From NCBI RefSeq assembly GCF_003315245.1, contig NZ_QNRT01000001.1, positions 1,211,457 through 1,275,456 on the forward strand: a stretch of 64,000 bases of DNA, in the 5' to 3' direction. The stretch is from Arenicella xantha. GTDB lineage: Bacteria > Pseudomonadota > Gammaproteobacteria > Arenicellales > Arenicellaceae. The stretch's first letter is position 1, and every line of letters starts with the position of its first letter. The notes beneath the pieces are model-generated. The model saw nothing but the letters and a program-made list of their open reading frames with translations. It was not told the origin of the DNA and ran no database searches. The translations under genes and the position numbers were made by a program. This document shows, piece by piece, positions 1 to 64,000 of this stretch.

Positions 1-36
1 CTTGTGATTTAATCAGATTAGTCTATGCATGCAGGT

Positions 37-669
37 TTACGAACTAAGTTTGCTCAATAACAACTTGATACCAACCGCACCGAGAAACACCGCAGCAGTA
101 CGATCAAAACCCGTTTTAGCGCGTTGATATACTCCACGTGTGCGACTAGTAGACAGGCTTAAGGCCACCACAGCGTACCAGCTAAAATCGATAACAAAAG
201 CGATGATCGAAACCGCTAAGGTGGTGTACTGAGGAGGGTTTGCCGGCACAAATGCAGCAAAGATACCGGCGATCACCAAGGCGGTTTTGGGGTTGCTGGT
301 TTGCGTAATCAAGCCCAACAGGAATGACTGGAACAAGGTGCCTGACGATTTCCCTTCGAGTGATTCGGTAACCAACGGCTCGCGGGCACCGCGCCAGATT
401 TTAAACGCCAGATACAGTAAATAGGCGCCGCCGAAGAGCTTAAAGATCAGGTACGCACTTGGCACCGTCTCAATTAAGGTAGTTACCCCAAAGCTGGCCA
501 ATATAGCGAACAATGCAACGCCCAGCCCCGTGCCTAGAGCCGTAGCAATACCGTGTGTACGCGACTTAGCCAAGGCGCTCTGCGCAACCACAAAAAAACT
601 TGGACCAGGGCTCATAGCGCCAATCAGTAAAATACCGGCAATCGCGGCTAAAAACGTGTAATCACTCAT
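37..669 (-). CDS. LysE/RhtB-family amino-acid exporter
   Basis: The 210-residue protein is almost entirely hydrophobic with about six membrane segments, the size and layout of LysE/RhtB/ThreE exporters. The family signature SPGPSFFVV lies at about residues 20-28 in the first loop. These proteins export amino acids or derivatives across the inner membrane using the proton gradient; the substrate cannot be read from sequence. It appears monocistronic, with about 70 bp separating it from the glycosyltransferase that follows in plus coordinates. The ATG at 669 precedes the hydrophobic N-terminus directly, so the start is likely right. Confidence 0.9.
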   Translation of the reverse strand: MSDYTFLAAIAGILLIGAMSPGPSFFVVAQSALAKSRTHGIATALGTGLGVALFAILASFGVTTLIETVPSAYLIFKLFGGAYLLYLAFKIWRGAREPLVTESLEGKSSGTLFQSFLLGLITQTSNPKTALVIAGIFAAFVPANPPQYTTLAVSIIAFVIDFSWYAVVALSLSTSRTRGVYQRAKTGFDRTAAVFLGAVGIKLLLSKLSS

Positions 670-742
670 AGTTACTTTTTAAAGCAATGCGCTCTATTAC
701 GCAATTCGGTTTCGGCAATCTTTTAGCAACACTAGGAAAGAA

Positions 743-1921
743 TCAAACACCGCCTCGAGCTTGAGATTCTGCATGAACTTTATCCAGGCGTTGAATACCC
801 GCAAAGCACGCAACATCATCAATCAACTCAATAACCGGTTGCGGCGTTATGCTGTAATAGAGCTCAAAGTATTCGGCACTACCGACTTCGAGCTGCCGAT
901 GCACGCGCGCCTTCTCTTCCAAGCTGGTATCTACCAAATCATCCCATTCAACACCTTGATGTAAGCGTGATGAACTTGGTAACCATTCGGCCTTCTTTGC
1001 GCTCGGTGAGAAAATAGACACACTGGGCACGCCAACTGCCTGCGCAATATGGCGCGGCCCACCTTCATTGCCCACATATAAATCACACAGTGACAATAGC
1101 GCCGATAAATCCATTAAGTTAAAGGTACTGACATCGTGCAAAATAGATTCCTTATGCCGCGATGCTTGCATAAACGCCAACGCATCAGCTCGCTCGGTAT
1201 CACTCCCCGCATTCAATACGATCTGCGCGCCATAGACTTCGACACAGTGATCCATAACATGATGCAAGTAATCAACCCGCCACTTTTTATGCGGCAATTT
1301 AGCACTTACCGACACCGCAAAGATCGGGCGCGATAAATCCACACCGCGATCTAATAAGGCTTGTCGATAACGCGCTTTAGTCGCATCAGGAACCGCGATT
1401 TCCATTTGATCATAACGTTTTACATCAAAGCCCATCTTGCGCAACGGCTCCAGCAAACTCAAACGCTCTTCAATTTTGTTACCCGCTTGTTTTTGGCTGG
1501 TATCCACTTTATGCGTGTAAAAGAATCCTCGACGGCGCTTCTTACGACCGATACATATTGCATTTTTGCGCGCCAGCATCGACACCAACTCACTCTTGGC
1601 GGTCGATTGCGCGTCGACGACTAGATCATAGTTATCGTTGGTAATACGACGAATAAGTTGCCAATATTTAAAGGGATTTTTTTGCTGCGCAGGGCTAATT
1701 GCAATGACTTTATTAATGTAAGGATGATTAACAAAAAGGTCGGCGCTGGTCTGCTGGATTAGAAAATCCACACGCGCCTTCGGGAAGGTTTGCTTGAGCG
1801 TATTGCACAATACCGAAGTCAACAACACATCACCGATGTGCTTAAAGCGAATCACCAAAATTCTGGCCGTGTCCGCCGTCGGCTTTGTCAATGCTGAGGT
1901 TGTGGGGTTATAAGCGTTCAT
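743..1921 (-). CDS. Glycosyltransferase family 9 (heptosyltransferase-like)
   Basis: 392 residues with the two-lobed GT9 (GT-B fold) pattern. The N-terminal motif RFKHIGDVLLTSVL at about residues 25-38 matches the sugar-acceptor start of WaaC/WaaF/WaaQ-type heptosyltransferases, and VGNEGGPRHIAQAVG at about 283-297 is the nucleotide-sugar binding motif near the C-terminus. It should transfer a heptose or similar sugar to the lipopolysaccharide core on the cytoplasmic face of the inner membrane. No other LPS gene adjoins it, so acceptor and linkage are unknown. The length is slightly above the usual 330-360 residues because of a roughly 20-residue polar N-terminal extension. Confidence 0.87.
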   Translation of the reverse strand: MNAYNPTTSALTKPTADTARILVIRFKHIGDVLLTSVLCNTLKQTFPKARVDFLIQQTSADLFVNHPYINKVIAISPAQQKNPFKYWQLIRRITNDNYDLVVDAQSTAKSELVSMLARKNAICIGRKKRRRGFFYTHKVDTSQKQAGNKIEERLSLLEPLRKMGFDVKRYDQMEIAVPDATKARYRQALLDRGVDLSRPIFAVSVSAKLPHKKWRVDYLHHVMDHCVEVYGAQIVLNAGSDTERADALAFMQASRHKESILHDVSTFNLMDLSALLSLCDLYVGNEGGPRHIAQAVGVPSVSIFSPSAKKAEWLPSSSRLHQGVEWDDLVDTSLEEKARVHRQLEVGSAEYFELYYSITPQPVIELIDDVACFAGIQRLDKVHAESQARGGV

Positions 1922-2174
1922 CCAAAAAAGTCTAGTTTGCCAAACTGGCTGACCATACCCTTGCTAGATTGCAGCGGGATGACAGCAATAACAGAGCGAA
2001 TATACGCTTTTTTGCGCGCGCTCGCATGACTTGTTTTAGCACCACGCCAACATGCCTCCAATCGCATCGAAAAAACCGAATACTTCGATTCAACGAACTC
2101 GGTAGTAGCAGCATGCTAAGTGCTTTGCTGCCACTGATTGCAAGCCACACCTAATGTACAACCGAGCAGAGCTC

Positions 2175-2603
2175 CTACACCTCATATCGCATCAAGTACT
2201 CGTGTTCGTCCTCACCAACCACCGCAAACCCCAAGCGCTGATACAAGCCAAAGGCAGGGTTCGCTTTAAGCACGCTTAATCCAATCTGTTTGCCAGCATG
2301 GTGTGCCAAGATTTGTTGAATTATAGCCGACCCGTACCCAGCACCTTGGTGGTCACGCTCAATTTGCAACTGCAATAGATTAAGCTCGCTGGCAGTACTC
2401 TGATACTTGATCGCGCCAATTCGCTCACCGTTAATCAGCACTAAGTAACAGCACGAGTACAAGTGCCTGAGTCGCGCTAGATGCTCCGCTTCCGACAAAA
2501 ACAACCCAGCAGCCTCAAGGTGCTCAGTCATAGTCTGTTTGCGTAGCGCCAATAGATACGTTTCATCAGACTCTACGGCCGGCACAAAATCGATTCTCAT
2601 CAA
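2175..2603 (-). CDS. GNAT-family N-acetyltransferase
   Basis: 142 residues with the GNAT fold. The acetyl-CoA pyrophosphate-binding motif appears as HQGAGYGSAI in the middle of the protein, followed by the typical C-terminal pattern of an Asn-Pro-Ala-x-x-Leu-Tyr helix and a Leu-Gly-Phe strand. It should transfer an acetyl group from acetyl-CoA to an amine; the substrate cannot be predicted. It is isolated, with about 150 bp on one side and 250 bp on the other. The sequence from 1922 to 2174 downstream of it shows no supported gene. Confidence 0.88.
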   Translation of the reverse strand: MMRIDFVPAVESDETYLLALRKQTMTEHLEAAGLFLSEAEHLARLRHLYSCCYLVLINGERIGAIKYQSTASELNLLQLQIERDHQGAGYGSAIIQQILAHHAGKQIGLSVLKANPAFGLYQRLGFAVVGEDEHEYLMRYEV

Positions 2604-2750
2604 ACACTCCAGCTTGAATTACTTTGTAAGACTAATTCATTAAGACGAATCTCTTAACTTAATTTAGCCTAGCTTAACTAAGTCTGACTCGAATCCCCAG
2701 TAGACTAACAATATGCCGGCGAACAAACCCATGTTACTGAAATTGGCTAA

Positions 2751-3929
2751 TCACGCCACCTGTTTCGGCGTAGCGTCGCCTACATGGTTTAGATAGGCAT
2801 GTGGATAATCCAGTTCGCGCTGTTGAAACGACAAGATAGACTTGTTCTTGATCACACCGTCGTCAATATTTATTGCATGCCTAATCGTCGCGTTAGCCTG
2901 CCAAGCATCACGCCCCGCTAACACCGTTGGCAGATACACAATGAGCGCGGCCGAAATCGAACGCGTCGCACTTTCCCAAAGGTAGCTCGGCGTGTGATCC
3001 ACCGCGTAATAATCCGTGGTGCCATATTTAAACATTGGGTTCTCAAAGGTCGTGGGTTTAGCAAAAAAGAAGCCCATTCCCTCATCACAACTCACATCAA
3101 TGATTAAGCCATTTGGCTTTAAACACGAACTCTCAGCTTGAGTAACAAAATCAATCGGATGCGCAGTATCTTGAAAGGTGCCATTTACAATAATATCCGA
3201 CTCAGAGATCAAGTCTGTCAGCGGTCGCATACTCCCATCATGGGCCGCCACCATCATGCGCGCCTCATCATCGACGCCCGCTAAGATCCGCACGTAGTTG
3301 CAGTCGAGCACTTCTTCGCGAACTTCATGGTCAGGGCGTTGAATGCAGATAGTAATATCTCGAAAACCATGCGCTTTTAAAGCGTAAATCGCACCGCGAC
3401 TCACAGCACCGAAACCAAAGATAATAGTTTTACGTTGATTGCCGTAATGTCCATCAATACCCTTGAGTTGCAAGGCATGAATCACGGCGCAATAGCCCGC
3501 CATTTCGTTATTTTTATAAAACGTATGGCGACCTATTTGACCACTTGGAGACCAAATAAACATGTCTTCAAAAGCAATAAGTGTCTGCTTGCGATCTAGC
3601 GCTGCTTGGGTAATATCCGCTTGCTGCACACAATGCACATAGCCCCAAAGTGTGCCGCCCTCGCGAAGCTCTTGGAGGTCCTCCAACACCGGCTTAGCAA
3701 TTATCACCGTGCCAATGTCGGCGAGTAATTCATGACGCGTCGCGAGTCCACCACTCAACTGCAAAATTTCCGCATCGGATATACCGAAAGGCGCACCATA
3801 GCCCTCTTCGAATATAAGTTGTTGACGAAGCGCCTGCGGAATCCGTGATAAATGTGCGGGATGAATTGGATAACGTCGCTCATCTTGCTTTTTAGACGTG
3901 CCAATGACGCCCACTCTTGATAGTTTCAT
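2751..3929 (-). CDS. Alanine dehydrogenase/PNT-family NAD(P)-dependent enzyme, CEO-synthase-like
   Basis: 392 residues related to alanine dehydrogenase, transhydrogenase alpha subunit and N5-(carboxyethyl)ornithine synthase. ERRYPIHPAHL at residues 18-28 and the IAKP lysine at 79 match the pyruvate-binding N-domain; GFGAVSRGA at 172-180 is a Rossmann dinucleotide-binding glycine motif. By analogy with CEO synthase it may reductively join a keto acid to an amino group, but it is about 80 residues longer than classical CEO synthases. No ornithine gene is nearby, so the substrate is open. A divergent homologue of saccharopine dehydrogenase is an alternative. Confidence 0.75.
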   Translation of the reverse strand: MKLSRVGVIGTSKKQDERRYPIHPAHLSRIPQALRQQLIFEEGYGAPFGISDAEILQLSGGLATRHELLADIGTVIIAKPVLEDLQELREGGTLWGYVHCVQQADITQAALDRKQTLIAFEDMFIWSPSGQIGRHTFYKNNEMAGYCAVIHALQLKGIDGHYGNQRKTIIFGFGAVSRGAIYALKAHGFRDITICIQRPDHEVREEVLDCNYVRILAGVDDEARMMVAAHDGSMRPLTDLISESDIIVNGTFQDTAHPIDFVTQAESSCLKPNGLIIDVSCDEGMGFFFAKPTTFENPMFKYGTTDYYAVDHTPSYLWESATRSISAALIVYLPTVLAGRDAWQANATIRHAINIDDGVIKNKSILSFQQRELDYPHAYLNHVGDATPKQVA

Positions 3930-4254
3930 GTCGTACCTTCCTTGTTGTTTATTGGTGACGGCATGAACGAGTGGTCAATTTCGCCAATAGGCCGAATGTC
4001 CACGCACAGCAGCGAATTAAACTAAGCCGCCGTTACACAGAGTTGATTTGTAGAGAGCTGGTGATAAAAAACCTTGAACCCAGCTAATTGCTTGGATCTA
4101 TTCGCACTTCCTGCTGCGAACAGTTGTAGACCAAATTAGTCAGACCACTATAGCGCTTTTCACTCGACCTAGTTCGAGAATAAGGAGAGCAGCGCTAATT
4201 TAGTTTGATTAGCTGAGCGCACTAAACCACCTTCTAAACCATTTCACCGATAAC
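3930..4254. other. Intergenic stretch without a recognised gene
   Basis: 325 bp between the dehydrogenase start and the lipoprotein end. It holds the upstream region of the dehydrogenase. No open frame with a plausible start and family resemblance, no strong hairpin with a T-run and no repeat were seen. Confidence 0.6.
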
Positions 4255-4683
4255 TTATTCGTTTACGATGGAGAAGCCTTCGGCGGCATTAGTTTCTAAA
4301 TAACCTTTGTGATACATATCTAGATACACCTCATGCTCTACCAAGCCAGCATCGGTGTCACATTTCACCATATACATGTCTAAAATAAACCCATACGGGC
4401 TGGGGCCCGCACTACCTAATCGATAGAAGTCGGCAACCGACATGCCATTGCTGCAAACAAGTCTAGATAAATACTCACGCTGACCACTCGGGCCGTCAGC
4501 GCGCACAGGGTTGTACTGCGAACCTAATGGCGCTTTCGCAATAGCCTCTAAGTCTGGTTCGATACAGCTAATTCCATTAAATAATTCATCAACTCCACAC
4601 TCATCACTAGAAACCCTGTTGTTGGTCGTCGAAGCACAAGCCGTCAACAGACCAAACAGTAGAAAAGGTAATACAAGCTTCAT
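4255..4683 (-). CDS. Small predicted lipoprotein of unknown function
   Basis: 142 residues starting MKLVLPFLLFG, then a lipobox LLTAC with Cys at about residue 16, so export and lipid anchoring are likely. An in-frame ATG lies 18 bp upstream at 4701, but the ATG at 4683 is preceded by GGAG at a suitable distance and gives a clean signal peptide. The mature part is acidic and contains several further Cys residues. I do not recognise a domain. It is divergent from the DUF885 gene beginning at 4894, and the roughly 200 bp between them must hold both promoters. Confidence 0.72.
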   Translation of the reverse strand: MKLVLPFLLFGLLTACASTTNNRVSSDECGVDELFNGISCIEPDLEAIAKAPLGSQYNPVRADGPSGQREYLSRLVCSNGMSVADFYRLGSAGPSPYGFILDMYMVKCDTDAGLVEHEVYLDMYHKGYLETNAAEGFSIVNE

Positions 4684-4893
4684 TTTCGCTCCATCATTCA
4701 TTCTCGTTTCAGGTAATCAAACTACTCATCAAGCTACTAGTCAAACTTAAATTATTTGATTCAAGCATCTGGAAATCTCATTTACAAAGCGCAAATGCCT
4801 GACCGCAGAGTTTATTAAGCTTCGCTATCGCTGAATGCTGTTTCAAGGTTAACATGGAGCGCCCAACTAATCTGCTATCAAGGTACCTCAATA

Positions 4894-6767
4894 ATGCTGA
4901 AATCGATCAGGCTCGGCCTCACCTATGGCGCAACCGCATTGCTATTGCTGGCTTGCGACAAACCAGCGTCGACACCGAACACACAAGCGACTGATGCGGT
5001 CGTTGATTCAAGCGCCATCGCTGAAAGCTCTAACCGCGCTGACAACTCTGAGATCAACGAGTTCTTCCAAGCTGTGTATGACCGAGAGGTGTCACAGAAC
5101 CCTGAGCGACAATCCGCACTCGGCTTGAAGACTGAAGATCAAGACAAATGGACTGATATCTCAGATGCCGCAGCCCAAGCTAATGTTGACGAAGCGAAAG
5201 CCGATTTAAACAAGCTCGCCGAATTTGATCGAGATGCGCTAACGCCGGATAACCAGCTCAGTGCTGACCTGTTCGCGTATCAATTCCAAGAAACTATCAA
5301 TCAAGCCCCGTATCGAAAGCACGCCTATATTGTTGATCAGTTTCGCGGCCAAGTGACCGATAAAGTTAGCTTACTGCTCAATGCTCACAGCATCGATACC
5401 GTAAAGGATGCAGAAGATTACATAGCGCGAATCGAGGGCTTGCAAGACGTCTACGCAACCATGACTAAACAGCTAGCTGACCGCGCTGAATTTGGCGTAA
5501 TGACGCCTGCATTTGCCTATTCAGATATGTTGAACGACATTGGCGGCTTGGGTAAAGGTGCACCAATCGAAGAGTCCGACCAAGCACACACTCTATTAGC
5601 CGATTTCACCACTAAGCTCGCAGAACTAACGGCTAGTGAAGAACAGAAAGACCAATTGACGGCACGTGCGAGTGCCGCAATTAGCGGCCCATTTAAGGCC
5701 GGAATCGACGCTCTCACGACTGAAATAAAGCGTCAGTCAACACTTGTAGACGGCAATAAGGGTGTGTGGTCGCTGCCCAATGGCGAGGCATTTTATCAAG
5801 CGCAAATCAAACGCTTCACCACACTCGATTTAACCGCAGATGAAGTGCACCAGCGAGGCTTAGCCGACGTCGAGCGAATTCATACTGAGATGCGTGGCAT
5901 TATGCAGACACTCGGATTCGAAGGCAGCCTCCAGACTTCTTTAAATTTGTGCGCACCGATCCTAGCAACTTTTATAGCAATGACGATGCCGGTCGAGCTG
6001 CATTTTTAGCCGATGCACAACGCCAAACTGAAGAAATATTTACAGTCGCAGACCAGTATTTTAATAAGCTACCAAAAGCCAGCATGGAAGTACGTCGTGT
6101 GGAGCCATGGCGCGAAAATTCGACGTCGATTGCGTTTTATGAGTCGCCTTCCTTAGACGGCAGTCGGCCAGGTTATTACTACGCCAACCTTAAAGATATG
6201 AGCACCTATCAAATAAGCGTATCAACAGCCATCACTTATCATGAAGGCGTACCCGGACATCACTTTCAAATTGCGCTTTCACAAGAACTCACCGGATTAC
6301 CGGACTTTCGCAAACACAGCTTTTACGGTGCCTATACCGAAGGTTGGGCCTTATATGCCGAACGCTTAGCCAAAGACATGGGGTTTTACCAAGACCCAAT
6401 GAGTGATTTTGGCCGCCTACATGACGAAATTTGGCGGTCGGCTCGGTTAGTCATTGATACTGGTATTCATGCAAAACAGTGGACGCGGGAACAAGCCATC
6501 GACTACTTCCGCCAAAACACACCGCTTTCTGAAGGTGATATGGTCACCGAGGTAGAACGCTTTTTTGTTTGGCCTGGTCAAGCACTCGGCTATAAGATCG
6601 GCATGATGAAGATTCTAGAACTGCGCGCTCGAGCTAAACAACAACTTGGCGACAACTTTGATATTCGGGACTTTCATGATGTTGTGATTGGTAAGGGCGC
6701 TATGCCACTGCCAATATTGGAAGCACAGGTTGATGCGTATATCCAAGCCAAGCAGCAACCACAATAA
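4894..6767 (+). pseudogene. DUF885-family lipoprotein, split by a -1 frameshift at about 5934-5946
   Basis: Two overlapping frames together encode one DUF885 protein of about 624 residues. Frame 1 (4894-6009) begins with a lipoprotein signal ending LLLLAC; frame 2 continues from about 5934 to 6767 and carries the metallopeptidase-like motif HEGVPGHHFQ. One G appears missing after 5934: restoring it would give QDFFKFVRTDP, typical of the family, instead of QTSLNLC. A slippery heptamer TTTAAAT at 5940-5946 lies in exactly the register for -1 slippage into frame 2, giving a protein of the same length. It may therefore be a pseudogene, a sequence error or a rescued gene. DUF885 proteins are putative zinc-dependent envelope peptidases. 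Confidence 0.82.
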
Positions 6768-6820
6768 AGCTTAACGTCATGGCTACCCTGTCCTAGGGTA
6801 GTCAATGGATATTAACGACT

Positions 6821-6859
6821 GAGCGTGTATTGAAAATACCATCAATACACGCTCTTTTT
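6821..6859 (+). terminator. Rho-independent terminator after the DUF885 gene
   Basis: A perfect 13-bp stem (GAGCGTGTATTGA at 6821-6833 with its complement at 6842-6854) encloses an 8-nt loop and is followed by five T at 6855-6859. A second, shorter hairpin, CTACCCT with AGGGTAG at 6783-6801, lies just upstream. The T-run is on the plus strand only, so it serves the DUF885 transcript. Confidence 0.85.
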
Positions 6860-6884
6860 GTATCTAGCGAATAAACATTTAAGT

Positions 6885-7214
6885 TTAAGAACAAGCGCCC
6901 TTGCGCATGCGCATAGTACTCCCACGCGTCATTTCGACTTTGTCAGCCGTAACCGAAACAAGTTTGTGGGAACCTACGTCGGACATGATTAACTTATCAT
7001 CTGCCACCGACCAAGTACCATCTTGCTTCCAAAACACATCTGACCACTTATAAGTCCCATCGTCATTCAGCGTGATGGTGACTTTTTCTTCAACGGTATT
7101 GCCCGCTCCTTCTTGTTCGTAAAAACACCAGATTCCATTCAAATCCTGAGATTCAAACGCACTGACTGAGTTAGACACCATCGCAAAAACGCACAGTGAG
7201 ATTAGTTTTTTCAT
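6885..7214 (-). CDS. Small exported protein, lipocalin-like pattern
   Basis: 109 residues with a signal peptide (MKKLISLCVFAMVSNSVSA, cleavage after about residue 19). The mature part begins with a 'DLNGIWCF' strand and contains DDGTYKWSDVFWKQDGTWSV, a beta-rich pattern seen in small periplasmic lipocalin-like or DUF-type proteins. Two Cys in the mature part could form a disulphide. Function unknown; it appears monocistronic. The start is well supported by the signal peptide. Confidence 0.75.
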   Translation of the reverse strand: MKKLISLCVFAMVSNSVSAFESQDLNGIWCFYEQEGAGNTVEEKVTITLNDDGTYKWSDVFWKQDGTWSVADDKLIMSDVGSHKLVSVTADKVEMTRGSTMRMRKGACS

Positions 7215-7467
7215 GTTTTTCCTTACTTATTTAGTCGGTATTGGGCTTAAGATATTAATACTAAGCAGCAGCGCTATTTTGTCATATTGCCGATGTATTT
7301 CACAGCCCAAGCCAGACCGTCGCCCTGCAAAATCTAACGCACGGTTAGGCAATAGAGTCTCAGCAAAAGGTACGACTCACTAGAATTCAGCGTATCGCGC
7401 TCATCCATAAAGTCGTACCCTCCGCCCGGACTAAAGCGCTTATTAGCCCAATTAAGCTGACATCAAG

Positions 7468-8463
7468 CTACAAGTCCAAGGCCGACATAGCCGCTTCTGG
7501 ATAGCGCTCTCCGGCGATTAATTCCGGCGAGATAATTTGATTAACCTCATCCAACTCCGCAGTCGACAATTCAATTGACACCGCACCTGCATTCTCGACC
7601 AATCGTTGCACACTACGGGTTCCCGGAATCGGCACATAATGATCGCTTTGGTGCAGAATCCACGCCAACGCAAGTTGTGCGGCAGTGCATTGTTTAGCAC
7701 TCGCTTGCTGCTTGATCTTATCTACCAATGCTAAGTTGTGATGAAAATTTTGTTCCGAAAAACGCGGGTTAGCTAGTCGCCAATCCCCTGCTTCAAGATC
7801 TGCTCGAGTTTTGATCGCACCGGTTAGAAACCCTCGACCAAGTGGGCTATACGACACCAGACCGACGCCCAATCGTTGGCATGCAGGTAAGATTTCCGCT
7901 TCGAGATGACGGCTCCACAATGAAAATTCGCTTTGTAATGCTGAAATCGGATGCACAACAGAGGCTCGCTCCAAGGTGTTCACGCCCGCCTCCGACAGGC
8001 CCAAATATTTTACCTTACCCTGCTTAACTAAGTCCGCCATGGCACCGACAGTATCTTCAATCGGCACGGACGGATCCATACGATGCTGATAGTACAAATC
8101 GATATGCTCCACTCCCAAGCGGGTTAAGCTCGCGTCACAAGCTTGCTGCACATATTCGGGGCGACCATTAACGCCCAAGAAATCGCCTTGCGGACTGCGC
8201 ATGACACCGAACTTAGTTGCTAACGTAACCGTATTCCGGTGAGACGGATGCTGTGTGAAATAGCGACCCAGTAATTGCTCATTCGTGTGTGGCCCGTAGA
8301 TATCAGAGGTGTCCCAAAATGTAACGCCCGACTCAATCGCTTGTGACAGTGTATTTAAAGAATCCTGCTCGTTATGACGACCGTAAAAATCGGACATCCC
8401 CATACATCCTAGCCCAATGCTCGAAACCTCAAGCCCCTGTGTACCAAGTAAACGTGTTTTCAT
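7468..8463 (-). CDS. Aldo/keto reductase
   Basis: 331 residues of the NADPH-dependent aldo/keto reductase superfamily (TIM barrel). The opening LGTQGLEVSSIGLGCMGMS is the family signature; the catalytic tetrad is visible as Asp51 and Tyr56 in DTSDIYG, the Lys in TLATKFG and the His in LYYQHRMD. PIPGTRSVQRL near the C-terminus is the cofactor-phosphate binding loop. The closest character is the AKR13/YajO-type branch that reduces small aldehydes and ketones. The divergent AraC gene at 8676 is its likely regulator. Confidence 0.92.
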   Translation of the reverse strand: MKTRLLGTQGLEVSSIGLGCMGMSDFYGRHNEQDSLNTLSQAIESGVTFWDTSDIYGPHTNEQLLGRYFTQHPSHRNTVTLATKFGVMRSPQGDFLGVNGRPEYVQQACDASLTRLGVEHIDLYYQHRMDPSVPIEDTVGAMADLVKQGKVKYLGLSEAGVNTLERASVVHPISALQSEFSLWSRHLEAEILPACQRLGVGLVSYSPLGRGFLTGAIKTRADLEAGDWRLANPRFSEQNFHHNLALVDKIKQQASAKQCTAAQLALAWILHQSDHYVPIPGTRSVQRLVENAGAVSIELSTAELDEVNQIISPELIAGERYPEAAMSALDL

Positions 8464-8675
8464 TATTGCTCCTGAATTTAAATTTGCCCAGCGAGCCTAC
8501 GCTACGAATTGCTTAGGCCGCCGGAGAGCGTAAATAATAGGGTTCGGCTGGCTACTGTTAATAGATCGTTCCTACTCGATACTTGCCTATTCCTCCAAAA
8601 CTGACTTTTTAGACTCTGTCTTACCGGCGGCTCGTAGCATAATAATTACTTCTCATCACGGCACAGCGAAACCAC

Positions 8676-9569
8676 ATGAACCTGAATATTGAATTAGCCG
8701 CCCGAATTGACGAACTCACACCAACTGCAGGGGTTCACTCAACCTCAATAGACAACTTCAACTTGGTAAAGAACTATGCGGCAATGTCCGATCGCGTTCC
8801 GATTATCTACCAACCATGCATTTACATTGTGGTGCAAGGCAGTAAATCTGCGCTACTAGGCAGTGAAGTATTCGTGTACGACGCGCTAAATTATCTGGTG
8901 CTATCAGTTCCATTACCGCTCGAATGCCAAATCGAAACCGCCAGTGAAGACGCTCCTTACCTCGCGGTAAGAATCGACATTGATAGAGCTTTACTCAGCG
9001 AACTGATGGTTGAGACAGCCGCGAAACAACAGCCCGCGCCGTCAGCACCAAGCCCCGGCATCTTTGTATCAACGCTGAACCACGACATTCAATTAACGCT
9101 ATCTCGCTTATTGTCTTATCTTCACAATGCGGAACAGGCCAAATTCTTGGGTAAATTAGCCATTAAGGAACTGCTATTTCATGTGTTGAATGGTGCTCAG
9201 GGAGATTTGCTAAGAGCTTTTGCACATCAAGACCGACAAAATTTTCAAATTGCCAAAGTCATCGGATTTATACAACAACAATATTCGAAAAATTTAGAAG
9301 TAGCCGATTTAGCGGCAATTGCCAGTATGAGCGAATCATCTTTCTATTCTTACTTCAAGACGGTCACTAGCTGCTCGCCCATTCAATACATTAAGGCTAT
9401 TCGATTACACGCGGCCAGACGAAATATTCTGTTCGACAACTTCTCGGCCAGCGATGCCGCGTACAACGTGGGCTACTCCAGCCCATCACAATTTAGTCGA
9501 GAGTACCGCCGTTTTTTCGGCACACCGCCATCGGCTGATACTCAGACACACACAACTCAAACCAGTTAA
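8676..9569 (+). CDS. AraC-family transcriptional regulator
   Basis: 297 residues with an AraC_N (cupin-like) sensing domain at about residues 20-175 and two helix-turn-helix motifs in the C-terminal 100 residues, including SMSESSFYSYFK and the second-helix pattern AYNVGYSSPSQFSREYRRFFG. This architecture is typical of regulators placed divergently to an aldo/keto reductase or other oxidoreductase. The 212-bp gap to the reductase start at 8463 would contain the shared control region. Inducer unknown. A short CTCCC/GGGAG hairpin at 9672-9689 lies between it and the convergent MarC gene but lacks a T-run. Confidence 0.9.
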   Translation: MNLNIELAARIDELTPTAGVHSTSIDNFNLVKNYAAMSDRVPIIYQPCIYIVVQGSKSALLGSEVFVYDALNYLVLSVPLPLECQIETASEDAPYLAVRIDIDRALLSELMVETAAKQQPAPSAPSPGIFVSTLNHDIQLTLSRLLSYLHNAEQAKFLGKLAIKELLFHVLNGAQGDLLRAFAHQDRQNFQIAKVIGFIQQQYSKNLEVADLAAIASMSESSFYSYFKTVTSCSPIQYIKAIRLHAARRNILFDNFSASDAAYNVGYSSPSQFSREYRRFFGTPPSADTQTHTTQTS

Positions 9570-9703
9570 GAGCCCACATCGAGAGTATCGCAACGCCTGA
9601 CCAAACCTCTCATGTGGTGAATCAGTAAACGAAATTCGATCTGAATGGCAGTTTTCCCCAAGTTGCTAGGGCTCCCTATTTATTGGGAGGCTGGTACTTA
9701 CAC

Positions 9704-10312
9704 CTATAGCCCGAAATACACTTTTATTCCCTCTAACGCATTGGATGTCGCGACCGAAGCCAATATAAGACCCATGACTCGGCTGACTACACTGGCGCCA
9801 CTTGCACCGATTAATCGGATAATGTGACTCGCCAATAACATCAAAATAAATACGACTAACAACACGCTTAGCATCACGCCAGCCGTGAGTGCTTGTTCAC
9901 AAATGCTATAACGATTGTTTTCGGTTAGTAAAACGGCGGCCAACATTGCACCAGGACTCGCAATAGACGGAACCGCCAATGGAAATATCGCGGTTTCATG
10001 ATGACTTTGCACCAGCTTCATCTCTTCGTCTGGTTTGCTTTCACCAAAAATCATTGTTAGCGCAAACAAAAATAGCACAATGCCCCCGGCAATCTGAAAC
10101 GCCGGAAGCGGTATCGACATTGCGATCAGTATGTACTCGCCAGCCACTATAAAGAACAGGAGGATCATCGCGGCTACTAGGGTTGAAATAAGCGCAATCT
10201 TATTCCGAGCAGACTTGTTGAAGTGGGACGTCACCGCAATAAACACCGGCACCGTTCCAATGGGGTCTATCACCGCAAAGAACATAATGAAGGTTGCTAA
10301 ATAATCTATCAT
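9704..10312 (-). CDS. MarC-family integral membrane protein
   Basis: 202 residues and about six membrane helices. The N-terminal MFFAVIDPIGTVPVF and the later AVPSIASPGAM are hallmark MarC/YchE/YhgN motifs. An in-frame start exists at 10357, but the ATG at 10312 has GAGG eight bases upstream and gives the normal family N-terminus. MarC proteins were once linked to multiple antibiotic resistance, but their transport role is unproven. Convergent with the AraC gene. Confidence 0.88.
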   Translation of the reverse strand: MIDYLATFIMFFAVIDPIGTVPVFIAVTSHFNKSARNKIALISTLVAAMILLFFIVAGEYILIAMSIPLPAFQIAGGIVLFLFALTMIFGESKPDEEMKLVQSHHETAIFPLAVPSIASPGAMLAAVLLTENNRYSICEQALTAGVMLSVLLVVFILMLLASHIIRLIGASGASVVSRVMGLILASVATSNALEGIKVYFGL

Positions 10313-10476
10313 TGTTGGGACCTCGTTATGTAGAGCACACGACATGAGCGCGAACATAGCAAACGTTCACGACATCTCCAGCGCTGGTTAACTGCTGTTA
10401 CTGCCAGATAAGATCTCGATGTGATTGCGCACAATCACCAAGATACAAATTAATCAGACTTTGATATGGAACACTT

Positions 10477-10551
10477 TTATTCTTCAGCTAAGTCTTGAAC
10501 ATAGCTGAGCGTGTCTTGGTCAAGACGGATAGTGACCTGCTTCTTTGGCAT
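10477..10551 (-). pseudogene. Short fragment resembling a ribbon-helix-helix antitoxin start
   Basis: A 24-codon frame begins MPKKQVTIRLDQDTL and stops after DLAEE. The strand KKQVTIRLDQD followed by a helix resembles the N-terminal half of BrnA/CopG-type ribbon-helix-helix antitoxins, but the second helix is missing. It is probably a decayed remnant. I found no recognisable toxin partner in the flanks. Low confidence because of the length. Confidence 0.35.
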
Positions 10552-10999
10552 TTTAGGGCAGGTGCTTTTGTTCTAAGTCGTCTGTGTCGCGCACTGCGAA
10601 TGCTCTTATCGATTCTATGTTGAGGTTCAACGACCAGTTAAGTCGATAACTGTGTGGTCTCCTCTAACATATTGGCATACGAAAAGAGGATTAGATTCTA
10701 TACGTTAGCCTGCTAAAAACGCTCATCTTCCTTAGAGAATTTTAGCTGGGCTTTTGATCGAGCGAAAACGCTGCGAAGACAAAGTCGACTGTTTCAGTCG
10801 GGGGTTACTCGGTGTCGCTGATTGAAGCGCATCCCTATGTTTAGAACCCCTTCAAAAACAACATCTTACGCCACCATTATAACGACGTTGTAAATACAAT
10901 CAAGAACTTTGCCTCGCCGACGCTCACCAGCGCACCGCAAACTACCACGGCAGCCTAATGAACGTCGCATGTGACGTTTGGATACTCGAGTCTCGCGCG
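10552..10999. other. Intergenic stretch without a supported gene
   Basis: About 450 bp with several short open frames but none with both a start signal and family resemblance. One minus-strand frame ends at about 10560 just before the ribbon-helix-helix fragment and may be part of the same decayed locus. No repeat or structured RNA was recognised. Confidence 0.5.
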
Positions 11000-11413
11000 C
11001 TATCGATGCAGCTCTCCAGCTCGCTCTGGCTGATACGTTATTTCTTCAATTTTGACCTTGATCAATCCACCGCCAGGCTTGGGCCACTCAATCTCATCAC
11101 CTTGCGATAGACCCAACAGCGCACTACCGACCGGAGCCAAAATGGATATTTTACTACCACTTTCATCGATATCTTTAGGGTAAACCAAGGTCAACACAAA
11201 CTCTTCTTTAGACGACTCCACCGAAAATTTGACGGTTGAATTCATCGTTACAATGGTCGGCGGAACTTGCGGTGGATCAACAATATTAGCGCGCGTAAGC
11301 TCCTCTTCCAGCTCACTGACCCCCAATAAACTATTTTTTGGTAACGAATCGATTAATTTATACAGCCTATCTGCATCTAACGATGAAATAGTTATTTCTG
11401 GTCGCTTATTCAT
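11000..11413 (-). CDS. rnk: Rnk-like regulator of nucleoside diphosphate kinase (GreA/GreB C-terminal fold)
   Basis: 137 residues, matching E. coli Rnk (136) along its length. Visible landmarks are ITISSLDADRLYKLI at the N-terminus, VTMNSTVKF, TLVYPKD, the highly conserved APVGSALLGLSQGDEIEW and EITYQPERAG at the C-terminus. Rnk has a short coiled coil and a GreA-like C-domain and binds RNA polymerase. Upstream in-frame ATGs exist at 11440, 11437 and 11419, but the ATG at 11413 lies six bases after GAGG and gives the family N-terminus. Monocistronic. Confidence 0.9.
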   Translation of the reverse strand: MNKRPEITISSLDADRLYKLIDSLPKNSLLGVSELEEELTRANIVDPPQVPPTIVTMNSTVKFSVESSKEEFVLTLVYPKDIDESGSKISILAPVGSALLGLSQGDEIEWPKPGGGLIKVKIEEITYQPERAGELHR

Positions 11414-11651
11414 TTTCATCCTCAATAATTTCCCCATCAACCAATGGGTTTAGTGTTTGCTTAACGCGTTGCCTAAGTTACTTGTATATGACGGTTCCGT
11501 TCGCTAAATCAAGCGCCAACACGGCAGTCACTATCCTTTCAAAATGTAGTCAAATAATCGACTTAGAATTTGTGCCAGTTTCGTCGTCAAATAGCTAGAT
11601 TGTACAGCGATCCCCGTCACGAGCATGTCATGTAAACCAGTAATAACTAGG

Positions 11652-12500
11652 CTAATTCTCGCGCGCTTTAGTAGGTTGCTTAATACTTATTAGATTGGCA
11701 AGAAGCATCAATCCACCACCCAAAATTAGCGACGCTTTTACTGGTTCAGCGTAAAGTAGAATTCCAACCAAACCAATTAGAGGGAGTCTAAGAAAATCGA
11801 GTGTAACAACCGTGGTTACTTCGGTGAACAGCATCGCTTTAGCCAAACAATAATGCGCCGAGAGCGCCGTTAGACCAATCACCAGCAACCATAGCCATTG
11901 CTCGCCAGCAGGCCATAGCCAATCTTCAAGTGACAATATTAGCCCTATAGGAAGTTGAATTAGGCACATGTAGAACAATATTGAAAACGCTGATTCAGAG
12001 ACACTTAACGCCCTAGTCACGGTATACGAGATGGCATAGCAAATAGCGGCGGCAAGCACAATAAATGACGCCGAATCGATAATCGCATAGCCCGGCTGCA
12101 CAATAATCAGCACACCAACGATACCCAGAGACACCGCCACGATTTTTCTAACCGTAATTTTCTCACGCAGAAAAATGGCCGCGATAATTAACGTCCATAT
12201 TGGCACGGTAAATTCGAGAGCGAAAACTTCGGCCAACGGCAGTAAACCGATTCCTACAAACCATCCATATTGCCCAAAAAAGTGGAAAACATTTCTCAGT
12301 AGCGTCAGCCCAACCCTGTCAGTTCGAATAACGGTTTTTCGTCGGGACATCAGAAAAACTAGCAATAAGGCAAACAAGCCAATCGCGCTACGAAAAAACA
12401 GTGTTTGAAAAACCGACAATTCGCCACTTAGCTCTCTGGCTCCAATTGCCATTAAGCAGAACGAAACCAAGGTTCCAGACATCCATGCTACGGCGTGCAT
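11652..12500 (-). CDS. EamA/DMT-superfamily permease
   Basis: 282 residues with ten hydrophobic segments forming two repeated five-helix EamA units, the standard drug/metabolite transporter layout. The first repeat contains FALEFTVPIWTLIIAAIFL and the second FLRLPLIGLVGILLY, the equivalent positions before helices 4 and 9. It should export a small metabolite; the substrate is not predictable. Its end lies 238 bp from the Rnk start and it is about 50 bp from the next minus-strand gene, so co-transcription with 12551-13318 is possible. Confidence 0.88.
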   Translation of the reverse strand: MHAVAWMSGTLVSFCLMAIGARELSGELSVFQTLFFRSAIGLFALLLVFLMSRRKTVIRTDRVGLTLLRNVFHFFGQYGWFVGIGLLPLAEVFALEFTVPIWTLIIAAIFLREKITVRKIVAVSLGIVGVLIIVQPGYAIIDSASFIVLAAAICYAISYTVTRALSVSESAFSILFYMCLIQLPIGLILSLEDWLWPAGEQWLWLLVIGLTALSAHYCLAKAMLFTEVTTVVTLDFLRLPLIGLVGILLYAEPVKASLILGGGLMLLANLISIKQPTKAREN

Positions 12501-12550
12501 TGATCGTTAGCCCTGCATCCGAGTATGTGGTTCCCAGTAGGCCGGTTTAA

Positions 12551-13318
12551 TTAACACGATACAACCGAGAATGCCGAGCCAATCGCGCTCGCTATGCCAT
12601 TAATGATTTCGGTTGTGATACGCGCGCGGTTAAACACAATGTCGACTAAGCCGGCGAATATGACACCAATATAAGCGAGATAGCCGAACCCCATATAGTC
12701 GTTGTATAAAATCGTATAAAACCAATCCTGGCCGAACACATAGATCAACGACGATAACAACGTCGCGAACAACAGCAATACCCCGGGCAAGAACAAGTGG
12801 CTGATAGCCTGCGGTTTGGCAAAAGAAATCGCCAACAAAACAGTAAACATAACAAAGTTAGTTCCAAGAAAGATACGAAGATCAAATCTAAGATTACCAA
12901 CAATCTCTAAATATTTACCCTTTACGATTTTCCCAAGCGTCTCTTGCGCGCTGTTAATATTCTTTATGCGCTCGAGATAAGCAGTGGTGATCGACTGCGT
13001 AATCGCCTTTTTCTTCTCACAGTCGTAACCACATAGAGAGGCGAGAACAGTAGCGATTCGTTCTGGCAAATTGTTATCAAGATCTTCTTGAATTTGCTCA
13101 GATTCCATGCCCAATTTTTCGGCCATCTCTAACGCTTTATTCGCCACAGTTGAGTCACTCAACAGTTGTTGCTTGGCCTGCACCTCCTTGGCTATTTGAT
13201 ATTTAACGAAATCTCTAGCAGACTCTTCAATCAGCTCAGGAGAAGCAAATGTAGCTGAAAAAAGAACGCCAAAAAGCAGCGCTCCCAATAATCCAATTGA
13301 TCTTAGTGTAATGCTCAT
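12551..13318 (-). CDS. Membrane protein of unknown function with a periplasmic helical domain
   Basis: 255 residues. A signal-like segment at 1-25 is followed by a polar, helical stretch (about 26-135) with a CGYDC pair of cysteines, then three or four membrane helices in the C-terminal 110 residues. I do not recognise the family. It lies between the EamA permease and a lipoprotein on the same strand, with gaps of 50 and about 90 bp, so an operon of envelope genes is possible. Confidence 0.68.
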   Translation of the reverse strand: MSITLRSIGLLGALLFGVLFSATFASPELIEESARDFVKYQIAKEVQAKQQLLSDSTVANKALEMAEKLGMESEQIQEDLDNNLPERIATVLASLCGYDCEKKKAITQSITTAYLERIKNINSAQETLGKIVKGKYLEIVGNLRFDLRIFLGTNFVMFTVLLAISFAKPQAISHLFLPGVLLLFATLLSSLIYVFGQDWFYTILYNDYMGFGYLAYIGVIFAGLVDIVFNRARITTEIINGIASAIGSAFSVVSC

Positions 13319-13404
13319 AGAGTCTTAGCCTATCGTGCTTTGTGTTTACTAGTTCAATATTTACCAGCTAAGGTGCATGTTGATGATTCGAAACGTTGTC
13401 AGCG

Positions 13405-14166
13405 CTACAGTACTGATTCAGGATAGTGTATATACGAAGCGATAGTGGCCAGCACAAAATTGTGAATCTGCTGCCACTGCCTTAAGTATTTTTGGTCATA
13501 ATTAAATTCAATTCTCACTCCTTGCGTACCACCAAAATCGACTCGGTCTGCTTCGGGCCAGTTTGACGCCGGTATCACCATAGATGCATTACAACGACGC
13601 AAATTACAGCTTAGTACAATTGGTTTTTCCGATGGTGTGCGCAAATATGATTCGTTCACCACAAACATAGTGGGCTGTCTAGCTTGAATAGATTCCTCAC
13701 TCTGATTTCCGTACTTCCGCCGATTAACATAGGCGCGCAAATGCACATCGGCAAAATCATCAACTTCTTGGTACTCCTTGTTTACGGAAAGCAGCACAAA
13801 TGACTGATCACTCGATAACCCGCCGATTCGATATCGCAATACATCCGCACTATCTTGGGAGTTGAATTCAGCTAGGTTTTGCGTATTCCTAAATTGGAAG
13901 TCTGGAAGCAATACCTGCAAATTCACTCGGTCCCATATGGTTTTAGCCCACGGCTTATACGGATGTGCAATGCTTGCTAAGTGGTGTCGAGGAATCTCCA
14001 AATCCAATTTGATCGGCCGCAACGAGATTGCAACCGGCACGGTATTATTCGAGTTATCTGAAACTTCAAAATACTCAGCTTCTTCACTCAGGTCATGCGG
14101 ACTTGGGGCATCACTACAAGCTCCTAGTAGTAATGCGGCGGCCAACAGTATCGGTCTTGCAGTCAT
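13405..14166 (-). CDS. Predicted lipoprotein of unknown function
   Basis: 253 residues starting MTARPILLAAALLLGAC, a textbook lipobox with Cys at residue 17. The alternative start at 14190 would place extra polar residues before the signal and is less likely. The mature protein is beta-rich, has one Cys pair (about residues 193-197) and contains no motif I can name. It may share a transcript with the membrane protein that follows. Confidence 0.7.
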   Translation of the reverse strand: MTARPILLAAALLLGACSDAPSPHDLSEEAEYFEVSDNSNNTVPVAISLRPIKLDLEIPRHHLASIAHPYKPWAKTIWDRVNLQVLLPDFQFRNTQNLAEFNSQDSADVLRYRIGGLSSDQSFVLLSVNKEYQEVDDFADVHLRAYVNRRKYGNQSEESIQARQPTMFVVNESYLRTPSEKPIVLSCNLRRCNASMVIPASNWPEADRVDFGGTQGVRIEFNYDQKYLRQWQQIHNFVLATIASYIHYPESVL

Positions 14167-14267
14167 AGTGTACAGCTCATATAGAAACACTTTACCTTGC
14201 AGCCCTTCGCGATTGATTCACCGCGTGGCTCACGAACTCAGTGAGAATACCCCAGCTGGAGAATGCT

Positions 14268-14831
14268 TCAAGAAGATTCCTGTATAACTTCTACGTTTGA
14301 GGAAAGGTCATAATGTTCAATGTATGAGACCAGCTCGTGTAAATTTTCTCTTTTTACAGTATCCAAAGGATGCTTATACGATGCCAACATTTCACGCTCA
14401 TCTTCACTCTTATTTCGCTTGAGTAGAAGCATGATCTTTAACAAGGACATTAACACCTTCTCTTTGAGTGGTAGTCTGGCAAAATCAAATCCTCCGCGTA
14501 AATAAAAGAGCGGAAACTTCTTCTCATACTCGGAAAGTAAATTTTTATCCTTTATTTCTTCGACAACGCCTTCTTTGTTCGGAGTCGCGCCAACAGCATA
14601 AATAATGATGTGTTTATTCGCCATTTGGCTCAAATGCTGTTTGAAAATTTTGTAGCCATTTATTCCTACGGCGTGAAGGTTCCCTCCAAAAATTATCAGG
14701 TCATAGTTCCCAGCCAAACTAAAGTCAAAGCGATCTACCGGCACGCAATCCGCGCTGATTAATTCACCGATCATCTCGGCGTATCGCTTGGTATGCCCAG
14801 CAGTCGATTTATACAATACCAGTGCTTTCAT
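14268..14831 (-). CDS. Flavodoxin-domain protein (HemG-like)
   Basis: 187 residues. MKALVLYKSTAGHTKRYAEMI is the FMN phosphate-binding loop of flavodoxins, and NYDLIIFGGNLHAVGINGY matches the second FMN-contact region. Size and N-terminus resemble HemG-type protoporphyrinogen oxidases (about 180 residues) and related flavodoxin-domain proteins, but the diagnostic HemG loop cannot be judged here. An in-frame start at 14885 would add an unlikely polar extension, so ATG 14831 was chosen. It sits just outside the recognisable end of the integron array and could be either its last cassette or the first flanking gene. Confidence 0.78.
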   Translation of the reverse strand: MKALVLYKSTAGHTKRYAEMIGELISADCVPVDRFDFSLAGNYDLIIFGGNLHAVGINGYKIFKQHLSQMANKHIIIYAVGATPNKEGVVEEIKDKNLLSEYEKKFPLFYLRGGFDFARLPLKEKVLMSLLKIMLLLKRNKSEDEREMLASYKHPLDTVKRENLHELVSYIEHYDLSSNVEVIQESS

Positions 14832-14947
14832 TAGGTTGTCTCCCGAAGCGTTTCGATGTTTTTCATAGCGTCCGTTACAATGCAAGGTAGCGGATAAAAT
14901 TCCATAGGCATACGCAAACGGAGCGCTACGGGTTCACGTCAAAATCC

Positions 14948-15005
14948 ATAACCCCTCCATAAAGAGCGCGTCCAACCGCAAGTGAACTTTGATTTATTAA
15001 CAAGC
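14948..15005 (-). other. Degenerate attC-like site after the MAPEG gene
   Basis: CCATAAC at 14948-14954 resembles a core site. The element GTGAACTTTGA nearby is identical to one in the attC sites at 26863-26949 and 22937-23029. The opposite core site is not clear, so this is probably a decayed attC marking the far end of the array. Confidence 0.4.
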
Positions 15006-15019
15006 CCTCACGTATGTTT

Positions 15020-15562
15020 TTAGCTAACTAGCTGCCCTATTTGATTTCCAACTATGCCAATGAACATCACCATTGATGGATAGAAAGACAGTGTAAAGCC
15101 CAGCGCTCGTGATGGAGCACCGCTGTTGTAACCTACAAAGAATAATATACGACCTAGCCCAAAAGCCAAGGCAGCGAGCGGAACTGTCGACAGAAATTTC
15201 GCCGGCATCACAATTAACCACGCACCATATATCAGTGAAGCTAGCAAGGTTTGTTCGACGGTGTTCTGCAATAGAGCCTGCAATACTTTGGCCTGCTCTG
15301 ACCCTCGTGACATACCCCCGCCATCAATATCTTCTGCCGTAAAAAAGCGATGCTTCGCTAAGCGACCAATAGCAATCGCCAGAAAAAAGGTTGGTATGAT
15401 TAGGCTAACGGCTAGAATATTAAGTTTACTGACCAAGCTAATCGGCTCTTGATAGCCAAAAGGGTTTAAATATGACCCTAAGCCTACAATGCTAATAGCA
15501 ATGATCATTCCGAACACCATTCCCTTCAACACGCCATGCTGTTTTTCCGTTAGTCGTCGCAT
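15020..15562 (-). CDS. MAPEG-like membrane protein
   Basis: 180 residues with four membrane helices. The RGSEQAKVLQALLQNTVEQTL region followed by AALAFGLGRILFFVGYNSG and ALGFTLSFYPS matches bacterial MAPEG (membrane-associated eicosanoid/glutathione metabolism) proteins. ATG 15562 is preceded by GAGGAG and is preferred over the upstream start at 15604. Bacterial members are often of unknown substrate; glutathione-dependent detoxification is inferred only. It is bordered on both sides by degenerate attC-like sequence, so it is probably an old cassette. Confidence 0.75.
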   Translation of the reverse strand: MRRLTEKQHGVLKGMVFGMIIAISIVGLGSYLNPFGYQEPISLVSKLNILAVSLIIPTFFLAIAIGRLAKHRFFTAEDIDGGGMSRGSEQAKVLQALLQNTVEQTLLASLIYGAWLIVMPAKFLSTVPLAALAFGLGRILFFVGYNSGAPSRALGFTLSFYPSMVMFIGIVGNQIGQLVS

Positions 15563-15628
15563 ACACTCCTCGTGATTCGTGGTGGCTAATAGGTACAAGG
15601 CCAATCGCTATGCAAAAATACGCAGTGG

Positions 15629-15661
15629 GCATAACACATCCATTTAAACTAGGTGTTAGCC
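15629..15661 (-). other. Minimal attC-like hairpin (33 bp)
   Basis: GCATAAC at 15629-15635 and GTTAGCC at 15655-15661 are paired core sites with only about 19 bases between them. The stop codon of the adjacent gene (15656-15658) lies in the core. It is shorter than functional attC sites and looks like a deletion derivative. Confidence 0.45.
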
Positions 15662-16114
15662 AAATTCTGCATATCTCAATTTTAGTCGTTTATGACGATG
15701 CATAAATATTGAACGATAAACCGGTCTTAGTAGAGAGCCTATGCAAGGTATTTTAGTTGTGTAATACACAACATCTTTTACGTTGGCACCAGAGCCATGT
15801 TTGGTGATCGTACGCTGATGCGACCACACACTATTCAATAGCGTTTTCGATGACTCAGTAAAACCCGTGCCAGTAACAGATAAAAGCTTAAAACAATGAC
15901 GATCAACCGGAAGAACACCAAACAACAACACCGTGCTTGTAAAAACATTTTCATGTGTCGGCCATAGAGTGATTGCGGTTGTAGCCCATTTTTCTGGCAC
16001 CGACATTTGTATTATCGGCGCTAACTCGTAATTAACTCCAGACATGCTAAGCAGTTCTGCTTGAAGCTGCTCAGGAGTTACCGATAGAAATGTTTCAATT
16101 TCGAACTTTGGCAT
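15656..16114 (-). CDS. Cassette gene: SRPBCC-like protein of unknown function
   Basis: 152 residues starting MPKFEIETFLSVTPEQLQAEL. The N-terminal strand-helix pattern and a C-terminal helix carrying basic residues resemble the SRPBCC (START-like) fold that binds hydrophobic ligands, but no ligand can be proposed. The stop codon lies inside an attC core site, which places it in the cassette array. No membrane segment. Treat the fold as tentative. Confidence 0.65.
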   Translation of the reverse strand: MPKFEIETFLSVTPEQLQAELLSMSGVNYELAPIIQMSVPEKWATTAITLWPTHENVFTSTVLLFGVLPVDRHCFKLLSVTGTGFTESSKTLLNSVWSHQRTITKHGSGANVKDVVYYTTKIPCIGSLLRPVYRSIFMHRHKRLKLRYAEFG

Positions 16115-16272
16115 AGACTTCCTTGGTTCAGCGACCCCCTTTAAATTTTGTTACGTATTCGATTATAAACAATAATTTTTGAGCTTTTCTTCTCGACTGA
16201 GAATTGTCCTCTATCACCGTCGACAAACTTAAATGAAACTAACTCCGCAATAAGCGGTGGTTTTATTGAACT

Positions 16273-16575
16273 TTAAGGATTAAAAACACCGAAGAATACT
16301 ATTAGATACAAAATTATAACGATTATCGAAAGAAAACATGGAATCAATGAAAACACTACGCCCAGATAGTTGCTATGCCCTGGTAAAAATTTATGAGCTA
16401 AATTGAAGGCTAATGCAGATGAAGCCACTAAGGAGCAAATCGTAAAAAGTAACCCGATATTAACGTACGTGTCTTCTGGACTCTTACCATATGCATGTAC
16501 GTAAACACCCAAAGAAACCGCAAAGGTCACTAATGGGATCAGGTAAAGGATGATGAATTTGCCAATCACACTCAT
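16273..16575 (-). CDS. Cassette gene: small membrane protein of unknown function
   Basis: 100 residues with three hydrophobic segments (about 6-28, 38-58 and 68-95). The ATG at 16575 is chosen because the upstream in-frame start at 16602 lies inside the attC of the neighbouring cassette. I do not recognise a family. The attC expected downstream, between 16120 and 16272, could not be delimited; that stretch contains a CCGC/GCGG hairpin at about 16246-16258. Confidence 0.6.
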   Translation of the reverse strand: MSVIGKFIILYLIPLVTFAVSLGVYVHAYGKSPEDTYVNIGLLFTICSLVASSALAFNLAHKFLPGHSNYLGVVFSLIPCFLSIIVIILYLIVFFGVFNP

Positions 16576-16588
16576 TTTTCGGTTCCAT

Positions 16589-16708
16589 CCATAACGCCTC
16601 ACATCAGAGGCCGAAGTGTCGTTATTTATTTTGTTGTAGCGTAGCGTGAAACAACAAAACTAACAACGGAGTGGAGGTCGCAGCAGCGTGGCGGCGAACT
16701 TGATGTAA
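16589..16708 (-). other. attC site of the GNAT cassette
   Basis: CCATAAC at 16589-16595 is one core; the other, near 16702-16708, is degenerate. In between lies a strong hairpin (16621-16664) in which TTTTGTTG pairs with CAACAAAA and GTTA with TAAC. About 120 bp. Confidence 0.6.
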
Positions 16709-16711
16709 TTA

Positions 16712-17200
16712 CTATGTTTGTAACCACTTATACATTACCAATGCATCTACGAACCCTCTAATAGGATGATTGAATGCATTAGGTAAACGGCCAACAGTCT
16801 CAAAGCCAAGTTTGCACCAAAGACGAACAGCCCCTTCATTGCTAGATGCCACGAAATTAAATTGCATTGCTTTGTACCCAAGCTCTAATGCCATTTTTTG
16901 CGAATGCTCGCACATTGATGTTGCCAGACCTTTGCCCCTTGCTTGGGAGGAAACCATATAACCACAATTACAAACGTGGCTGCCTGGGCCAGCTTGATTT
17001 GTTTTTAAGTAATACGTGCCCAAAATCTTACCGTCTTCTTCAAAAACGTAGGTCTTACGTGGAGCTTCCAACCAAATTTTCTCAGCCTGCTTTTTGGTCG
17101 TACTCGTTTCATAAGCATATGTTTCACCAGCCAACACGATCTCATGAAACATTGGCCATATTGAGTCCCAGTCTGACTTTGTTGCTTCTCTGATTTTCAT
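16712..17200 (-). CDS. Cassette gene: GNAT-family N-acetyltransferase
   Basis: 162 residues of GNAT fold. SSQARGKGLATSMCEHS at mid-protein is the acetyl-CoA binding motif A (Arg/Gly-x-x-Gly-Leu/Ala) and FVASSNEGAVRLWCKLGFETVGRLPNAF the C-terminal part of the fold. Related acetyltransferases are common integron cassettes. The substrate is unknown. It is flanked by an attC on each side (16589-16708 and 17219-17299). Confidence 0.88.
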   Translation of the reverse strand: MKIREATKSDWDSIWPMFHEIVLAGETYAYETSTTKKQAEKIWLEAPRKTYVFEEDGKILGTYYLKTNQAGPGSHVCNCGYMVSSQARGKGLATSMCEHSQKMALELGYKAMQFNFVASSNEGAVRLWCKLGFETVGRLPNAFNHPIRGFVDALVMYKWLQT

Positions 17201-17218
17201 CGTTTCATTGTTCGTAAA

Positions 17219-17299
17219 ACATCACGCCCAGCCAAGGAGTGCGAAAACATGAGCGTCCACCAAAACCGAAGGCGAAAAAATTTTGGCTCCTTGTTAAAT
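17219..17299 (-). other. attC site of the DUF3291 cassette
   Basis: The core ACATCAC at 17219-17225 (one base off the consensus) and GTTAAAT at 17293-17299 bound an 81-bp imperfect palindrome that includes GCCAAGGAG near the left and GGCTCCTTG near the right end. Confidence 0.65.
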
Positions 17300-17301
17300 T
17301 T

Positions 17302-17784
17302 CTATGCACACTCATCGAGAATTGGGCTGACTTTACTCTCATCTGGTGAGGGGAAAGGCTCCTTAAAAGTAAAAGCCTTTTCGGTCGGCCCACCCTTTGT
17401 AAGCAATTCAAGTTTTTCTTTTGCTTCTTCTAATGTAGGGGTATGGCCCGCTGGAACCCACCAAAGAACTAAGTAGAAATCAATTTTATCAAACCATTCA
17501 CCCCTTCGACGCATGATTTCTCGATGCTCTTTGTTCCTGTAAACGAAAGCTCCAAGAGAGTTGAGGTCAGTCCATAAAGACATATTGGAAGCTATATTGG
17601 GATCGTCAAAAGCCTGCACGTCCATCGCATCATTACCTTCGCCAGTAAAGCGCCAAACAAAACCTTCTTGAGTTTCAGCGATGGCATTAACTCTATCCAA
17701 ATTATCAATAAACTCCTTATTATCTGGATGTTCTTTAGGTAGACGAAAAAGAGCTATATTCAATTGTGCCAAATGGTATTTCAT
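17302..17784 (-). CDS. Cassette gene: DUF3291-family protein
   Basis: 160 residues starting YHLAQLNIALFRLP after Met-Lys. The family pattern, including IAETQEGFVWR, MSLWTDLNSLGAFVY, the RGEWFDKIDFYLVLWWVPAGHTPT block and EAKEKLELL, fits DUF3291, a dimeric alpha-beta-barrel family with monooxygenase-like fold and no assigned reaction. Its stop lies three bases from an attC, so it is a cassette gene. No promoter of its own is evident. Confidence 0.82.
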   Translation of the reverse strand: MKYHLAQLNIALFRLPKEHPDNKEFIDNLDRVNAIAETQEGFVWRFTGEGNDAMDVQAFDDPNIASNMSLWTDLNSLGAFVYRNKEHREIMRRRGEWFDKIDFYLVLWWVPAGHTPTLEEAKEKLELLTKGGPTEKAFTFKEPFPSPDESKVSPILDECA

Positions 17785-17811
17785 TAATCACCTCTTGTGT
17801 GTAAATCCAAC

Positions 17812-17860
17812 GCCTAACGCAGCCGCGCATTTATGCGTCGGCTGCCTCTCTTTGTTATAG
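17812..17860 (-). other. Short attC site (49 bp)
   Basis: GCCTAAC at 17812-17818 and GTTATAG at 17854-17860 flank a compact hairpin: GCAGCCG and CGCAT pair with ATGCG and CGGCTGC, leaving one unpaired T. Such an extrahelical base is the feature integrases use to pick the bottom strand. Confidence 0.75.
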
Positions 17861-17915
17861 GGTAACACACGACAAGTTAGAGACCAGTTCTCGAAATAAT
17901 GTACTAATAAAGATT

Positions 17916-19097
17916 TTAAATACTTGCCAGCTTTTTAGACGAACGTGAGTCCAACGCGCCGGAAATACGCGTCAGAATAATAGCCAACGCAACAATCAGC
18001 GCCCCAATCCAGGGAGTGTCCATTAGCGACATATCCTCGACCACTAAACCTCCTATCAACGAGCCTAACGCGATACCGATGTTAAAGGCGGCAATATTCA
18101 AACCCGAGGCCACATCCACTGCATTGGGTGTGTACTTCTGAGCTAGCTGTACCACGTACACCTGCAGGCCGGGCACATTGCCAAAGGCGAAAGCCCCCCA
18201 AACAAGTATCGTTAGCACGGCCAATATTGGATTGCTCGCCGTAAAGGTAAAGGCCAATAACACCAACGTTAAGGCGCTAAAAATTATGCTTAGCGCTTTT
18301 ATCGGGCCTTGGGAATCAGCAAGCTTGCCACCCCAGATATTGCCGACTGCAACAGAGACACCATATACCAACAGTACCAGCGCAATTGCATTTGAGCTAA
18401 AGCCGCTCACCTGCTCCAGAATCGGTGCAAGATAGGTAAAGGCCGTAAAGGTACCACCGTAGCCTAACGCGGTGATGAGGTAGACCAACAACAGGCGCGG
18501 CTCCATCAATACCTGAAGTTGTTCACGCAGTTTTGCAGGTGCGGATTGCTTTAGGTTCTTCGGGACCAACAAGGCGCTGCCAATAAACGCGATTAAGCCC
18601 AGCAAGGAAACGACTAAAAAAGTCGCGCGCCAGCCAAAATTCTGACCAATCAAGGTGCCCAAGGGCACACCGGTTACTAGGGCTACCGTAAGCCCAGTAA
18701 ACATGATGGCGATGGCGCTAGCTTCCTTGTCCTTACTCACTAAGCCTGTGGCAATCGTAGAGCCGATGGCGAAGAAAACGCCATGGGCTAAGCCGGTAAG
18801 AATTCTGGCGATTATCAAGCTTTGGTAACTCGGTGCCTGCCAAGCGAAGAGGTTGCCGACCACAAAAAGCGCCATCAAACTTAGCAGCACCGTTTTACGC
18901 GGCCAACGACCGGTTAAGGCTGTGAGCACAGGGGCGCCAATAGCCACGCCCACGGCATAGAGACTCACCAGCAGGCCAGCCGATGGTAGGGATACACCCA
19001 GATCTTGGGCGATGGTGGGCACTAATCCGACGATTACAAACTCGGTGGTACCTATTGCAAATGCACTCAGGGTGAGTGCCCATAAAGCTAATGGCAT
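17916..19097 (-). CDS. MFS efflux transporter (AraJ/YdhP-like)
   Basis: 393 residues with twelve membrane helices. FAIGTTEFVIVGLVPTIAQDLG in helix 1, ALTGRWPRKTVLL (motif A, loop 2-3) and ARILTGLAHGVFFAIG (motif of helix 4) identify the DHA1 drug-efflux branch, AraJ/YdhP subgroup. It should export sugars or drugs with proton antiport; the substrate is unknown. The divergent LysR gene starts 88 bp away and probably controls it. The pair lies inside the integron array, between the attC at 17812-17860 and a decayed one near 20260. Confidence 0.9.
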   Translation of the reverse strand: MPLALWALTLSAFAIGTTEFVIVGLVPTIAQDLGVSLPSAGLLVSLYAVGVAIGAPVLTALTGRWPRKTVLLSLMALFVVGNLFAWQAPSYQSLIIARILTGLAHGVFFAIGSTIATGLVSKDKEASAIAIMFTGLTVALVTGVPLGTLIGQNFGWRATFLVVSLLGLIAFIGSALLVPKNLKQSAPAKLREQLQVLMEPRLLLVYLITALGYGGTFTAFTYLAPILEQVSGFSSNAIALVLLVYGVSVAVGNIWGGKLADSQGPIKALSIIFSALTLVLLAFTFTASNPILAVLTILVWGAFAFGNVPGLQVYVVQLAQKYTPNAVDVASGLNIAAFNIGIALGSLIGGLVVEDMSLMDTPWIGALIVALAIILTRISGALDSRSSKKLASI

Positions 19098-19185
19098 GAC
19101 ATAACTCCTATATTGATTTGCGGTGGAGTATGCGGGAATATATTATTGCGAAAAACAACGTAATATATAAAACACTATTACACTT

Positions 19186-20073
19186 ATGACAAATATATCC
19201 AAAACAGATGACCTGGTTATTCTGCTGGCTGTCTTCGATCTCGGCGGCTTCTCAGCAGCAGCTAAAACCCTCAATCACCCGGTTGCCAAAGTCACCCGTG
19301 CCATTCAGCGGCTCGAGCAACGACTCGATACCAACTTATTCAATCGCACCACGCGAAAAGTGGAACCCACTGAAGAATGTTTGGATTTTGTGCGGCAGGT
19401 GCGCGAGGGCCTGAGACACTTAGAGCAGGCGGAGGAAACGCTGCAATTACAAAAACGTGTGCCGTCTGGTTGGCTGCGAGTAGATGCTGCTAGCCCATTT
19501 ATGCTGCACCAAATAGTCCCCTTAATGGCAGAGTTCCAGCAGCTATATCCGCTAGTTAAATTAGAACTAGTATCGAACGATAATTTTATCAACTTGATCG
19601 AGAAGCGGACCGATGTTGCTATCCGGATTGGCAAACTCGATGACTCCAACCTACACGCCACCAAATTGGGCCGCAGCCCTATGCGTCTGCTGGCTAGTCC
19701 CAATTACCTAAAGACCTACGGCACGCCGCAGTCCGTAAATGATCTGCAGCATCACCAGCTGATCGGCTTTTCTCGAGGCAGCTCCCTGAATAACTGGCCA
19801 CTATCAGAACCGTTGGAGATAAACCCATCGATCGCTGCCAGCAGTGGGGAAACGCTGCTTCAACTGTGTCTGGGTGGCCACGGTATAGCGTTAATCTCAA
19901 ATTTTATGGTTGGTGAGTATTTAAAGAACGGAGAGCTGATTGAAGTACTGCCTGGTGTCGTTGAGCAGAGCAGTTCACGTCATGATGTGCACGCGGTGTT
20001 TTATCGCAACACCGCGCTGTCAAAACGCATATCCGTATTTATTGAATTTTTAAAAGCACGCTTGAGCCTATGA
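19186..20073 (+). CDS. LysR-family transcriptional regulator
   Basis: 295 residues. The N-terminal winged helix reads DDLVILLAVFDLGGFSAAAKTLNHPVAKVTRAIQRLE with the usual recognition helix, followed by FNRTTRKVEPTEE and a periplasmic-binding-protein-like effector domain of about 200 residues (ends RISVFIEFLKARL). It belongs to the CrgA-type LysR branch. It is divergent from the MFS exporter and probably regulates it; the AT-rich 88-bp gap should contain its binding site. It is one of only three intact plus-strand genes in the array. Confidence 0.9.
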   Translation: MTNISKTDDLVILLAVFDLGGFSAAAKTLNHPVAKVTRAIQRLEQRLDTNLFNRTTRKVEPTEECLDFVRQVREGLRHLEQAEETLQLQKRVPSGWLRVDAASPFMLHQIVPLMAEFQQLYPLVKLELVSNDNFINLIEKRTDVAIRIGKLDDSNLHATKLGRSPMRLLASPNYLKTYGTPQSVNDLQHHQLIGFSRGSSLNNWPLSEPLEINPSIAASSGETLLQLCLGGHGIALISNFMVGEYLKNGELIEVLPGVVEQSSSRHDVHAVFYRNTALSKRISVFIEFLKARLSL

Positions 20074-20161
20074 ACTAGCAGCTAACAAATCATAGGCCAA
20101 AATTGACGAGCCTGAAATTCATTACACATAACATAAAAAATTTCACAACAATTCCTATGAC

Positions 20162-20260
20162 ATGTAGCGCCAACATCAGCGCCAATTGACAAAGACTTGG
20201 GTGTGACACTGCCAGCTTCCATGGCTTAGTAAACCTGTCCGTTGTAGGTTTTTGTTACGT
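20162..20260 (-). other. Possible decayed attC
   Basis: GTTACGT at 20254-20260 looks like a core site lying next to the stop of the following gene. The opposite end (ATGTAGCGCC near 20162-20171) is a poor match to the TAACGCC of other sites. Low confidence. Confidence 0.35.
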
Positions 20261-20266
20261 CGCCGG

Positions 20267-20857
20267 CTAACTCTCTTGTTTGGCATTAAACAATCGCCAT
20301 GCCATGAACGCAACGAAATTTATTATCGCCAAGCTTGATAGTGATGGTATAACGGCCGACGTGCCAAACTCATTCCCCAGCGCAACACTAATAACAATCT
20401 TTGCTAGAGTACCAATATTGATTAGGACCAATCCAAGCCAATAACTTCGGTACCAGATAGCCGAAAACAATCCAATCAGAAATAAAACCACAGCCACCAA
20501 CAGCGAAATTAGGGGAACAATAGAGTTGTTTGAAAAAAACAACTGTTTTTCCCATTCAAGATATCCGCTTACATGCTCTGGTACGTTCTCTGGCGCAGCA
20601 AACCAGAATAAGCTGCATAAAAGCAGCGCCATAAATCCAACGATCAGCCAGAGCTTGCGGCGATAGGCGTAGTAGCACGCAGGAATAAGAAACAATGGGC
20701 GGGAGTACCAAGAGAACTGGTTCTGATGTCGACCCCATACCCAATGGGCAATGTTCTCACCAGCGAGATGTGCATTGACCAATAATGCTATCGAGTACAA
20801 CAATAACAGCACGACACTGAAAGCTACAAACTTGTCAAAAGAGGTCCAAGATTTCAT
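20267..20857 (-). CDS. Cassette gene: six-helix membrane protein of unknown function
   Basis: 196 residues starting MKSWTSFDKFVAFSVV. About six hydrophobic segments with a WGRHQNQFSWYSRPLF loop between the first two. An earlier in-frame start at 20962 would translate the neighbouring attC and is rejected. I do not recognise a family. It is followed by a poorly preserved attC and preceded by a recognisable one (20870-20958). Confidence 0.65.
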   Translation of the reverse strand: MKSWTSFDKFVAFSVVLLLLYSIALLVNAHLAGENIAHWVWGRHQNQFSWYSRPLFLIPACYYAYRRKLWLIVGFMALLLCSLFWFAAPENVPEHVSGYLEWEKQLFFSNNSIVPLISLLVAVVLFLIGLFSAIWYRSYWLGLVLINIGTLAKIVISVALGNEFGTSAVIPSLSSLAIINFVAFMAWRLFNAKQES

Positions 20858-20869
20858 TGAATATCCAAG

Positions 20870-20958
20870 TGCTAGCGACAAAACGCTGTTAAAACGGGCG
20901 CGCGCTTTTTGCGCATCCGAATGAACGTAGTGAAATACAGTTTCTAAGCCTGTTATAT
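20870..20958 (-). other. attC site, one core degenerate
   Basis: TGCTAGC at 20870-20876 differs from the RYYYAAC core by one base; GTTATAT at 20952-20958 is the opposite core. The interior contains a GCGCGC/GCGC hairpin around an A/T-rich loop. 89 bp. Confidence 0.6.
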
Positions 20959-20976
20959 GCAACAGGCGTAAACAGC

Positions 20977-21462
20977 CTAAAACATTGTATTATCATTTTT
21001 TGATTTTTCCGGGACAGGTTGATTTACACCCCAATGCTCGACAATCTTTCCCTCTTTCATCCTGAATATATGAATGCCAGCACCGCCATGAGAGTCTGGC
21101 GTATGTTTTACATGCAGGTGAATCCAAACAAGGTCGCCTTCGGAAGCAGTTCGTTTAATAGACATTGAAAGTTCAGGATACTTCTTAAATCGTTTTTCAA
21201 ATAAGCTCAATAGTGCTTCTCGCCCATCCTGAATGTTAGGGGCGTGCTCAATAAAGTTTTCACTGTAGCATTCGTTACGCAAAATGCTTATCCGGTGCGA
21301 AGCTTCTAAGTCGGGCCTATTTTCTAGTATATCCATACAATAGACTGCCTGTCTCAGGTTGGATTCTTCTAAATTAGTTCTTCTGCCTTCTTTCGCATCC
21401 AGTGTACCCATTAAAAAAAACGAGAATGCCACCAAAATTAATATATTAGTTGGAGTGTTCAT
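20977..21462 (-). CDS. Cassette gene: exported SnoaL/NTF2-like protein
   Basis: 161 residues. A signal peptide (about 1-23, ending LMGTLDA) precedes an NTF2-like domain: YSENFIEHAPNIQDGREALLSLFEKRF is the typical helix-strand start, and WIHLHVKHTPDSHGGAGIHIFRMKEGKIVEHWGVNQ is the SnoaL/polyketide-cyclase core with the conserved His and Trp. Such proteins bind or isomerise small ligands; the ligand is unknown. Export to the periplasm is inferred from the signal. Confidence 0.82.
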   Translation of the reverse strand: MNTPTNILILVAFSFFLMGTLDAKEGRRTNLEESNLRQAVYCMDILENRPDLEASHRISILRNECYSENFIEHAPNIQDGREALLSLFEKRFKKYPELSMSIKRTASEGDLVWIHLHVKHTPDSHGGAGIHIFRMKEGKIVEHWGVNQPVPEKSKNDNTMF

Positions 21463-21501
21463 TTCTACCTCGTATGTAATCCATAGTCAGAATTTGAATG
21501 C

Positions 21502-21562
21502 ATATAACACCAAGCCAGGGTCGGCGCGAAGCAGGCCATCCCGCGGAGAAAACTTGTTATAC
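21502..21562 (-). other. attC site (61 bp)
   Basis: ATATAAC at 21502-21508 and GTTATAC at 21556-21562 flank CCCGCGGAG and AACTTG elements shared with the sites at 22937-23029 and 26863-26949. It lies about 110 bp from the stop of its gene. Confidence 0.7.
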
Positions 21563-21673
21563 AGCTTTCTCTCACCCTAGATGTTTATGTTTAGAAATGT
21601 ATTCTTCCTCTTGTTTTGTGCTTCTGATATGCCGCACCTATTTTCAGTTTTGTAAGCTTGTATCGCGGCAAGC

Positions 21674-22237
21674 TTATCTCCAGAATTTAACCGATTTCCA
21701 CCAAGGTAAAGTAGTAGACGAAGATAGATCGTTTTGCTCTAAAGCACAATATACCCATATCTGTGAAGTGAATTCACTATCACCGATATCACACGTATTG
21801 ACTAAAAATATATTTTTCTTTTCATGGGTTCCTTTTATCCATAGCGTAAAATCTGTTTTGCTTCCAATACGCAAATTATCAATTTCACTCGCAACGCCAA
21901 TACCCCAATGACCTTCATGTAAAGAACCGGTAATTTGTGGTTCTCGGTAACGCTTAGACAATGTTTGTACGTATGACTGATATCTTTGATTGAAAGAAGT
22001 AATCATTTTTTCTGGAGCCCCATTCTCCGTATGACGAGGATCGAGTTCGGACATATGATCAAAGCATAATGTAGAAGTCGCCCCACAAAGCATACTATCT
22101 CGATTAAAATCGTAATCAGACAAATCAGGTATTTCGTAGGGGCTAGAGCGTTCCGAGTGACCATTCTCGAGTATTGGAACCAATTTTCGAGGGGGTTCTA
22201 GAAGTAAACTTTCGACAATGTCGACGATATTATCCAC
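21674..22237 (-). CDS. Cassette gene of unknown function
   Basis: 187 residues with a GTG start at 22237, immediately after an attC. The protein is soluble, acidic, and has an N-terminal segment rich in Asp/Ser and a C-terminal part ending in a Trp-rich WWKSVKFW. I recognise no domain. The ATG at Met49 (about 22093) is an alternative start, but the GTG keeps the usual short distance from the attC. Confidence 0.55.
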   Translation of the reverse strand: MDNIVDIVESLLLEPPRKLVPILENGHSERSSPYEIPDLSDYDFNRDSMLCGATSTLCFDHMSELDPRHTENGAPEKMITSFNQRYQSYVQTLSKRYREPQITGSLHEGHWGIGVASEIDNLRIGSKTDFTLWIKGTHEKKNIFLVNTCDIGDSEFTSQIWVYCALEQNDLSSSTTLPWWKSVKFWR

Positions 22238-22241
22238 TATT

Positions 22242-22339
22242 TTTTAACTCCAGTGCGTATAGCGCCGCCCTAAAAGGCGATCTTGCGAGTCCAGCACAAC
22301 GTGCTTTTTGTTGTGCGATTTTTAATGGCCTTGTTATGA
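22242..22339 (-). other. attC site of the DJ-1 cassette (98 bp)
   Basis: TTTTAAC at 22242-22248 and GTTATGA at 22333-22339. Inside, GCACAAC pairs with GTTGTGC around a T-rich loop. The stop codon of the DJ-1 gene falls in the core site. Confidence 0.7.
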
Positions 22340-22918
22340 GTTCTTAGTCCACTCATATTCCATTTGCCTTGCTGTTTTTACCGCTAGTTCTAAATTAGTG
22401 AGTTTTGAAACTAAATGGAGACTCATGTCGATACCTGCTGAAATACCACCAGAGGTAATATATTTTCCTTCGTCCACCCATCTTTGAGAATCGACAACGG
22501 TTAAATCTGGAAATGATTTTCGTAAATCATCAATATCTTCCCAGTGGGTAGTAACCTTTAGATTTGAGAGCAAACCAGCTTTTGCAAGAATAAAGGCGCC
22601 AGTACAAACGGATGCAACAGTTTTTGCATTTTTTGCTGTTTTACATACCCAATTTATAACAGATGGTTTTCTTAATTCTTCAGTGTGGATACCACCAACT
22701 ACAATTAGTATATCTATATCAGGGTTGTCAGTAATACTATAATGAGGAAGAATTTTATAGCCACCCCTAGCATTTACTGGATCTTTCCCCTCAGCCAAGA
22801 GAAAAACATTAAAAATATCTTTTGGTTCAGATAACCTACTTGCTGTAGAAAACACTTCAAATGGACCAGAAAAATCTAGTACTTCAGCATTTTCGTAAAT
22901 ATATATTCCTACATTCAA
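22334..22918 (-). CDS. Cassette gene: DJ-1/PfpI-family protein (isonitrile-hydratase-like)
   Basis: 194 residues, class I glutamine-amidotransferase-like fold. The N-terminus GIYIYENAEVLDFSGPFEVF and the nucleophile elbow VASVCTGAFILAKAGLL with Cys105 match the InhA/AraC-amidase-like branch of the DJ-1 superfamily. The Asp in LDFSGP and TSGGISAGIDM correspond to conserved active-site neighbours. Possible activities include isonitrile hydratase or small-molecule hydrolase; the exact substrate is unknown. Lies between two attC sites. Confidence 0.88.
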   Translation of the reverse strand: MNVGIYIYENAEVLDFSGPFEVFSTASRLSEPKDIFNVFLLAEGKDPVNARGGYKILPHYSITDNPDIDILIVVGGIHTEELRKPSVINWVCKTAKNAKTVASVCTGAFILAKAGLLSNLKVTTHWEDIDDLRKSFPDLTVVDSQRWVDEGKYITSGGISAGIDMSLHLVSKLTNLELAVKTARQMEYEWTKNS

Positions 22919-22936
22919 TGTTTGGCTCTCCTGAAC

Positions 22937-23029
22937 TCATAACGCCGCAGCAAGCTGCGGCTATGTAGCGAAGCAGCCGTCCCGCGGAGCCAGCTTGCTG
23001 GCGGAGTGAACTTTGACGCCTTGTTAGAT
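22937..23029 (-). other. attC site (93 bp), sibling of 26863-26949
   Basis: TCATAAC at 22937-22943 and GTTAGAT at 23023-23029. The right half matches the site at 26863-26949 almost base for base, except that CCAGCTTGCTGG here is CCAACTTGTTGG there, a paired change that keeps the stem. Confidence 0.82.
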
Positions 23030-23431
23030 GCTTTTCGCATTAGTGCTTTTGTACTTTTTGATAATGGCAACTCTCATATTTAAGACCTTTGGCTCCTCGT
23101 GTTCTGAGTTCGCGAATGCTAAATGGTATACGATCTTTACGTCCGCAACACAGGTGTTAATTTTTTCAAATGGTAAAACTGTTTCAATGTGATAGTCGTG
23201 CATCATTGTCATTCCATCAAATTCACACTCTATCTCGTGCCCGATTGAGATTGATTGACACTCGTGCTCTTTTTCTCCAGGAACGTATATCCAACATCCG
23301 ATGTCCCTTAGATAAGCTGATAATGAAAAGCCGATGTTTGTGGGAATGAGCAGATACCCTCTAGCGTGCAAAGAGATATTTCCGCTTTTTTTCTTGTACG
23401 CATTAAAAACAATTCCTGAAAAATCAATCAT
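23024..23431 (-). CDS. Cassette gene of unknown function
   Basis: 135 residues starting MIDFSGIVFNAYKKKSG. An in-frame extension to 23542 would translate the neighbouring attC and is rejected. The sequence alternates short strands with conserved-looking Trp, Cys and His (CWIYVPGEKEHECQS) and is probably a small beta-rich soluble protein; no family recognised. The stop codon lies in the attC core site. Confidence 0.6.
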   Translation of the reverse strand: MIDFSGIVFNAYKKKSGNISLHARGYLLIPTNIGFSLSAYLRDIGCWIYVPGEKEHECQSISIGHEIECEFDGMTMMHDYHIETVLPFEKINTCVADVKIVYHLAFANSEHEEPKVLNMRVAIIKKYKSTNAKSI

Positions 23432-23433
23432 GC

Positions 23434-23532
23434 ATCTAACGCCACCATAAACGGATGCCGAAGCAACGCGTAGGCAGTCCGGTGGAAGCCGCGCTTTTTG
23501 CGGCTGGAACGTATTTGATGGGCTTGTTATGC
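23434..23532 (-). other. attC site of the HxlR/GST cassette (99 bp)
   Basis: ATCTAAC at 23434-23440 and GTTATGC at 23526-23532 flank a palindrome with GCCGCGC/GCGGC around a T-rich loop. Confidence 0.75.
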
Positions 23533-23565
23533 ATTTGAGCAAAATACTGAAACATCATTTAAGTA

Positions 23566-23967
23566 TTACTCACTTTCATATTTTATCCACCAGTTATGCA
23601 TTTCTTTAAACATACGACTTAAAGCTATTGCTTTTTTTGTTGCAGTATACTCAACTCGAGGGGGAACCTCGGGGTAAATCTTACGGCTAACAAGGCCATC
23701 TTTTTCCAATGCGCGTAGTTGGCTCGTTAACATCGTTTGAGTAATTCCATCAATCTTTCTACGTAGCTCATTAAACCGTTTCATGCCATGAAAAATCAAA
23801 ATTTGAAGAATTATAAGTTTCCATTTACCGCCAATTAACTTTGCAATATCGGGCATTGGACACAACTCTCCATTTGATTCTTTATCAGCTTTCTTTTTGG
23901 ACACTTTTTTATCCTTAGTATTGTTTTTGATGCTATACACTATAAAACTGCCTTCTTGTAATATCAT
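23566..23967 (-). CDS. HxlR-family transcriptional regulator
   Basis: 133 residues. GKWKLIILQILIFHGMKRFNELRRKIDGITQTMLTSQLRALEKDGLVSRK is the HxlR winged helix, preceded by the conserved CPM cysteine at about residue 36 that acts as a redox or aldehyde sensor in some family members. The basic N-terminal tail is unusually long. It is divergent from the glutathione transferase-like gene and probably controls the GST-SRPBCC pair. It sits inside the integron array but carries its own promoter region. Confidence 0.85.
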   Translation of the reverse strand: MILQEGSFIVYSIKNNTKDKKVSKKKADKESNGELCPMPDIAKLIGGKWKLIILQILIFHGMKRFNELRRKIDGITQTMLTSQLRALEKDGLVSRKIYPEVPPRVEYTATKKAIALSRMFKEMHNWWIKYESE

Positions 23968-24017
23968 ACCATAGCTATAAACTACAGATAAATCTATTCA
24001 TGAACAAAGGCAGGCAG

Positions 24018-24698
24018 ATGGCGATAAAACTTTACACTATAAGCGGAGCACCGAGGGGATGGCGTGTTCTTATCGGGTTAACGTTGAAAGACCTTGAATA
24101 TAATATTCATTATTTGCAAGGCTCAAAGCAAGAACATAAACAAACCGAATTCCTTAAAATAAACCCAAGAGGAATGATTCCTGTTATTGAGCATAATGGA
24201 ACGATAATCCATGACTCTATTGCGATATTGGCTTGGCTAGATAGAGAATACCCAAAAAAACCTTTATTTGGAGAGACAAATGATGAAGCTAAAAATATTT
24301 GGCAAATCACTATGGAAGGCTGTGATCACCTACGTAACGCTACAAATAAACTACTACGACCTATTCTAGTTGAAAACGTTAACTTGCCGAATAGTAACAG
24401 TGAAGCAATGAATACTTTACAAGCGGCAAGTGAAAAGATGCATGCTGAGTGCGCTTATCTAGAAAAATTATTAGCCAGAAATCTTTTCCTTGCAGGAGAA
24501 AACCCTAGTGCAGCAGAAGCAATCGTATTTCCTGAAATTCGCCTCGTAAAGCGAGCTATTGAGCGAAAGCCTGACCTTATGGGCGCAATAGGGTTTGACC
24601 ATTTTGACGAACATTATCCAATGCTATTTGCGTGGAGAGAGAGAATCGAAGCGCTACCAAACATGAATAAAACTCTACCCTATCATTGGAACGAATAA
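24018..24698 (+). CDS. Glutathione S-transferase-like protein
   Basis: 226 residues. KLYTISGAPRGWRVLIGLTLKDLEYNIHYL and FLKINPRGMIPVIEHNGTIIHDSIAILAWLDREYP form the thioredoxin-like N-domain with the cis-Pro and Glu/Asp-Ser glutathione contacts; an all-helical C-domain follows. The upstream ATG at 24000 is possible, but ATG 24018 follows AGGCAGG and gives the usual N-terminus. It is likely co-transcribed with the SRPBCC gene 13 bp downstream. Runs against the cassette direction. Confidence 0.85.
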   Translation: MAIKLYTISGAPRGWRVLIGLTLKDLEYNIHYLQGSKQEHKQTEFLKINPRGMIPVIEHNGTIIHDSIAILAWLDREYPKKPLFGETNDEAKNIWQITMEGCDHLRNATNKLLRPILVENVNLPNSNSEAMNTLQAASEKMHAECAYLEKLLARNLFLAGENPSAAEAIVFPEIRLVKRAIERKPDLMGAIGFDHFDEHYPMLFAWRERIEALPNMNKTLPYHWNE

Positions 24699-24711
24699 TG
24701 AGGATATTAGA

Positions 24712-25170
24712 ATGAATTCTGAAAATTACGAACAGAGTATTATTGTTGATGCTCAAACACACGAAGCATACCGAGCGCTAACCAGTGGCTACTCACAGTG
24801 GTGGACGCCATGTGATGGTATATTTAGTAAACTGGGAGATCGAATAACATTTAGATTTCCACCACAAGTATCTTACTGGACATTTGAGGCAAAAGAACTC
24901 ATACCTGACCAATATGTAGAACTTGAATGTGTTGATGCGCATCATATAATTTTAGAAAAGCCAGAAGCATCCAAAACCGAGTGGCTTGGCTCATCTTTAC
25001 GTTTCAAGGTTGAGAGCGTTGGAAATCAAGTGAAAATTAACTTCACTCATGAGGGACTAACTCAAAAAAAGGATTGCTATGACGTATGCGAAGCTGGCTG
25101 GGATCACTTTTTCCTTAACAGCCTAAAAAAATACTTGAATACAGGTATTGGCGAGCCCCATGGTACCTAG
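24712..25170 (+). CDS. SRPBCC/AHSA1-like protein
   Basis: 152 residues. The YEQSIIVDAQTHEAYRALT start, the WW near residue 30, the mid-protein YWTFEAKELIPDQYVEL strand and the final GWDHFFLNSLKKYL helix match AHSA1/SRPBCC proteins that bind small hydrophobic molecules. 13 bp after the GST-like gene, so probably one operon under HxlR control. Substrate unknown. Confidence 0.82.
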   Translation: MNSENYEQSIIVDAQTHEAYRALTSGYSQWWTPCDGIFSKLGDRITFRFPPQVSYWTFEAKELIPDQYVELECVDAHHIILEKPEASKTEWLGSSLRFKVESVGNQVKINFTHEGLTQKKDCYDVCEAGWDHFFLNSLKKYLNTGIGEPHGT

Positions 25171-25240
25171 GTAGCTAAAATTAAGCGACGAAGGAGCAAA
25201 AGCCAACTGTATTTTGTCCTTTTTAAACAGCTTGTTATGT
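25171..25240 (-). other. Truncated attC
   Basis: GTTATGT at 25234-25240 is a good core site with TTGTCC and AACAGC near it, but no partner core (TAACGC) is found before the end of the SRPBCC gene at 25170. The left half was probably lost when the adjoining three-gene block formed. Confidence 0.4.
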
Positions 25241-25273
25241 GCGACTGTAAACACTGCCCTGAATGTAAAAAAT

Positions 25274-25402
25274 TTAATCTTTAGCCAAGATTAAAGTTGT
25301 AGCTAGTGTTTCTTGTGGTCCCACTTTTGCGGCCCCTCCCATAATGTATACCTTATTATTAAGAGCTACTGAGCCATGGCCATTAAGGCACAATCTAAAC
25401 AG
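25274..25402 (-). pseudogene. Remnant of a Kelch-repeat protein
   Basis: A 42-codon open frame without a start codon reads NGHGSVALNNKVYIMGG in its first half, the double-glycine beta-blade pattern of Kelch repeats, then ends. It overlaps the end of the preceding small frame. It appears to be a broken cassette gene. Confidence 0.45.
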
Positions 25403-25485
25403 TCACCGCACCACTCACCATTCCGGTCTCGGGTACCGGATGTGTAAAAATCGCCTTCTACATTGAGTGGAAATCTATTCTGCAT
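25366..25485 (-). CDS. Very short cassette frame with CxxC, possibly truncated
   Basis: 39 residues starting MQNRFPLNVEGDFYTSGT and containing EWCGDCLDC, a cysteine cluster reminiscent of small iron-sulphur or zinc proteins. It begins 17 bp from an attC core, the right distance for a cassette gene. It ends early and runs into the Kelch remnant in another frame, so the cassette looks like a fusion of two broken genes. Confidence 0.4.
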   Translation of the reverse strand: MQNRFPLNVEGDFYTSGTRDRNGEWCGDCLDCALMAMAQ

Positions 25486-25501
25486 TATCTCCGTCTGAAA
25501 C

Positions 25502-25567
25502 ATAACGCCCAGCGAACCGGCGGAGGTGCGATAGCGCCGAAGTCCGAGTTGCGCTGTTTGTTAGGCG
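25502..25567 (-). other. attC site of the methyltransferase cassette (66 bp)
   Basis: ATAACGCCC from 25502 and GTTAGGCG at 25560-25567 are the ends; CAGCGA and GGCG pair with CGCC and TGCGCTG, leaving unpaired bases on one strand. Confidence 0.75.
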
Positions 25568-25576
25568 CTCTCTCTG

Positions 25577-26218
25577 TCACGAACCAACCTTTTTTAATGC
25601 CACACGTGACCAAATTACGTTTGGCTTATTTTGCATTTTACTAGATTGATTTTCTAATAGAAGTACAATTTGAAAACCATATTCATTTGCATATGTGGCT
25701 AGTTCATCATTACAAGTCGAGAATACATGCGTGCCGGCACCTGCTGGGCCATTCCTAAGAGAAATTGCACAAATACCTTCAATATTAACAATTTCCGCTA
25801 ATCTCCGAATGCAATGTCTTCTTTCCTCAATGGAAAGGTGATGCCAGACACCATCAATCAATACAAAATCAAACAACCCCGCACAAACATCAACTTTATT
25901 GAGTCTTGGTAAGCTATCATTGATCCATGTAATATCTAGACCTTGATATTTAGACTTTGCTATTTGAAGGAATTCATTTAGAGGCTCTACCGAAACTACT
26001 GAGTGGCCTAGTTTAGCTAATGCGGCAGAATTTTGTCCCACTCCTGAGCCTGCATCAAGCACTCTGGCGGGAGCTTGAGGTAAAAACTGAAGAAAATCAG
26101 AACTGATTTCCTCAAAGTCCAAGTTGAAACTCGCCTCAGTAAAAGCCTCTACTACTTTCTCGTAACCTTTAGTGCCTGCAACAATACTCAATGTAATTAA
26201 CTCACTAGTTTTATGCAT
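25577..26218 (-). CDS. Cassette gene: class I SAM-dependent methyltransferase
   Basis: 213 residues. VLDAGSGVGQNSAALAKLG is motif I (SAM glycine loop), VVSVEPLNEFLQIAK the acidic strand-2 motif, and FDFVLIDGVWHHL the motif IV/post-motif region. The acceptor substrate is unknown. It is bounded by attC sites 25502-25567 and 26223-26339, a complete cassette. Confidence 0.88.
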   Translation of the reverse strand: MHKTSELITLSIVAGTKGYEKVVEAFTEASFNLDFEEISSDFLQFLPQAPARVLDAGSGVGQNSAALAKLGHSVVSVEPLNEFLQIAKSKYQGLDITWINDSLPRLNKVDVCAGLFDFVLIDGVWHHLSIEERRHCIRRLAEIVNIEGICAISLRNGPAGAGTHVFSTCNDELATYANEYGFQIVLLLENQSSKMQNKPNVIWSRVALKKVGS

Positions 26219-26222
26219 TGCC

Positions 26223-26339
26223 GCCTAACGCCTGTAGCACCTGCACAAATTGTGGAGTGCCGTTTGTGTATAATTGAGCGTAGCGAAAACACAAAGAGGC
26301 GCGTAGCAATTTGTGTCAGGTGACTACACTTGTTAGAAC
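26223..26339 (-). other. attC site (117 bp)
   Basis: GCCTAAC at 26223-26229 and GTTAGAAC at 26332-26339. TGTAG-CACCTG-CACAAATT near the left pairs with AATTTGTG-CAGGTG-CTACA near the right, leaving single unpaired bases (T and A) on the right arm, the extrahelical signature of attC. Confidence 0.85.
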
Positions 26340-26857
26340 TTGCACGCAATAGATGCATATTTTTTTGCAAACTCTATGATATCGAGCTCTGCTTTCCAGT
26401 CTTTTCCTCCTAAAGTAGTACCATAGAAATATATTACAGGATTTAGATGTGGCGGCTGAGTGCTCTGATCTATATCTCCACTTATTTTCGTCGCGTGAAT
26501 AATCTTATTGCAAGCTTCCCTAAGAGACAAATCTTGTTTTTTTGAGAAACCATCGCCCATGTATAAGTAGCCACAATTCGTAGCTAATACGTTAAAAAAC
26601 CTCTCCTCTCGATCGTCTATCACACGTGCCAGTGTTGATAAGTAGAGAAGTATTCGAGTTATTTCATCTGACTCGAATTCTTGAATATCTAATATTGGAT
26701 CGTATTTTTCACCCGTAGGATCTTCAACCAGTTCAGAGAATTTTCTACTTGAGAGAAATATCGCAACTAGTCTGTGTAGCTCTAGCTTTGCATTCTCCAT
26801 GTTAGGGCGATGACCACCCTTTAAATGTTTTTCTTGTGGACTGATGTATTCGCTCAT
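26333..26857 (-). CDS. Cassette gene of unknown function
   Basis: 174 residues starting MSEYISPQEKHLKGGHRPN. A longer in-frame reading to 27025 translates the upstream attC and is rejected. The protein is mostly helical and soluble, with many charged residues; no family recognised. Its stop codon sits in the attC core. It is the first gene-bearing cassette after the attI region and would be best placed for a cassette promoter. Confidence 0.65.
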   Translation of the reverse strand: MSEYISPQEKHLKGGHRPNMENAKLELHRLVAIFLSSRKFSELVEDPTGEKYDPILDIQEFESDEITRILLYLSTLARVIDDREERFFNVLATNCGYLYMGDGFSKKQDLSLREACNKIIHATKISGDIDQSTQPPHLNPVIYFYGTTLGGKDWKAELDIIEFAKKYASIACKF

Positions 26858-26862
26858 GATAG

Positions 26863-26949
26863 TTCTAACGCCAAGCCAAGGGGCGGCGCGTAGCAGCCGT
26901 CCCGCGGAGCCAACTTGTTGGCGGAGTGAACTTTGACGCCTTGTTAGGT
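26863..26949 (-). other. attC site of the first cassette (87 bp)
   Basis: TTCTAAC at 26863-26869 and GTTAGGT at 26943-26949. Contains GCCAACTTGTTGGC, a perfect small stem, and shares its right half with the attC at 22937-23029. Confidence 0.82.
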
Positions 26950-27191
26950 GGTGTGACTTTTTCGATGACTTGATGCACTTCCTTTTGCCTCCATAGAACA
27001 AAACCCATTGCTTTCGTTTACTCAACCAGACTATCAGAATTCGTTTAGTGATAAAAATGCTGTTCGACCAAAACGATATAAATACTTAACTTACAACGAT
27101 GAACCAGTTTTCTAGACTGCCTCACCTACGGAAACTTGCACCAACAAAAACCTTATTATCAACGACCGTTTTAGCTAAACAGACAGAACAC
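26950..27191. other. First cassette body, no convincing gene
   Basis: About 240 bp between the attC above and the candidate attI. A minus-strand frame of about 46 codons from ATG at 26992 or a longer one from 27025 runs through the attC; neither has a good start signal or family match. It may be an ORF-less cassette. Confidence 0.45.
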
Positions 27192-27198
27192 ACCTAAC
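27192..27198 (-). other. Candidate attI core site
   Basis: ACCTAAC on the plus strand (GTTAGGT on the minus) is the only good core-site match between the last attC and the integrase gene. It lies 253 bp upstream of the integrase start and is oriented for cassette insertion toward lower coordinates. Confidence 0.5.
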
Positions 27199-27214
27199 AG
27201 TTTTATTATCCGGC

Positions 27215-27410
27215 ATAATGACTGGATATTTTTTGCTTGGATATTTTTTCTGTGGTCACGGTTAATCCTTTAAAATCAATGCGTTAGACTTTTAAAAAAC
27301 AATATCCAGTCGTTGTGACGTGATATTTTTTTTGACCCTTTTTTCCTAAGTGGTTGAAACACTTAGCATTAAATAGAAAATATCTGGTCTGCATGGATAT
27401 TTCTTGTATG
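27215..27410. repeat. Cluster of GGATAT repeats upstream of the integrase
   Basis: TGGATATTTTTT occurs at 27223-27234 and again at 27238-27249; TGATATTTTTTT at 27321-27332 and TGGATATTT at 27394-27402 are variants. GACTGGATATT at 27220-27230 has a perfect inverted copy at 27301-27311. A separate 7-bp hairpin (CTAAGTG/CACTTAG) lies at 27346-27366. These may be operator or attI accessory sites. Confidence 0.6.
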
Positions 27411-27451
27411 CTAACCTATCGTTAACGACGAAAGAATTCAAGGAGTGAATT

Positions 27452-28094
27452 ATGTCGAACAAACTCAGGGGAAGACCAAATTTGCCGGCGGTGCCCACTA
27501 AATTCATGCACCGCCTTAGATTATCGATCAGGCAGAAGGGTTTAAGTGCGTCTACCGAACGAGCCTATTGCGGCTGGATAAAACGCTTTATCAAATATCA
27601 TCATTTGCTTCATCCAGTTGATATGAGTCAGCGAGACGTCGAGCAGTTCCTTCATCACATCGTTACGGTAGAGAATGTATCTATTAATTCCCAAAAATCA
27701 GCACTTAATGCGTAAGCCTTTTTGTTCAATCAATTTCTGCAGAAGCCTCTAAGCAAGCTCAACTTTACACCAGCCAAGCTTGGTCCCAAAATTCCGGTGG
27801 TGCTTTCCGAGCTGGAGGCTAAAACGGTAATTGATTCTTTAGCATCGCCCAATAAATTAGTGGTTCAACTACTTTATGGTAGTGGGCTGAGGCTAGGTGA
27901 GGCACTTTCTCTGAGACTCAAAGAGATAGATTTTGAGGCTAATCGGCTTTGCATCGCAAAGAGTAAAGGCGGGAACCAATATACGAGTAATCCAAGAACT
28001 ACTTGGTCACGCAAGTGTGTCGACCACCGAAATCTATACGCATGTACTTTATAAACATGGCGCGAGAATTCGTAGCCCGATAGACGCACTGTAA
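27452..28094 (+). pseudogene. intI: Integron integrase (IntI-type tyrosine recombinase), inactivated
   Basis: The N-terminal SAM-like domain (FMHRLRLSIRQKGLSASTERAYCGWIKRFIKYH) and HPVDMSQRDVEQFLHHIVTVENVS are typical of IntI. Codon 88 is TAA (27713-27715) in the same frame as the continuing homology (AFLFNQFLQKPL), so it is a nonsense mutation, probably from TTA. The first catalytic Arg region (LLYGSGLRLGEALSLR) follows; then the frame breaks near 27970 and resumes as [23 protein letters not shown], the GH and Tyr end. The span is 643 bp against about 960-1010 for intact genes, so roughly 100 codons are missing, including the box II HxxR and the IntI-specific insertion. No active product is possible. 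Confidence 0.9.
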
Positions 28095-28174
28095 GAGTTG
28101 CTTTTCACCTTATTCCTTGGTGAACGACGTATACTGTTGGCTCTAATTTTTACTCACATAGCTACAGTGCTTTT

Positions 28175-28960
28175 ATGAAAATCCGTGCTTTACATCCCCT
28201 TCTCTTAGTAGTTTTGCTGCTTGGCTTTAACAATCTCTATGCAAACGAAGATAAACCCACAGTGGCCTCCGAAGCGCATTTAGGCAAACCTAAGGTAATT
28301 ATTTTCGACGTTAACGAAACCTTGCTCGACCTCGAAAGCATGCGTAAATCTGTTGGCGCGGCAATTGGTGGGCGAGATGATTTATTACCATTGTGGTTCT
28401 CGACTATGCTCCATCACTCATTGGTTGTTTCAGCGACCGGTGAATACGAGAGCTTTGGCAATATTGGTGTAGCGGCTTTGCAAATGGTGGCCGAAATTAA
28501 TGGCATAGAAATCACTCAAGACAATGCCAAAACCGCTATTTTGACACCGCTCCGCTCGCTGCCGCCGCATGCCGATGTGGCACAAGGTTTGGCTAAACTA
28601 AAAGCCCAAGGTTATAAGCTGGTGACATTAACCAATTCGTCGTTAAAGGGTGTGCAACTACAACTCGAGAATGCTGGATTGAGTCAGTATTTCGACGCTA
28701 ATTTGAGCATTGAATCAGTAGGCGTATTTAAACCGCATCTGAGCACTTATCAATGGGCCATCAAAGACCTAGGCGTTAATGCTGATGAAGCCTTAATGGT
28801 CGCGGCTCATGGTTGGGATATCGCAGGCGCTAGCAAAGCCGGCTTACAAACAGCGTTTATTCATCGACAAGGTAAAGTGTTATTCCCGCTGGCCGCAAAG
28901 CCTGATTACAATGTGTTAGACGTAAATGAATTAGCGAGCACATTAGCTCAGCTCAAGTAA
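28175..28960 (+). CDS. Exported HAD-family hydrolase, haloacid dehalogenase type II-like
   Basis: 261 residues. A signal peptide (about 1-23) precedes a HAD domain: the nucleophile Asp45 in VIIFDVNETLLDL, the Thr/Ser motif VTLTNSS, the Lys in VGVFKPH and the terminal MVAAHGWDIAGA acidic motif. The overall plan matches L-2-haloacid dehalogenase, usually cytoplasmic, so the signal peptide is notable. Substrate unconfirmed. It starts 80 bp after the integrase remnant and is probably the first normal chromosomal gene beyond the integron. Confidence 0.88.
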   Translation: MKIRALHPLLLVVLLLGFNNLYANEDKPTVASEAHLGKPKVIIFDVNETLLDLESMRKSVGAAIGGRDDLLPLWFSTMLHHSLVVSATGEYESFGNIGVAALQMVAEINGIEITQDNAKTAILTPLRSLPPHADVAQGLAKLKAQGYKLVTLTNSSLKGVQLQLENAGLSQYFDANLSIESVGVFKPHLSTYQWAIKDLGVNADEALMVAAHGWDIAGASKAGLQTAFIHRQGKVLFPLAAKPDYNVLDVNELASTLAQLK

Positions 28961-29224
28961 AAATTAACGAGCGCCAGAGCACGCTTTTCTTAAGCGGGAC
29001 CCAAGCTTGAAATAACTGCTCTGCCGCCACCACATTGACAGCACAACATAAAACCATTCCTAGCAAAATAGTTCGCTCACTAAACTCCGCTAACCTGCAA
29101 ATCACCGCTGTCTGATGTTGGTTGCCCAACAACCATTAACACCAATACCGGCAATGCTCGGCATTAAAATTCGCCTTAGCTATTTAATTCAATTTGCGTT
29201 ACATTTCCTTGGCCTCAGAATTCA

Positions 29225-29350
29225 TTCAATGTTTCTGAGCTTTAGCAGGGGAAGCTGGTGAGAATCCAGCACTGACGCGCAACGGTAATGTGACCGGTTT
29301 AACAGAGATTAAGCCGTGAACACAAAGTCCGACTACCTGCAAACTTAAGT
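29225..29350 (+). promoter_or_regulatory. Cobalamin riboswitch
   Basis: The element contains GGTGAGAATCCAGCACTGACGCGCAACGGTAA around 29259-29288, covering the conserved core and B12 box, and AGTCCGACTACCTGC at 29328-29342, the 3' conserved part. The 158 bp from there to the CobN-like gene would hold the expression platform. Cobalamin binding should reduce expression of the operon. Confidence 0.92.
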
Positions 29351-29507
29351 AAGTTGCCTCGCGAAACGGCCAGTTCTAGCATACTCGTTATTGCTTTGTT
29401 GAAAGCACAACGCTGTTGCTCCTAGCTATTTTTCAAGGATTGTTAATGTAGCTTGATCGCGTTTGTCACCGATAGACGGATCAACAGAATAGTTGGTGTC
29501 TCGCCTT

Positions 29508-32500
29508 ATGGTTGTTGTTCGTCACATTTTGAAACGTCAAGTTTGGAAGTTTCTAGTCACAAAATTTATTCTCATCAGCTTGCTGTGTTTTTCTAATGCA
29601 GTGTCTGCAGTCAATATTCTAGCGGTTGTGTCACCGCGTAACACAGCCGATGTATTAAGTGGCGCGCATCAGTTTTTACGTGAAAACCCTACGCACAAAA
29701 TAATTTTACGCACCACCGATCAGTTCAGTGATTTGCCCGAAGCGAAGCGTCGCGAGCTACTTAGCGCAGCCGACATCGTATTTGTTGGCGGTGTATTTGG
29801 CGACCCAGTTAACACGTTCGAGCGCTATGTCGCTGATGCAAAACTAATAAAATCATTTGTTGCGGTACACAGTGATCGAAAACTAGTGACCGCTTCGCAC
29901 CGCAATCAGCAATCCATGCTTGCGGGCGCGAATATCGACGAGCTAATGAAAGACCCACCAGCTGGGCCAAACAACGACGCAATGCAATGGTCGGCAACTA
30001 GACTCGAACAATTTTCTGAATATCGTTCATGGTTGCTTGCGAAAACATATTGGTCTGATCGCGATACCGACAATATGAACGGACTGTTTCGTCATCTCGC
30101 GGCTTTGGCTGGTGTCAGCATCTCAGTACCAACACCAACAGTACATCAACCGCTCAGAATGTTTATTGACGACAAGCCGATAGATGCACAAAACGTAGCG
30201 CTCTCTACTGATTTTAAATGGGTTGCCATTGTCGATTACGAAACCGGCGGTCGCCCTGGTGAACGTGCTTTAATCGACCAGATCTGTGGTGAACTCAGCG
30301 CTAAAACCCTAGATGGCGAAGTGAAATGCCTGCGCGTACTCGCAAAATGGGGCGCTCCCACAGTGCGCGCCGTCGAATTATTGGCGCAGCAAAAAGGTCG
30401 ACTGTCGGCCATCGTGTCACTGCAAAACTTTGTGCTTGGTGGTGGTGATGGTCGCGCGGCGGTCAATGCGTCGCTGGCCGAACTCGGTGTTCCAGTAATA
30501 AAGGGCTTACGTTTAACCGATGTAACCGCCGATGAGTGGCGCGTCTCCGAAGAAGGGTTGCGCTGGGACAGCGTGCATTACCGAGTAGCGATGCCTGAGT
30601 TACAAGGTGTATCACAGCCCTTGGTGGTTGCGGCCATGACGAGCGCTTCGATTGACCCACAAACCGGCGTCAAGCTGGCACTCTCCAAACCAATAGAATC
30701 GCAGGTATCACTATTGTCGCGACGGGTTAAGCGGTGGATCACGCTGCAAACTAAAGCCAATAGCGACAAAAAAATCGCCATCATCTATTACAACCATCCC
30801 CCGGGGCGACACAATATTGGTGCCGATAACCTCAATGTGCCCGAGTCATTGCTGGGCATTTTAACCCACTTAAAACGCCAAGGTTACGACACTGGCGAGC
30901 TTCCTAAAACACGCCAAGCACTGCTCGACCTTTTGCAAGACCGTGGCGTCAATCTGCCTGAAGATCGCGGCGCTTTAGCGGCAATGTCCAACAAAGTTAC
31001 GACAATATCGGCACCACAGTATCAGCAATGGTTTGACGAGCTACCGCCACTAATTCAAGACGAAATGCAGAACGGCCCACTCGGCTATCTACACGTAATG
31101 CTGAAAACGGCGATGACGTTTGACGACCCTGAAACGGCGCAACGCCTCGTGCGGCGTGTTAGTGAAGACCTAAAACACGCGCTCGAAGGCGCCGACCATG
31201 CCGCGCGTGACCGAGTTATTGACCTATTAGCTCAGCTTCAGACGGTATATCAATCATCCAAGGTTGATTGGAATCAGGCCGAACGATTAACCAACGCGAT
31301 TGCTGAAAGTGGCATCGAAGGCCTTCGCGGTTGGGGGCAAGCGCCGGGCAAGGTGATGGTGCATAACAACGAACTGTTGATTCCAGGCATTCAGTTTGGC
31401 AATGTCTTTGTTGGGCCTCAACCTCCGCGTGGCTGGGAGCTTAACGAAGAGATCCTGCATGCCAACTTGTCGTTTCCGCCAACGCATCAATATCTCGCGT
31501 TTTATCAATGGCTGAGACACGACTTTCAAGCCGACGCATTAGTCCATTTAGGGCGTCATTCCACCTATGAGTTCCTACCTCGGCATCGAGTCGGCATGGG
31601 CGAGGTTGATTATCCTTTGGCGCTAATTGATGATCTGCCAAGTGTCTACCCATATATCGTAGACGGAGTCGGCGAAGGTATTCAAGCTAAACGACGTGGC
31701 TTGGCGGTCATGGTTGATCATTTAACGCCGCCGCTAGAAAGCACGGAGTTGTATGACCGCCTACTTGAGCTGCGGCAATTGGTCGAGAGCTATGAAACCG
31801 CGCCAGAAGCGGCCGGTGCCATGCGGCATCGGGCAATTGTGGCGATTAAGCAACTGGTTGACGAGTTAAAACTGAGTGACGAGCTCACCAAAAGTATGGA
31901 AGGCGAGCTAGAAATTCGCGGGGTTAGCGCTTATGACCAAGTTGACGACGAATTACTGGTGCACGAAGTTGGCCACTATTTAACCAAGTTACAAGAAGAC
32001 TTTATGCCACTCGGTCTGCACTCCTTTGGGCAAGACTGGTCGCCGCAAGCCATTTCAACCATGCTGACCTCAATGCAGCAAGGCGGCGAGCGTGGCGCAG
32101 ATTGGCACACCAAGCTTAGCCGTTCGCCACAAGCTGAAATGCAAGCACTCGAGAACGGGTTAAATGGTCACTATGTGCAGCCAGGTAAAGGCAATGACCC
32201 CATTAGAACTCCCGAAGTACTACCAACAGGTCGTAACTTTTATGCTCTAGATGGCGGCTTAATTCCGTCTCGTTTGGGCTACGAGGTCGGCGTTGAGTTG
32301 GCGACTAAAGCGCGTTCATTAACACACACTAACGAGACGACCGAGTCAGACGCGATTGTACTGTGGGCATCGGATGTTGTGCGAGATGAAGGCGCAATGA
32401 TCGCCTTCGGTTTTGATATGCTGGGTATCAAACCGGTGTGGAGTAGTCGTGGCATCGTGCAGCGCCTTGAGCGTTTGGATATTGCCAACTTGACCGAAAA

Positions 32501-33875
32501 TGGCGCGCCGCGAACTCGGCGCGATACCTTATACACCACCTCGGGGCTGTTTCGTGATCTGTATGGCGCCCACATTGCCTGGTTGGAACAAGCCGTGCTA
32601 ATGGCCTTAGATGCTTCATCCGATGAAATTCGCAGTCGTTATCCGGCGCTGTCCTTAGCATTAAATGCTGCGCTGTCACCGCTGGGCGAATTACAGAACC
32701 CGGGTAAAGAACCACTCGCAATCAATCACGTTGCCAAACAATGGGTAGCCGATGCGCGAGCAAACTTGCAGGCGGGTATTTCCGCCGAATTAGCTGGTCG
32801 ACAAGCTACTTACCGGATATTTGGAGATGCGCCAGGCGCGTACGGCGCTGGCGTAAATCGCATGGTCGAACGCTCGGGTAGCTGGCAACATCGCTCTGAA
32901 ATTGGCGCCGTGTATTTACGCCGTATGGGCCATGCCTATGGCGCTACGTTGCACGGCGAACCCCAGCAAGGGTTGTTCAAACGGCGAATCAGCCAAGTGG
33001 GCAACACTTATTTAGGGCGCTCGAGCAATCTATATGGCTTGCTTGATAACAACGACACCTTTGATTATCTCGGTGGATTGAGTTTGGCGGTCGAGACAAC
33101 TAAAGGCCGAGTACCGGAGAACTTTATATTGGCGCACGCCGATAGCACTAAAATATCGGTTGAGCCTCTGAGTGTGGCTTTATTGTCTGAACTTCGCGGA
33201 CGCTTCCTTAATCCGCAATGGTTAACGCCATTAATGGATGAAGGCTATGCCGGTGCGCGCACCATGGGCAGTGAATTTTTTGAGTATCTATGGGGTTGGC
33301 AAGTGACCAACCCAGATGTGGTCAAGTCTTGGGTTTGGGATGACGTTAAGTCGGTGTATATCGACGACAAGCATCAGATTGGCTTGAGTGACTTTCTACA
33401 ACAGAATCATAATGTGCATGTTAAAAGCAATATGTTGGCAGTCATGCTTGTTGCCGCACAAAAACAATTCTGGCAAGCCGACGAAGCCACCCTTAGGCAA
33501 CTTTCGGCCCAATTTGCCGAACTTATTATTCAACATGGCTTACCCGGTAGTGGGCATACCTCACCAAACAATCCGGTCTTCGATTTTCTTAAAGACCATG
33601 TTTCGGAACAACAATTCGCACAAGTTCAGCAGGTATTGGATGCCGCACGGGTCGACTCAAGCGTGGCCTCCGCACCATCAACCATATCCGAACTCAAAGA
33701 AGCAGACCTAGCGCCGGCACAACAAGCCGATAGCAACAACCAACAGGCTCAACAAGCCGATCAATCACAAACCGTGTTTCAGGACTATCGTTGGTTAATC
33801 TTGCTGTTTGTCTGTCTGATTGCAGTGGGCATTATTCGCGGCATGCGAACGCCTAAGATTAACAATAAGGATTAA
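29508..33875 (+). CDS. Exported, membrane-anchored CobN-like chelatase
   Basis: 1455 residues, a full-length CobN/ChlH-type magnesium/cobalt chelatase large subunit. Landmarks include NILAVVSPRNTADVL at the mature start, the PPGRHNIGADNLNVPESL block and the GLHSFGQ region. Unlike cytoplasmic CobN it begins with a signal peptide (ends SNAVSA, about residue 34) and ends with a Gln-rich linker and one membrane helix (YRWLILLFVCLIAVGIIRG), so the body should face the periplasm. The start is uncertain: TTG 29493 is also in frame. No cobS/cobT ATPase genes are nearby. Regulated by the cobalamin riboswitch; probably acts on cobalamin or a metal-tetrapyrrole. Confidence 0.85.
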   Translation: MVVVRHILKRQVWKFLVTKFILISLLCFSNAVSAVNILAVVSPRNTADVLSGAHQFLRENPTHKIILRTTDQFSDLPEAKRRELLSAADIVFVGGVFGDPVNTFERYVADAKLIKSFVAVHSDRKLVTASHRNQQSMLAGANIDELMKDPPAGPNNDAMQWSATRLEQFSEYRSWLLAKTYWSDRDTDNMNGLFRHLAALAGVSISVPTPTVHQPLRMFIDDKPIDAQNVALSTDFKWVAIVDYETGGRPGERALIDQICGELSAKTLDGEVKCLRVLAKWGAPTVRAVELLAQQKGRLSAIVSLQNFVLGGGDGRAAVNASLAELGVPVIKGLRLTDVTADEWRVSEEGLRWDSVHYRVAMPELQGVSQPLVVAAMTSASIDPQTGVKLALSKPIESQVSLLSRRVKRWITLQTKANSDKKIAIIYYNHPPGRHNIGADNLNVPESLLGILTHLKRQGYDTGELPKTRQALLDLLQDRGVNLPEDRGALAAMSNKVTTISAPQYQQWFDELPPLIQDEMQNGPLGYLHVMLKTAMTFDDPETAQRLVRRVSEDLKHALEGADHAARDRVIDLLAQLQTVYQSSKVDWNQAERLTNAIAESGIEGLRGWGQAPGKVMVHNNELLIPGIQFGNVFVGPQPPRGWELNEEILHANLSFPPTHQYLAFYQWLRHDFQADALVHLGRHSTYEFLPRHRVGMGEVDYPLALIDDLPSVYPYIVDGVGEGIQAKRRGLAVMVDHLTPPLESTELYDRLLELRQLVESYETAPEAAGAMRHRAIVAIKQLVDELKLSDELTKSMEGELEIRGVSAYDQVDDELLVHEVGHYLTKLQEDFMPLGLHSFGQDWSPQAISTMLTSMQQGGERGADWHTKLSRSPQAEMQALENGLNGHYVQPGKGNDPIRTPEVLPTGRNFYALDGGLIPSRLGYEVGVELATKARSLTHTNETTESDAIVLWASDVVRDEGAMIAFGFDMLGIKPVWSSRGIVQRLERLDIANLTENGAPRTRRDTLYTTSGLFRDLYGAHIAWLEQAVLMALDASSDEIRSRYPALSLALNAALSPLGELQNPGKEPLAINHVAKQWVADARANLQAGISAELAGRQATYRIFGDAPGAYGAGVNRMVERSGSWQHRSEIGAVYLRRMGHAYGATLHGEPQQGLFKRRISQVGNTYLGRSSNLYGLLDNNDTFDYLGGLSLAVETTKGRVPENFILAHADSTKISVEPLSVALLSELRGRFLNPQWLTPLMDEGYAGARTMGSEFFEYLWGWQVTNPDVVKSWVWDDVKSVYIDDKHQIGLSDFLQQNHNVHVKSNMLAVMLVAAQKQFWQADEATLRQLSAQFAELIIQHGLPGSGHTSPNNPVFDFLKDHVSEQQFAQVQQVLDAARVDSSVASAPSTISELKEADLAPAQQADSNNQQAQQADQSQTVFQDYRWLILLFVCLIAVGIIRGMRTPKINNKD

Positions 33876-33880
33876 ACGCT

Positions 33881-34336
33881 ATGACTAATACGATGTTCGA
33901 CGGATCTCTATTCGGCATTATGCACGCGCTGGTGAGCTACCTACTGCAACCGGTGGTGATTGCATTACTTGCCTTAACCGCCTGGGCCGCGATTGAGGTT
34001 GGCACATTGTTCACCGAACGCTTTATTGGCCTACAGCGTTGGCGTAAAAGTGGTGCGATCGATGAGCTGGAGTTATTGGCCGCAAAACGAATTGAGCGCA
34101 CCGACTTTCTGACGCGAATAGCACCAATGCTGGGATTGATGGGCACGCTAATACCGCTGGGCCCAGGCTTAGCCGCGCTCGGCGAAGGCGAACTCAGCGT
34201 GTTGACTACGGCCATGAGCGTGGCATTCGACACCACCGTGCTTGGGCTGTTAGTCGGTATTGTAGGCTTTGTTGCAGGACGTTTGCGACGGCGCTGGTAT
34301 GAGCAAACCTTGTCGCAGATGGAAGCGAATCGTTAG
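33881..34336 (+). CDS. ExbB/TolQ/MotA-type proton-channel protein
   Basis: 151 residues, shorter than ExbB (about 240). Three membrane segments; the second and third are linked by RIAPMLGLMGTLIPLGPGLAALGEGELSVLTTAMSVAFDTTVLGLLVG, the diagnostic MotA/TolQ/ExbB block. Starts 5 bp after the CobN-like gene and is followed 3 bp later by DUF2149, so all three are one operon. In homologues the pair of this protein and an ExbD-like partner uses the proton gradient to drive an envelope protein. Confidence 0.9.
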   Translation: MTNTMFDGSLFGIMHALVSYLLQPVVIALLALTAWAAIEVGTLFTERFIGLQRWRKSGAIDELELLAAKRIERTDFLTRIAPMLGLMGTLIPLGPGLAALGEGELSVLTTAMSVAFDTTVLGLLVGIVGFVAGRLRRRWYEQTLSQMEANR

Positions 34337-34339
34337 GCC

Positions 34340-34669
34340 TTGATGATGTCGACTAATAAGCAACGAAAATGGTCAGCTAACCGCTTTGACCCTCAAGACG
34401 AAGAGCCCTTAGGCCCGCTGGCTAACTTACTCGACCTTATGTTGGTGTTTGCCTGCGGTTTAATCGCCGCCTTAATCAGTATGAGCAACAATGTGAACGA
34501 GCACTTTGATCAAACTCAAGCGCCACAACGAATCGTCGAACAAGGCCGAGAACTACCGCAAATGCCAAGCCAAGGCGAAGCATCTGGGCAAGGCTATGAG
34601 TCAGTAGGACAAGTCTACCGAGACCCAAAAACCGGCAAACTAATTTTGATCGGCAAGTCAGCACAGTGA
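34340..34669 (+). CDS. DUF2149 protein with an ExbD-like membrane segment
   Basis: 109 residues: a short cytoplasmic start, one membrane helix (about residues 27-48), and a periplasmic tail ending in GQVYRDPKTGKLILIG, the conserved DUF2149 end. The helix begins ANLLDLMLVFACGL with Asp31, closely resembling the functional Asp-containing helix of ExbD (pattern IDVMLVLL). I infer it replaces ExbD beside the ExbB-type protein. It completes the cobalamin-riboswitch operon. Confidence 0.82.
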   Translation: MMMSTNKQRKWSANRFDPQDEEPLGPLANLLDLMLVFACGLIAALISMSNNVNEHFDQTQAPQRIVEQGRELPQMPSQGEASGQGYESVGQVYRDPKTGKLILIGKSAQ

Positions 34670-34889
34670 TTCAGCTCGAAGGCAGTTATCAAACCATCCA
34701 AAACCGAGCCAAGCGCGCAAAACTACAGCAACACCGGAAAAACGTAAATAGACGTTGGTCCTTATGTTTTGCATATGGGCACTCAACATCAGTGCCGGTG
34801 TAGAGCGGAATTACCGTGCGCCGCTGATTTCTATCTCTACTCCTAGACACTCACCAATAATCTGCTAAACTCGCGCCAGCCTTATAGTT

Positions 34890-35015
34890 AAGGCACCCAG
34901 GGGGTGGCTGAACCGAATCAGCCTGAGATTTGCCTAGTTAAATGTTCTTTGGAACGGTGGCATAAACCCCATGAACCTGATCCGGTTAACACCGGCGTAG
35001 GGATGGGAATAACGT
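34890..35015 (+). promoter_or_regulatory. TPP (thiamine) riboswitch
   Basis: GGGGTGGCTGAA at 34900-34911, CTGAGA at 34923-34928, and the 3' half CCCCATGAACCTGATCCGG followed by CGGCGTAGGGA are the conserved TPP aptamer elements. A hairpin CGTTCT/AGAACG directly follows at about 35013-35026. The TonB-receptor start lies about 70 bp downstream. Confidence 0.95.
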
Positions 35016-35083
35016 TCTACAGAACGCTTCACACCTCGCTCTCGCCTACCGGGTCTCATCATTTTTTTGCTGAAGAGACCAAT

Positions 35084-37219
35084 ATGAAACAACCTCTAAT
35101 AACCAGTCTGGTAAGCAGTGTATTGCTGACCTATGCTGGCACATCCTTCGCGGCGCAACCACTTGAAGAAGTAATGGTTACGGCTGAACTTATTGATAAA
35201 AGCGTGTTGGAATTACCCAATAGCGTTACCGTAGTAAGCAGTGCTCAAATTGAGCAACGTAATGCTCAGCACCTTGAAGACATTCTGAACCTCGCACCAA
35301 ATGTGAACTTTGCCACTGGCGCGTCACGCGGTCGCTTTATTCAGATACGCGGCATCGGCGAACGCAGCGAATTCCAAGACCCTATTATTAACTCAGTAGG
35401 AGTAGTCGTTGATGGTATTGACCTAACCGGTATTGCCACTGCGGCAAGCACCTTAGACGTAGACCAAATAGAGATACTGCGCGGCCCACAGGGAACGCTG
35501 TTTGGCGCCAACGCGCTTGCGGGCTTAATTAATGTGGTGTCTAACAAACCTAGTGACGAGTTTGCAGCCAACGTCAGTGTTGGACTAGAAGACTTCGGTG
35601 GGCAGCAGCTCTCTGGCTTTATTAGCGGCCCAAGCTCCGCTACCAGCGGCTACCGTTTAGCGGTGAAGCAATACAGCAGTGACGGATTCACCAACAACGT
35701 ATTCTTGGGTCGTGATGACGTTAGTGCGATAGATGAAACCACCGCTCGACTTCGATTCATTAGTGAAGTAAGCCAAGATCTGAACATAGATATGTCAGTG
35801 TTTTTAGCCGACATCGACAACGGCTATGATGCGTTCAGCTTAGACAACAATCGTGACACCTATTCCGACGAGCCAGGGTTTGATCGGCAAGAAACACGTG
35901 CCGCATCGATTCGCGCTGACTACCAGTTAAATGACACTCTCCACATTGAGGCACTTGCCAGCGTCGCTAATTCAGTTTTGGAATACAGCTACGACGAAGA
36001 CTGGAGCCACCTCGGTATTTGTGATAACACCGCTTGCGATAGCGAGTTATTTGGCTTTGATTGGTTTTACTCATCATTTGATCAATACACACGCGACAAC
36101 GACAACACCAGCATTGACCTAAAGCTAGTCTCGCAAGGCACTATCTTGAGCTGGGTTGCCGGTTTGTATCATCGTGATCAATCCATCGACTTGCTACGTG
36201 ATTACACCTATAACGATGGCCCGTTTACCAGTGCCTTTGATACCCGCAATAGCGCTGTCTATGGTCAACTGAATTTGGCACTAAATGATCAGTGGTCATT
36301 GATTACCGGCTTACGCTCTGAGCGCCGGGACGTGGAGTATACCGACAGTAATGGTGCCAATGCCGCACCGGATGAATCACTATGGGGCGGGCGTGTGGCC
36401 TTAGAGTACCGCGCTGACTCCGGTGCGTTTGTGTACGGCTTGGTGTCTCGCGGCTTCAAACCGGGCGGCTTCAATCTAGACCAAGACTTAGTTGGCGACC
36501 GTCGTGAATTTGATACTGAAACCATGGTTAATTACGAATTGGGATTCAAACACGCGCTGTATGATGATCGCCTGCAAGTGCAAGCGGCGCTGTTCTACCA
36601 AGACCGTGATGCAATTCAAACCAAGCAGTCTATTGTCAGCTCGATCGCCACTGGCGAAGTCGGTGGTGCCTGCCCGTGTGGTTTCACAGACTTTACCGAC
36701 AATGCCGCAAGTGGTTCTAACAAGGGCATCGAACTTGAACTAAACTGGGCAGCGTCTGACGCCGTGTCACTGTACACCACCGTTGGCCTGCTCGATACCG
36801 AGTTCGATGAACTACTAACCTTCGACCATGTCAATGCCGACCTTGAGAATGGCATACCGTATAACCTCGATGGTCGCGAGCAAGCCCATGCGCCTGCTTA
36901 TCAAGTTGTAATCGGTGGCCAAGTAAGCCTGTCCGACGCGTGGACGATTGGCGGCTCGATTGAAGCTAAAGACGATTTCTATTTTTCTGATCGACACGAA
37001 GCGAGATCCGATGCCTATGAATTGTTGAACCTAGAACTGACCTACCGCGCTGAGAATTGGGAGCTTGCCTTGTACGGTAAAAACCTAACCGATGAATTGG
37101 TTAAAACTCGCGGCTTTGGCAGCTTTGGTAATGACCCGCGTAAGTTCTATGAAACTGAGCCATATAACCAGTTTGGTACGCCAAGGCTGGTCGGCGTACG
37201 TGCCTCGTTTGACTTTTAG
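35084..37219 (+). CDS. TonB-dependent outer-membrane receptor, probably for thiamine
   Basis: 711 residues. A signal peptide (about 1-24, ending GTSFA) is followed by a TonB-box-like EEVMVTAE, a plug domain (RGPQGTLFGANALAGLINVVS) and a 22-strand barrel ending in the aromatic ASFDF. In-frame codons upstream of 35084 translate the riboswitch, so ATG 35084 is the start. The TPP riboswitch and the downstream thiamine genes make thiamine or a derivative the likely ligand. Confidence 0.9.
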   Translation: MKQPLITSLVSSVLLTYAGTSFAAQPLEEVMVTAELIDKSVLELPNSVTVVSSAQIEQRNAQHLEDILNLAPNVNFATGASRGRFIQIRGIGERSEFQDPIINSVGVVVDGIDLTGIATAASTLDVDQIEILRGPQGTLFGANALAGLINVVSNKPSDEFAANVSVGLEDFGGQQLSGFISGPSSATSGYRLAVKQYSSDGFTNNVFLGRDDVSAIDETTARLRFISEVSQDLNIDMSVFLADIDNGYDAFSLDNNRDTYSDEPGFDRQETRAASIRADYQLNDTLHIEALASVANSVLEYSYDEDWSHLGICDNTACDSELFGFDWFYSSFDQYTRDNDNTSIDLKLVSQGTILSWVAGLYHRDQSIDLLRDYTYNDGPFTSAFDTRNSAVYGQLNLALNDQWSLITGLRSERRDVEYTDSNGANAAPDESLWGGRVALEYRADSGAFVYGLVSRGFKPGGFNLDQDLVGDRREFDTETMVNYELGFKHALYDDRLQVQAALFYQDRDAIQTKQSIVSSIATGEVGGACPCGFTDFTDNAASGSNKGIELELNWAASDAVSLYTTVGLLDTEFDELLTFDHVNADLENGIPYNLDGREQAHAPAYQVVIGGQVSLSDAWTIGGSIEAKDDFYFSDRHEARSDAYELLNLELTYRAENWELALYGKNLTDELVKTRGFGSFGNDPRKFYETEPYNQFGTPRLVGVRASFDF

Positions 37220-37390
37220 TAGTAAGCGTTAACACCGGACAAACGTATTGAATTTACTCGCAATGACTTCATCAGAATGGCATCTTCATTATATGAAAGT
37301 CATTGCGAGTTCCATACGGTGCAGAAATGCTTGTCTGCTACTAAACCAAACTCATCAATCTAATTAAATAATCGTTGGACTATTATCACT

Positions 37391-37654
37391 ATGAAACTTT
37401 CTGTCGAAATCAGCATGTACCCACTTCAAGATGAGTACCGACCCAAAATTAAAGACTTTCTAGATGTCATCAACACTTGCGAAGAAGTCGAAATTCGCTC
37501 CTCAAATATGAGTACTCGCATCTTCGGCGACTATCAGGTCGTTACCGAACTGTTAAACACGGCAATGCGTCAGTCGATGGAGAAATACGGCAAAATCGTG
37601 TTTGTCTGCAAATATTTACAGGGCGATGCACGCGAGTTAAAGGGCTATGAATAA
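37391..37654 (+). CDS. YkoF-like thiamine-binding protein
   Basis: 87 residues with the compact ferredoxin-like fold of the YkoF/MTH1187 thiamine-binding family: VEISMYPLQDEYRPKIKDFL opens and VVTELLNTAMRQSMEKYGKIVFVCKYL closes it. Small proteins like this bind thiamine or hydroxymethylpyrimidine in the cytoplasm or feed a transporter. It lies 170 bp after the receptor and 30 bp before the PnuC-type gene, so it belongs to the thiamine operon. Confidence 0.82.
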   Translation: MKLSVEISMYPLQDEYRPKIKDFLDVINTCEEVEIRSSNMSTRIFGDYQVVTELLNTAMRQSMEKYGKIVFVCKYLQGDARELKGYE

Positions 37655-37684
37655 ACCAGCACTTTTTAGCGTAGAGCGCCACTG

Positions 37685-38290
37685 ATGTCGGAATCATTAC
37701 TCGCTGCATGGCAGGCTACCTCGACACTAGAGCTGGTGTCAGTGTTATTCGGCTTGGCCTATGTGATATTGGCGGCCAAAGAAAATAGCTGGTGCTGGCC
37801 TGCGGCACTGGGCGGCACCGCAACCGCCATCTGGCTATTTTGGGACGTCAGTTTACTAATGGAGTCAGCACTCAATGTGTATTACCTAGGCATGGCGATA
37901 TTTGGTTGGTGGCAATGGCAATATGGCAGCAGCACGCACTCGCCACTGGCGATAAGTTCTTGGCACATCAAGCAGCACGCACTGGCGATTGGTTCGGTTG
38001 TGGTACTTACGCTAATCTCCGGCACCTGGTTGGCACGACACACTGAAGCCGCGTTGCCGTATGTCGATTCGTTTACCACATGGGCCGCGGTAATCACTAC
38101 CTGGATGGTGACCCGTAAAATTCTACAAAACTGGTTGTATTGGGTAGTGATCGACGCGGTGTCGGTGTGGCTATTTTGGCAGAAGGAATTGTATCTCTAC
38201 GCCTTGCTATTTGCGTTCTACACGGTGATTGCTCTTTACGGCTACCGCCATTGGCGCATTGAGTTTTTGCATGCTAAGCCAACGCCTTAA
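37685..38290 (+). CDS. pnuT: PnuC-family vitamin transporter (PnuT-like)
   Basis: 201 residues with seven membrane segments. LVSVLFGLAYVILAAKENSWCWPAALGGTATAIWLFW and YYLGMAIFGWWQW are conserved PnuC motifs. PnuC proteins move nicotinamide riboside; members under TPP riboswitches (PnuT) move thiamine by facilitated diffusion with metabolic trapping. The downstream kinase fits the trapping role. Its last 20 bases overlap the kinase gene. Confidence 0.88.
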   Translation: MSESLLAAWQATSTLELVSVLFGLAYVILAAKENSWCWPAALGGTATAIWLFWDVSLLMESALNVYYLGMAIFGWWQWQYGSSTHSPLAISSWHIKQHALAIGSVVVLTLISGTWLARHTEAALPYVDSFTTWAAVITTWMVTRKILQNWLYWVVIDAVSVWLFWQKELYLYALLFAFYTVIALYGYRHWRIEFLHAKPTP

Positions 38291-39140
38291 ACACTGGAAA
38301 GATTGGGGTTTAGCCGGCCAACCTCGTGTGCTGGAGTACTTCACTGCCGGGCAAAATCACACCGCAGCGCTAGTCGAAGCAAATCAGCAGCAATGGGTAG
38401 TTAAGCTGTTCGATCATTCATTTGATATTGCGGTGTCAGCTCAAAGCTGGGCCGCCGAACAGCAAATTGCACCACCGATAGTCTATGCAAACAATGACCT
38501 CGCGGTGATGACCTACGTAGCGGCTCGGCCTTTTGAAACAGCTGATCTAGCGAGACTGGCGCATACTTTAGGCACCTTGCACCAGTCCACTAATACTGAG
38601 CTAAGCCGCTTTGATTTCATGTCATTTTGTAATCAGTATTTAGCCACCGCTGACGCACTGACCAAGCAACAACATCGAACGCTATTACCCGTATTACAGC
38701 AGTTTATTGATGACCCCACGCCGTGGTGCCCATGTCATAACGACTTGGTGCGCAGCAATTGTTTGTTTACCAATGAACGCGCGTGGTTAATCGATTGGGA
38801 ATATGCGATGCAGCATAATCCATGGTTCGATTTAGCGGCAATAATCTTGTATTTTGAATTAGATACAAAGCAATCAACGCGCTTTCTAAACGCGTATTCA
38901 AGTGCTTACTTAAATAGTGGCTCCAGCCAAGATTCTTTGGATTGGGCCGCCAAAATTGATCAGCCTATTTTTCAAGCGGCGCAGTTAGCATTGTTATGGG
39001 GCGATTTACTGTGGCATTTAAATAAATACGGCAATCACTACCGTGTGGACAATCCGAAGCGATTTAAACTACTTGCCCACTTGGCGGCTAACTTAGCAAT
39101 TCAACTACCTAGTAGCGCGCCTAGCTCGCTCCATTTCTAA
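38271..39140 (+). CDS. Choline/aminoglycoside-kinase-fold enzyme, probable thiamine kinase
   Basis: 289 residues. CHNDLVRSNCLF is the catalytic loop (Asp, Asn) and LIDWEYAMQHNPWFDLAAI the metal-binding DFE-equivalent of the APH/choline kinase fold, resembling ThiK (YcfN). The ATG at 38271 overlaps pnuT by 20 bp; the upstream frame to 38229 is less likely. It should phosphorylate incoming thiamine, trapping it inside the cell. Strongly coupled to the operon by the overlap. Confidence 0.85.
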   Translation: MLSQRLKHWKDWGLAGQPRVLEYFTAGQNHTAALVEANQQQWVVKLFDHSFDIAVSAQSWAAEQQIAPPIVYANNDLAVMTYVAARPFETADLARLAHTLGTLHQSTNTELSRFDFMSFCNQYLATADALTKQQHRTLLPVLQQFIDDPTPWCPCHNDLVRSNCLFTNERAWLIDWEYAMQHNPWFDLAAIILYFELDTKQSTRFLNAYSSAYLNSGSSQDSLDWAAKIDQPIFQAAQLALLWGDLLWHLNKYGNHYRVDNPKRFKLLAHLAANLAIQLPSSAPSSLHF

Positions 39141-39146
39141 GGCGCG

Positions 39147-39986
39147 CTAGCGACGTATTCGCAATAAACCTTCTTGCGAAGTCGATGCAACTAAGGTGCC
39201 GTCCTTAGTATAAATACGCCCATACGCCAAGCCTCGACCATTGCCAGTGGATTGCGCTCGACACTCATAAAACAACCAATCATCAGCGCGAAACGGTCGA
39301 TGAAACCAAATAGCATGATCAATAGTCGCGAGCATTACTTTCTTATGTCGATCCTCGAGCTTAGGTGCATTCAAAGAATGCGGCTCGACGGTCGCTTCCA
39401 ACGGCCCCATATCAGAAATATACGCCAACACCGTATGATGCGTGGCTAGGTCGTCGGGTAATGCTTCCTTGGTTTTAAACCAGTATTGCGTGCTATCTCG
39501 ACGTGTCGCTTGTTCGTGCGGCACATACCAAACATCCAGGTATTCTGATTGAAAATTAGTTTCTTCGGTAATGCCTTTATCGAGCGCTTGTTGCAACAAC
39601 TCGAAAGGTGGTTGCCATTTCTCGGAGTATTCTAGACCTTCTTCATGCTTTTGAAATGACGCAGACAAGTGAAAAATTTGCCGTCCATGCTGAATCGCTA
39701 CGACTCGTCGTGATGAAAAACTGCCACCATCTAAAGATCGATCAACCTCGTAGATGATTGGTGCATCAACATCGCCCCGTAGCAAAAAATAAGCATGCGC
39801 AGAATGAATACCACGAGTGCCATCGGTAGTTTGATAGGCAGCCTTAATGGCTTGGCCCAGTACCTGCCCACCATACACTTGCCCCGTTTTAAAATCACGG
39901 CTCTGGCCACGAAACAGGTTGAGGTCTAAGGCTTCACAATTCAAAAAATGAAGGAGACTGGTATCGGAAGATTGATCTGATGACAT
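39147..39986 (-). CDS. tesB: Acyl-CoA thioesterase II
   Basis: 279 residues with the double-hotdog TesB plan. LNLFRGQSRDF and QVYGGQVLGQAIKAA open the first hotdog; SLNAPKLEDRHKKVMLATIDHAIWFHRPFRADDWLFYE and GRGLAYGRIYTKDGTLVAS TS-type end follow in the second, with the catalytic Asp/Gln/Thr region. The ATG at 39986 gives the normal length; a longer in-frame start at 40145 would add a basic tail. Hydrolyses acyl-CoA to free fatty acid and CoA. Six bp from the convergent kinase gene. Confidence 0.92.
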   Translation of the reverse strand: MSSDQSSDTSLLHFLNCEALDLNLFRGQSRDFKTGQVYGGQVLGQAIKAAYQTTDGTRGIHSAHAYFLLRGDVDAPIIYEVDRSLDGGSFSSRRVVAIQHGRQIFHLSASFQKHEEGLEYSEKWQPPFELLQQALDKGITEETNFQSEYLDVWYVPHEQATRRDSTQYWFKTKEALPDDLATHHTVLAYISDMGPLEATVEPHSLNAPKLEDRHKKVMLATIDHAIWFHRPFRADDWLFYECRAQSTGNGRGLAYGRIYTKDGTLVASTSQEGLLRIRR

Positions 39987-40159
39987 TGACAATTCAATGG
40001 CTAACGACAAGCCATGCATAAGAAATACTGGCTGCGCAGTATACCGCAATTGCCGCCTTAGCAACCAGACTCTAAAACGCGAAGCGGCCGCGTTAAACGA
40101 CCGCTCAACGGTAACCTTTAGTGGTGCTAGGCAGAGATTACCCACGCTAGCCCGGTTGT

Positions 40160-40540
40160 TTACTGTTTAGTATCAAGACCCGCTTTCTCAGCGGCCTCGG
40201 TAAATTCCGTACAGGCTGGTGATTGAAAGTTGCCTTGGCTCTCCATCAATTCATCACATGAACTATCAAGCATCGAATCAACACAGGATTGCGCTTTGCC
40301 TTCTAGACCGGCATTGCCGATTGCGCGAGTATGTTCAGCTAGCATTTGCTTGCACATACCATCAAACATGCCGCTCATTGAATCGATCATCTCTGGTGGT
40401 ATATCGCCCTCTTCGACCATTTTACCCACCGCACAGGTTTTCATCTTCTCGCACATTTGTCCGATCGAGTCACTCATATCGGCGTGTGCCATGCTGCCAA
40501 ATAGTGCGGTAAAACCAAATACGACTAATAGTTTGTTCAT
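40160..40540 (-). CDS. Small exported Cys-rich protein of unknown function
   Basis: 126 residues. A signal peptide (1-20, cleavage after AHA) is followed by a Met- and Cys-rich mature part: cysteines occur in QMCEKMKTC, DGMCKQM, SCVDSMLDSSC and PACTEF, seven in all. The spacing suggests disulphides or metal binding in the periplasm. No family recognised. It lies between tesB and the metH operon. Confidence 0.7.
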   Translation of the reverse strand: MNKLLVVFGFTALFGSMAHADMSDSIGQMCEKMKTCAVGKMVEEGDIPPEMIDSMSGMFDGMCKQMLAEHTRAIGNAGLEGKAQSCVDSMLDSSCDELMESQGNFQSPACTEFTEAAEKAGLDTKQ

Positions 40541-40660
40541 TAATGCTCCCGTTGGGGTAGTACCAAAGTTAGTTAGGTATGCGCATCATACAGCGCCACA
40601 TAACGTATCTTCTATCCCCTATTTAGGCGATTCGTTCAACATTAATGCTCGAGCGCTGAA

Positions 40661-43348
40661 CTAAACGTCGTAGCCTAATACCGGCGACAACCAGCGTTCG
40701 GTACTGATTAAGTCTAGCTGCTTACGCTCAGCGTAGTGAATAACTTGGTCTTTCTGAATACGTGTAACAGAAAAATAACGTGATTGCGGATGCGCAAAAT
40801 ACCAACCACTCACTGCCGCAGTGGGCAACATAGCAAAGCTTTCGGTGATCGTAATACCAGCATTTTCTTGAGGCTTGAGCATCTCCCATAACGTCGCCTT
40901 TTCAGTATGGTCTGGGCAAGCGGGGTAACCGGGAGCTGGTCGAATACCCCGATACTTTTCACGAATGAGGTCGTCATTGGCCAACGACTCTTCAGGCTCA
41001 TAACCCCAATACTCTTTACGCACGCGTTCGTGCATGTGTTCTGCGAAAGCCTCAGCGAGTCGATCCGCTAACACCTTGAGCATAATGGCTTGATAGTCAT
41101 CATGATCAGCGTGAAACTCAGCTAATTTCTCTTCGATTTTGTGACCGGTGGTGACCGCAAAGGCACCCATGTAGTCGGCAATTCCGCTGTCTTTGGGCGC
41201 CACAAAATCAGCTAAACAGTAATTGGGCTGAGCGCCTTTCTTTTGGTCTTGCTGACGCAAATTATGCAGTACATGAACAATCTCTTTACGCTCGTCGTCG
41301 GCGTACACTTGAATGTCGTCGCCGTGACTATTAACTGGAAAGAATCCAATTACGCCAGATGCCTGAAGCCAATTGCCATCAATTATTTTTTGCAACATAG
41401 CCTGACCATCAAGCAATAGCTTGCGCGCTTCTTCGCCAATAACGGCGTCATCTAAAATGCGTGGATATCTGCCAGCTAGCTCCCACGCACTGAAAAACGG
41501 TGTCCAATCGATACGTTCAACTAGGTCGTTGAGATCATAATCATCAAAGCTTTTAAGCCCTAGAAAAGTAGGTTTCTCAGGTACATAACCAGCCCAGTCG
41601 ATGGCGACTTTATTGGCTCTGGCTTCTTTAATAGTCGAGGTTTTGTGAACTTTAGTATGCTTGGCGCGCTCGACTCGAATGCGCTCATATTCGTCTTTTA
41701 CCCCACTCACAAAACCGGCCTTGTTTTCTTTTGACAATAAGTTCTGCGCCACACCAACTGCACGTGAGGCATCTGGCACATGCACTACTTGTTCATCTAA
41801 CAAATTCGGTTCGATTTTCAGAGCAGTGTGCACCTTAGACGTGGTCGCACCACCAATCAACAACGGCATTTGAATACCTTGACGTTGCATTTCTTTGGCC
41901 ACGTGCACCATTTCATCGAGTGACGGTGTAATCAAACCAGATAGTCCGATCATGTCGCACTTATTGGCCACCGCTTCGCGCAGAATCTGTTCGGCTGACA
42001 CCATTACCCCGAGGTCGACGACTTCGTAGTTATTGCACTGCAACACCACACCGACAATATTCTTACCAATATCGTGCACATCACCTTTTACCGTCGCCAT
42101 CAAGATCCGGCCATTGGTATCGCCTTCTTCTTTCTCTTCTTCGATATAAGGCATTAAGTAGGCTACTGCTTTTTTCATCACGCGAGCCGACTTGACCACT
42201 TGTGGTAAGAACATTTTACCGGACCCAAATAGGTCGCCTACCACGTTCATGCCATCCATAAGCGGGCCTTCGATTACGTGCAACGGCTTATCGGCGGCAA
42301 GACGAGCCTCTTCCGTATCGTCGTCTATATACTCGGTAATCCCTTTAACCAAAGCATGTGCCAAACGTTTATTAACGTCCCAGGTGCGCCACTCTTGGTC
42401 TTGCCGAGTATCGATTTGTTTGCCATCACCACGGTAATTTTCAGCAATATCGAGCAATGCTTCAGTCGCACCGTCGTTGCGGTTGAGAACCACGTCTTCT
42501 ACTTTTTCACGCAACTCATCGGGTAAATCTGCATAAATCGCCAATTGTCCGGCGTTAACAATGCCCATGTCCATTCCAGCTTGAATAGCATGATATAAAA
42601 ACACCGAGTGAATCGCTTCGCGCACCGGATTATTACCGCGAAATGAGAACGACACATTAGACACACCACCCGATACTTTGGCGTGCGGTAAAGTACGCTT
42701 AATCTCGCGCGTAGCCTCGATAAAGTCGACTGCATAATTATTATGCTCATCGATACCGGTCGCAATCGCAAAAATATTCGGATCAAAGATGATGTCTTCT
42801 GGCGGAAACCCTACCTGCTCGGTCAAAATCTTATACGCCCTAGTACAAATTTCAACTTTGCGTTCTTTGGTGTCGGCTTGTCCTTGTTCGTCAAAAGCCA
42901 TGACAATCACAGCCGCCCCGTAACGCATCACCAATTTGGCTTGCTCTATGAACTTAGCTTCGCCCTCTTTCATCGAGATTGAGTTGACGATGCCTTTGCC
43001 TTGTAAGCACTTCAGACCTGCTTCGATAACCTCCCATTTAGACGAGTCAATCATCACGGGCACCCGTGAGATGTCAGGTTCCGAGGCCATTAGATTTAGG
43101 AAAGTGACCATGACTTTTTTAGCGTCGATCAATCCTTCATCCATATTGACGTCGATAACCTGCGCGCCTGCTTCAACTTGCTGGCGTGCTACTTCTAAGG
43201 CCGCCTCGTAGTCCTCTTCCTTAATAAGCTTTTTGAAACGTGCCGAACCGGTCACATTGGTACGTTCACCAACGTTAACGAATAAGGTGTCTTCTGAGAT
43301 ATTAAACGGCTCTAAACCAGATAGACGCATATTGACTGAATTAGACAT
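40661..43348 (-). CDS. metH: Cobalamin-dependent methionine synthase, folate/B12/activation part (MetH2)
   Basis: 895 residues carrying the last three modules of MetH: the pterin-binding domain ([16 protein letters not shown], about 23-38), the cap and B12-binding domain with DVHDIG at 423-428 where His425 is the lower ligand of cobalamin, and the SAM-binding activation domain ending in [10 protein letters not shown]. The homocysteine domain is missing because it is encoded separately in metH1. ATG 43348 overlaps the last 8 bases of metH1, which points to translational coupling. Methylates homocysteine in the cytoplasm. Confidence 0.93.
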
Positions 43349-44348
43349 GATGTTTGCTCTCTCTAGGCGCGATAGACGCGACGGCATTCGCAATCGCTTG
43401 AATATGGTCAGGCGACGAGCCACAACAACCACCGACAATATTTAAGAATCCGCTGTCGGCCCATTCACGAATATGCTCGGCCATTTCTTCTGGCTCTAAA
43501 TCGTATTCACCTAACTCATTGGGTAGACCGGCATTTGGATGCGCAGACACGCCGGACTCTGAAATTCGGGATATCTCTGCTACGTACTGTCGTAGCTCAC
43601 CAGGGCCCAAGGCACAATTCAAACCAATGGTAAGCGGCTTGGCATGGCGTAAGCTATTATAAAACGCCTCGGTCACTTGGCCGGTTAAGGTTCTACCAGA
43701 GGCATCGGTTATGGTGCCGGAAATCATAATAGGTAACTCAACGTTATCTTCATCGAACACCGTTTTAACCGCAAACACCGCGGCCTTAGCATTTAATGTG
43801 TCGAATACCGTTTCGATCAAAATGATGTCCGCGCCACCTTCGATCAAGCCGCGCGTCGCCAAAGAGTAGTCGTCAACTAGCTCATCAAAACTAATAGCAC
43901 GTGCACCGGGGTCGTTAACATCAACCGACACTGATGCGGTTTTTTGATTAGGCCCTAGCACTCCGGCTACAAAGCGCGGCTTGTCCTCAGTGCTAAATTC
44001 GTCAGCGGTTTTACGCGCCAACTTGGCCGCGGCAACATTGATTTCGTAAGCGTAATCTTGCAAATTGTAGCGCTTGAGATCGCTGGTCGTAGCATTGAAA
44101 TTATTGGTTTCAATAATATCCGCTCCAGCCGCCAGATACTCTCGGTGGATGTCTGCAATGATGTCTGGATTAGTCAACACCAATAGATCGTTCATGCCTT
44201 TGAGTGGTGATTCCCAATCGGCGAAACGCTCACCTCGGTAATCATCTTCCTCAAGTTTACGACGCTGAATCATGGTGCCCATAGCACCATCGAGAATCAG
44301 AATTCGTTGCGCCATTAGGCGTTTCAGTTCAGCACTGCGATTCGACAT
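43341..44348 (-). CDS. metH: Methionine synthase, homocysteine-binding part (MetH1)
   Basis: 335 residues matching the N-terminal domain of Met[25 protein letters not shown], a Cys in [11 protein letters not shown] and the zinc motif [15 protein letters not shown] at the end. Complete MetH is about 1200 residues; here the homocysteine methyltransferase unit is a separate gene whose stop overlaps the start of metH2. Sits in the operon ahcY-metF-metH1-metH2 under the SAH riboswitch. Such splits are known in some lineages. Confidence 0.93.
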
Positions 44349-44380
44349 AAGAGACCCTTTGTTGAGTAGCGAGTTAATGA

Positions 44381-45229
44381 TTAGCTAGACGCAAGCTGAA
44401 AGCCAACTCGTGTGCAAATTTCTTTTACTGGCTCAATTTTATTAAGCGCATAAAAGTGTAAGCCTTGAACTCCGTTATCCAGAAGATCAAAACAAAGATG
44501 CGTTACCACATCTAAGCCAAAAGCTTTAAGAGAGGCTTCGTCGTCCTGATACTGCTCTAAACGGGCGCGAATCCAACGCGGCAACTCTGCGCCACAATTA
44601 TCCGAAAAGCGCACCAACATGGTGTAATTCGTGATTGGCATAATGCCCGGAATAATCGGCACATCTACGCCCATTCGCTGCGCTTCATCCACATAGGAAA
44701 AATAGCTATCGGCATTATAGAAATACTGAGTCAGCGCTGAATTAGCACCGGCATCTACTTTGCGTTTAAAGTTTTCAATGTCTTTCTGCGGGCTACGGGA
44801 TTCCGGATGAAAATCCGGATAGGCAGCAACTTCTAAATGAAGGCTGTCGCCATATTCTTTGCGGATATACTCGACTAACTCGTTGGCATAAGCGAAATCA
44901 CCTCGCTCAACCATGCCGGAAGGCAGATCTCCGCGCAACACGACTAAACGCTTAACACCGAGCGCCATATATCCATCAACCATCTGCTTGATGTTTTGCT
45001 TAGATGACCCAACACAAGAAATATGCGGGGCGGCATCAGAACCTGCCGCTAACATACTCTTAACAGCATCAAATGTACCGTCTTGAGTACTGCCACCGGC
45101 ACCAAAAGTTACCGAGAAAAACTCTGGCTCAAAACGAGCCAATTCCGCATGAACCTGATTTAGGGTAGCGACGCCTTTATCGGTCCGTGGCGGGAAAAAT
45201 TCAAAACTGAGTTCAGGGGATTTACTCAT
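44381..45229 (-). CDS. metF: 5,10-Methylenetetrahydrofolate reductase
   Basis: 282 residues. [14 protein letters not shown] is the N-terminal motif with the catalytic Glu, followed by [40 protein letters not shown] and [12 protein letters not shown]. It makes 5-methyl-THF for MetH using FAD and NADH. The ATG at 45229 follows AAGGAG; an in-frame start at 45328 is rejected. 32 bp before metH1, so co-transcribed. Confidence 0.94.
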
Positions 45230-45345
45230 AATTGTTGCTCCTTGAGCGGCGCCATTACGCGATCGATCGCACACAGCAATCTCTGGCTCAGAAATACGAG
45301 TCCAAGAGATCACTGTGCGTGCCCGCAATGGCGAGCTAGGCTAAA

Positions 45346-46764
45346 TTAATAGCGATAGTGATCTGACTTGTAAGGACCTTCAACACTGACATTAATGTAA
45401 TCAGCCTGATCCTTGGTCAACGTAGTTAGCTTGGCGCCAATTTTGTCCAGATGTAGGCGAGCCACTTTTTCATCTAGGTGCTTAGGCAAGATATATACAT
45501 CATTACCGTACTCGCCGCTCTTAGTCCAAAGTTCGATTTGTGCCAACGTCTGGTTAGTAAACGAATTCGACATAACAAAACTCGGATGTCCCGTTGCGCA
45601 ACCAAGGTTAACCAATCGACCGCGAGCCAATAAAATAATTCGCTTACCGTCAGGGAAAATTACATGGTCTACTTGATCCTTAATGTTTTCCCATTCGCAA
45701 TCGTCTAAACCAGCAACGTCAATTTCATTATCGAAGTGACCAATATTACAAACAATCGCTTGGTTCTTCATCGCTTCCATGTGCTCACGACGAATAATGT
45801 TGTAGTTACCAGTAGTCGTAACAAAAATATCCGCATCGGCAACCGCCTCTTCCAGGGTCACTACTTGGTACCCTTCCATCGCGGCTTGCAACGCACAAAT
45901 CGGATCAATTTCAGTCACCTTTACGATGGCACCAAGACCACGTAATGAGGCTGCAGAACCTTTGCCTACGTCACCATAACCACAAACTACGGCGGTTTTA
46001 CCAGCGATCATTACGTCCGTCGCACGCTTGATTGAATCAACCAAAGACTCACGACAGCCATATAAATTATCGAATTTAGACTTAGTAACCGAGTCGTTTA
46101 CATTGATGGCTGGGAATGGCAATGTGCCGTCCTTAACCATTTTATATAGACGCGCTACACCGGTAGTTGTTTCTTCTGTCACACCTTGCACACCAGCGAG
46201 TCGACGAGAATACCAAGTATTATCTTTGGCTAAGGTCTTCTTAATCGCCGCAAACAAAAAGGTTTCTTCTTCACTGCCCGGGTTGTTTAATACCGAAATA
46301 TCTTTTTCGGCTTTAGCACCTAAGATCAACAACATTGTGGCATCGCCACCGTCATCTAGAATCATATTCGGGCCAGTATCACCAGGCCAATCCATGATGC
46401 GGTGCGTGTAGTCCCAGTACTCTTCCAAAGTTTCGCCTTTAATGGCAAATACTGGAATATTTTGCGCCGCAATCGCTGCCGCCGCGTGGTCTTGCGTAGA
46501 ATAGATATTGCATGACGCCCAACGTACTTCGGCACCAAGGGCAACCAAGGTTTCGATCAGCACGGCGGTTTGAATAGTCATGTGCAAAGAACCGGTAATC
46601 TTAGCGCCTTTCAATGGCTGCTGAGTACGGAACTCTTCACGAACCGATACCAAGCCTGGCATTTCGGTTTCGGCAATTGCAATTTCCTTGCGGCCGAAAG
46701 CAGCAAGGTTAATATCTTTGACGTAATAGTCTACAAATTCGGGATTCGATGGATTTACACTCAT
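45346..46764 (-). CDS. ahcY: S-adenosylhomocysteine hydrolase
   Basis: 472 residues, full length. [20 protein letters not shown] is the NAD-binding motif, [12 protein letters not shown] and [20 protein letters not shown] conserved active-site segments, and the chain ends KSDHYRY as in the family. It cleaves S-adenosylhomocysteine to adenosine and homocysteine. First gene of the operon after an SAH riboswitch, preceded by AGGAGATG. Cytoplasmic. Confidence 0.96.
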
Positions 46765-46807
46765 CTTTCATCTCCTGTTCTTAAATAAGAATTAAAGTTA
46801 ACGAAAA

Positions 46808-46922
46808 ATGAGCGTCGTTGCAGCTAGGCGCTAGACACTTAACTATTTAAAAAACAGCAGTACTAACGATGCTTGAGCCTGACGGGAAGGACCCGTTGCA
46901 ACGCTCCTCAAGCACTCGGCTG
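46808..46922 (-). promoter_or_regulatory. SAH riboswitch
   Basis: On the minus strand GAGGAGCGTTGCAACGGG is followed by CCCGTCAGGCTC and, after a variable loop, CAACGACGCTC, the conserved aptamer and pseudoknot parts. It lies 44 bp before the ahcY start. In known cases S-adenosylhomocysteine binding turns expression on, matching a methyl-cycle recycling operon. Confidence 0.93.
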
Positions 46923-46924
46923 CG

Positions 46925-46953
46925 ATTATAGACACGCTATTTGTGAATTTCCA
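46925..46953 (-). promoter_or_regulatory. Sigma-70 promoter for the methyl-cycle operon
   Basis: TATAAT at 46930-46925 with TGGAAA 17 bp upstream. It lies at the expected distance just upstream of the riboswitch. The upstream gene ends at 46965, leaving almost no space between them. Confidence 0.6.
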
Positions 46954-46964
46954 GTCAAAAACCG

Positions 46965-48401
46965 TTAATTCACTAGTGTTTTCACCGATTCAGATGATGG
47001 CCGTAACTGATCATAAATCGCCAATACGGATGCGTTCGGTAGTTTACCGTTTGGCTCACGCGGTAATTCATCGACTATATAGATAGGCCTAGGCACAAAC
47101 GCAGAATCTAATTGCTGTCGCAAAAAGGTCTGCAGCTGCGTTTTAGCGACGCCCGCTTTTAGACACACCAACGCAACCAAACGCGGCACTGCACGATCTT
47201 GCTGCGGAAAAAACACCACGCCATCACGCAAACCGTCAAAACGATTCAGCACCAAATTAACATCTCGCAACGAACCTCGTTTGCCAGCTATCTTGATTTG
47301 ATCACTGGCACGACCGACCAACTCAAACGTGTCTGCATCCAATAACGTTAATTGATCTTCTAGCATCACCGGCGCCGGCAAGTAGTCGGTGTCGACACGA
47401 GTGCAGCCAGATTCAAGCGAGATAAACTGAATATCAGAAAAACGCGTCCAACTATTAGTTTGTGACGGCCGACGGATTGACATAGACCCGACCTCGCTGC
47501 AACCATAAACTTCGCGCAGTTTACAGTCGAACACCTGCTCGGCAGCACATGCCAACGATTGGTCGAGGGGCGCAGTAGCACACAATATCAGCTCTACCGC
47601 CGGCACATCAGCAGCACTGGATTCCAGTGATGCCACTAATGCGCGCAGATGCACTGGCGTGGTAATTAACGTACGTGGCGCGGGCAGACTCGCTAAGGCT
47701 TGGCGTACATCATGAGGAAATAACGGACGCGCGTCCACCAAACAAGCGTTAGCAAACAACGGTAGTAATACCGAGGTTTCAAAGCCCCACATATGTTGTC
47801 CTGGCACAGTCGCTAAGTGATAAAAAACGTCTCGATTATTGGGCAACATATAGCGCGCATTGATTCGAGTACTCTCTTGCAAAGTGCGCCACGACTTGGG
47901 GTTTGGTTTGGACTCACCAGTGGAACCAGAAGTGAAGCTAATCGCCGCGAGATGATCCAGCGGCACGCTAGGAATAGCTTGATGACTCTCGTCGAGAGAC
48001 CAGTCACACTCCGCCACATTCATAGCATCGAGACTCGCATCTATATCGACAGCACCATCGTGAACCACCGCACAGCCGGCATAGCGCTGAGCTAGATTAA
48101 GCTGCGTCACGCCATTTTTATTTGCGGGCAATAAGCAGGTCTGCCGATTCACAATAGCAGCACTCAGAACCACCAAGAACAAATAGCGATTGTCACACAG
48201 GTTAATAACATGTTCAGCGCGCGGCATAACCGCGGCTAAACGTAGCACATGATTAAGAAACGCCGCATTCGACACAATAAGCGGCGCTCCGCTAAGCGCG
48301 CTCGACCCACTTACAGAACCCGTTAGCTGATTCAGCGGTTTGCTTAAGCACGCAACGGGCGCAGTTAGCTCCCGTTGGATTAACAGTGTTACATCACTCA
48401 T
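46965..48401 (-). CDS. AMP-dependent acid-CoA/ACP ligase for the aryl head group
   Basis: 478 residues of the ANL superfamily. ISFTSGSTGESKPNPKSW is the ATP-binding P-loop, REVYGCSEVGSM the A5 motif and ELPREPNGKLPN the C-terminal lysine motif (A10). It is shorter than many ligases (about 500-550). In xanthomonadin/aryl-polyene loci such ligases activate hydroxybenzoate and load it onto an ACP. Its neighbour 48442-48705 is an ACP on the same strand, 40 bp upstream. Confidence 0.88.
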   Translation of the reverse strand: MSDVTLLIQRELTAPVACLSKPLNQLTGSVSGSSALSGAPLIVSNAAFLNHVLRLAAVMPRAEHVINLCDNRYLFLVVLSAAIVNRQTCLLPANKNGVTQLNLAQRYAGCAVVHDGAVDIDASLDAMNVAECDWSLDESHQAIPSVPLDHLAAISFTSGSTGESKPNPKSWRTLQESTRINARYMLPNNRDVFYHLATVPGQHMWGFETSVLLPLFANACLVDARPLFPHDVRQALASLPAPRTLITTPVHLRALVASLESSAADVPAVELILCATAPLDQSLACAAEQVFDCKLREVYGCSEVGSMSIRRPSQTNSWTRFSDIQFISLESGCTRVDTDYLPAPVMLEDQLTLLDADTFELVGRASDQIKIAGKRGSLRDVNLVLNRFDGLRDGVVFFPQQDRAVPRLVALVCLKAGVAKTQLQTFLRQQLDSAFVPRPIYIVDELPREPNGKLPNASVLAIYDQLRPSSESVKTLVN

Positions 48402-48441
48402 GTCAGGTCATCGCATGAGGATCATGCCAAACTGAACAATT

Positions 48442-48705
48442 TTATGAGTGTGCTTCAATAAAGGCGTTTAAGCTACGCAAGGTAGCAAAGGCCTCTTTGG
48501 TACTTTCGTCTTCAGCCTTCATCTCGACACCGTGCTCTTGGGAAATTGCCAAGGCAATCTCCAGCGCATCAATCGAGTCTAATCCAAGCCCATCACCGAA
48601 CAATAATTCTTCGGGATCGATTTCATTCGGCTCAACATCTTCCAGATTCAGGACTTCTACAAGCAGTTCTGCGAGGGCTGCTTCAGCAGGAGTTTGAGTT
48701 GCCAT
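48442..48705 (-). CDS. Acyl carrier protein (first)
   Basis: 87 residues, acidic, four-helix. GLGLDSIDALE carries the phosphopantetheine Ser of the Asp-Ser motif. Together with the AMP ligase on the same strand it forms a loading pair. A divergent operon starts at 48998; 292 bp between them contain both promoters. Confidence 0.9.
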   Translation of the reverse strand: MATQTPAEAALAELLVEVLNLEDVEPNEIDPEELLFGDGLGLDSIDALEIALAISQEHGVEMKAEDESTKEAFATLRSLNAFIEAHS

Positions 48706-48997
48706 GGTCGGAATCTCCGTTCGGTTGTGTCTTTATTTTCAAAGGGCGAAAGTTTAAACTATTCGTTTAGAAAAGATAATAACAAGATACCAAAACAGCG
48801 TCGGCATAACCGATAGTTACACAAAAAAGACAACTGTCTAATTTTGACGCTATAGCACAATTTATGAGGGATGCCGGTGCTTCAAACCACTGCCTTTTAC
48901 GATGCCAATTGTGGTGTCGAAAACCCTTATTACTCGTTCTTTAGCACTCTCTGTCGGTTGTGCTTAGCATCGCGTGCTGTACCTTGTTATGTCATAA

Positions 48998-49969
48998 GTG
49001 AGCCATCGCATGCTACGAAATTACATTACCACGTCTGACCCCGAACGGCTGCTGTCAGCGCGTGATACCTTAGCTGTATTGCGATTCACCGCAAATCCGC
49101 CTCAGCCTGAATCAGTGATTGATACTCGAGTAGAGTTACTTTCTGAAATCGACGGCCTACCCAATTCTGCTTACGAAGTTTGGCAAATTGAATCAGGCTC
49201 AGTTGAGCACGGCAACGATCTTGGCTGCGCTTGGCGACGTTCTGCCGACTTGCAGTTCTGCAGCGTGTCGATGCCACTTCAACAAGGCGACGACTTTGAA
49301 GCCACAGCCTACGCCGTATACGATCAATTGCTCAGCTTCATCAATGCCTCGCCACACCCTGAATTAGTGCGCTTTTGGAATTACATTCCCAACATTAATG
49401 TGGGCGCTGGCGACAGTGAAAATTATAAACGGTTCTGCGCTGGACGGCTTCGGGCCTTCACTAAACATCAATTAGATGATTTGCAGTTTCCGGCCGCCTC
49501 GGCGGTTGGCCACTACCGCGATGGAATTACCGTTTATGCCTTAACCACCGCAACTAGTGCCGAGCATCATGCTAACCCGCGCCAAGTCGACGCGTTCAAA
49601 TACCCTCGCCAATATGGGCTCAGCAGCCCATCGTTTGCGCGCGCCACGACCCTCGAGTTAGGCGAACAACGCCTCTGTTTTATCTCTGGAACCGCCAGTA
49701 TTTTGGGTCATAGCTCAGTGCATCAAGACGATCTACGTCTGCAGCTTTACACCACTAACGACAATATTTTGTACTTATTAAAAGAAACCTCGTTCAAGCG
49801 TAGCCAAGTGCGAACCTTACGAGTGTACTTGCGTAATAAGTCAGACTTTGAAGAGTGCAATCGCATCGTCAAAGAATTGTTCCCAGACACCGAAGTACTG
49901 TTTACCCATGCCGATATCTGTCGTTCAGATCTATTGGTGGAAATAGAGTGCTTTTGCGTTGCTAGCTAA
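48998..49969 (+). CDS. xanB2: Chorismatase, XanB2/FkbO-like
   Basis: 323 residues. VRFWNYIPNIN, GHYRDGITVYALTTA, YPRQYGLSSPSFARAT and FISGTASILGHSSVH match XanB2 and related chorismatases that cleave chorismate to hydroxybenzoate (3- or 4-HBA) and pyruvate. The product would be the head group of an aryl-polyene pigment. First gene of the plus-strand operon. Which isomer is formed cannot be told from sequence alone. Confidence 0.85.
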   Translation: MSHRMLRNYITTSDPERLLSARDTLAVLRFTANPPQPESVIDTRVELLSEIDGLPNSAYEVWQIESGSVEHGNDLGCAWRRSADLQFCSVSMPLQQGDDFEATAYAVYDQLLSFINASPHPELVRFWNYIPNINVGAGDSENYKRFCAGRLRAFTKHQLDDLQFPAASAVGHYRDGITVYALTTATSAEHHANPRQVDAFKYPRQYGLSSPSFARATTLELGEQRLCFISGTASILGHSSVHQDDLRLQLYTTNDNILYLLKETSFKRSQVRTLRVYLRNKSDFEECNRIVKELFPDTEVLFTHADICRSDLLVEIECFCVAS

Positions 49970-49981
49970 TCACCACGCGCA

Positions 49982-50770
49982 ATGCTGTTAATCGTGCCAG
50001 CGCTGTCAGTCAATCATGCTTGGCGAATTTTGGCCGCCGGAATTTGCTATATCTTATTTGCGATTGGCGCACTATTGCCCGGCATCTACATATTTTGCTT
50101 AGCATTATTGCCAATCGACCAAGCCGCTAAGCAACGGCGTGTTCGCAACGTTATACAGTCGCTGTGCCGCTTCTACGTTCAATTGATTCAAGCATCAGGG
50201 TTGATGAGTTACTCACTGGAAGGTGAACGACCTACTGCCATTAGCGGGCATTTGGTGATCTCAAATCACACCATGCTAATAGACGCTCTATTTGTTTTAG
50301 CGTACGTCGAAAACTTATGCTGTGTAGTAAAAGCCTCCTTGTGTCACAACCCATTTACCTACCTACCGATTAAATCTGCAGGCTATATCTCTAACGGCGA
50401 TCCTGCCCTAGTGGAACGCGCGGCCGAGAAAATAGCGCAAGGCGAAAACATTCTCATATTCCCCGAAGGAACACGTAACCAATACGACCTGCAATTGGAT
50501 TTTAAACGTGGAGCCGCCAATATCGCCGTTCTCAGCAATGCACCGATTTTGCCAATCGTGCTGTGCTGTATGCCTCGCGCTCTGGGTAAAGGTCAAAAAT
50601 GGTATGAAATTCCAAAGGATAAATCTAAGATCATTATGCAGTTTCATTCAGTGCTGCAGATTGCGCAATGCATCGACACCGCAGAGCCGCGCACACGACA
50701 ATACCGTAAGCTTACCGAGTGGCTGCGCGACTACTATTATAAGGCGGTTTCGGCAGTGGTCGGTAGTTAG
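49982..50770 (+). CDS. PlsC-like acyltransferase
   Basis: 262 residues with an N-terminal hydrophobic segment. The acyltransferase motifs are visible as SNHTMLID (HxxxxD) and FPEGTRNQ. In aryl-polyene/xanthomonadin loci such an enzyme esterifies the polyene to a lipid or sugar carrier. It starts 12 bp after the chorismatase. A housekeeping 1-acylglycerol-phosphate acyltransferase is the alternative, but the context is specific. Confidence 0.85.
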   Translation: MLLIVPALSVNHAWRILAAGICYILFAIGALLPGIYIFCLALLPIDQAAKQRRVRNVIQSLCRFYVQLIQASGLMSYSLEGERPTAISGHLVISNHTMLIDALFVLAYVENLCCVVKASLCHNPFTYLPIKSAGYISNGDPALVERAAEKIAQGENILIFPEGTRNQYDLQLDFKRGAANIAVLSNAPILPIVLCCMPRALGKGQKWYEIPKDKSKIIMQFHSVLQIAQCIDTAEPRTRQYRKLTEWLRDYYYKAVSAVVGS

Positions 50771-50822
50771 CCAGTTAGTGCTATAATCCGCCGCCTAATA
50801 AGGCTTACATAATTGCAAACGT

Positions 50823-51065
50823 ATGGCACATACTAAACAAGAAATTCTAGATCACATTAACGGCGTGTTGGTTGATCTATTTGAAATTGAAGAAGAAAAA
50901 CTCGTTCCTGAAGCAAAACTCTATGACGATCTCGATATTGATAGCATTGACACTATTGACCTATTAATCGAGCTAAAGAAATTTGTTGGGCGCGACATTG
51001 ATGCCGACGCCTTTATTGATGCGCGTACCATCGGTGAAGTGGCTGACGTCATTCACAAAATGTAA
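50823..51065 (+). CDS. Acyl carrier protein (second)
   Basis: 80 residues, acidic, with LDIDSIDTIDLLIELKK, the phosphopantetheine attachment Ser in the Asp-Ser-Ile-Asp motif. Aryl-polyene clusters commonly carry two ACPs, one per strand or operon. It starts about 50 bp after the acyltransferase. Confidence 0.93.
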   Translation: MAHTKQEILDHINGVLVDLFEIEEEKLVPEAKLYDDLDIDSIDTIDLLIELKKFVGRDIDADAFIDARTIGEVADVIHKM

Positions 51066-51071
51066 TTAGCC

Positions 51072-51497
51072 ATGCTGAGCACCAAGCTAGACATGGAGGT
51101 ACCATTTTTCGACGTGGATGCCTATCGAATCGTGTGGCACGGCAACTACCCCAAGTATTTTGAAATTGCTCGCTGCCAACTACTCGAAGAAATTGGTTAC
51201 CCGTATCAGCGAATGGAAGAATCAGGTTATTTTTTCCCGGTCATTGATATGCACATACGGTATGTTAAACCTATCGTGTTCAAGCAACGGATTCAGGTCA
51301 AAGCCACACTCAAGCAATGGGAAAACAAGCTGGTTATAGACTATCTAATTACTGACCAAGTTTCCGGTGACCGATTAACCAAGGGGCAAACTCAGCAAGT
51401 CGCGGTGCTTATGCCAGACAACATTACCCAATTCCAAAGTCCACGCGAGTTCATCGAACATATCGAGAGTCGCTTGCCCGCCACACCAACGTCATGA
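51072..51497 (+). CDS. Hotdog-fold thioesterase (4-hydroxybenzoyl-CoA thioesterase-like)
   Basis: 141 residues, single hotdog. VPFFDVDAYRIVWHGNYPKYFEIAR holds the catalytic Asp of 4HBT-type thioesterases, followed by IDMHIRYVKPI. Probably releases or transfers the polyene acyl chain from its ACP. Overlaps the LolA-like gene by 4 bp (ATGA), so the two are tightly coupled. Confidence 0.88.
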   Translation: MLSTKLDMEVPFFDVDAYRIVWHGNYPKYFEIARCQLLEEIGYPYQRMEESGYFFPVIDMHIRYVKPIVFKQRIQVKATLKQWENKLVIDYLITDQVSGDRLTKGQTQQVAVLMPDNITQFQSPREFIEHIESRLPATPTS

Positions 51498-52147
51498 TGT
51501 GCTCAATCCGAACCGCATTATTAATAGTGTTATTGCCTATCGGCTTACCGGTGCAAGCCAACTCCATTGAAACCAGTCAAGACGTGCCGTTACCACTATC
51601 CAATCAAACCTGTAGCTTTGCTGGCCATTTTAGCCAACAACGTTTACTTAGCGGCATACCAACACCACTTGAATCCGCTGGCTATTTCTACTTCCACTGC
51701 GAGCATGGTGTGGTGTGGTCGACCGCTGCACCGATCGCTGAAGCATTGGTGCTGCAAAAAGGCGGTGCTGGATATATTGTTAAAGATAACACCTTTCAAA
51801 AACTAAGCTCACGCCAGCACAAATTTCTCGGCGATTTACTCAACAGCTTAATGGCTGGCGAGCAAGACGAACTTAGCAAGCGGTTCACAATAGCGCTCTT
51901 ACCGGACGCTTCAGTGTATCGACTCACGCCCAAACAACGCTCCTTACAACGCGGCATTTCACATATCGACCTCAAGCTGAACGTCGAACTTGCGACTGTG
52001 CAACTAACAATTGTAGACCGCAACCAGCAACACACCATTATAGAATCGACTCAGGATACGCAGTTTAACAACGATCAAGAGCCTGTCGAGGCCTGTGCGT
52101 CGGTCGAGAGTCTACGCCTCGCTATTTGCCAACTATTGGATAAATAG
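51494..52147 (+). CDS. LolA-like periplasmic carrier
   Basis: 217 residues. A signal peptide (about 1-22) precedes GHFSQQRLLSGIPTPLESAGYFYF, a pattern typical of LolA/LolB-fold outer-membrane lipoprotein carriers. In aryl-polyene clusters this protein carries the lipid-linked polyene across the periplasm to the outer membrane. Translationally coupled to the thioesterase and followed by the MMPL exporter after 4 bp. Confidence 0.82.
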   Translation: MMCSIRTALLIVLLPIGLPVQANSIETSQDVPLPLSNQTCSFAGHFSQQRLLSGIPTPLESAGYFYFHCEHGVVWSTAAPIAEALVLQKGGAGYIVKDNTFQKLSSRQHKFLGDLLNSLMAGEQDELSKRFTIALLPDASVYRLTPKQRSLQRGISHIDLKLNVELATVQLTIVDRNQQHTIIESTQDTQFNNDQEPVEACASVESLRLAICQLLDK

Positions 52148-52151
52148 CAGC

Positions 52152-54470
52152 ATGTTCATGCGCATCGCCCGAATTCTGTTCATTGTGTTAGTGATTGCCA
52201 GTATCGTGTTGGCGTTACGCCTAGGTACCGCGATACAGATCGACACCGATCTTGCAGACATCTCGCCAGGGAGTCAACACAGCTCGCAGACTCGAGCCGC
52301 CATTGATGCACTGCAAGACAATATCCAACAGCGCATTATCTTATTGGTGTCTGGCCCCGAAGACGCCGCGTACCAAGCGGATGACGACTTACGTCAAGCA
52401 TTGAGTCAGGTAAGCAATCTGACCGTGCATGCCTCGCCCGAACAACGATCTGAACAAATGATCGAACAGCTAACGCCGTATCGATTCAGCCTGTTGACGG
52501 TTAATCAGCAAGCTTCACTGACAGACATGAACGCCGATGAAATAGCCAACAGCGCCTACGCGGCAATGCTTGGTTTATCTGGCCAAGTTCGCGTATTGCC
52601 ATTCACACTCGACCCGCTGGGTATTCATTCCGATACGCTACTACAACTCGCACCTAGCAACCCAAGCCACGAACAAGACAACTCGGTAGCGCTGCCGATT
52701 CAGCTATCGATTACTCAGGGCGCGCTCAATATGAATGCGCAAAAGGCATTGAGCCAACAGCTTGACGAACTCATCGAACTGACTGAAACGTCACACAACG
52801 TGTCGATTGACCGCTCTGGCATATTCTTTTTCGCCGCTCAGGCCGCCAGCAGCTCTAAGCAAGACATAAGCATGATCAGCACCGGCTCTACAATCGGCGT
52901 CATTCTGTTGCTACTACTCGTGTTCCGAAGCTTACGGGCGTTACTGTTACCGATAGCATCGATTGCGCTGGGAGTGGGCTTCGCGTTCATTCTAACGCAC
53001 ACCGTATACGGTAAAGTCCATGTGCTGACCATTGTGTTCGGTGCGAGCCTAATCGGCATTGTAATTGACTATTCACTGCACTACTTTTATCACGGCGCGA
53101 GCCACGCCAACACGCCAAGCAACCACACCGACCAAAGCAACGAAAAACAGGCCTTACTAAGAGCATTAGCATTGAGCTTGTTAACGTCGATTATTGGCTA
53201 TGCGGCACTGAGCTTCTCCAGCCTGCAAGCCCTGCAAAAAGTCGCGGTATTTTCCTGCGCTGGTTTGTTTATGGCCTGGCTCAGTGTGGTGTGTTTAGGT
53301 GATTGGGCCTTGCGTAAACCATTGAGTGTTGAGCAACGCGTATTTCCCGCGTTGCTCGCGTTGATCTCAAGTGCTTTAAGACAAATAAGTAAGCGCTGTT
53401 GGGCGACCCTAGCCTTAGCCACACTTATTGCAGGCATATCGGTCGCGGCGCTATTACAGCCATTCGACGACGATCCTCGAGTGTTTTTCAAAGCCCCAAC
53501 CGACATGCTCAACAGCGAACGACGAGTAGCGGAAGTTGCAAGTGACTACGAACCCGGCCAGTACATTATTTTACGCGGCCAAAACACCGAAGAAGTGTAC
53601 CAACGTCACGCACTATTTCTAAACAAGATCAACCAGAGTAAAACACTACACGCTGAACAATTCACCAGCCTAATGAACTGGATACCAAGTCAGGCCAGCC
53701 AAGACGCGATCTACCAATTGCAGGAAAAACTCTATACCACCGGTGGTGCGGCTGACCAATTGCTTATGCAACTCGGCCAAGCCGAAGGTGCCACCGCGCT
53801 GACGCAAGAGTACCTCGCGGCCAAACAACGTCGACTGCTACCGTCTACGCTAATTGGCTTGCTCGGCGATGCGATGCCGCCGCTTTGGTTTGTTGAGCCC
53901 AACAATATTGTTAGCTTTGTATTAATCCAGAAAGGGGTTAATGCGAATGCGCTTGACGCACTGCTGACCGATATCGATGGCATCGAATACGTTAATACCT
54001 TGGTTCGCACCGAGCAGGCGCTCAGCACACAGCGCCAGTCCGCCTTAGAATTGTTGTTGTTGGCGTACCTCTTGGTAGCGGCACTTATGGTATTGCGATT
54101 TCGACAAGTGAAGGCATTGTGGCTGGTGTTGATTCCCGCTAGCGCGACCTCGGCACTCTTTATTGCGAGCGCGGTATTCGGCTTTGCACTCAATTTATTC
54201 CACGTTATGGCGCTGTTTTTGGTGCTCGGCTTCGGTATGGATTATGCTATCTTCGTACATGAATTGAAGCAACGTGTCGCCATTACTTTACAAGCGATCC
54301 TGCTATCGGCACTAACCAGTTTGCTATCTTTTGGCCTACTTGGTTTAAGTGCAATTCCAGTGGTAGCGAGTTTCGGTATTACTTTATTGATTGGCAACTT
54401 TTTTAACCTGTTTGGTGCGCTGGTATATGCTCGCACTCAAACCTCCCCGACAACCCCTCAAACAACCTAA
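52152..54470 (+). CDS. MMPL/RND-superfamily lipid exporter
   Basis: 772 residues with twelve membrane helices in two repeats and two large periplasmic loops. LTIVFGASLIGIVIDYSLHYFYH and the repeat-end motif HVMALFLVLGFGMDYAIFVHELK carry the Gly-x-x-x-Asp-Tyr pattern of MMPL transporters. ATG 52152 is chosen; the upstream frame overlaps LolA. Exports the polyene lipid from the inner membrane. Start codon context is weak. Confidence 0.9.
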   Translation: MFMRIARILFIVLVIASIVLALRLGTAIQIDTDLADISPGSQHSSQTRAAIDALQDNIQQRIILLVSGPEDAAYQADDDLRQALSQVSNLTVHASPEQRSEQMIEQLTPYRFSLLTVNQQASLTDMNADEIANSAYAAMLGLSGQVRVLPFTLDPLGIHSDTLLQLAPSNPSHEQDNSVALPIQLSITQGALNMNAQKALSQQLDELIELTETSHNVSIDRSGIFFFAAQAASSSKQDISMISTGSTIGVILLLLLVFRSLRALLLPIASIALGVGFAFILTHTVYGKVHVLTIVFGASLIGIVIDYSLHYFYHGASHANTPSNHTDQSNEKQALLRALALSLLTSIIGYAALSFSSLQALQKVAVFSCAGLFMAWLSVVCLGDWALRKPLSVEQRVFPALLALISSALRQISKRCWATLALATLIAGISVAALLQPFDDDPRVFFKAPTDMLNSERRVAEVASDYEPGQYIILRGQNTEEVYQRHALFLNKINQSKTLHAEQFTSLMNWIPSQASQDAIYQLQEKLYTTGGAADQLLMQLGQAEGATALTQEYLAAKQRRLLPSTLIGLLGDAMPPLWFVEPNNIVSFVLIQKGVNANALDALLTDIDGIEYVNTLVRTEQALSTQRQSALELLLLAYLLVAALMVLRFRQVKALWLVLIPASATSALFIASAVFGFALNLFHVMALFLVLGFGMDYAIFVHELKQRVAITLQAILLSALTSLLSFGLLGLSAIPVVASFGITLLIGNFFNLFGALVYARTQTSPTTPQTT

Positions 54471-54510
54471 AGTACGCTATTTTGGCGCACGTAGACACAA
54501 GCACATAAAC

Positions 54511-55239
54511 ATGAGTAATCGACGAGTATTAGTCACCGGCGCTAGTCGTGGAATTGGTGCCGCCACCGCCATTGAGCTAGCGCGGCAAGGCTTCGACATA
54601 ACAGTAAACTATCACAGCAATCAAGCCGCGGCCGATGCGATTGTAAAGACCATTGAAGAGCATGGTATAGCAGCTAAGGCACTACAGTTCGACATCGGCG
54701 ATCGTGCTCAAGTGCGGGAAATTTTAGAGTCCGACGTCGAACAGAATGGCGCCTACTATGGTGTTGTCTGCAACGCCGGCATTGCCCATGACGCGGCATT
54801 CCCTGCGCTCCAAGACGAACAATGGGATTCTGTAATACATACCAACTTAGACGGCTTTTACAACGTACTGCAGCCGTTGATTATGCCAATGATTCGGCTT
54901 CGTAGCGGCGGGCGCATCGTGACTTTGTCGTCGGTGTCTGGACTAATCGGTAATCGCGGCCAAGTTAACTACAGTGCTGCGAAAGCCGGCATTATTGGTG
55001 CAACCAAAGCTTTAGCCGTTGAATTAGCCAAACGTAAAATCACTGTGAACTGTGTCGCACCCGGGGTTATCGAAACCGACATGACAGAAAATATTCATGC
55101 CGACGAAGCTAAAAAGATGATACCCATGGGCCGATTCGGCCAAGTCGAAGATATTGCGGCTGCGGTGGCCTATTTAATGTCAGATTCAGCCGGCTATGTG
55201 ACGCGCCAAGTAATCAGCGTAAACGGCGGCATGTGCTGA
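54511..55239 (+). CDS. 3-Oxoacyl-ACP reductase (FabG-like, SDR)
   Basis: 242 residues, classical short-chain dehydrogenase. VLVTGASRGIGAATA is the NADPH loop, VCNAGIAHDA the NAG motif, SSVSGLIGNRGQVNYSAAKAG the Ser-Tyr-Lys catalytic set, and VAPGVIETDM follows. Likely reduces polyene beta-keto intermediates. In-frame upstream sequence overlaps the exporter, so ATG 54511 is chosen. Confidence 0.93.
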   Translation: MSNRRVLVTGASRGIGAATAIELARQGFDITVNYHSNQAAADAIVKTIEEHGIAAKALQFDIGDRAQVREILESDVEQNGAYYGVVCNAGIAHDAAFPALQDEQWDSVIHTNLDGFYNVLQPLIMPMIRLRSGGRIVTLSSVSGLIGNRGQVNYSAAKAGIIGATKALAVELAKRKITVNCVAPGVIETDMTENIHADEAKKMIPMGRFGQVEDIAAAVAYLMSDSAGYVTRQVISVNGGMC

Positions 55240-55350
55240 GCCGAATTAGTTCAAATGAACAGCACGGCTAACCGGCTAGTCAATTTTGCTAGGTTTGCCC
55301 GGCCCATTTGATTGCCTATAATAGCGCCATGATTACCATCCAAACCTCTC

Positions 55351-56715
55351 ATGTATAAGCAAGTTGCTATAATCGGAGCCGGCCCTGCAGGTTGTGCCCT
55401 TGCTTGCTTTTTGCGCGAGAGAGACATCGATTGTTTGGTGTTCGACAGCGATAAAACGCCAGAATTGATGGTCGGCGAGTCATTGGTACCGGCGGCAATA
55501 CCGGTTTTACGGCGGCTCGGCATTGAACAGCAGGTGGCTGCCGTTTCACGCGTTAAACGTGGTGCTGCTCTACGCCACGGCAATGGCAACCGGGTCGACT
55601 TCGAATTCAAAGCGTATGGTAGCGATTACCCAGACTATTCTTATAATATTCCGCGACCTCAGTTTGATCGAATTATTAGACAGCGCGCCGAACAGCTCGG
55701 AGTGCGCTTTATTACCCATCGAGCCAATGTTGAGCTGGTCGACGATGACCCGCAACGCGAACTTAGATTAAGCAACGACAGCTTATTAGCAGCCGGCTTG
55801 AATCTCAGCACACAGCCCGACATTTTGATTGATGCCACGGGTCGCTCACGTTTATTTAGTCGACGCTTAAACCTTTCTGCCAATCGCGGTCCGCGAACTG
55901 ACATAGCTCACTTTGCCCACTTCAAGAATTTTTCCGACGATGCTCACCTCGACGGCCAAGTGGTGTTAAGTGCGTTGGCATGCGGCTGGTCTTGGCAAAT
56001 TCCTTTGCACGGCGTTACCTCCGTCGGCGTAGTGATGAATGCAGACAGCGCAAAACTATACGGCCGTAATGCGGCAGAACGACTAGAAAATGCAATTTCG
56101 CATAACCCCTTGTTAGCCGAGGCAGGCTTAGGACGGCAACGAGTTAGCGAGGTCATGACGTACAGCAACTATCAACTTATTACCGAACAAGCACACGGTA
56201 AAGGGTGGATTTTGCTTGGTGACGCGCTCGGTTTTGTTGACCCAATGTTGTCGCCCGGCGTATTTATGGCACTAGAATCAGCCGAGCTTTTAGATAGATT
56301 AGTACTGTCGAAACCGCAAAGCGAGGTGGAAAGGCATAGCGCTGACTATTTCTCGCAAATGCAACACTGGCACGACGCTTGGACCCGACTCATACAGTAT
56401 TTCTACGATGGCAGAATATTAAGCATGGGCGAGATGCGCGATTACATTCGCCACGAAGCCAGTGTGTTTTCGATCAGCCGATACGTCGAACCCATTGTGA
56501 GTCGCATGTTGTCACAGCTGGTGTCCGGTGTAAAAACCCGTTCAGAGCTCAATCACACCGTGTTACACCACACTTGTCAGCACTTGATTCGAGACAAGTC
56601 ACAGATGGAAAACAACCGAATCCGCAGCACCCTTACAGCAACTCAATTATCGCAACTGCAAACCATGCTCAAGCAAGCCGAAGTCAGTATCGGTAAATGT
56701 ACCGCCGCCGCCTAA
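55351..56715 (+). CDS. Flavin-dependent halogenase-like monooxygenase
   Basis: 454 residues. AIIGAGPAGCALACF is the FAD GxGxxG loop; VGESLVPA at 41-48 and the Lys69 in VKRGAAL match the pyrrole/phenol halogenase (PltA-type) signature, and GWSWQIPLHG at 212-221 is the WxWxIP motif that separates halogenases from other flavin monooxygenases. GDALGFVDPMLSPG follows. It may halogenate the aryl head group, as xanthomonadins are brominated. Last gene of the plus-strand block, 111 bp from FabG, so it could have its own promoter. Confidence 0.85.
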   Translation: MYKQVAIIGAGPAGCALACFLRERDIDCLVFDSDKTPELMVGESLVPAAIPVLRRLGIEQQVAAVSRVKRGAALRHGNGNRVDFEFKAYGSDYPDYSYNIPRPQFDRIIRQRAEQLGVRFITHRANVELVDDDPQRELRLSNDSLLAAGLNLSTQPDILIDATGRSRLFSRRLNLSANRGPRTDIAHFAHFKNFSDDAHLDGQVVLSALACGWSWQIPLHGVTSVGVVMNADSAKLYGRNAAERLENAISHNPLLAEAGLGRQRVSEVMTYSNYQLITEQAHGKGWILLGDALGFVDPMLSPGVFMALESAELLDRLVLSKPQSEVERHSADYFSQMQHWHDAWTRLIQYFYDGRILSMGEMRDYIRHEASVFSISRYVEPIVSRMLSQLVSGVKTRSELNHTVLHHTCQHLIRDKSQMENNRIRSTLTATQLSQLQTMLKQAEVSIGKCTAAA

Positions 56716-56784
56716 ACAACACTCATCGGATGTACACAACGTTTGTACACCGAAATCAACAAAGTAATGACTATCTCAGCACTC

Positions 56785-57168
56785 TCACTTAGCTCTCCTA
56801 GTAATACGCCAAGGCGGATTTAGCCGATTTTCTCCCGCCCAATACAACTTAATTTTATTACCAGAAGGGTCATACAGGACGGCCTCACGCCACAAGTACG
56901 ATTCGTTCGTAGGAAGTTGCTCAAACTCAATGTTCTTGGTCAACAGAGTCTCGACCCAATCATCAAGTGCTTCGTGCTCAAAATATATCACCGCACCGTG
57001 TTGATGATGCTCTTGCGATAATGACAATGAAAACGTTGATGCTCCCTCGGGACAAGCGAATCGAGCATAGTGCGGTGTATCGACAATCTGAATAAACCCA
57101 AGTGTTAAATAGAACTCAACCGCTGCCACCATGTCGTTGACCGGCAACGTTACCTGATTAAGATTCAT
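56785..57168 (-). CDS. VOC-family (glyoxalase/bleomycin-resistance fold) protein
   Basis: 127 residues: NQVTLPVNDMVAAVEFYLTLGF and EAVLYDPSGNKIKLYWAGENR are the two halves of a VOC beta-alpha-beta-beta-beta module with the C-terminal Glu/Asp ligand region. Reaction unknown. Convergent with the halogenase; about 70 bp between stops. Confidence 0.87.
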   Translation of the reverse strand: MNLNQVTLPVNDMVAAVEFYLTLGFIQIVDTPHYARFACPEGASTFSLSLSQEHHQHGAVIYFEHEALDDWVETLLTKNIEFEQLPTNESYLWREAVLYDPSGNKIKLYWAGENRLNPPWRITRRAK

Positions 57169-57362
57169 TAAACACTCCTAATAGAACAGCGGTTAAATGG
57201 GATACTTTTTCTAGAAAAATCAAACATAGCATCATTTTGGCACGAACCAATCTAATGACAGTGCCCTCTTCAAAACATCCTTCAGACAAATAAAAGGTGT
57301 TCTGTCATGCTGAGTGTTCTTGAGCATAAAAATGACGTAGGAAATTAGCGTAGCTCCGCACA

Positions 57363-57761
57363 CTACATCATCTCAATGCCCGACGGCTTTCTAGCTTTGA
57401 CTCTCTTCACAATATAGTAAGGCAAGTAAGCAACTCCGAACATCATCAGAAAAAATAAGTAGGTCAGACTTAACGATTGAAACCATTGATAGGCAAGTCG
57501 CTCGGCAATTCCGGACTTTGAAAGGATAGTCGGCAACTGAATTAGTAAGCCCAACGCAAAATACAGCCATAGACTAGTGATACAAATGATATGGAAAATT
57601 CTGTAACCGATTACAAAATTTCTAAATACATAAAACGATAAGCTTAAAAATATTGCCGGCAATATAATGCTAAAGATCAGCGGAAGGTCCCAAAACGTTT
57701 CAGACATAACACCTAAGCCAAAACTAAGTAACCAGATAAAAAACATACTTTTTGCCGCCAT
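57363..57761 (-). CDS. Four-helix membrane protein of unknown function
   Basis: 132 residues with four hydrophobic segments (about 1-18, 23-42, 52-80, 98-122) and a basic C-terminus (VKRVKARKPSG). I do not recognise a family. 194 bp on one side and about 120 bp on the other separate it from the neighbours. Confidence 0.62.
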   Translation of the reverse strand: MAAKSMFFIWLLSFGLGVMSETFWDLPLIFSIILPAIFLSLSFYVFRNFVIGYRIFHIICITSLWLYFALGLLIQLPTILSKSGIAERLAYQWFQSLSLTYLFFLMMFGVAYLPYYIVKRVKARKPSGIEMM

Positions 57762-57883
57762 TTACTTTTTCCTCAACTTGACTAAACGGTTGCTGCGCCA
57801 AGCCTATTATTCGAGCTCACACAGTAGTTTAAATGCATTGTTTTGCACTCGATGTTCGCTGTCGTTTTACAGGCTCTAGCGGA

Positions 57884-59662
57884 TTAGTGTATTTGACGTA
57901 ATTCGACAAGTTTTTCGACAATCAGCGGTGGCGCAGACTTAGATGGATTAGACGGGTCCAAGTCTTGCTCTGTTTCCCATGTTGTAATTAATTCAACGGC
58001 TTCGGAAAACGCATCAACTAGAGCTATATCGGGGCTATTAGCCAACACCTCTTTGAACAGCGCTCGCCCAAAGTAAGTCATATCCGCATCGTCAGAACAG
58101 CCGAAGGATTTACTCTCGCTGTCTGCAGCAGTCAAAAGCAAGGTGTGTTCATTTTCTAACTCAGGTATGAACCCGCCAGAATAACAGGCCGAAATCATCA
58201 ATACACGCCACTTAATGCCAGCTTCATTCAGCATTACTCTAAATTCTTGCGGCGATAAATCGGGTAGCTTTATGCTGTCATGGTTCAAATAAAACTCAGG
58301 TTCTTTGGAACCATGGCTTGTCATATAGATAAATAGCACATCTTGCTCTGCATTCATCTTTTGACCTATTGCGGTGATAGCACTTTGAATTGAACGCCGG
58401 TTCGCTATCGGCCACATGGCAGCCGAGTCATGATCATTCACCAACATAACACTGCGCCCCGTGGTGTGATAACGCGACTCCATAATGCCAGTGGCATACT
58501 CAACCTCTCGGCGAAACACACTTTGTCGACCATCGCCAGCTATACCAAGAAAATACGCGTTAGCAACGCTTGCATCAGACGGCTGCAATCCACTCAGTGC
58601 AGTATCTAGCAAGCGCTGATGGCTAGCCAAAGCTTCTTCGGCTTGCTGATGCCGACGCTCACCAGTCGCCGCATTAAACACGAGCTTGCCGCTTTCCCAC
58701 TCGCCTTGCAACACAGCGGGGTCATCATCAGCCTCACTTTGCTTACGAACTAAACTGCCTTTTCCGTCATAGTATCCATATGAAAACTCCCCCGTGTACA
58801 CATCACCATTGGACGAAGTGAGCACACCGTCACCATCAAATTGATTGTACTCGAACGACCCCACATAACTGCTTCCATCCGCGCCAAACCATTTACCGTC
58901 TCCACTGATGTAGCCATCCTCGAACTCACCTTCAATGCGATCACCATCAGCATTGGTAAGAACACCCTGGCCATTAGCTTGCCATGCTTCGACTGCACCC
59001 ACATACACGCTGCCATCATAGGCTTTTATTTCACCTTGCCCAGTTAACTTACCCTCAACAAACTCTCCTTTGTAATAGGTCTCCTCCTGAATATAAGCTC
59101 CCTGCCCATGATACAAACCAGCCACAAACATACCTTCATAAACGGCACCACTGGGGTAGGTGATTTTTCCTGAACCATCGTAAAGATTAGCCTTAAATTC
59201 ACCTTCATACACATCACCATTATTATTGGTAAAAGTGCCGAAGCCTTCAAACCAACCATTTACAAACTGTCCTTCATATTGGTGCTGTGACGTTACCAAC
59301 TTACCCATTCCGTGCATCTGACTATCCAGCATCTCGCCATGATAAGTGTAATCGCTAGGTGTGTTAGTCACAGAAAACTGGCCGGTAGCGCGACCTAGTG
59401 AAAACTCTCCCTCCAACCGACTACCATCTGCCTGCACCATTATTCCTGGCCCGTCGAATAGACCCTCTTTAAAATTGCCTTTATAAAACCCACCAGACGG
59501 ATACAACAATGTACCTTGACCGCTAAACTTACCATCGACTACATCGCCCTCGTACTTGCTGCCATCTGGCAACACCACATCGGGAGCCAACATAAGCGGC
59601 GCCTCGCAGGCGGCAAGAAAAAAGATCGAAGCGATCAAGCTATATCGGGTGATTCTATTCAT
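57884..59662 (-). CDS. MORN-repeat lipoprotein fused to a C13-type (legumain/caspase-like) peptidase
   Basis: 592 residues. A lipobox FFLAAC at about residues 15-20 anchors it. About a dozen MORN repeats follow (units such as GSKYEGDVVDGKFSGQGTL and GDVYEGEFKANLYDGSGKI), ending near residue 320. The C-terminal 230 residues contain IYMTSHGSKEPEF with His450 and LMISACYSGGF with Cys493, the catalytic dyad of peptidase clan CD. The catalytic domain faces the periplasm if the lipoprotein signal is used. ATG 59662 is chosen over 59707 because the signal peptide begins there. Role unknown; clan CD proteases with repeat domains can act in envelope signalling or cell-death responses (inference only). 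Confidence 0.85.
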   Translation of the reverse strand: MNRITRYSLIASIFFLAACEAPLMLAPDVVLPDGSKYEGDVVDGKFSGQGTLLYPSGGFYKGNFKEGLFDGPGIMVQADGSRLEGEFSLGRATGQFSVTNTPSDYTYHGEMLDSQMHGMGKLVTSQHQYEGQFVNGWFEGFGTFTNNNGDVYEGEFKANLYDGSGKITYPSGAVYEGMFVAGLYHGQGAYIQEETYYKGEFVEGKLTGQGEIKAYDGSVYVGAVEAWQANGQGVLTNADGDRIEGEFEDGYISGDGKWFGADGSSYVGSFEYNQFDGDGVLTSSNGDVYTGEFSYGYYDGKGSLVRKQSEADDDPAVLQGEWESGKLVFNAATGERRHQQAEEALASHQRLLDTALSGLQPSDASVANAYFLGIAGDGRQSVFRREVEYATGIMESRYHTTGRSVMLVNDHDSAAMWPIANRRSIQSAITAIGQKMNAEQDVLFIYMTSHGSKEPEFYLNHDSIKLPDLSPQEFRVMLNEAGIKWRVLMISACYSGGFIPELENEHTLLLTAADSESKSFGCSDDADMTYFGRALFKEVLANSPDIALVDAFSEAVELITTWETEQDLDPSNPSKSAPPLIVEKLVELRQIH

Positions 59663-59857
59663 TGAATATCTATGAGTGAGTGTTTTCGATCCGTTAGAAG
59701 AGACCACCGATGCCGCAGCATTAGTACCCTACTTAACAAACTCAGTTTGGCTTTCGGTGTTAATTGAATCTTTCCTTAAGTTAACACCAATATATTACGC
59801 CACGACAACTTGAGCAATGCTGTCCGAGGTTTGAGTCGGATAACTTGGTTTAACACA

Positions 59858-60736
59858 TCAGCGATTCTTCAGACACTTTTCTATTTCAGAGATAACCGTC
59901 GCTACCCTATTCGGTTTGATCCCATTTGTATGAGTGCCTAGATACAAAGACTCACAAACGCTGTTGGGTAGCTGATGTACCTTGATGTGTTGTTGTTTTT
60001 TGAAGGCCCCGACTGCGTGACTGGGCAACACGGTAAAACCGAGCCCCATGCTCACGGGCTCTAAAATTAGACCTATCTGGTTGGAGAACCCAGACCGCTT
60101 AAACTGATTGGTATTGTGGAACTCTGGAAAGTTGACACCCAACAGCTGACCAGCATGATGAGGTCCATCCGGATGGTCAATAAACCCAAGATCAATGAGT
60201 GTCTCCCAGCTAGGTTGTTCGATACCTGCTGGAGTAATAAGCAGTAGCGCTTCTTCTGCAATCGGCGTCAAACTAACCTCACCCATGGTCGACAAACAGG
60301 TCATAAGGCCGATATCTACTTTACGCTCAGCAATTAACTTTTCGATGTCTTTATTCGGAGCAAATCGATATTCCACAACCAACGTAGGAAATTGTGTCTG
60401 CATCGCTAAGAAATAAGGGTAAAGCTTAAGCCCGACACTACCCGGTGATGCCACCTTAACAATACCTTCGTGCGTCGGATCTGACCCTACGCGTTGCTCT
60501 AGCTTAGTCAGCGACAGAATCACCTTTTGACCTTCTCGATATAGACGGTCCCCAGCACTAGTGAGGCTAAAGCTCTTCCCATGCCGATGTAAAAGTGGCT
60601 GACCAAGATGCTCTTCTAGCTTGCGCACATGCTGACTCACCCCCGATTGGGTCATATGAAGGTTTTCTGCCGTACGGGTAAAGTGACCGACCTCAACCAG
60701 CGTGCAAAAACTTTGTAACCAGACCGGATTTATCAT
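59858..60736 (-). CDS. LysR-family transcriptional regulator
   Basis: 292 residues. LQSFCTLVEVGHFTRTAENLHMTQSGVSQHVRKLEEHLGQPLLHRH is the N-terminal winged helix; the rest is the periplasmic-binding-protein-like effector domain. Divergent from the VOC gene at 60832, with a 95-bp AT-rich gap that should contain its binding site and probably controls that gene. Confidence 0.92.
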   Translation of the reverse strand: MINPVWLQSFCTLVEVGHFTRTAENLHMTQSGVSQHVRKLEEHLGQPLLHRHGKSFSLTSAGDRLYREGQKVILSLTKLEQRVGSDPTHEGIVKVASPGSVGLKLYPYFLAMQTQFPTLVVEYRFAPNKDIEKLIAERKVDIGLMTCLSTMGEVSLTPIAEEALLLITPAGIEQPSWETLIDLGFIDHPDGPHHAGQLLGVNFPEFHNTNQFKRSGFSNQIGLILEPVSMGLGFTVLPSHAVGAFKKQQHIKVHQLPNSVCESLYLGTHTNGIKPNRVATVISEIEKCLKNR

Positions 60737-60831
60737 TACAAATATTACTCATATCCATTTCAAATGATAATTTTACTTAATAATCAACCCTTTGTAATCT
60801 ACTTACAACATTAATTACAGACGCAAACATC

Positions 60832-61332
60832 ATGCAAACACCTTACCCCCGCAATTTTTCACATATTGGTATATCAGTCCCCGACTTAGAGGCAGCCGTT
60901 GCCTTTTATACCGAGGTAATGGGTTGGTATTTAATTATGCAACCAACTGACGTTGTCGAAGACGACAGCCCAATAGGCCAAATGTGCACAGACGTATTCG
61001 GTAGCAATTGGGGGAAATTTCGCATCGCGCACTTGTCAACGGGCGACCGCATTGGAGTAGAGCTTTTCGAATTTAACGACCAAGTGAATCCCGAGAACAA
61101 TTTCGAATACTGGAAAACCGGTGTGTTTCACTTTTGTGTGCAAGATCCAAATGTGGAAGAACTCGCCGAAAAAATTGTTGCTGCGGGAGGCAAAAAACGT
61201 ATGCCTAAGCCACGCTATTATTACCCCGGAAGCAAGCCCTACCGCATGATTTATATGGAAGACCCATTTGGCAATATCTTAGAGATTTACAGCCACAGCT
61301 ACGAGTTGGTTTATAGCGAAGGCGCCTATTGA
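60832..61332 (+). CDS. VOC-family dioxygenase/glyoxalase-like enzyme
   Basis: 166 residues, a VOC module: NFSHIGISVPDLEAAVAFYTEVMGWYL at the N-terminus, FHFCVQDPNVEELAEKIVAAGG in the second half and YMEDPFGNILEIYSHSYE at the end. The His, Glu and His positions of the metal site are visible. Likely acts on a small aromatic or ketone; the divergent LysR gene may respond to its substrate. Confidence 0.88.
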   Translation: MQTPYPRNFSHIGISVPDLEAAVAFYTEVMGWYLIMQPTDVVEDDSPIGQMCTDVFGSNWGKFRIAHLSTGDRIGVELFEFNDQVNPENNFEYWKTGVFHFCVQDPNVEELAEKIVAAGGKKRMPKPRYYYPGSKPYRMIYMEDPFGNILEIYSHSYELVYSEGAY

Positions 61333-61349
61333 GCCTATTAAGTATCGGC

Positions 61350-61384
61350 TTATGATTCGGGCGTCATGTACGCCCGAATCATAA
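61350..61384. terminator. Long perfect hairpin between convergent genes
   Basis: A 14-bp stem (TTATGATTCGGGCG with its complement) around a 7-nt loop lies between the VOC gene stop (61332) and the convergent gene end (61407). There is no T-run, so it may be a bidirectional structure or a partial terminator. Confidence 0.6.
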
Positions 61385-61406
61385 TGCTAGCTGTTATTAA
61401 CGCAGC

Positions 61407-62177
61407 CTACAGATAATCCGCGTATTTATCCGCGTACTTACGCAGCTTAGCAACATCCGCTTGCTGGGCTATTTGCTCAAGTAATGGCTTGGCGTCATGG
61501 TTACCAACTTCGGCCATTGTCTTAATTAGCCAGGCGATTGCATCTATCTGTTCGCCATTTTGTTCGTCAGCCTCGCCCCATTCCATCGCCAGTCGTTGCT
61601 GTGCTAACGTAACCAACTTTTGATCCGTTTTATGTCCATAGTAAACTCGTTTTACGCCGATCTTGAGCAAACTGTAATCGGTTGCATTCAACATGTTAGT
61701 AACCCGTGTTTCCTCCAATTGACCGGATGGCGCAAACTCTAAACCGGCTGAAATAATTGAATTCCACTTTTGATAGGTAGCCAAACGCTGCAACGCTAAA
61801 GCCGCATGTTTACGTACCTTTTTCGACTTGGCGTTACTAACCGCATTTTGCAACGTTGCACGATATTTTTCATTACCTGACAGTGCAAGAGCTTTCGCGT
61901 ACCACGAGGCTTTCTGCACATTCGCTTTACCCTTCTCGTTGATTAACGAATTAACTCGAACCTCAATCAGATCAAATAGCGCAGCATCGCTATAGCCCGC
62001 CCAAATTAATCTATCCATCGCCTTTCGGTGATCAGCAAAGTCGTCCGCCTCGAAAACAGCACGATAGTTGCTTAGCTCAGCATCCATATCGGCCTGGCTG
62101 GCGATAGTCGCTGTCGGTAGTCCAAGAATAACAAGTGCACTGGCTAGAAGTGCGGTTAGCTGACGCATGCGAAACAT
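61407..62177 (-). CDS. Exported helical-repeat protein of unknown function
   Basis: 256 residues with a signal peptide (about 1-26, ending TIASQA). The mature part is built of repeated short helices (for example KKVRKHAALALQRLATYQKW and KPLLEQIAQQADVAKLRKYA), similar to HEAT-like repeats. A protein-protein interaction role in the periplasm is inferred. No close family is recognised. Confidence 0.7.
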   Translation of the reverse strand: MFRMRQLTALLASALVILGLPTATIASQADMDAELSNYRAVFEADDFADHRKAMDRLIWAGYSDAALFDLIEVRVNSLINEKGKANVQKASWYAKALALSGNEKYRATLQNAVSNAKSKKVRKHAALALQRLATYQKWNSIISAGLEFAPSGQLEETRVTNMLNATDYSLLKIGVKRVYYGHKTDQKLVTLAQQRLAMEWGEADEQNGEQIDAIAWLIKTMAEVGNHDAKPLLEQIAQQADVAKLRKYADKYADYL

Positions 62178-62349
62178 AACGTTCCCTGTAAGAGTAAGTG
62201 TTTGAGTCCTAACAGTATAGAAGCCTGCCTGCTTGCTGGCAAACCAACGCAGTTTTAATGAGTCTGAGCAGAAGCACTATCGGCGATCGAAAATTGAGGT
62301 AAAATTTAGCTCTCTCTGACTTACAACAGCCATTTCCACAAAACGCCCT

Positions 62350-63222
62350 GTGACCAATCACATTAAAACTCGTGCTGTTGAACGCTTGCCCCTACTCTCG
62401 ACTGAAGAGTTCACCGCCACCTATAAAGATTCAAATACGCCGGTGATTATTACCGAATTAACCAAATGCTGGCCAGCCGTGACCAAGTGGTCGGTCGATT
62501 ATTTAAAACAGGTTGCTGGCGAGCAAATTGTGCCGGTATACAGCAGTAAACCAGCACAGGGCAAACAACACCAACATGCGGCGGAGAAGCAACTACCGCT
62601 ACGTGAATACTTGTCGATGCTCGAAGCCGGTGAAAACGACCTTCGTATGTTCTTTTACAATATTTTGGAGAACGTGCCACAGCTATTAAACGATTTTAGT
62701 TACCCGGATTTAGGCTTATCATTTTTTAAACGCCTACCGGTATTGTTCGTTGGCGGTAGAGGGGCCAAGGTTCAAATGCACTACGACATTGATTTAGCGA
62801 ACCTAATTCTATGCCACTTTGGCGGCCCGAAACGTGTGCTCTTGATTCCGCCAGAACAAACACAGTATATGTACAAAGTACCGTTTTCGTTTAGCGCGCT
62901 ACATTCGGTAAATTTTGACCAACCGGATTTTGCTAAACACCCAGCACTGAAACAACTCAATGGCTATGTAGCAGAGTTGCAGCATGGTGATGCTTTATAC
63001 ATTCCGTCTGGATATTGGCATTTTATTGAATACCAAGATATTGGCTTCTCTATGACGCTACGCTCTATGCCAACCAGTCTGCGCGGACGAGCAACCTTGT
63101 TGAAGAATATTTTTGTGACACGCACGATCGAAGGCCTTATGCGAAAACTCGTTGGTCAGAAGTGGAATGATCGCAATGAACGACTCGCCTTAGAACGAAC
63201 TAATCGCGGTTTCATCGACTAA
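62350..63222 (+). CDS. Cupin/JmjC-domain oxygenase (cupin_8)
   Basis: 290 residues. VQMHYDIDLANLILCHFGGPKRVLLIPP carries the HxD iron motif and YIPSGYWHFIEYQDIGFS the distal His of a JmjC-like 2-oxoglutarate/Fe(II) oxygenase. Starts with GTG at 62350. Bacterial relatives hydroxylate proteins or small molecules; the target is unknown. Its stop abuts the ArsR gene on the other strand. Confidence 0.85.
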   Translation: MTNHIKTRAVERLPLLSTEEFTATYKDSNTPVIITELTKCWPAVTKWSVDYLKQVAGEQIVPVYSSKPAQGKQHQHAAEKQLPLREYLSMLEAGENDLRMFFYNILENVPQLLNDFSYPDLGLSFFKRLPVLFVGGRGAKVQMHYDIDLANLILCHFGGPKRVLLIPPEQTQYMYKVPFSFSALHSVNFDQPDFAKHPALKQLNGYVAELQHGDALYIPSGYWHFIEYQDIGFSMTLRSMPTSLRGRATLLKNIFVTRTIEGLMRKLVGQKWNDRNERLALERTNRGFID

Positions 63223-63564
63223 TTATTTGAGCTTACCGTCAAGCGCCGTAACGCCGACTTGTAGCTGACGCAACGCGGCTGGTTCGGGTTTATAAAACAC
63301 CCAGTTCTTAATTTTTTTAGCACTGACCAATCCTACGTCGGCTAGAATTTTCATATGTGATGTTACCGTAGGCTGACTCAGCTCGATTTTATCGACAATT
63401 CGCCCAACACACACACCATCTTCCACTAAGTCACCGTCTACCTGAGGCTCGAAGTGCGCGGTCGGATCTACCAACCATTGCATGATCAGTAATCGATTTT
63501 GGTTCGATAGTGCATGAAATTGCTTGGCCAGCCTAGTATTGGAAATCACCGTCGAGTCACTCAT
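63223..63564 (-). CDS. ArsR-family winged-helix regulator
   Basis: 113 residues. LAKQFHALSNQNRLLIMQWL and IELSQPTVTSHMKILADVGLVSAKKIKNWVFYKPE are the ArsR winged helix. An insertion rich in Asp/Glu with one Cys (EPQVDGDLVEDGVCVGRI) lies between helices. Divergent from the PLP-enzyme gene starting at 63687, which it probably controls. Confidence 0.87.
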   Translation of the reverse strand: MSDSTVISNTRLAKQFHALSNQNRLLIMQWLVDPTAHFEPQVDGDLVEDGVCVGRIVDKIELSQPTVTSHMKILADVGLVSAKKIKNWVFYKPEPAALRQLQVGVTALDGKLK

Positions 63565-63645
63565 CTTTACTCCGATTAACCATTCGCCTAATGGTTTAGC
63601 TTATTTACTGCACTTGCTATAACAAAACAAAGCCACTAGACTTTA

Positions 63646-63655
63646 CCTATATAGG
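63646..63655. promoter_or_regulatory. Palindromic operator candidate CCTATATAGG
   Basis: A perfect 10-bp palindrome in the 122-bp gap between the divergent ArsR and PLP-enzyme genes, followed by CATATAAATATAG. The position suits a site for the ArsR-type regulator. Confidence 0.4.
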
Positions 63656-63686
63656 AACATATAAATATAGATAAAGGGCTATTAAG

Positions 63687-64000
63687 ATGACGAATCATAC
63701 CGTAAACCCACTGCATGAATCTATTCGCGTGATGGAATCATCGCTAAGCTCGGCAACAGCCTACCTAGATGAACTAAGCTCGCGCTCGGTGGCCCCAAGC
63801 GAGCAAGCTGTAACCGATCTAGCGCTGTTGGATACCGAGATGCCAACACAGGCCCAAGATCCAGTTGCCACAATTGAGCTACTTAGCCGGCTGGGCTCAC
63901 CGGCTACCGTGGCGACTGCTGGTGGGCGATTTTATGGCTTAGTCGTTGGCGGCTCGTTACCCGCAACGGTTGGCAGCCGAGTGCTAGCAGCGGCATGGGA
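63687..64000 (+). CDS. PLP-dependent amino-acid decarboxylase/aminotransferase, 5' part only
   Basis: The frame opens with ATG 63687 and runs off the window after about 104 codons. ESSLSSATAYLDELSSRSVAPS and GGRFYGLVVGGSLPATVGSRVLAAAWD match the N-terminal part of pyridoxal-phosphate group II decarboxylase-like enzymes, ahead of the cofactor lysine. The divergent ArsR gene is its likely regulator. Confidence 0.8.
   Translation, partial: MTNHTVNPLHESIRVMESSLSSATAYLDELSSRSVAPSEQAVTDLALLDTEMPTQAQDPVATIELLSRLGSPATVATAGGRFYGLVVGGSLPATVGSRVLAAAW

Follow-up and report, generated by a model that had tools for sequence, protein, structure and literature searches.

A riboswitch-led operon pairing a CobN-like protein with ExbB-type and DUF2149 proteins in Arenicella xantha: a possible ion-driven corrinoid chelatase

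In the cobaltochelatase CobNST, the CobN subunit is cytoplasmic and is driven with ATP by CobST; HmuS-type proteins function with no ATPase. A CobN-type protein is found together with an ExbB-type protein and a DUF2149 protein in hmuS/hmuU/hmuV of Bacteroidota (PMC10434189) and in PA1923-PA1925 of Pseudomonas aeruginosa (PMC9431628), the latter belonging to the Zur regulon and responding to zinc starvation (PMC4542158, PMC9431628). In print, HmuU/HmuV have been read as a TonB energiser (PMC10100974) and PA1924, tentatively, likewise (PMC4542158). A third kind of CobN, the CobN-like family 'BtuS' credited to Rodionov 2003, has a predicted role in salvage (PMC6460266), and in B. fragilis a cobalamin riboswitch precedes an operon of the hmu type (PMC10100974), while the BtuS1 and BtuS2 of this species have been studied for heme iron. 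The literature consulted on BtuS-type CobN contains no description of the proteobacterial/Campylobacterota clade. An earlier, sequence-only reading of the locus analysed here had presented it as a candidate for a poorly described system, a description that we do not maintain, as its three families were already known together in hmuS/hmuU/hmuV and PA1923-PA1925.

The operon and its products

The window, a 64,000-nucleotide stretch of the A. xantha genome, contains a riboswitch-like leader and three genes that form one operon:

29198..29358, forward strand: cobalamin-riboswitch-like element (RF00174), about 150 nt 5′ of the ATG of the CobN-like gene
29508..33875, forward strand: CobN-like class I chelatase subunit, predicted to be exported and C-terminally anchored (PF02514, HmuS likeness, terminal hydrophobic stretches, own clade)
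33881..34336, forward strand: ExbB/TolQ-type three-helix membrane protein of 151 aa (PF01618; fold matches ExbB and TolQ)
34340..34669, forward strand: DUF2149 protein with one N-terminal transmembrane helix bearing Asp32, a linker and a short C-terminal beta hairpin

The gaps of 5 bp between the CobN-like and ExbB-like genes and 3 bp between the latter and the DUF2149 gene, given in the first reading, were reproduced from the ORF coordinates. The same is true of the length of the CobN homologue, whose ORF extends from ATG 29508 or TTG 29493 to 33875 and encodes 1455 aa counted from the ATG, and the signal peptide and C-terminal anchor claimed for it find their match in a signal-like N terminus and, at the other end, a hydrophobic stretch, both assigned from hydropathy and not with a signal-peptide program. 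The protein contains a complete PF02514 domain (831 bits, above the Pfam cut-off), and its best solved relative is HmuS (PDB 9d26, E 2e-108). A C-terminal helix was present in 36 of 38 aligned rows of window-type CobN and at 0 of 15 canonical CobN/ChlH-type places; the two rows lacking it, L051 and L079, do so because their CobN is split into two ORFs. In a tree of 54 rows, hand-picked from the larger active-site alignment, the window-type CobN formed a separate branch with a support of 100.

In a permissive scan the leader matched RF00174 at 30.1 bits (E 1e-5, or 1.3e-5 genome-wide), just under the Rfam gathering score of 31.5 bits, and it was not listed in the Rfam scan at that score. A chance origin of the match is very unlikely because the element is conserved in relatives: it exceeded the cut-off in 32 of the 37 related loci scanned, the remaining five had an aligned core, and the conserved core of the window leader could be aligned with the relatives and was recovered by a pattern search, which bears out the cobalamin riboswitch first proposed 5′ of the gene. 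The 5′ half of the leaders was poor in the MAFFT alignment. With coordinates read by eye, the riboswitch lay on the same strand as and 5′ of CobN or the CobN operon in 36 of 37 relatives, L064 being the sole divergent case; L075, L078 and L083, which start inside CobN, were left out of the Rfam scan. The window leader is predicted to bind adenosylcobalamin and to control expression.

The ExbB-like protein is, by PF01618 (42.2 bits against a cut-off of 22.9) and its predicted three-helix fold, a member of the ExbB/TolQ/MotA channel family and may conduct protons. PF01618 was matched by all 36 aligned homologues at E 0.001, and the structural model (pLDDT 93) had ExbB/TolQ as top folds (probability 1.0, best E 0.026). 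The DUF2149 protein matched PF09919 with 47 bits, above the Pfam cut-off, all 39 aligned homologues matched DUF2149 and no other Pfam family, hence not PF02472 of ExbD, and the Asp first noticed as residue 31 (32 when numbered from the TTG, 31 from the next ATG) was confirmed within the helix and is invariant in 39/39. Its claimed resemblance to ExbD stood for this Asp-bearing N-terminal helix and not for the rest of the protein. Against the four ordinary ExbD proteins of the host, hhalign returned a probability of 2.8% on a shallow alignment, the PDB searched by profile yielded nine weak matches (the top one MotB-type, E 0.22), and the low-confidence model (pLDDT 67, pTM 0.28), with a helix at 25-48 and C-terminally only the hairpin, contained no ExbD periplasmic domain. 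We therefore rejected DUF2149 as a true ExbD on the hhalign and PDB results and retained the helix resemblance alone. The sequence-only reading had named a DUF2149 unlike ExbD as evidence against its own proposal, and because the likeness ends at the Asp-bearing helix, such a dissimilarity was in part found.

Conservation and the corrinoid setting

In a class sample of 370 genomes, DUF2149 exceeded the cut-off in 18, and all 18 encoded CobN within 5 kb of it, so that the regular pairing of CobN with ExbB and DUF2149, which the first reading had put forward for checking, was recovered. The set ExbB-DUF2149-CobN also occurred at the archaeal (Methanosarcinales) loci L089 and L092, and Methanosarcina acetivorans, used as a control, matched both the DUF2149 and the CobN-type family. 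According to the ORF lists, the CobN-type genes at L097 and L101 had neither ExbB nor DUF2149 adjoining, and that at L099 had no adjoining DUF2149. Antisense ORFs displaced real genes in the ORF lists of L040-L048, and neighbour counts were therefore based on tblastn, after removal of L030, L031 and L032 (repeats of L052, L057 and L050) and with L049 left out (under the cut-off, no CobN). Among 40 relatives, the neighbours were BtuR in 18, CobB in 16, BtuB-like receptors in 15 (a few of them weak), CbiB in 13, BtuM-like proteins in 10 and CbiZ in 3; the weaker BtuD and BtuB matches (60-92 bits) are possibly generic, and the names aminotransferase CobC/D, BtuD and CobC-type phosphatase come from similarity or inspection rather than from a functional model. 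Neither a cobalt transporter nor CobW was present among the neighbours scanned with Pfam. Across the sequences compared, leader and trio are conserved as a unit, frequently among genes for corrinoid uptake and finishing.

The host genome itself holds a salvage operon spanning a BtuB-like receptor to cobalamin synthase and, together with the neighbours in relatives, supports the corrinoid-salvage setting suggested at the outset. The absence of CobST, at first an assumption, was upheld: in the genome, which is 99.3% complete, neither chelatase CobS nor chelatase CobT had a match, nothing exceeded the cut-off for Cob-chelat-sub, and the four AAA-type matches obtained were weak, all of them below the cut-off. 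CobB had no match in it either. CobQ was present in 11/11 window-type genomes, in 7/7 other DUF2149 genomes and in 110/370 overall, and the same-genus genome G001 has CobQ with no match to PF02514 or DUF2149; CobQ is thus weak as proof that CobN feeds CobQ, being widespread and found in the other DUF2149 genomes as well. Some of the bacteria bearing the trio appear to subsist on vitamin B12 that they scavenge.

Proposed function and competing explanations

We tentatively favour, as somewhat short of probable, a periplasmic corrinoid-processing chelatase that is induced by B12 starvation and worked by ions flowing through ExbB/DUF2149. The probable substrate is a corrinoid and not heme. When adenosylcobalamin is low, the leader would permit expression of the operon, and corrinoids imported by BtuB (metal-free, carrying the wrong metal, or incomplete) would be bound in the periplasm by the body of the CobN-like protein, and cobalt insertion or metal exchange would take place there. 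The product would then be imported by BtuFCD or BtuM, adenosylated by BtuR and finished by CobQ, CbiB, CobU and CobS. Ion flow through ExbB/DUF2149 would do the conformational work otherwise done by CobST with ATP, the DUF2149 Asp acting as ion carrier and the link being made by the periplasmic tail of DUF2149 or by the helix at the C terminus of the CobN-like protein. The choice among insertion, exchange and removal of metal is a matter of inference; we prefer insertion or exchange because such a leader should activate the operon under B12 scarcity, removal being possible instead.

The proton motor proposed for the CobN-like chelatase is plausible but unproven. Methanosarcinales have no outer membrane, and the motor idea draws its best support from the fact that they nonetheless keep ExbB-DUF2149-CobN. 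A broader proposition, which we regard as possible rather than probable, is that of a class I chelatase run by an ion gradient and not by AAA+ ATP hydrolysis, in which ExbB/DUF2149 replace CobST/ChlID, with tetrapyrrole and corrinoid metal chemistry taking place outside the cytoplasm in bacteria and archaea and with a single family of machines whose branches are under B12, heme and zinc control. If it is true, the repair or refitting of scavenged corrinoids takes place outside the cytoplasm in some bacteria, and to our knowledge no map of B12 exchange includes this step. Given the archaeal loci and the regular pairing, an ion-driven chelatase becomes directly testable in a B12 setting, where growth phenotypes are easy to score.

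ExbB/DUF2149 could instead be devoted to energising the uptake of corrinoids across the outer membrane, serving BtuB via TonB, with the CobN-like protein alongside and not using the motor. This is unlikely, though in line with the BtuB-like receptors near 15 of the 40 relatives, some of them weak, the TonB gene near the trio at L040 and L047 and the published readings (PMC10100974, PMC12583661, PMC4542158). It accords poorly with the Methanosarcinales loci, with a host already equipped with four canonical ExbD, and with the proximity, within 5 kb, of DUF2149 to a CobN-type gene in the class sample (18/18 genomes), whereas the L040 TonB, used as a tblastn query, had a match in only 2 of 40 relatives, a search that distant TonBs may escape.

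Rather less likely, the CobN-like protein handles corrinoids without catalysis or by processing their side chains, taking them from BtuB and handing them to BtuF/BtuM or to an exported CbiZ and an exported nitrilase-like amidase. CbiZ with a leader-like N terminus at L051, L052 and L057 (confirmed by Pfam in L051 and L057) and leader-bearing CN_hydrolase proteins at these loci and L059, with all leaders assigned by inspection, are in line with such a role, as is the resemblance of the head/neck domains of the superfamily to periplasmic binding proteins (PMC12583661). However, all 38 window-clade rows retain the His of the superfamily (HmuS His538), CbiZ has no match in the host genome and those three of 40 relatives are the only ones with a CbiZ match.

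We consider it improbable that the protein is a de-chelatase of heme or another metallo-tetrapyrrole of the HmuS kind, gathering iron or cobalt, even though HmuS is the best solved relative, has the same topology (PMC13227078) and has partners of the same families in hmuU/hmuV (PMC10434189). Met79 and His254-Gly-Arg of the HmuS head/neck heme site occurred in 0 of the 12 window-clade rows compared, with HGR in 4/4 and Met in 3/4 Lentisphaerota/Verrucomicrobiota rows; at the bis-His site His538/His1209 with Glu1212, both His1209 and Glu1212 are Asp in 38/38; and the three stretches examined for the Met-rich insertion, in the window protein alone, had 4/120, 3/45 and 1/115 Met. These absences and the Asp at the His1209 place led us to reject an HmuS-type heme de-chelatase, to which the separate clade and the control by a cobalamin riboswitch are also opposed. 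The Asp is unspecific for corrinoid enzymes because, besides 10/11 canonical CobN, most other non-HmuS rows share it, including L033/L034 beside HmuY. Finally, an ordinary cytoplasmic cobaltochelatase subunit paired with a CobST encoded elsewhere, which the complete PF02514 domain would allow, is very improbable and was dismissed given the lack of any CobS/CobT match in the genome, the signal-like N terminus and anchor, and the scores of the nine NCBIfam CobN/BchH models matched, 9/9 of them below their cut-offs.

Comparison with named systems

With CobN of CobNST, the window protein shares the family and the Asp at the same active-site place; CobN has no C-terminal helix and falls in a separate clade, whereas the window protein has the signal-like and hydrophobic termini deduced from hydropathy. 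The ExbB/ExbD and TolQ/TolR motors have in common with the trio the ExbB fold and a partner with an Asp-bearing helix, but DUF2149 is not significantly similar to ExbD in sequence and, in its low-confidence model, has no ExbD periplasmic domain. As in the BtuS type, the CobN homologue appears exported and anchored and stands outside the CobN and ChlH clades. In PA1922-PA1925, a receptor, a CobN-like protein, an ExbB/ExbD-type protein (annotated ExbD) and DUF2149 are encoded, and from the CobN-like gene onwards the gene order agrees with that of the window; L036, with the gene order of PA1922-PA1925, belongs to a clade different from that of the window. The arrangement resembles hmuS-hmuT-hmuU-hmuV in that an exported, anchored CobN-type protein is encoded with an ExbB-type protein and DUF2149. 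The hmu system differs in its iron/heme biology with HmuY and in hmuT lying between hmuS and hmuU, and HmuS in its Met79, HGR254, His1209 and Met-rich insertion and in a clade apart from the window's. By sequence comparison, the window clade is distinct from the known hmu and PA1923-1925 modules, as a strongly supported branch without the tested HmuS-defining residues. An ion-driven chelatase, if true, would offer an alternative to the TonB-energiser reading of the ExbB/DUF2149 partners of HmuS-type proteins.

An operon behind a cobalamin-riboswitch-like leader

The ORF listing of the window places the three genes in a single tight operon, with spacings of 5 and 3 bp, as the sequence-only reading had claimed:

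29198-29358, + strand: cobalamin-riboswitch-like leader (RF00174, permissive Rfam scan)
29508 (ATG) or 29493 (TTG) to 33875, + strand: CobN-type gene (CobN-Mg_chel over the Pfam cut-off)
33881-34336, + strand: ExbB-type gene (MotA_ExbB over the Pfam cut-off)
34340-34669, + strand: DUF2149 gene (DUF2149 over the Pfam cut-off)

The leader had been called a cobalamin riboswitch, but it reached only 30.1 bits against a cut-off of 31.5 in the permissive scan and is unlisted at Rfam's gathering score; the assignment is carried instead by its core and by its relatives, which were drawn from 52 loci of named genomes, a genus sample and a class sample. The window clade comprises 40 loci (L040-L048, L050-L079 and L083) in which the trio is arranged as in the window, except that L058, which is truncated, shows CobN only; L030-L032 were dropped as repeats. 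Rfam, run on 37 of these loci, found a cobalamin riboswitch over the cut-off in 32 (by batch 7/7, 7/7, 4/9, 7/7 and 7/7). The other five (L050, L052, L057, L058 and L059) are among the window's nearest relatives, and in them the riboswitch core aligned and a strict core pattern occurs ~180-260 nt ahead of CobN, in the same orientation. This pattern is more restrictive than the Rfam model and fails to pick up many of the 32; it recurred in 3/43 other loci (L096, L102, L104), all with canonical CobN. Judged by eye from the coordinates, 36 of the 37 loci have the riboswitch ahead of CobN or of its operon and pointing the same way, the exception being L064, where it heads a divergent BtuM-like gene. 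Of seven loci outside the clade, one had an Rfam cobalamin riboswitch: in Desulfobacterales (L085:1756-14433) it precedes a receptor-DUF2162-ExbB-DUF2149-CobN-CobN array with two CobN in tandem. We regard the trio as a genuine conserved chelatase module, predicted to be exported, behind a cobalamin riboswitch.

Neighbors were counted by tblastn (matches of 60 bits or more) in the 40 loci: BtuR (18), CobB (16), a BtuB-like receptor (15, a few weak), CbiB (13), CobC/D (12), BtuM-like (10), BtuD (9, some generic), CobC phosphatase (9), CobQ (5), BtuC (4), CN_hydrolase (4), CbiZ (3), TonB (2), PduO (2) and CobU (1). Colwellia loci run riboswitch-BtuM-CobB-CobN-ExbB-DUF2149-BtuR, and the BtuM-like protein matched PDB 8c7p ('Cobalamin ABC transporter'), which we take to be BtuM. 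CbiZ is an adenosylcobinamide amidohydrolase. Directly after DUF2149 in three loci (L051:6795-8953, L052:6158-8448, L057:13198-15302), CbiZ (by Pfam in L051 and L057, by tblastn in L052) is paired with a nitrilase-like protein; the N termini of both resemble leaders, so that an exported set for corrinoid side-chain processing is likely there. Other window-clade loci, for example in Arcobacter, Methylophaga and Cellvibrionaceae, showed nothing beyond the riboswitch and trio in the tblastn test, as does the window. A corrinoid is the likely substrate of the window-clade protein, judged from sequence, and its metal may be inserted, exchanged or removed.

Around the operon, a haloacid dehalogenase type II (28175-28960, TIGR01428 over cut-off) has, by inspection, a signal-like N terminus, an uncommon location for such an enzyme. 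Two ORFs at 27452-28054 match a phage-type integrase over its N-terminal domain and a portion of its catalytic domain, and are probably mobile-element remains. Downstream, a TPP riboswitch heads a separate set at 34890-39140 (TonB-dependent receptor, Ykof-related 87-aa protein, PnuC-type transporter, APH-type kinase), likely for thiamin salvage and independent of the CobN operon; the GTG start of the long receptor ORF falls inside this riboswitch, so translation probably begins at a more internal site. An SAH riboswitch lies at 46803-46915 (- strand, over Rfam's cut-off).

Linkage of CobN to ExbB and DUF2149

The trio is patchy, with DUF2149 in 4/18 genus genomes and over the cut-off in 18/370 class genomes; in a nineteenth, G273, it fell under the cut-off at a locus without CobN (L049). 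PF02514 occurs in 39 class genomes, including all 18 with DUF2149, and lies within 5 kb of it in 18/18 (the CobN of L035 looks broken). DUF2149 had no match in the other 21; the 15 places examined in 14 of those genomes (L102-L116) hold canonical CobN or ChlH-type genes. Among the 52 named loci DUF2149 adjoins CobN in 45; the misses are three contig ends (L058, L087, L090), the canonical CobN of L096, L099 (ExbB found beside CobN, DUF2149 not), and L097 and L101 (neither found). Pairing of the three is regular, with L097, L099 and L101 as exceptions. Several distant groups are ordered ExbB-DUF2149-CobN, indicating that the linkage outlived rearrangement. L033-L035, from the window's class, are hmu-like, with a DUF2325 protein, receptor, HmuY-domain protein, ExbB, CobN and DUF2149 (HmuY and DUF2325 by Pfam for L034, by clustering for the others).

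Scored by the best mean hydropathy over 17 residues, a C-terminal hydrophobic stretch is present (at least 1.6) in 36/38 window-clade rows and lacking (at most 0.51) in 15/15 canonical or ChlH-type loci; the two window-clade misses are split ORFs. The ExbB-type protein modeled well (pLDDT 93) and came closest in fold to ExbB and TolQ, at probability 1.0 and a best E of 0.026, with no match reaching E 0.001. DUF2149 was proposed to resemble ExbD; an Asp-bearing helix (invariant Asp32), followed by a short hairpin, was recovered, but the model is of poor quality and profile comparison with ExbD gave no significant similarity, so the likeness is confined to one helix.

ExbB and DUF2149 might instead energize a TonB-dependent corrinoid receptor, consistent with a TonB gene near the trio in L040 and L047. 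However, the window genome has four ordinary ExbD of its own, and in the Methanosarcinales loci L089 and L092 ExbB and DUF2149 directly precede CobN (in L092 the end of the contig truncates ExbB). These archaea lack an outer membrane, so that the pair could not serve a TonB receptor there. Coupling of the motor to the CobN-type protein is therefore the better reading despite L040 and L047, and we propose it as the most likely of the readings considered.

Placement among CobN-type chelatases

The window genome (4.44 Mb, 99.3% complete) contains one CobN-type gene and no match to chelatase CobT or CobS, in line with the earlier claim of their absence, nor to CobB or CbiZ; four AAA-type matches to Cob-chelat-sub were all under the cut-off. 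The nucleotide-loop enzymes often called CobT/CobS have only their names in common with the chelatase subunits. Two further cobalamin riboswitches precede a salvage operon and a two-subunit ribonucleotide reductase (L008:2304-6386). The operon encodes a BtuB-like receptor, BtuR, CobQ, FecCD permease, CobU and CbiB (by Pfam), an ABC ATPase and aminotransferase recognized by inspection, then DMB phosphoribosyltransferase, periplasmic binding protein, cobalamin synthase and phosphatase.

A 54-row tree, built by a quick method and rooted at the midpoint, gave the 23 window-clade rows a long-stemmed branch of their own with support 100. This branch is separate from canonical CobN, from ChlH-type, archaeal and HmuY-associated forms, and from HmuS, which groups with Lentisphaerota/Verrucomicrobiota. 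His538 of HmuS, the Bacteroidota heme de-chelatase, is conserved (window His684), and the places of His1209 and Glu1212 are taken by Asp1183 and Asp1186 (window numbering) in 38/38 rows. At the His1209 place, His stands in 7/7 HmuS-clade rows (HmuS itself not counted), Asp in 10/11 canonical CobN rows (counting L096 as canonical) and His or Asn in ChlH-type rows. Asp also occupies it in most other non-HmuS rows, including L033/L034 beside HmuY, and so counts against HmuS without proving a corrinoid substrate. HmuS head/neck residues were absent from 12/12 window-clade rows compared; Met-79, His-254 and a Met-rich insertion ('MRI') are given as HmuS-defining (PMC12583661). We reject HmuS membership on these missing residues and the His1209 replacement, and CobNST membership on the C-terminal stretch, the separate clade and the lack of a CobS/CobT match in the genome.

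Among known arrangements, hmuYRSTUV includes CobN, MotA/TolQ/ExbB and DUF2149 proteins (PMC10434189), with HmuU/HmuV taken as ExbB/ExbD serving the receptor HmuR (PMC10100974; PMC12583661 agrees) and terminal helices in P. gingivalis HmuS (PMC13227078). An hmu-like operon of B. fragilis follows a cobalamin riboswitch and is 'perhaps' for cobalamin (PMC10100974), and PA1922-PA1925 belong to the Zur regulon (PMC9431628, PMC4542158). Among the papers listed by literature searches, titles and abstract openings described no proton-driven chelatase and not this B12-controlled clade. BtuS has been suggested to be a third type of CobN that serves salvage, with export and anchoring predicted for B. fragilis BtuS1/2 (PMC6460266), and Methanosarcina barkeri has two copies (PMC10846266). 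The window-clade chelatase fits this loosely defined kind as a new variant.
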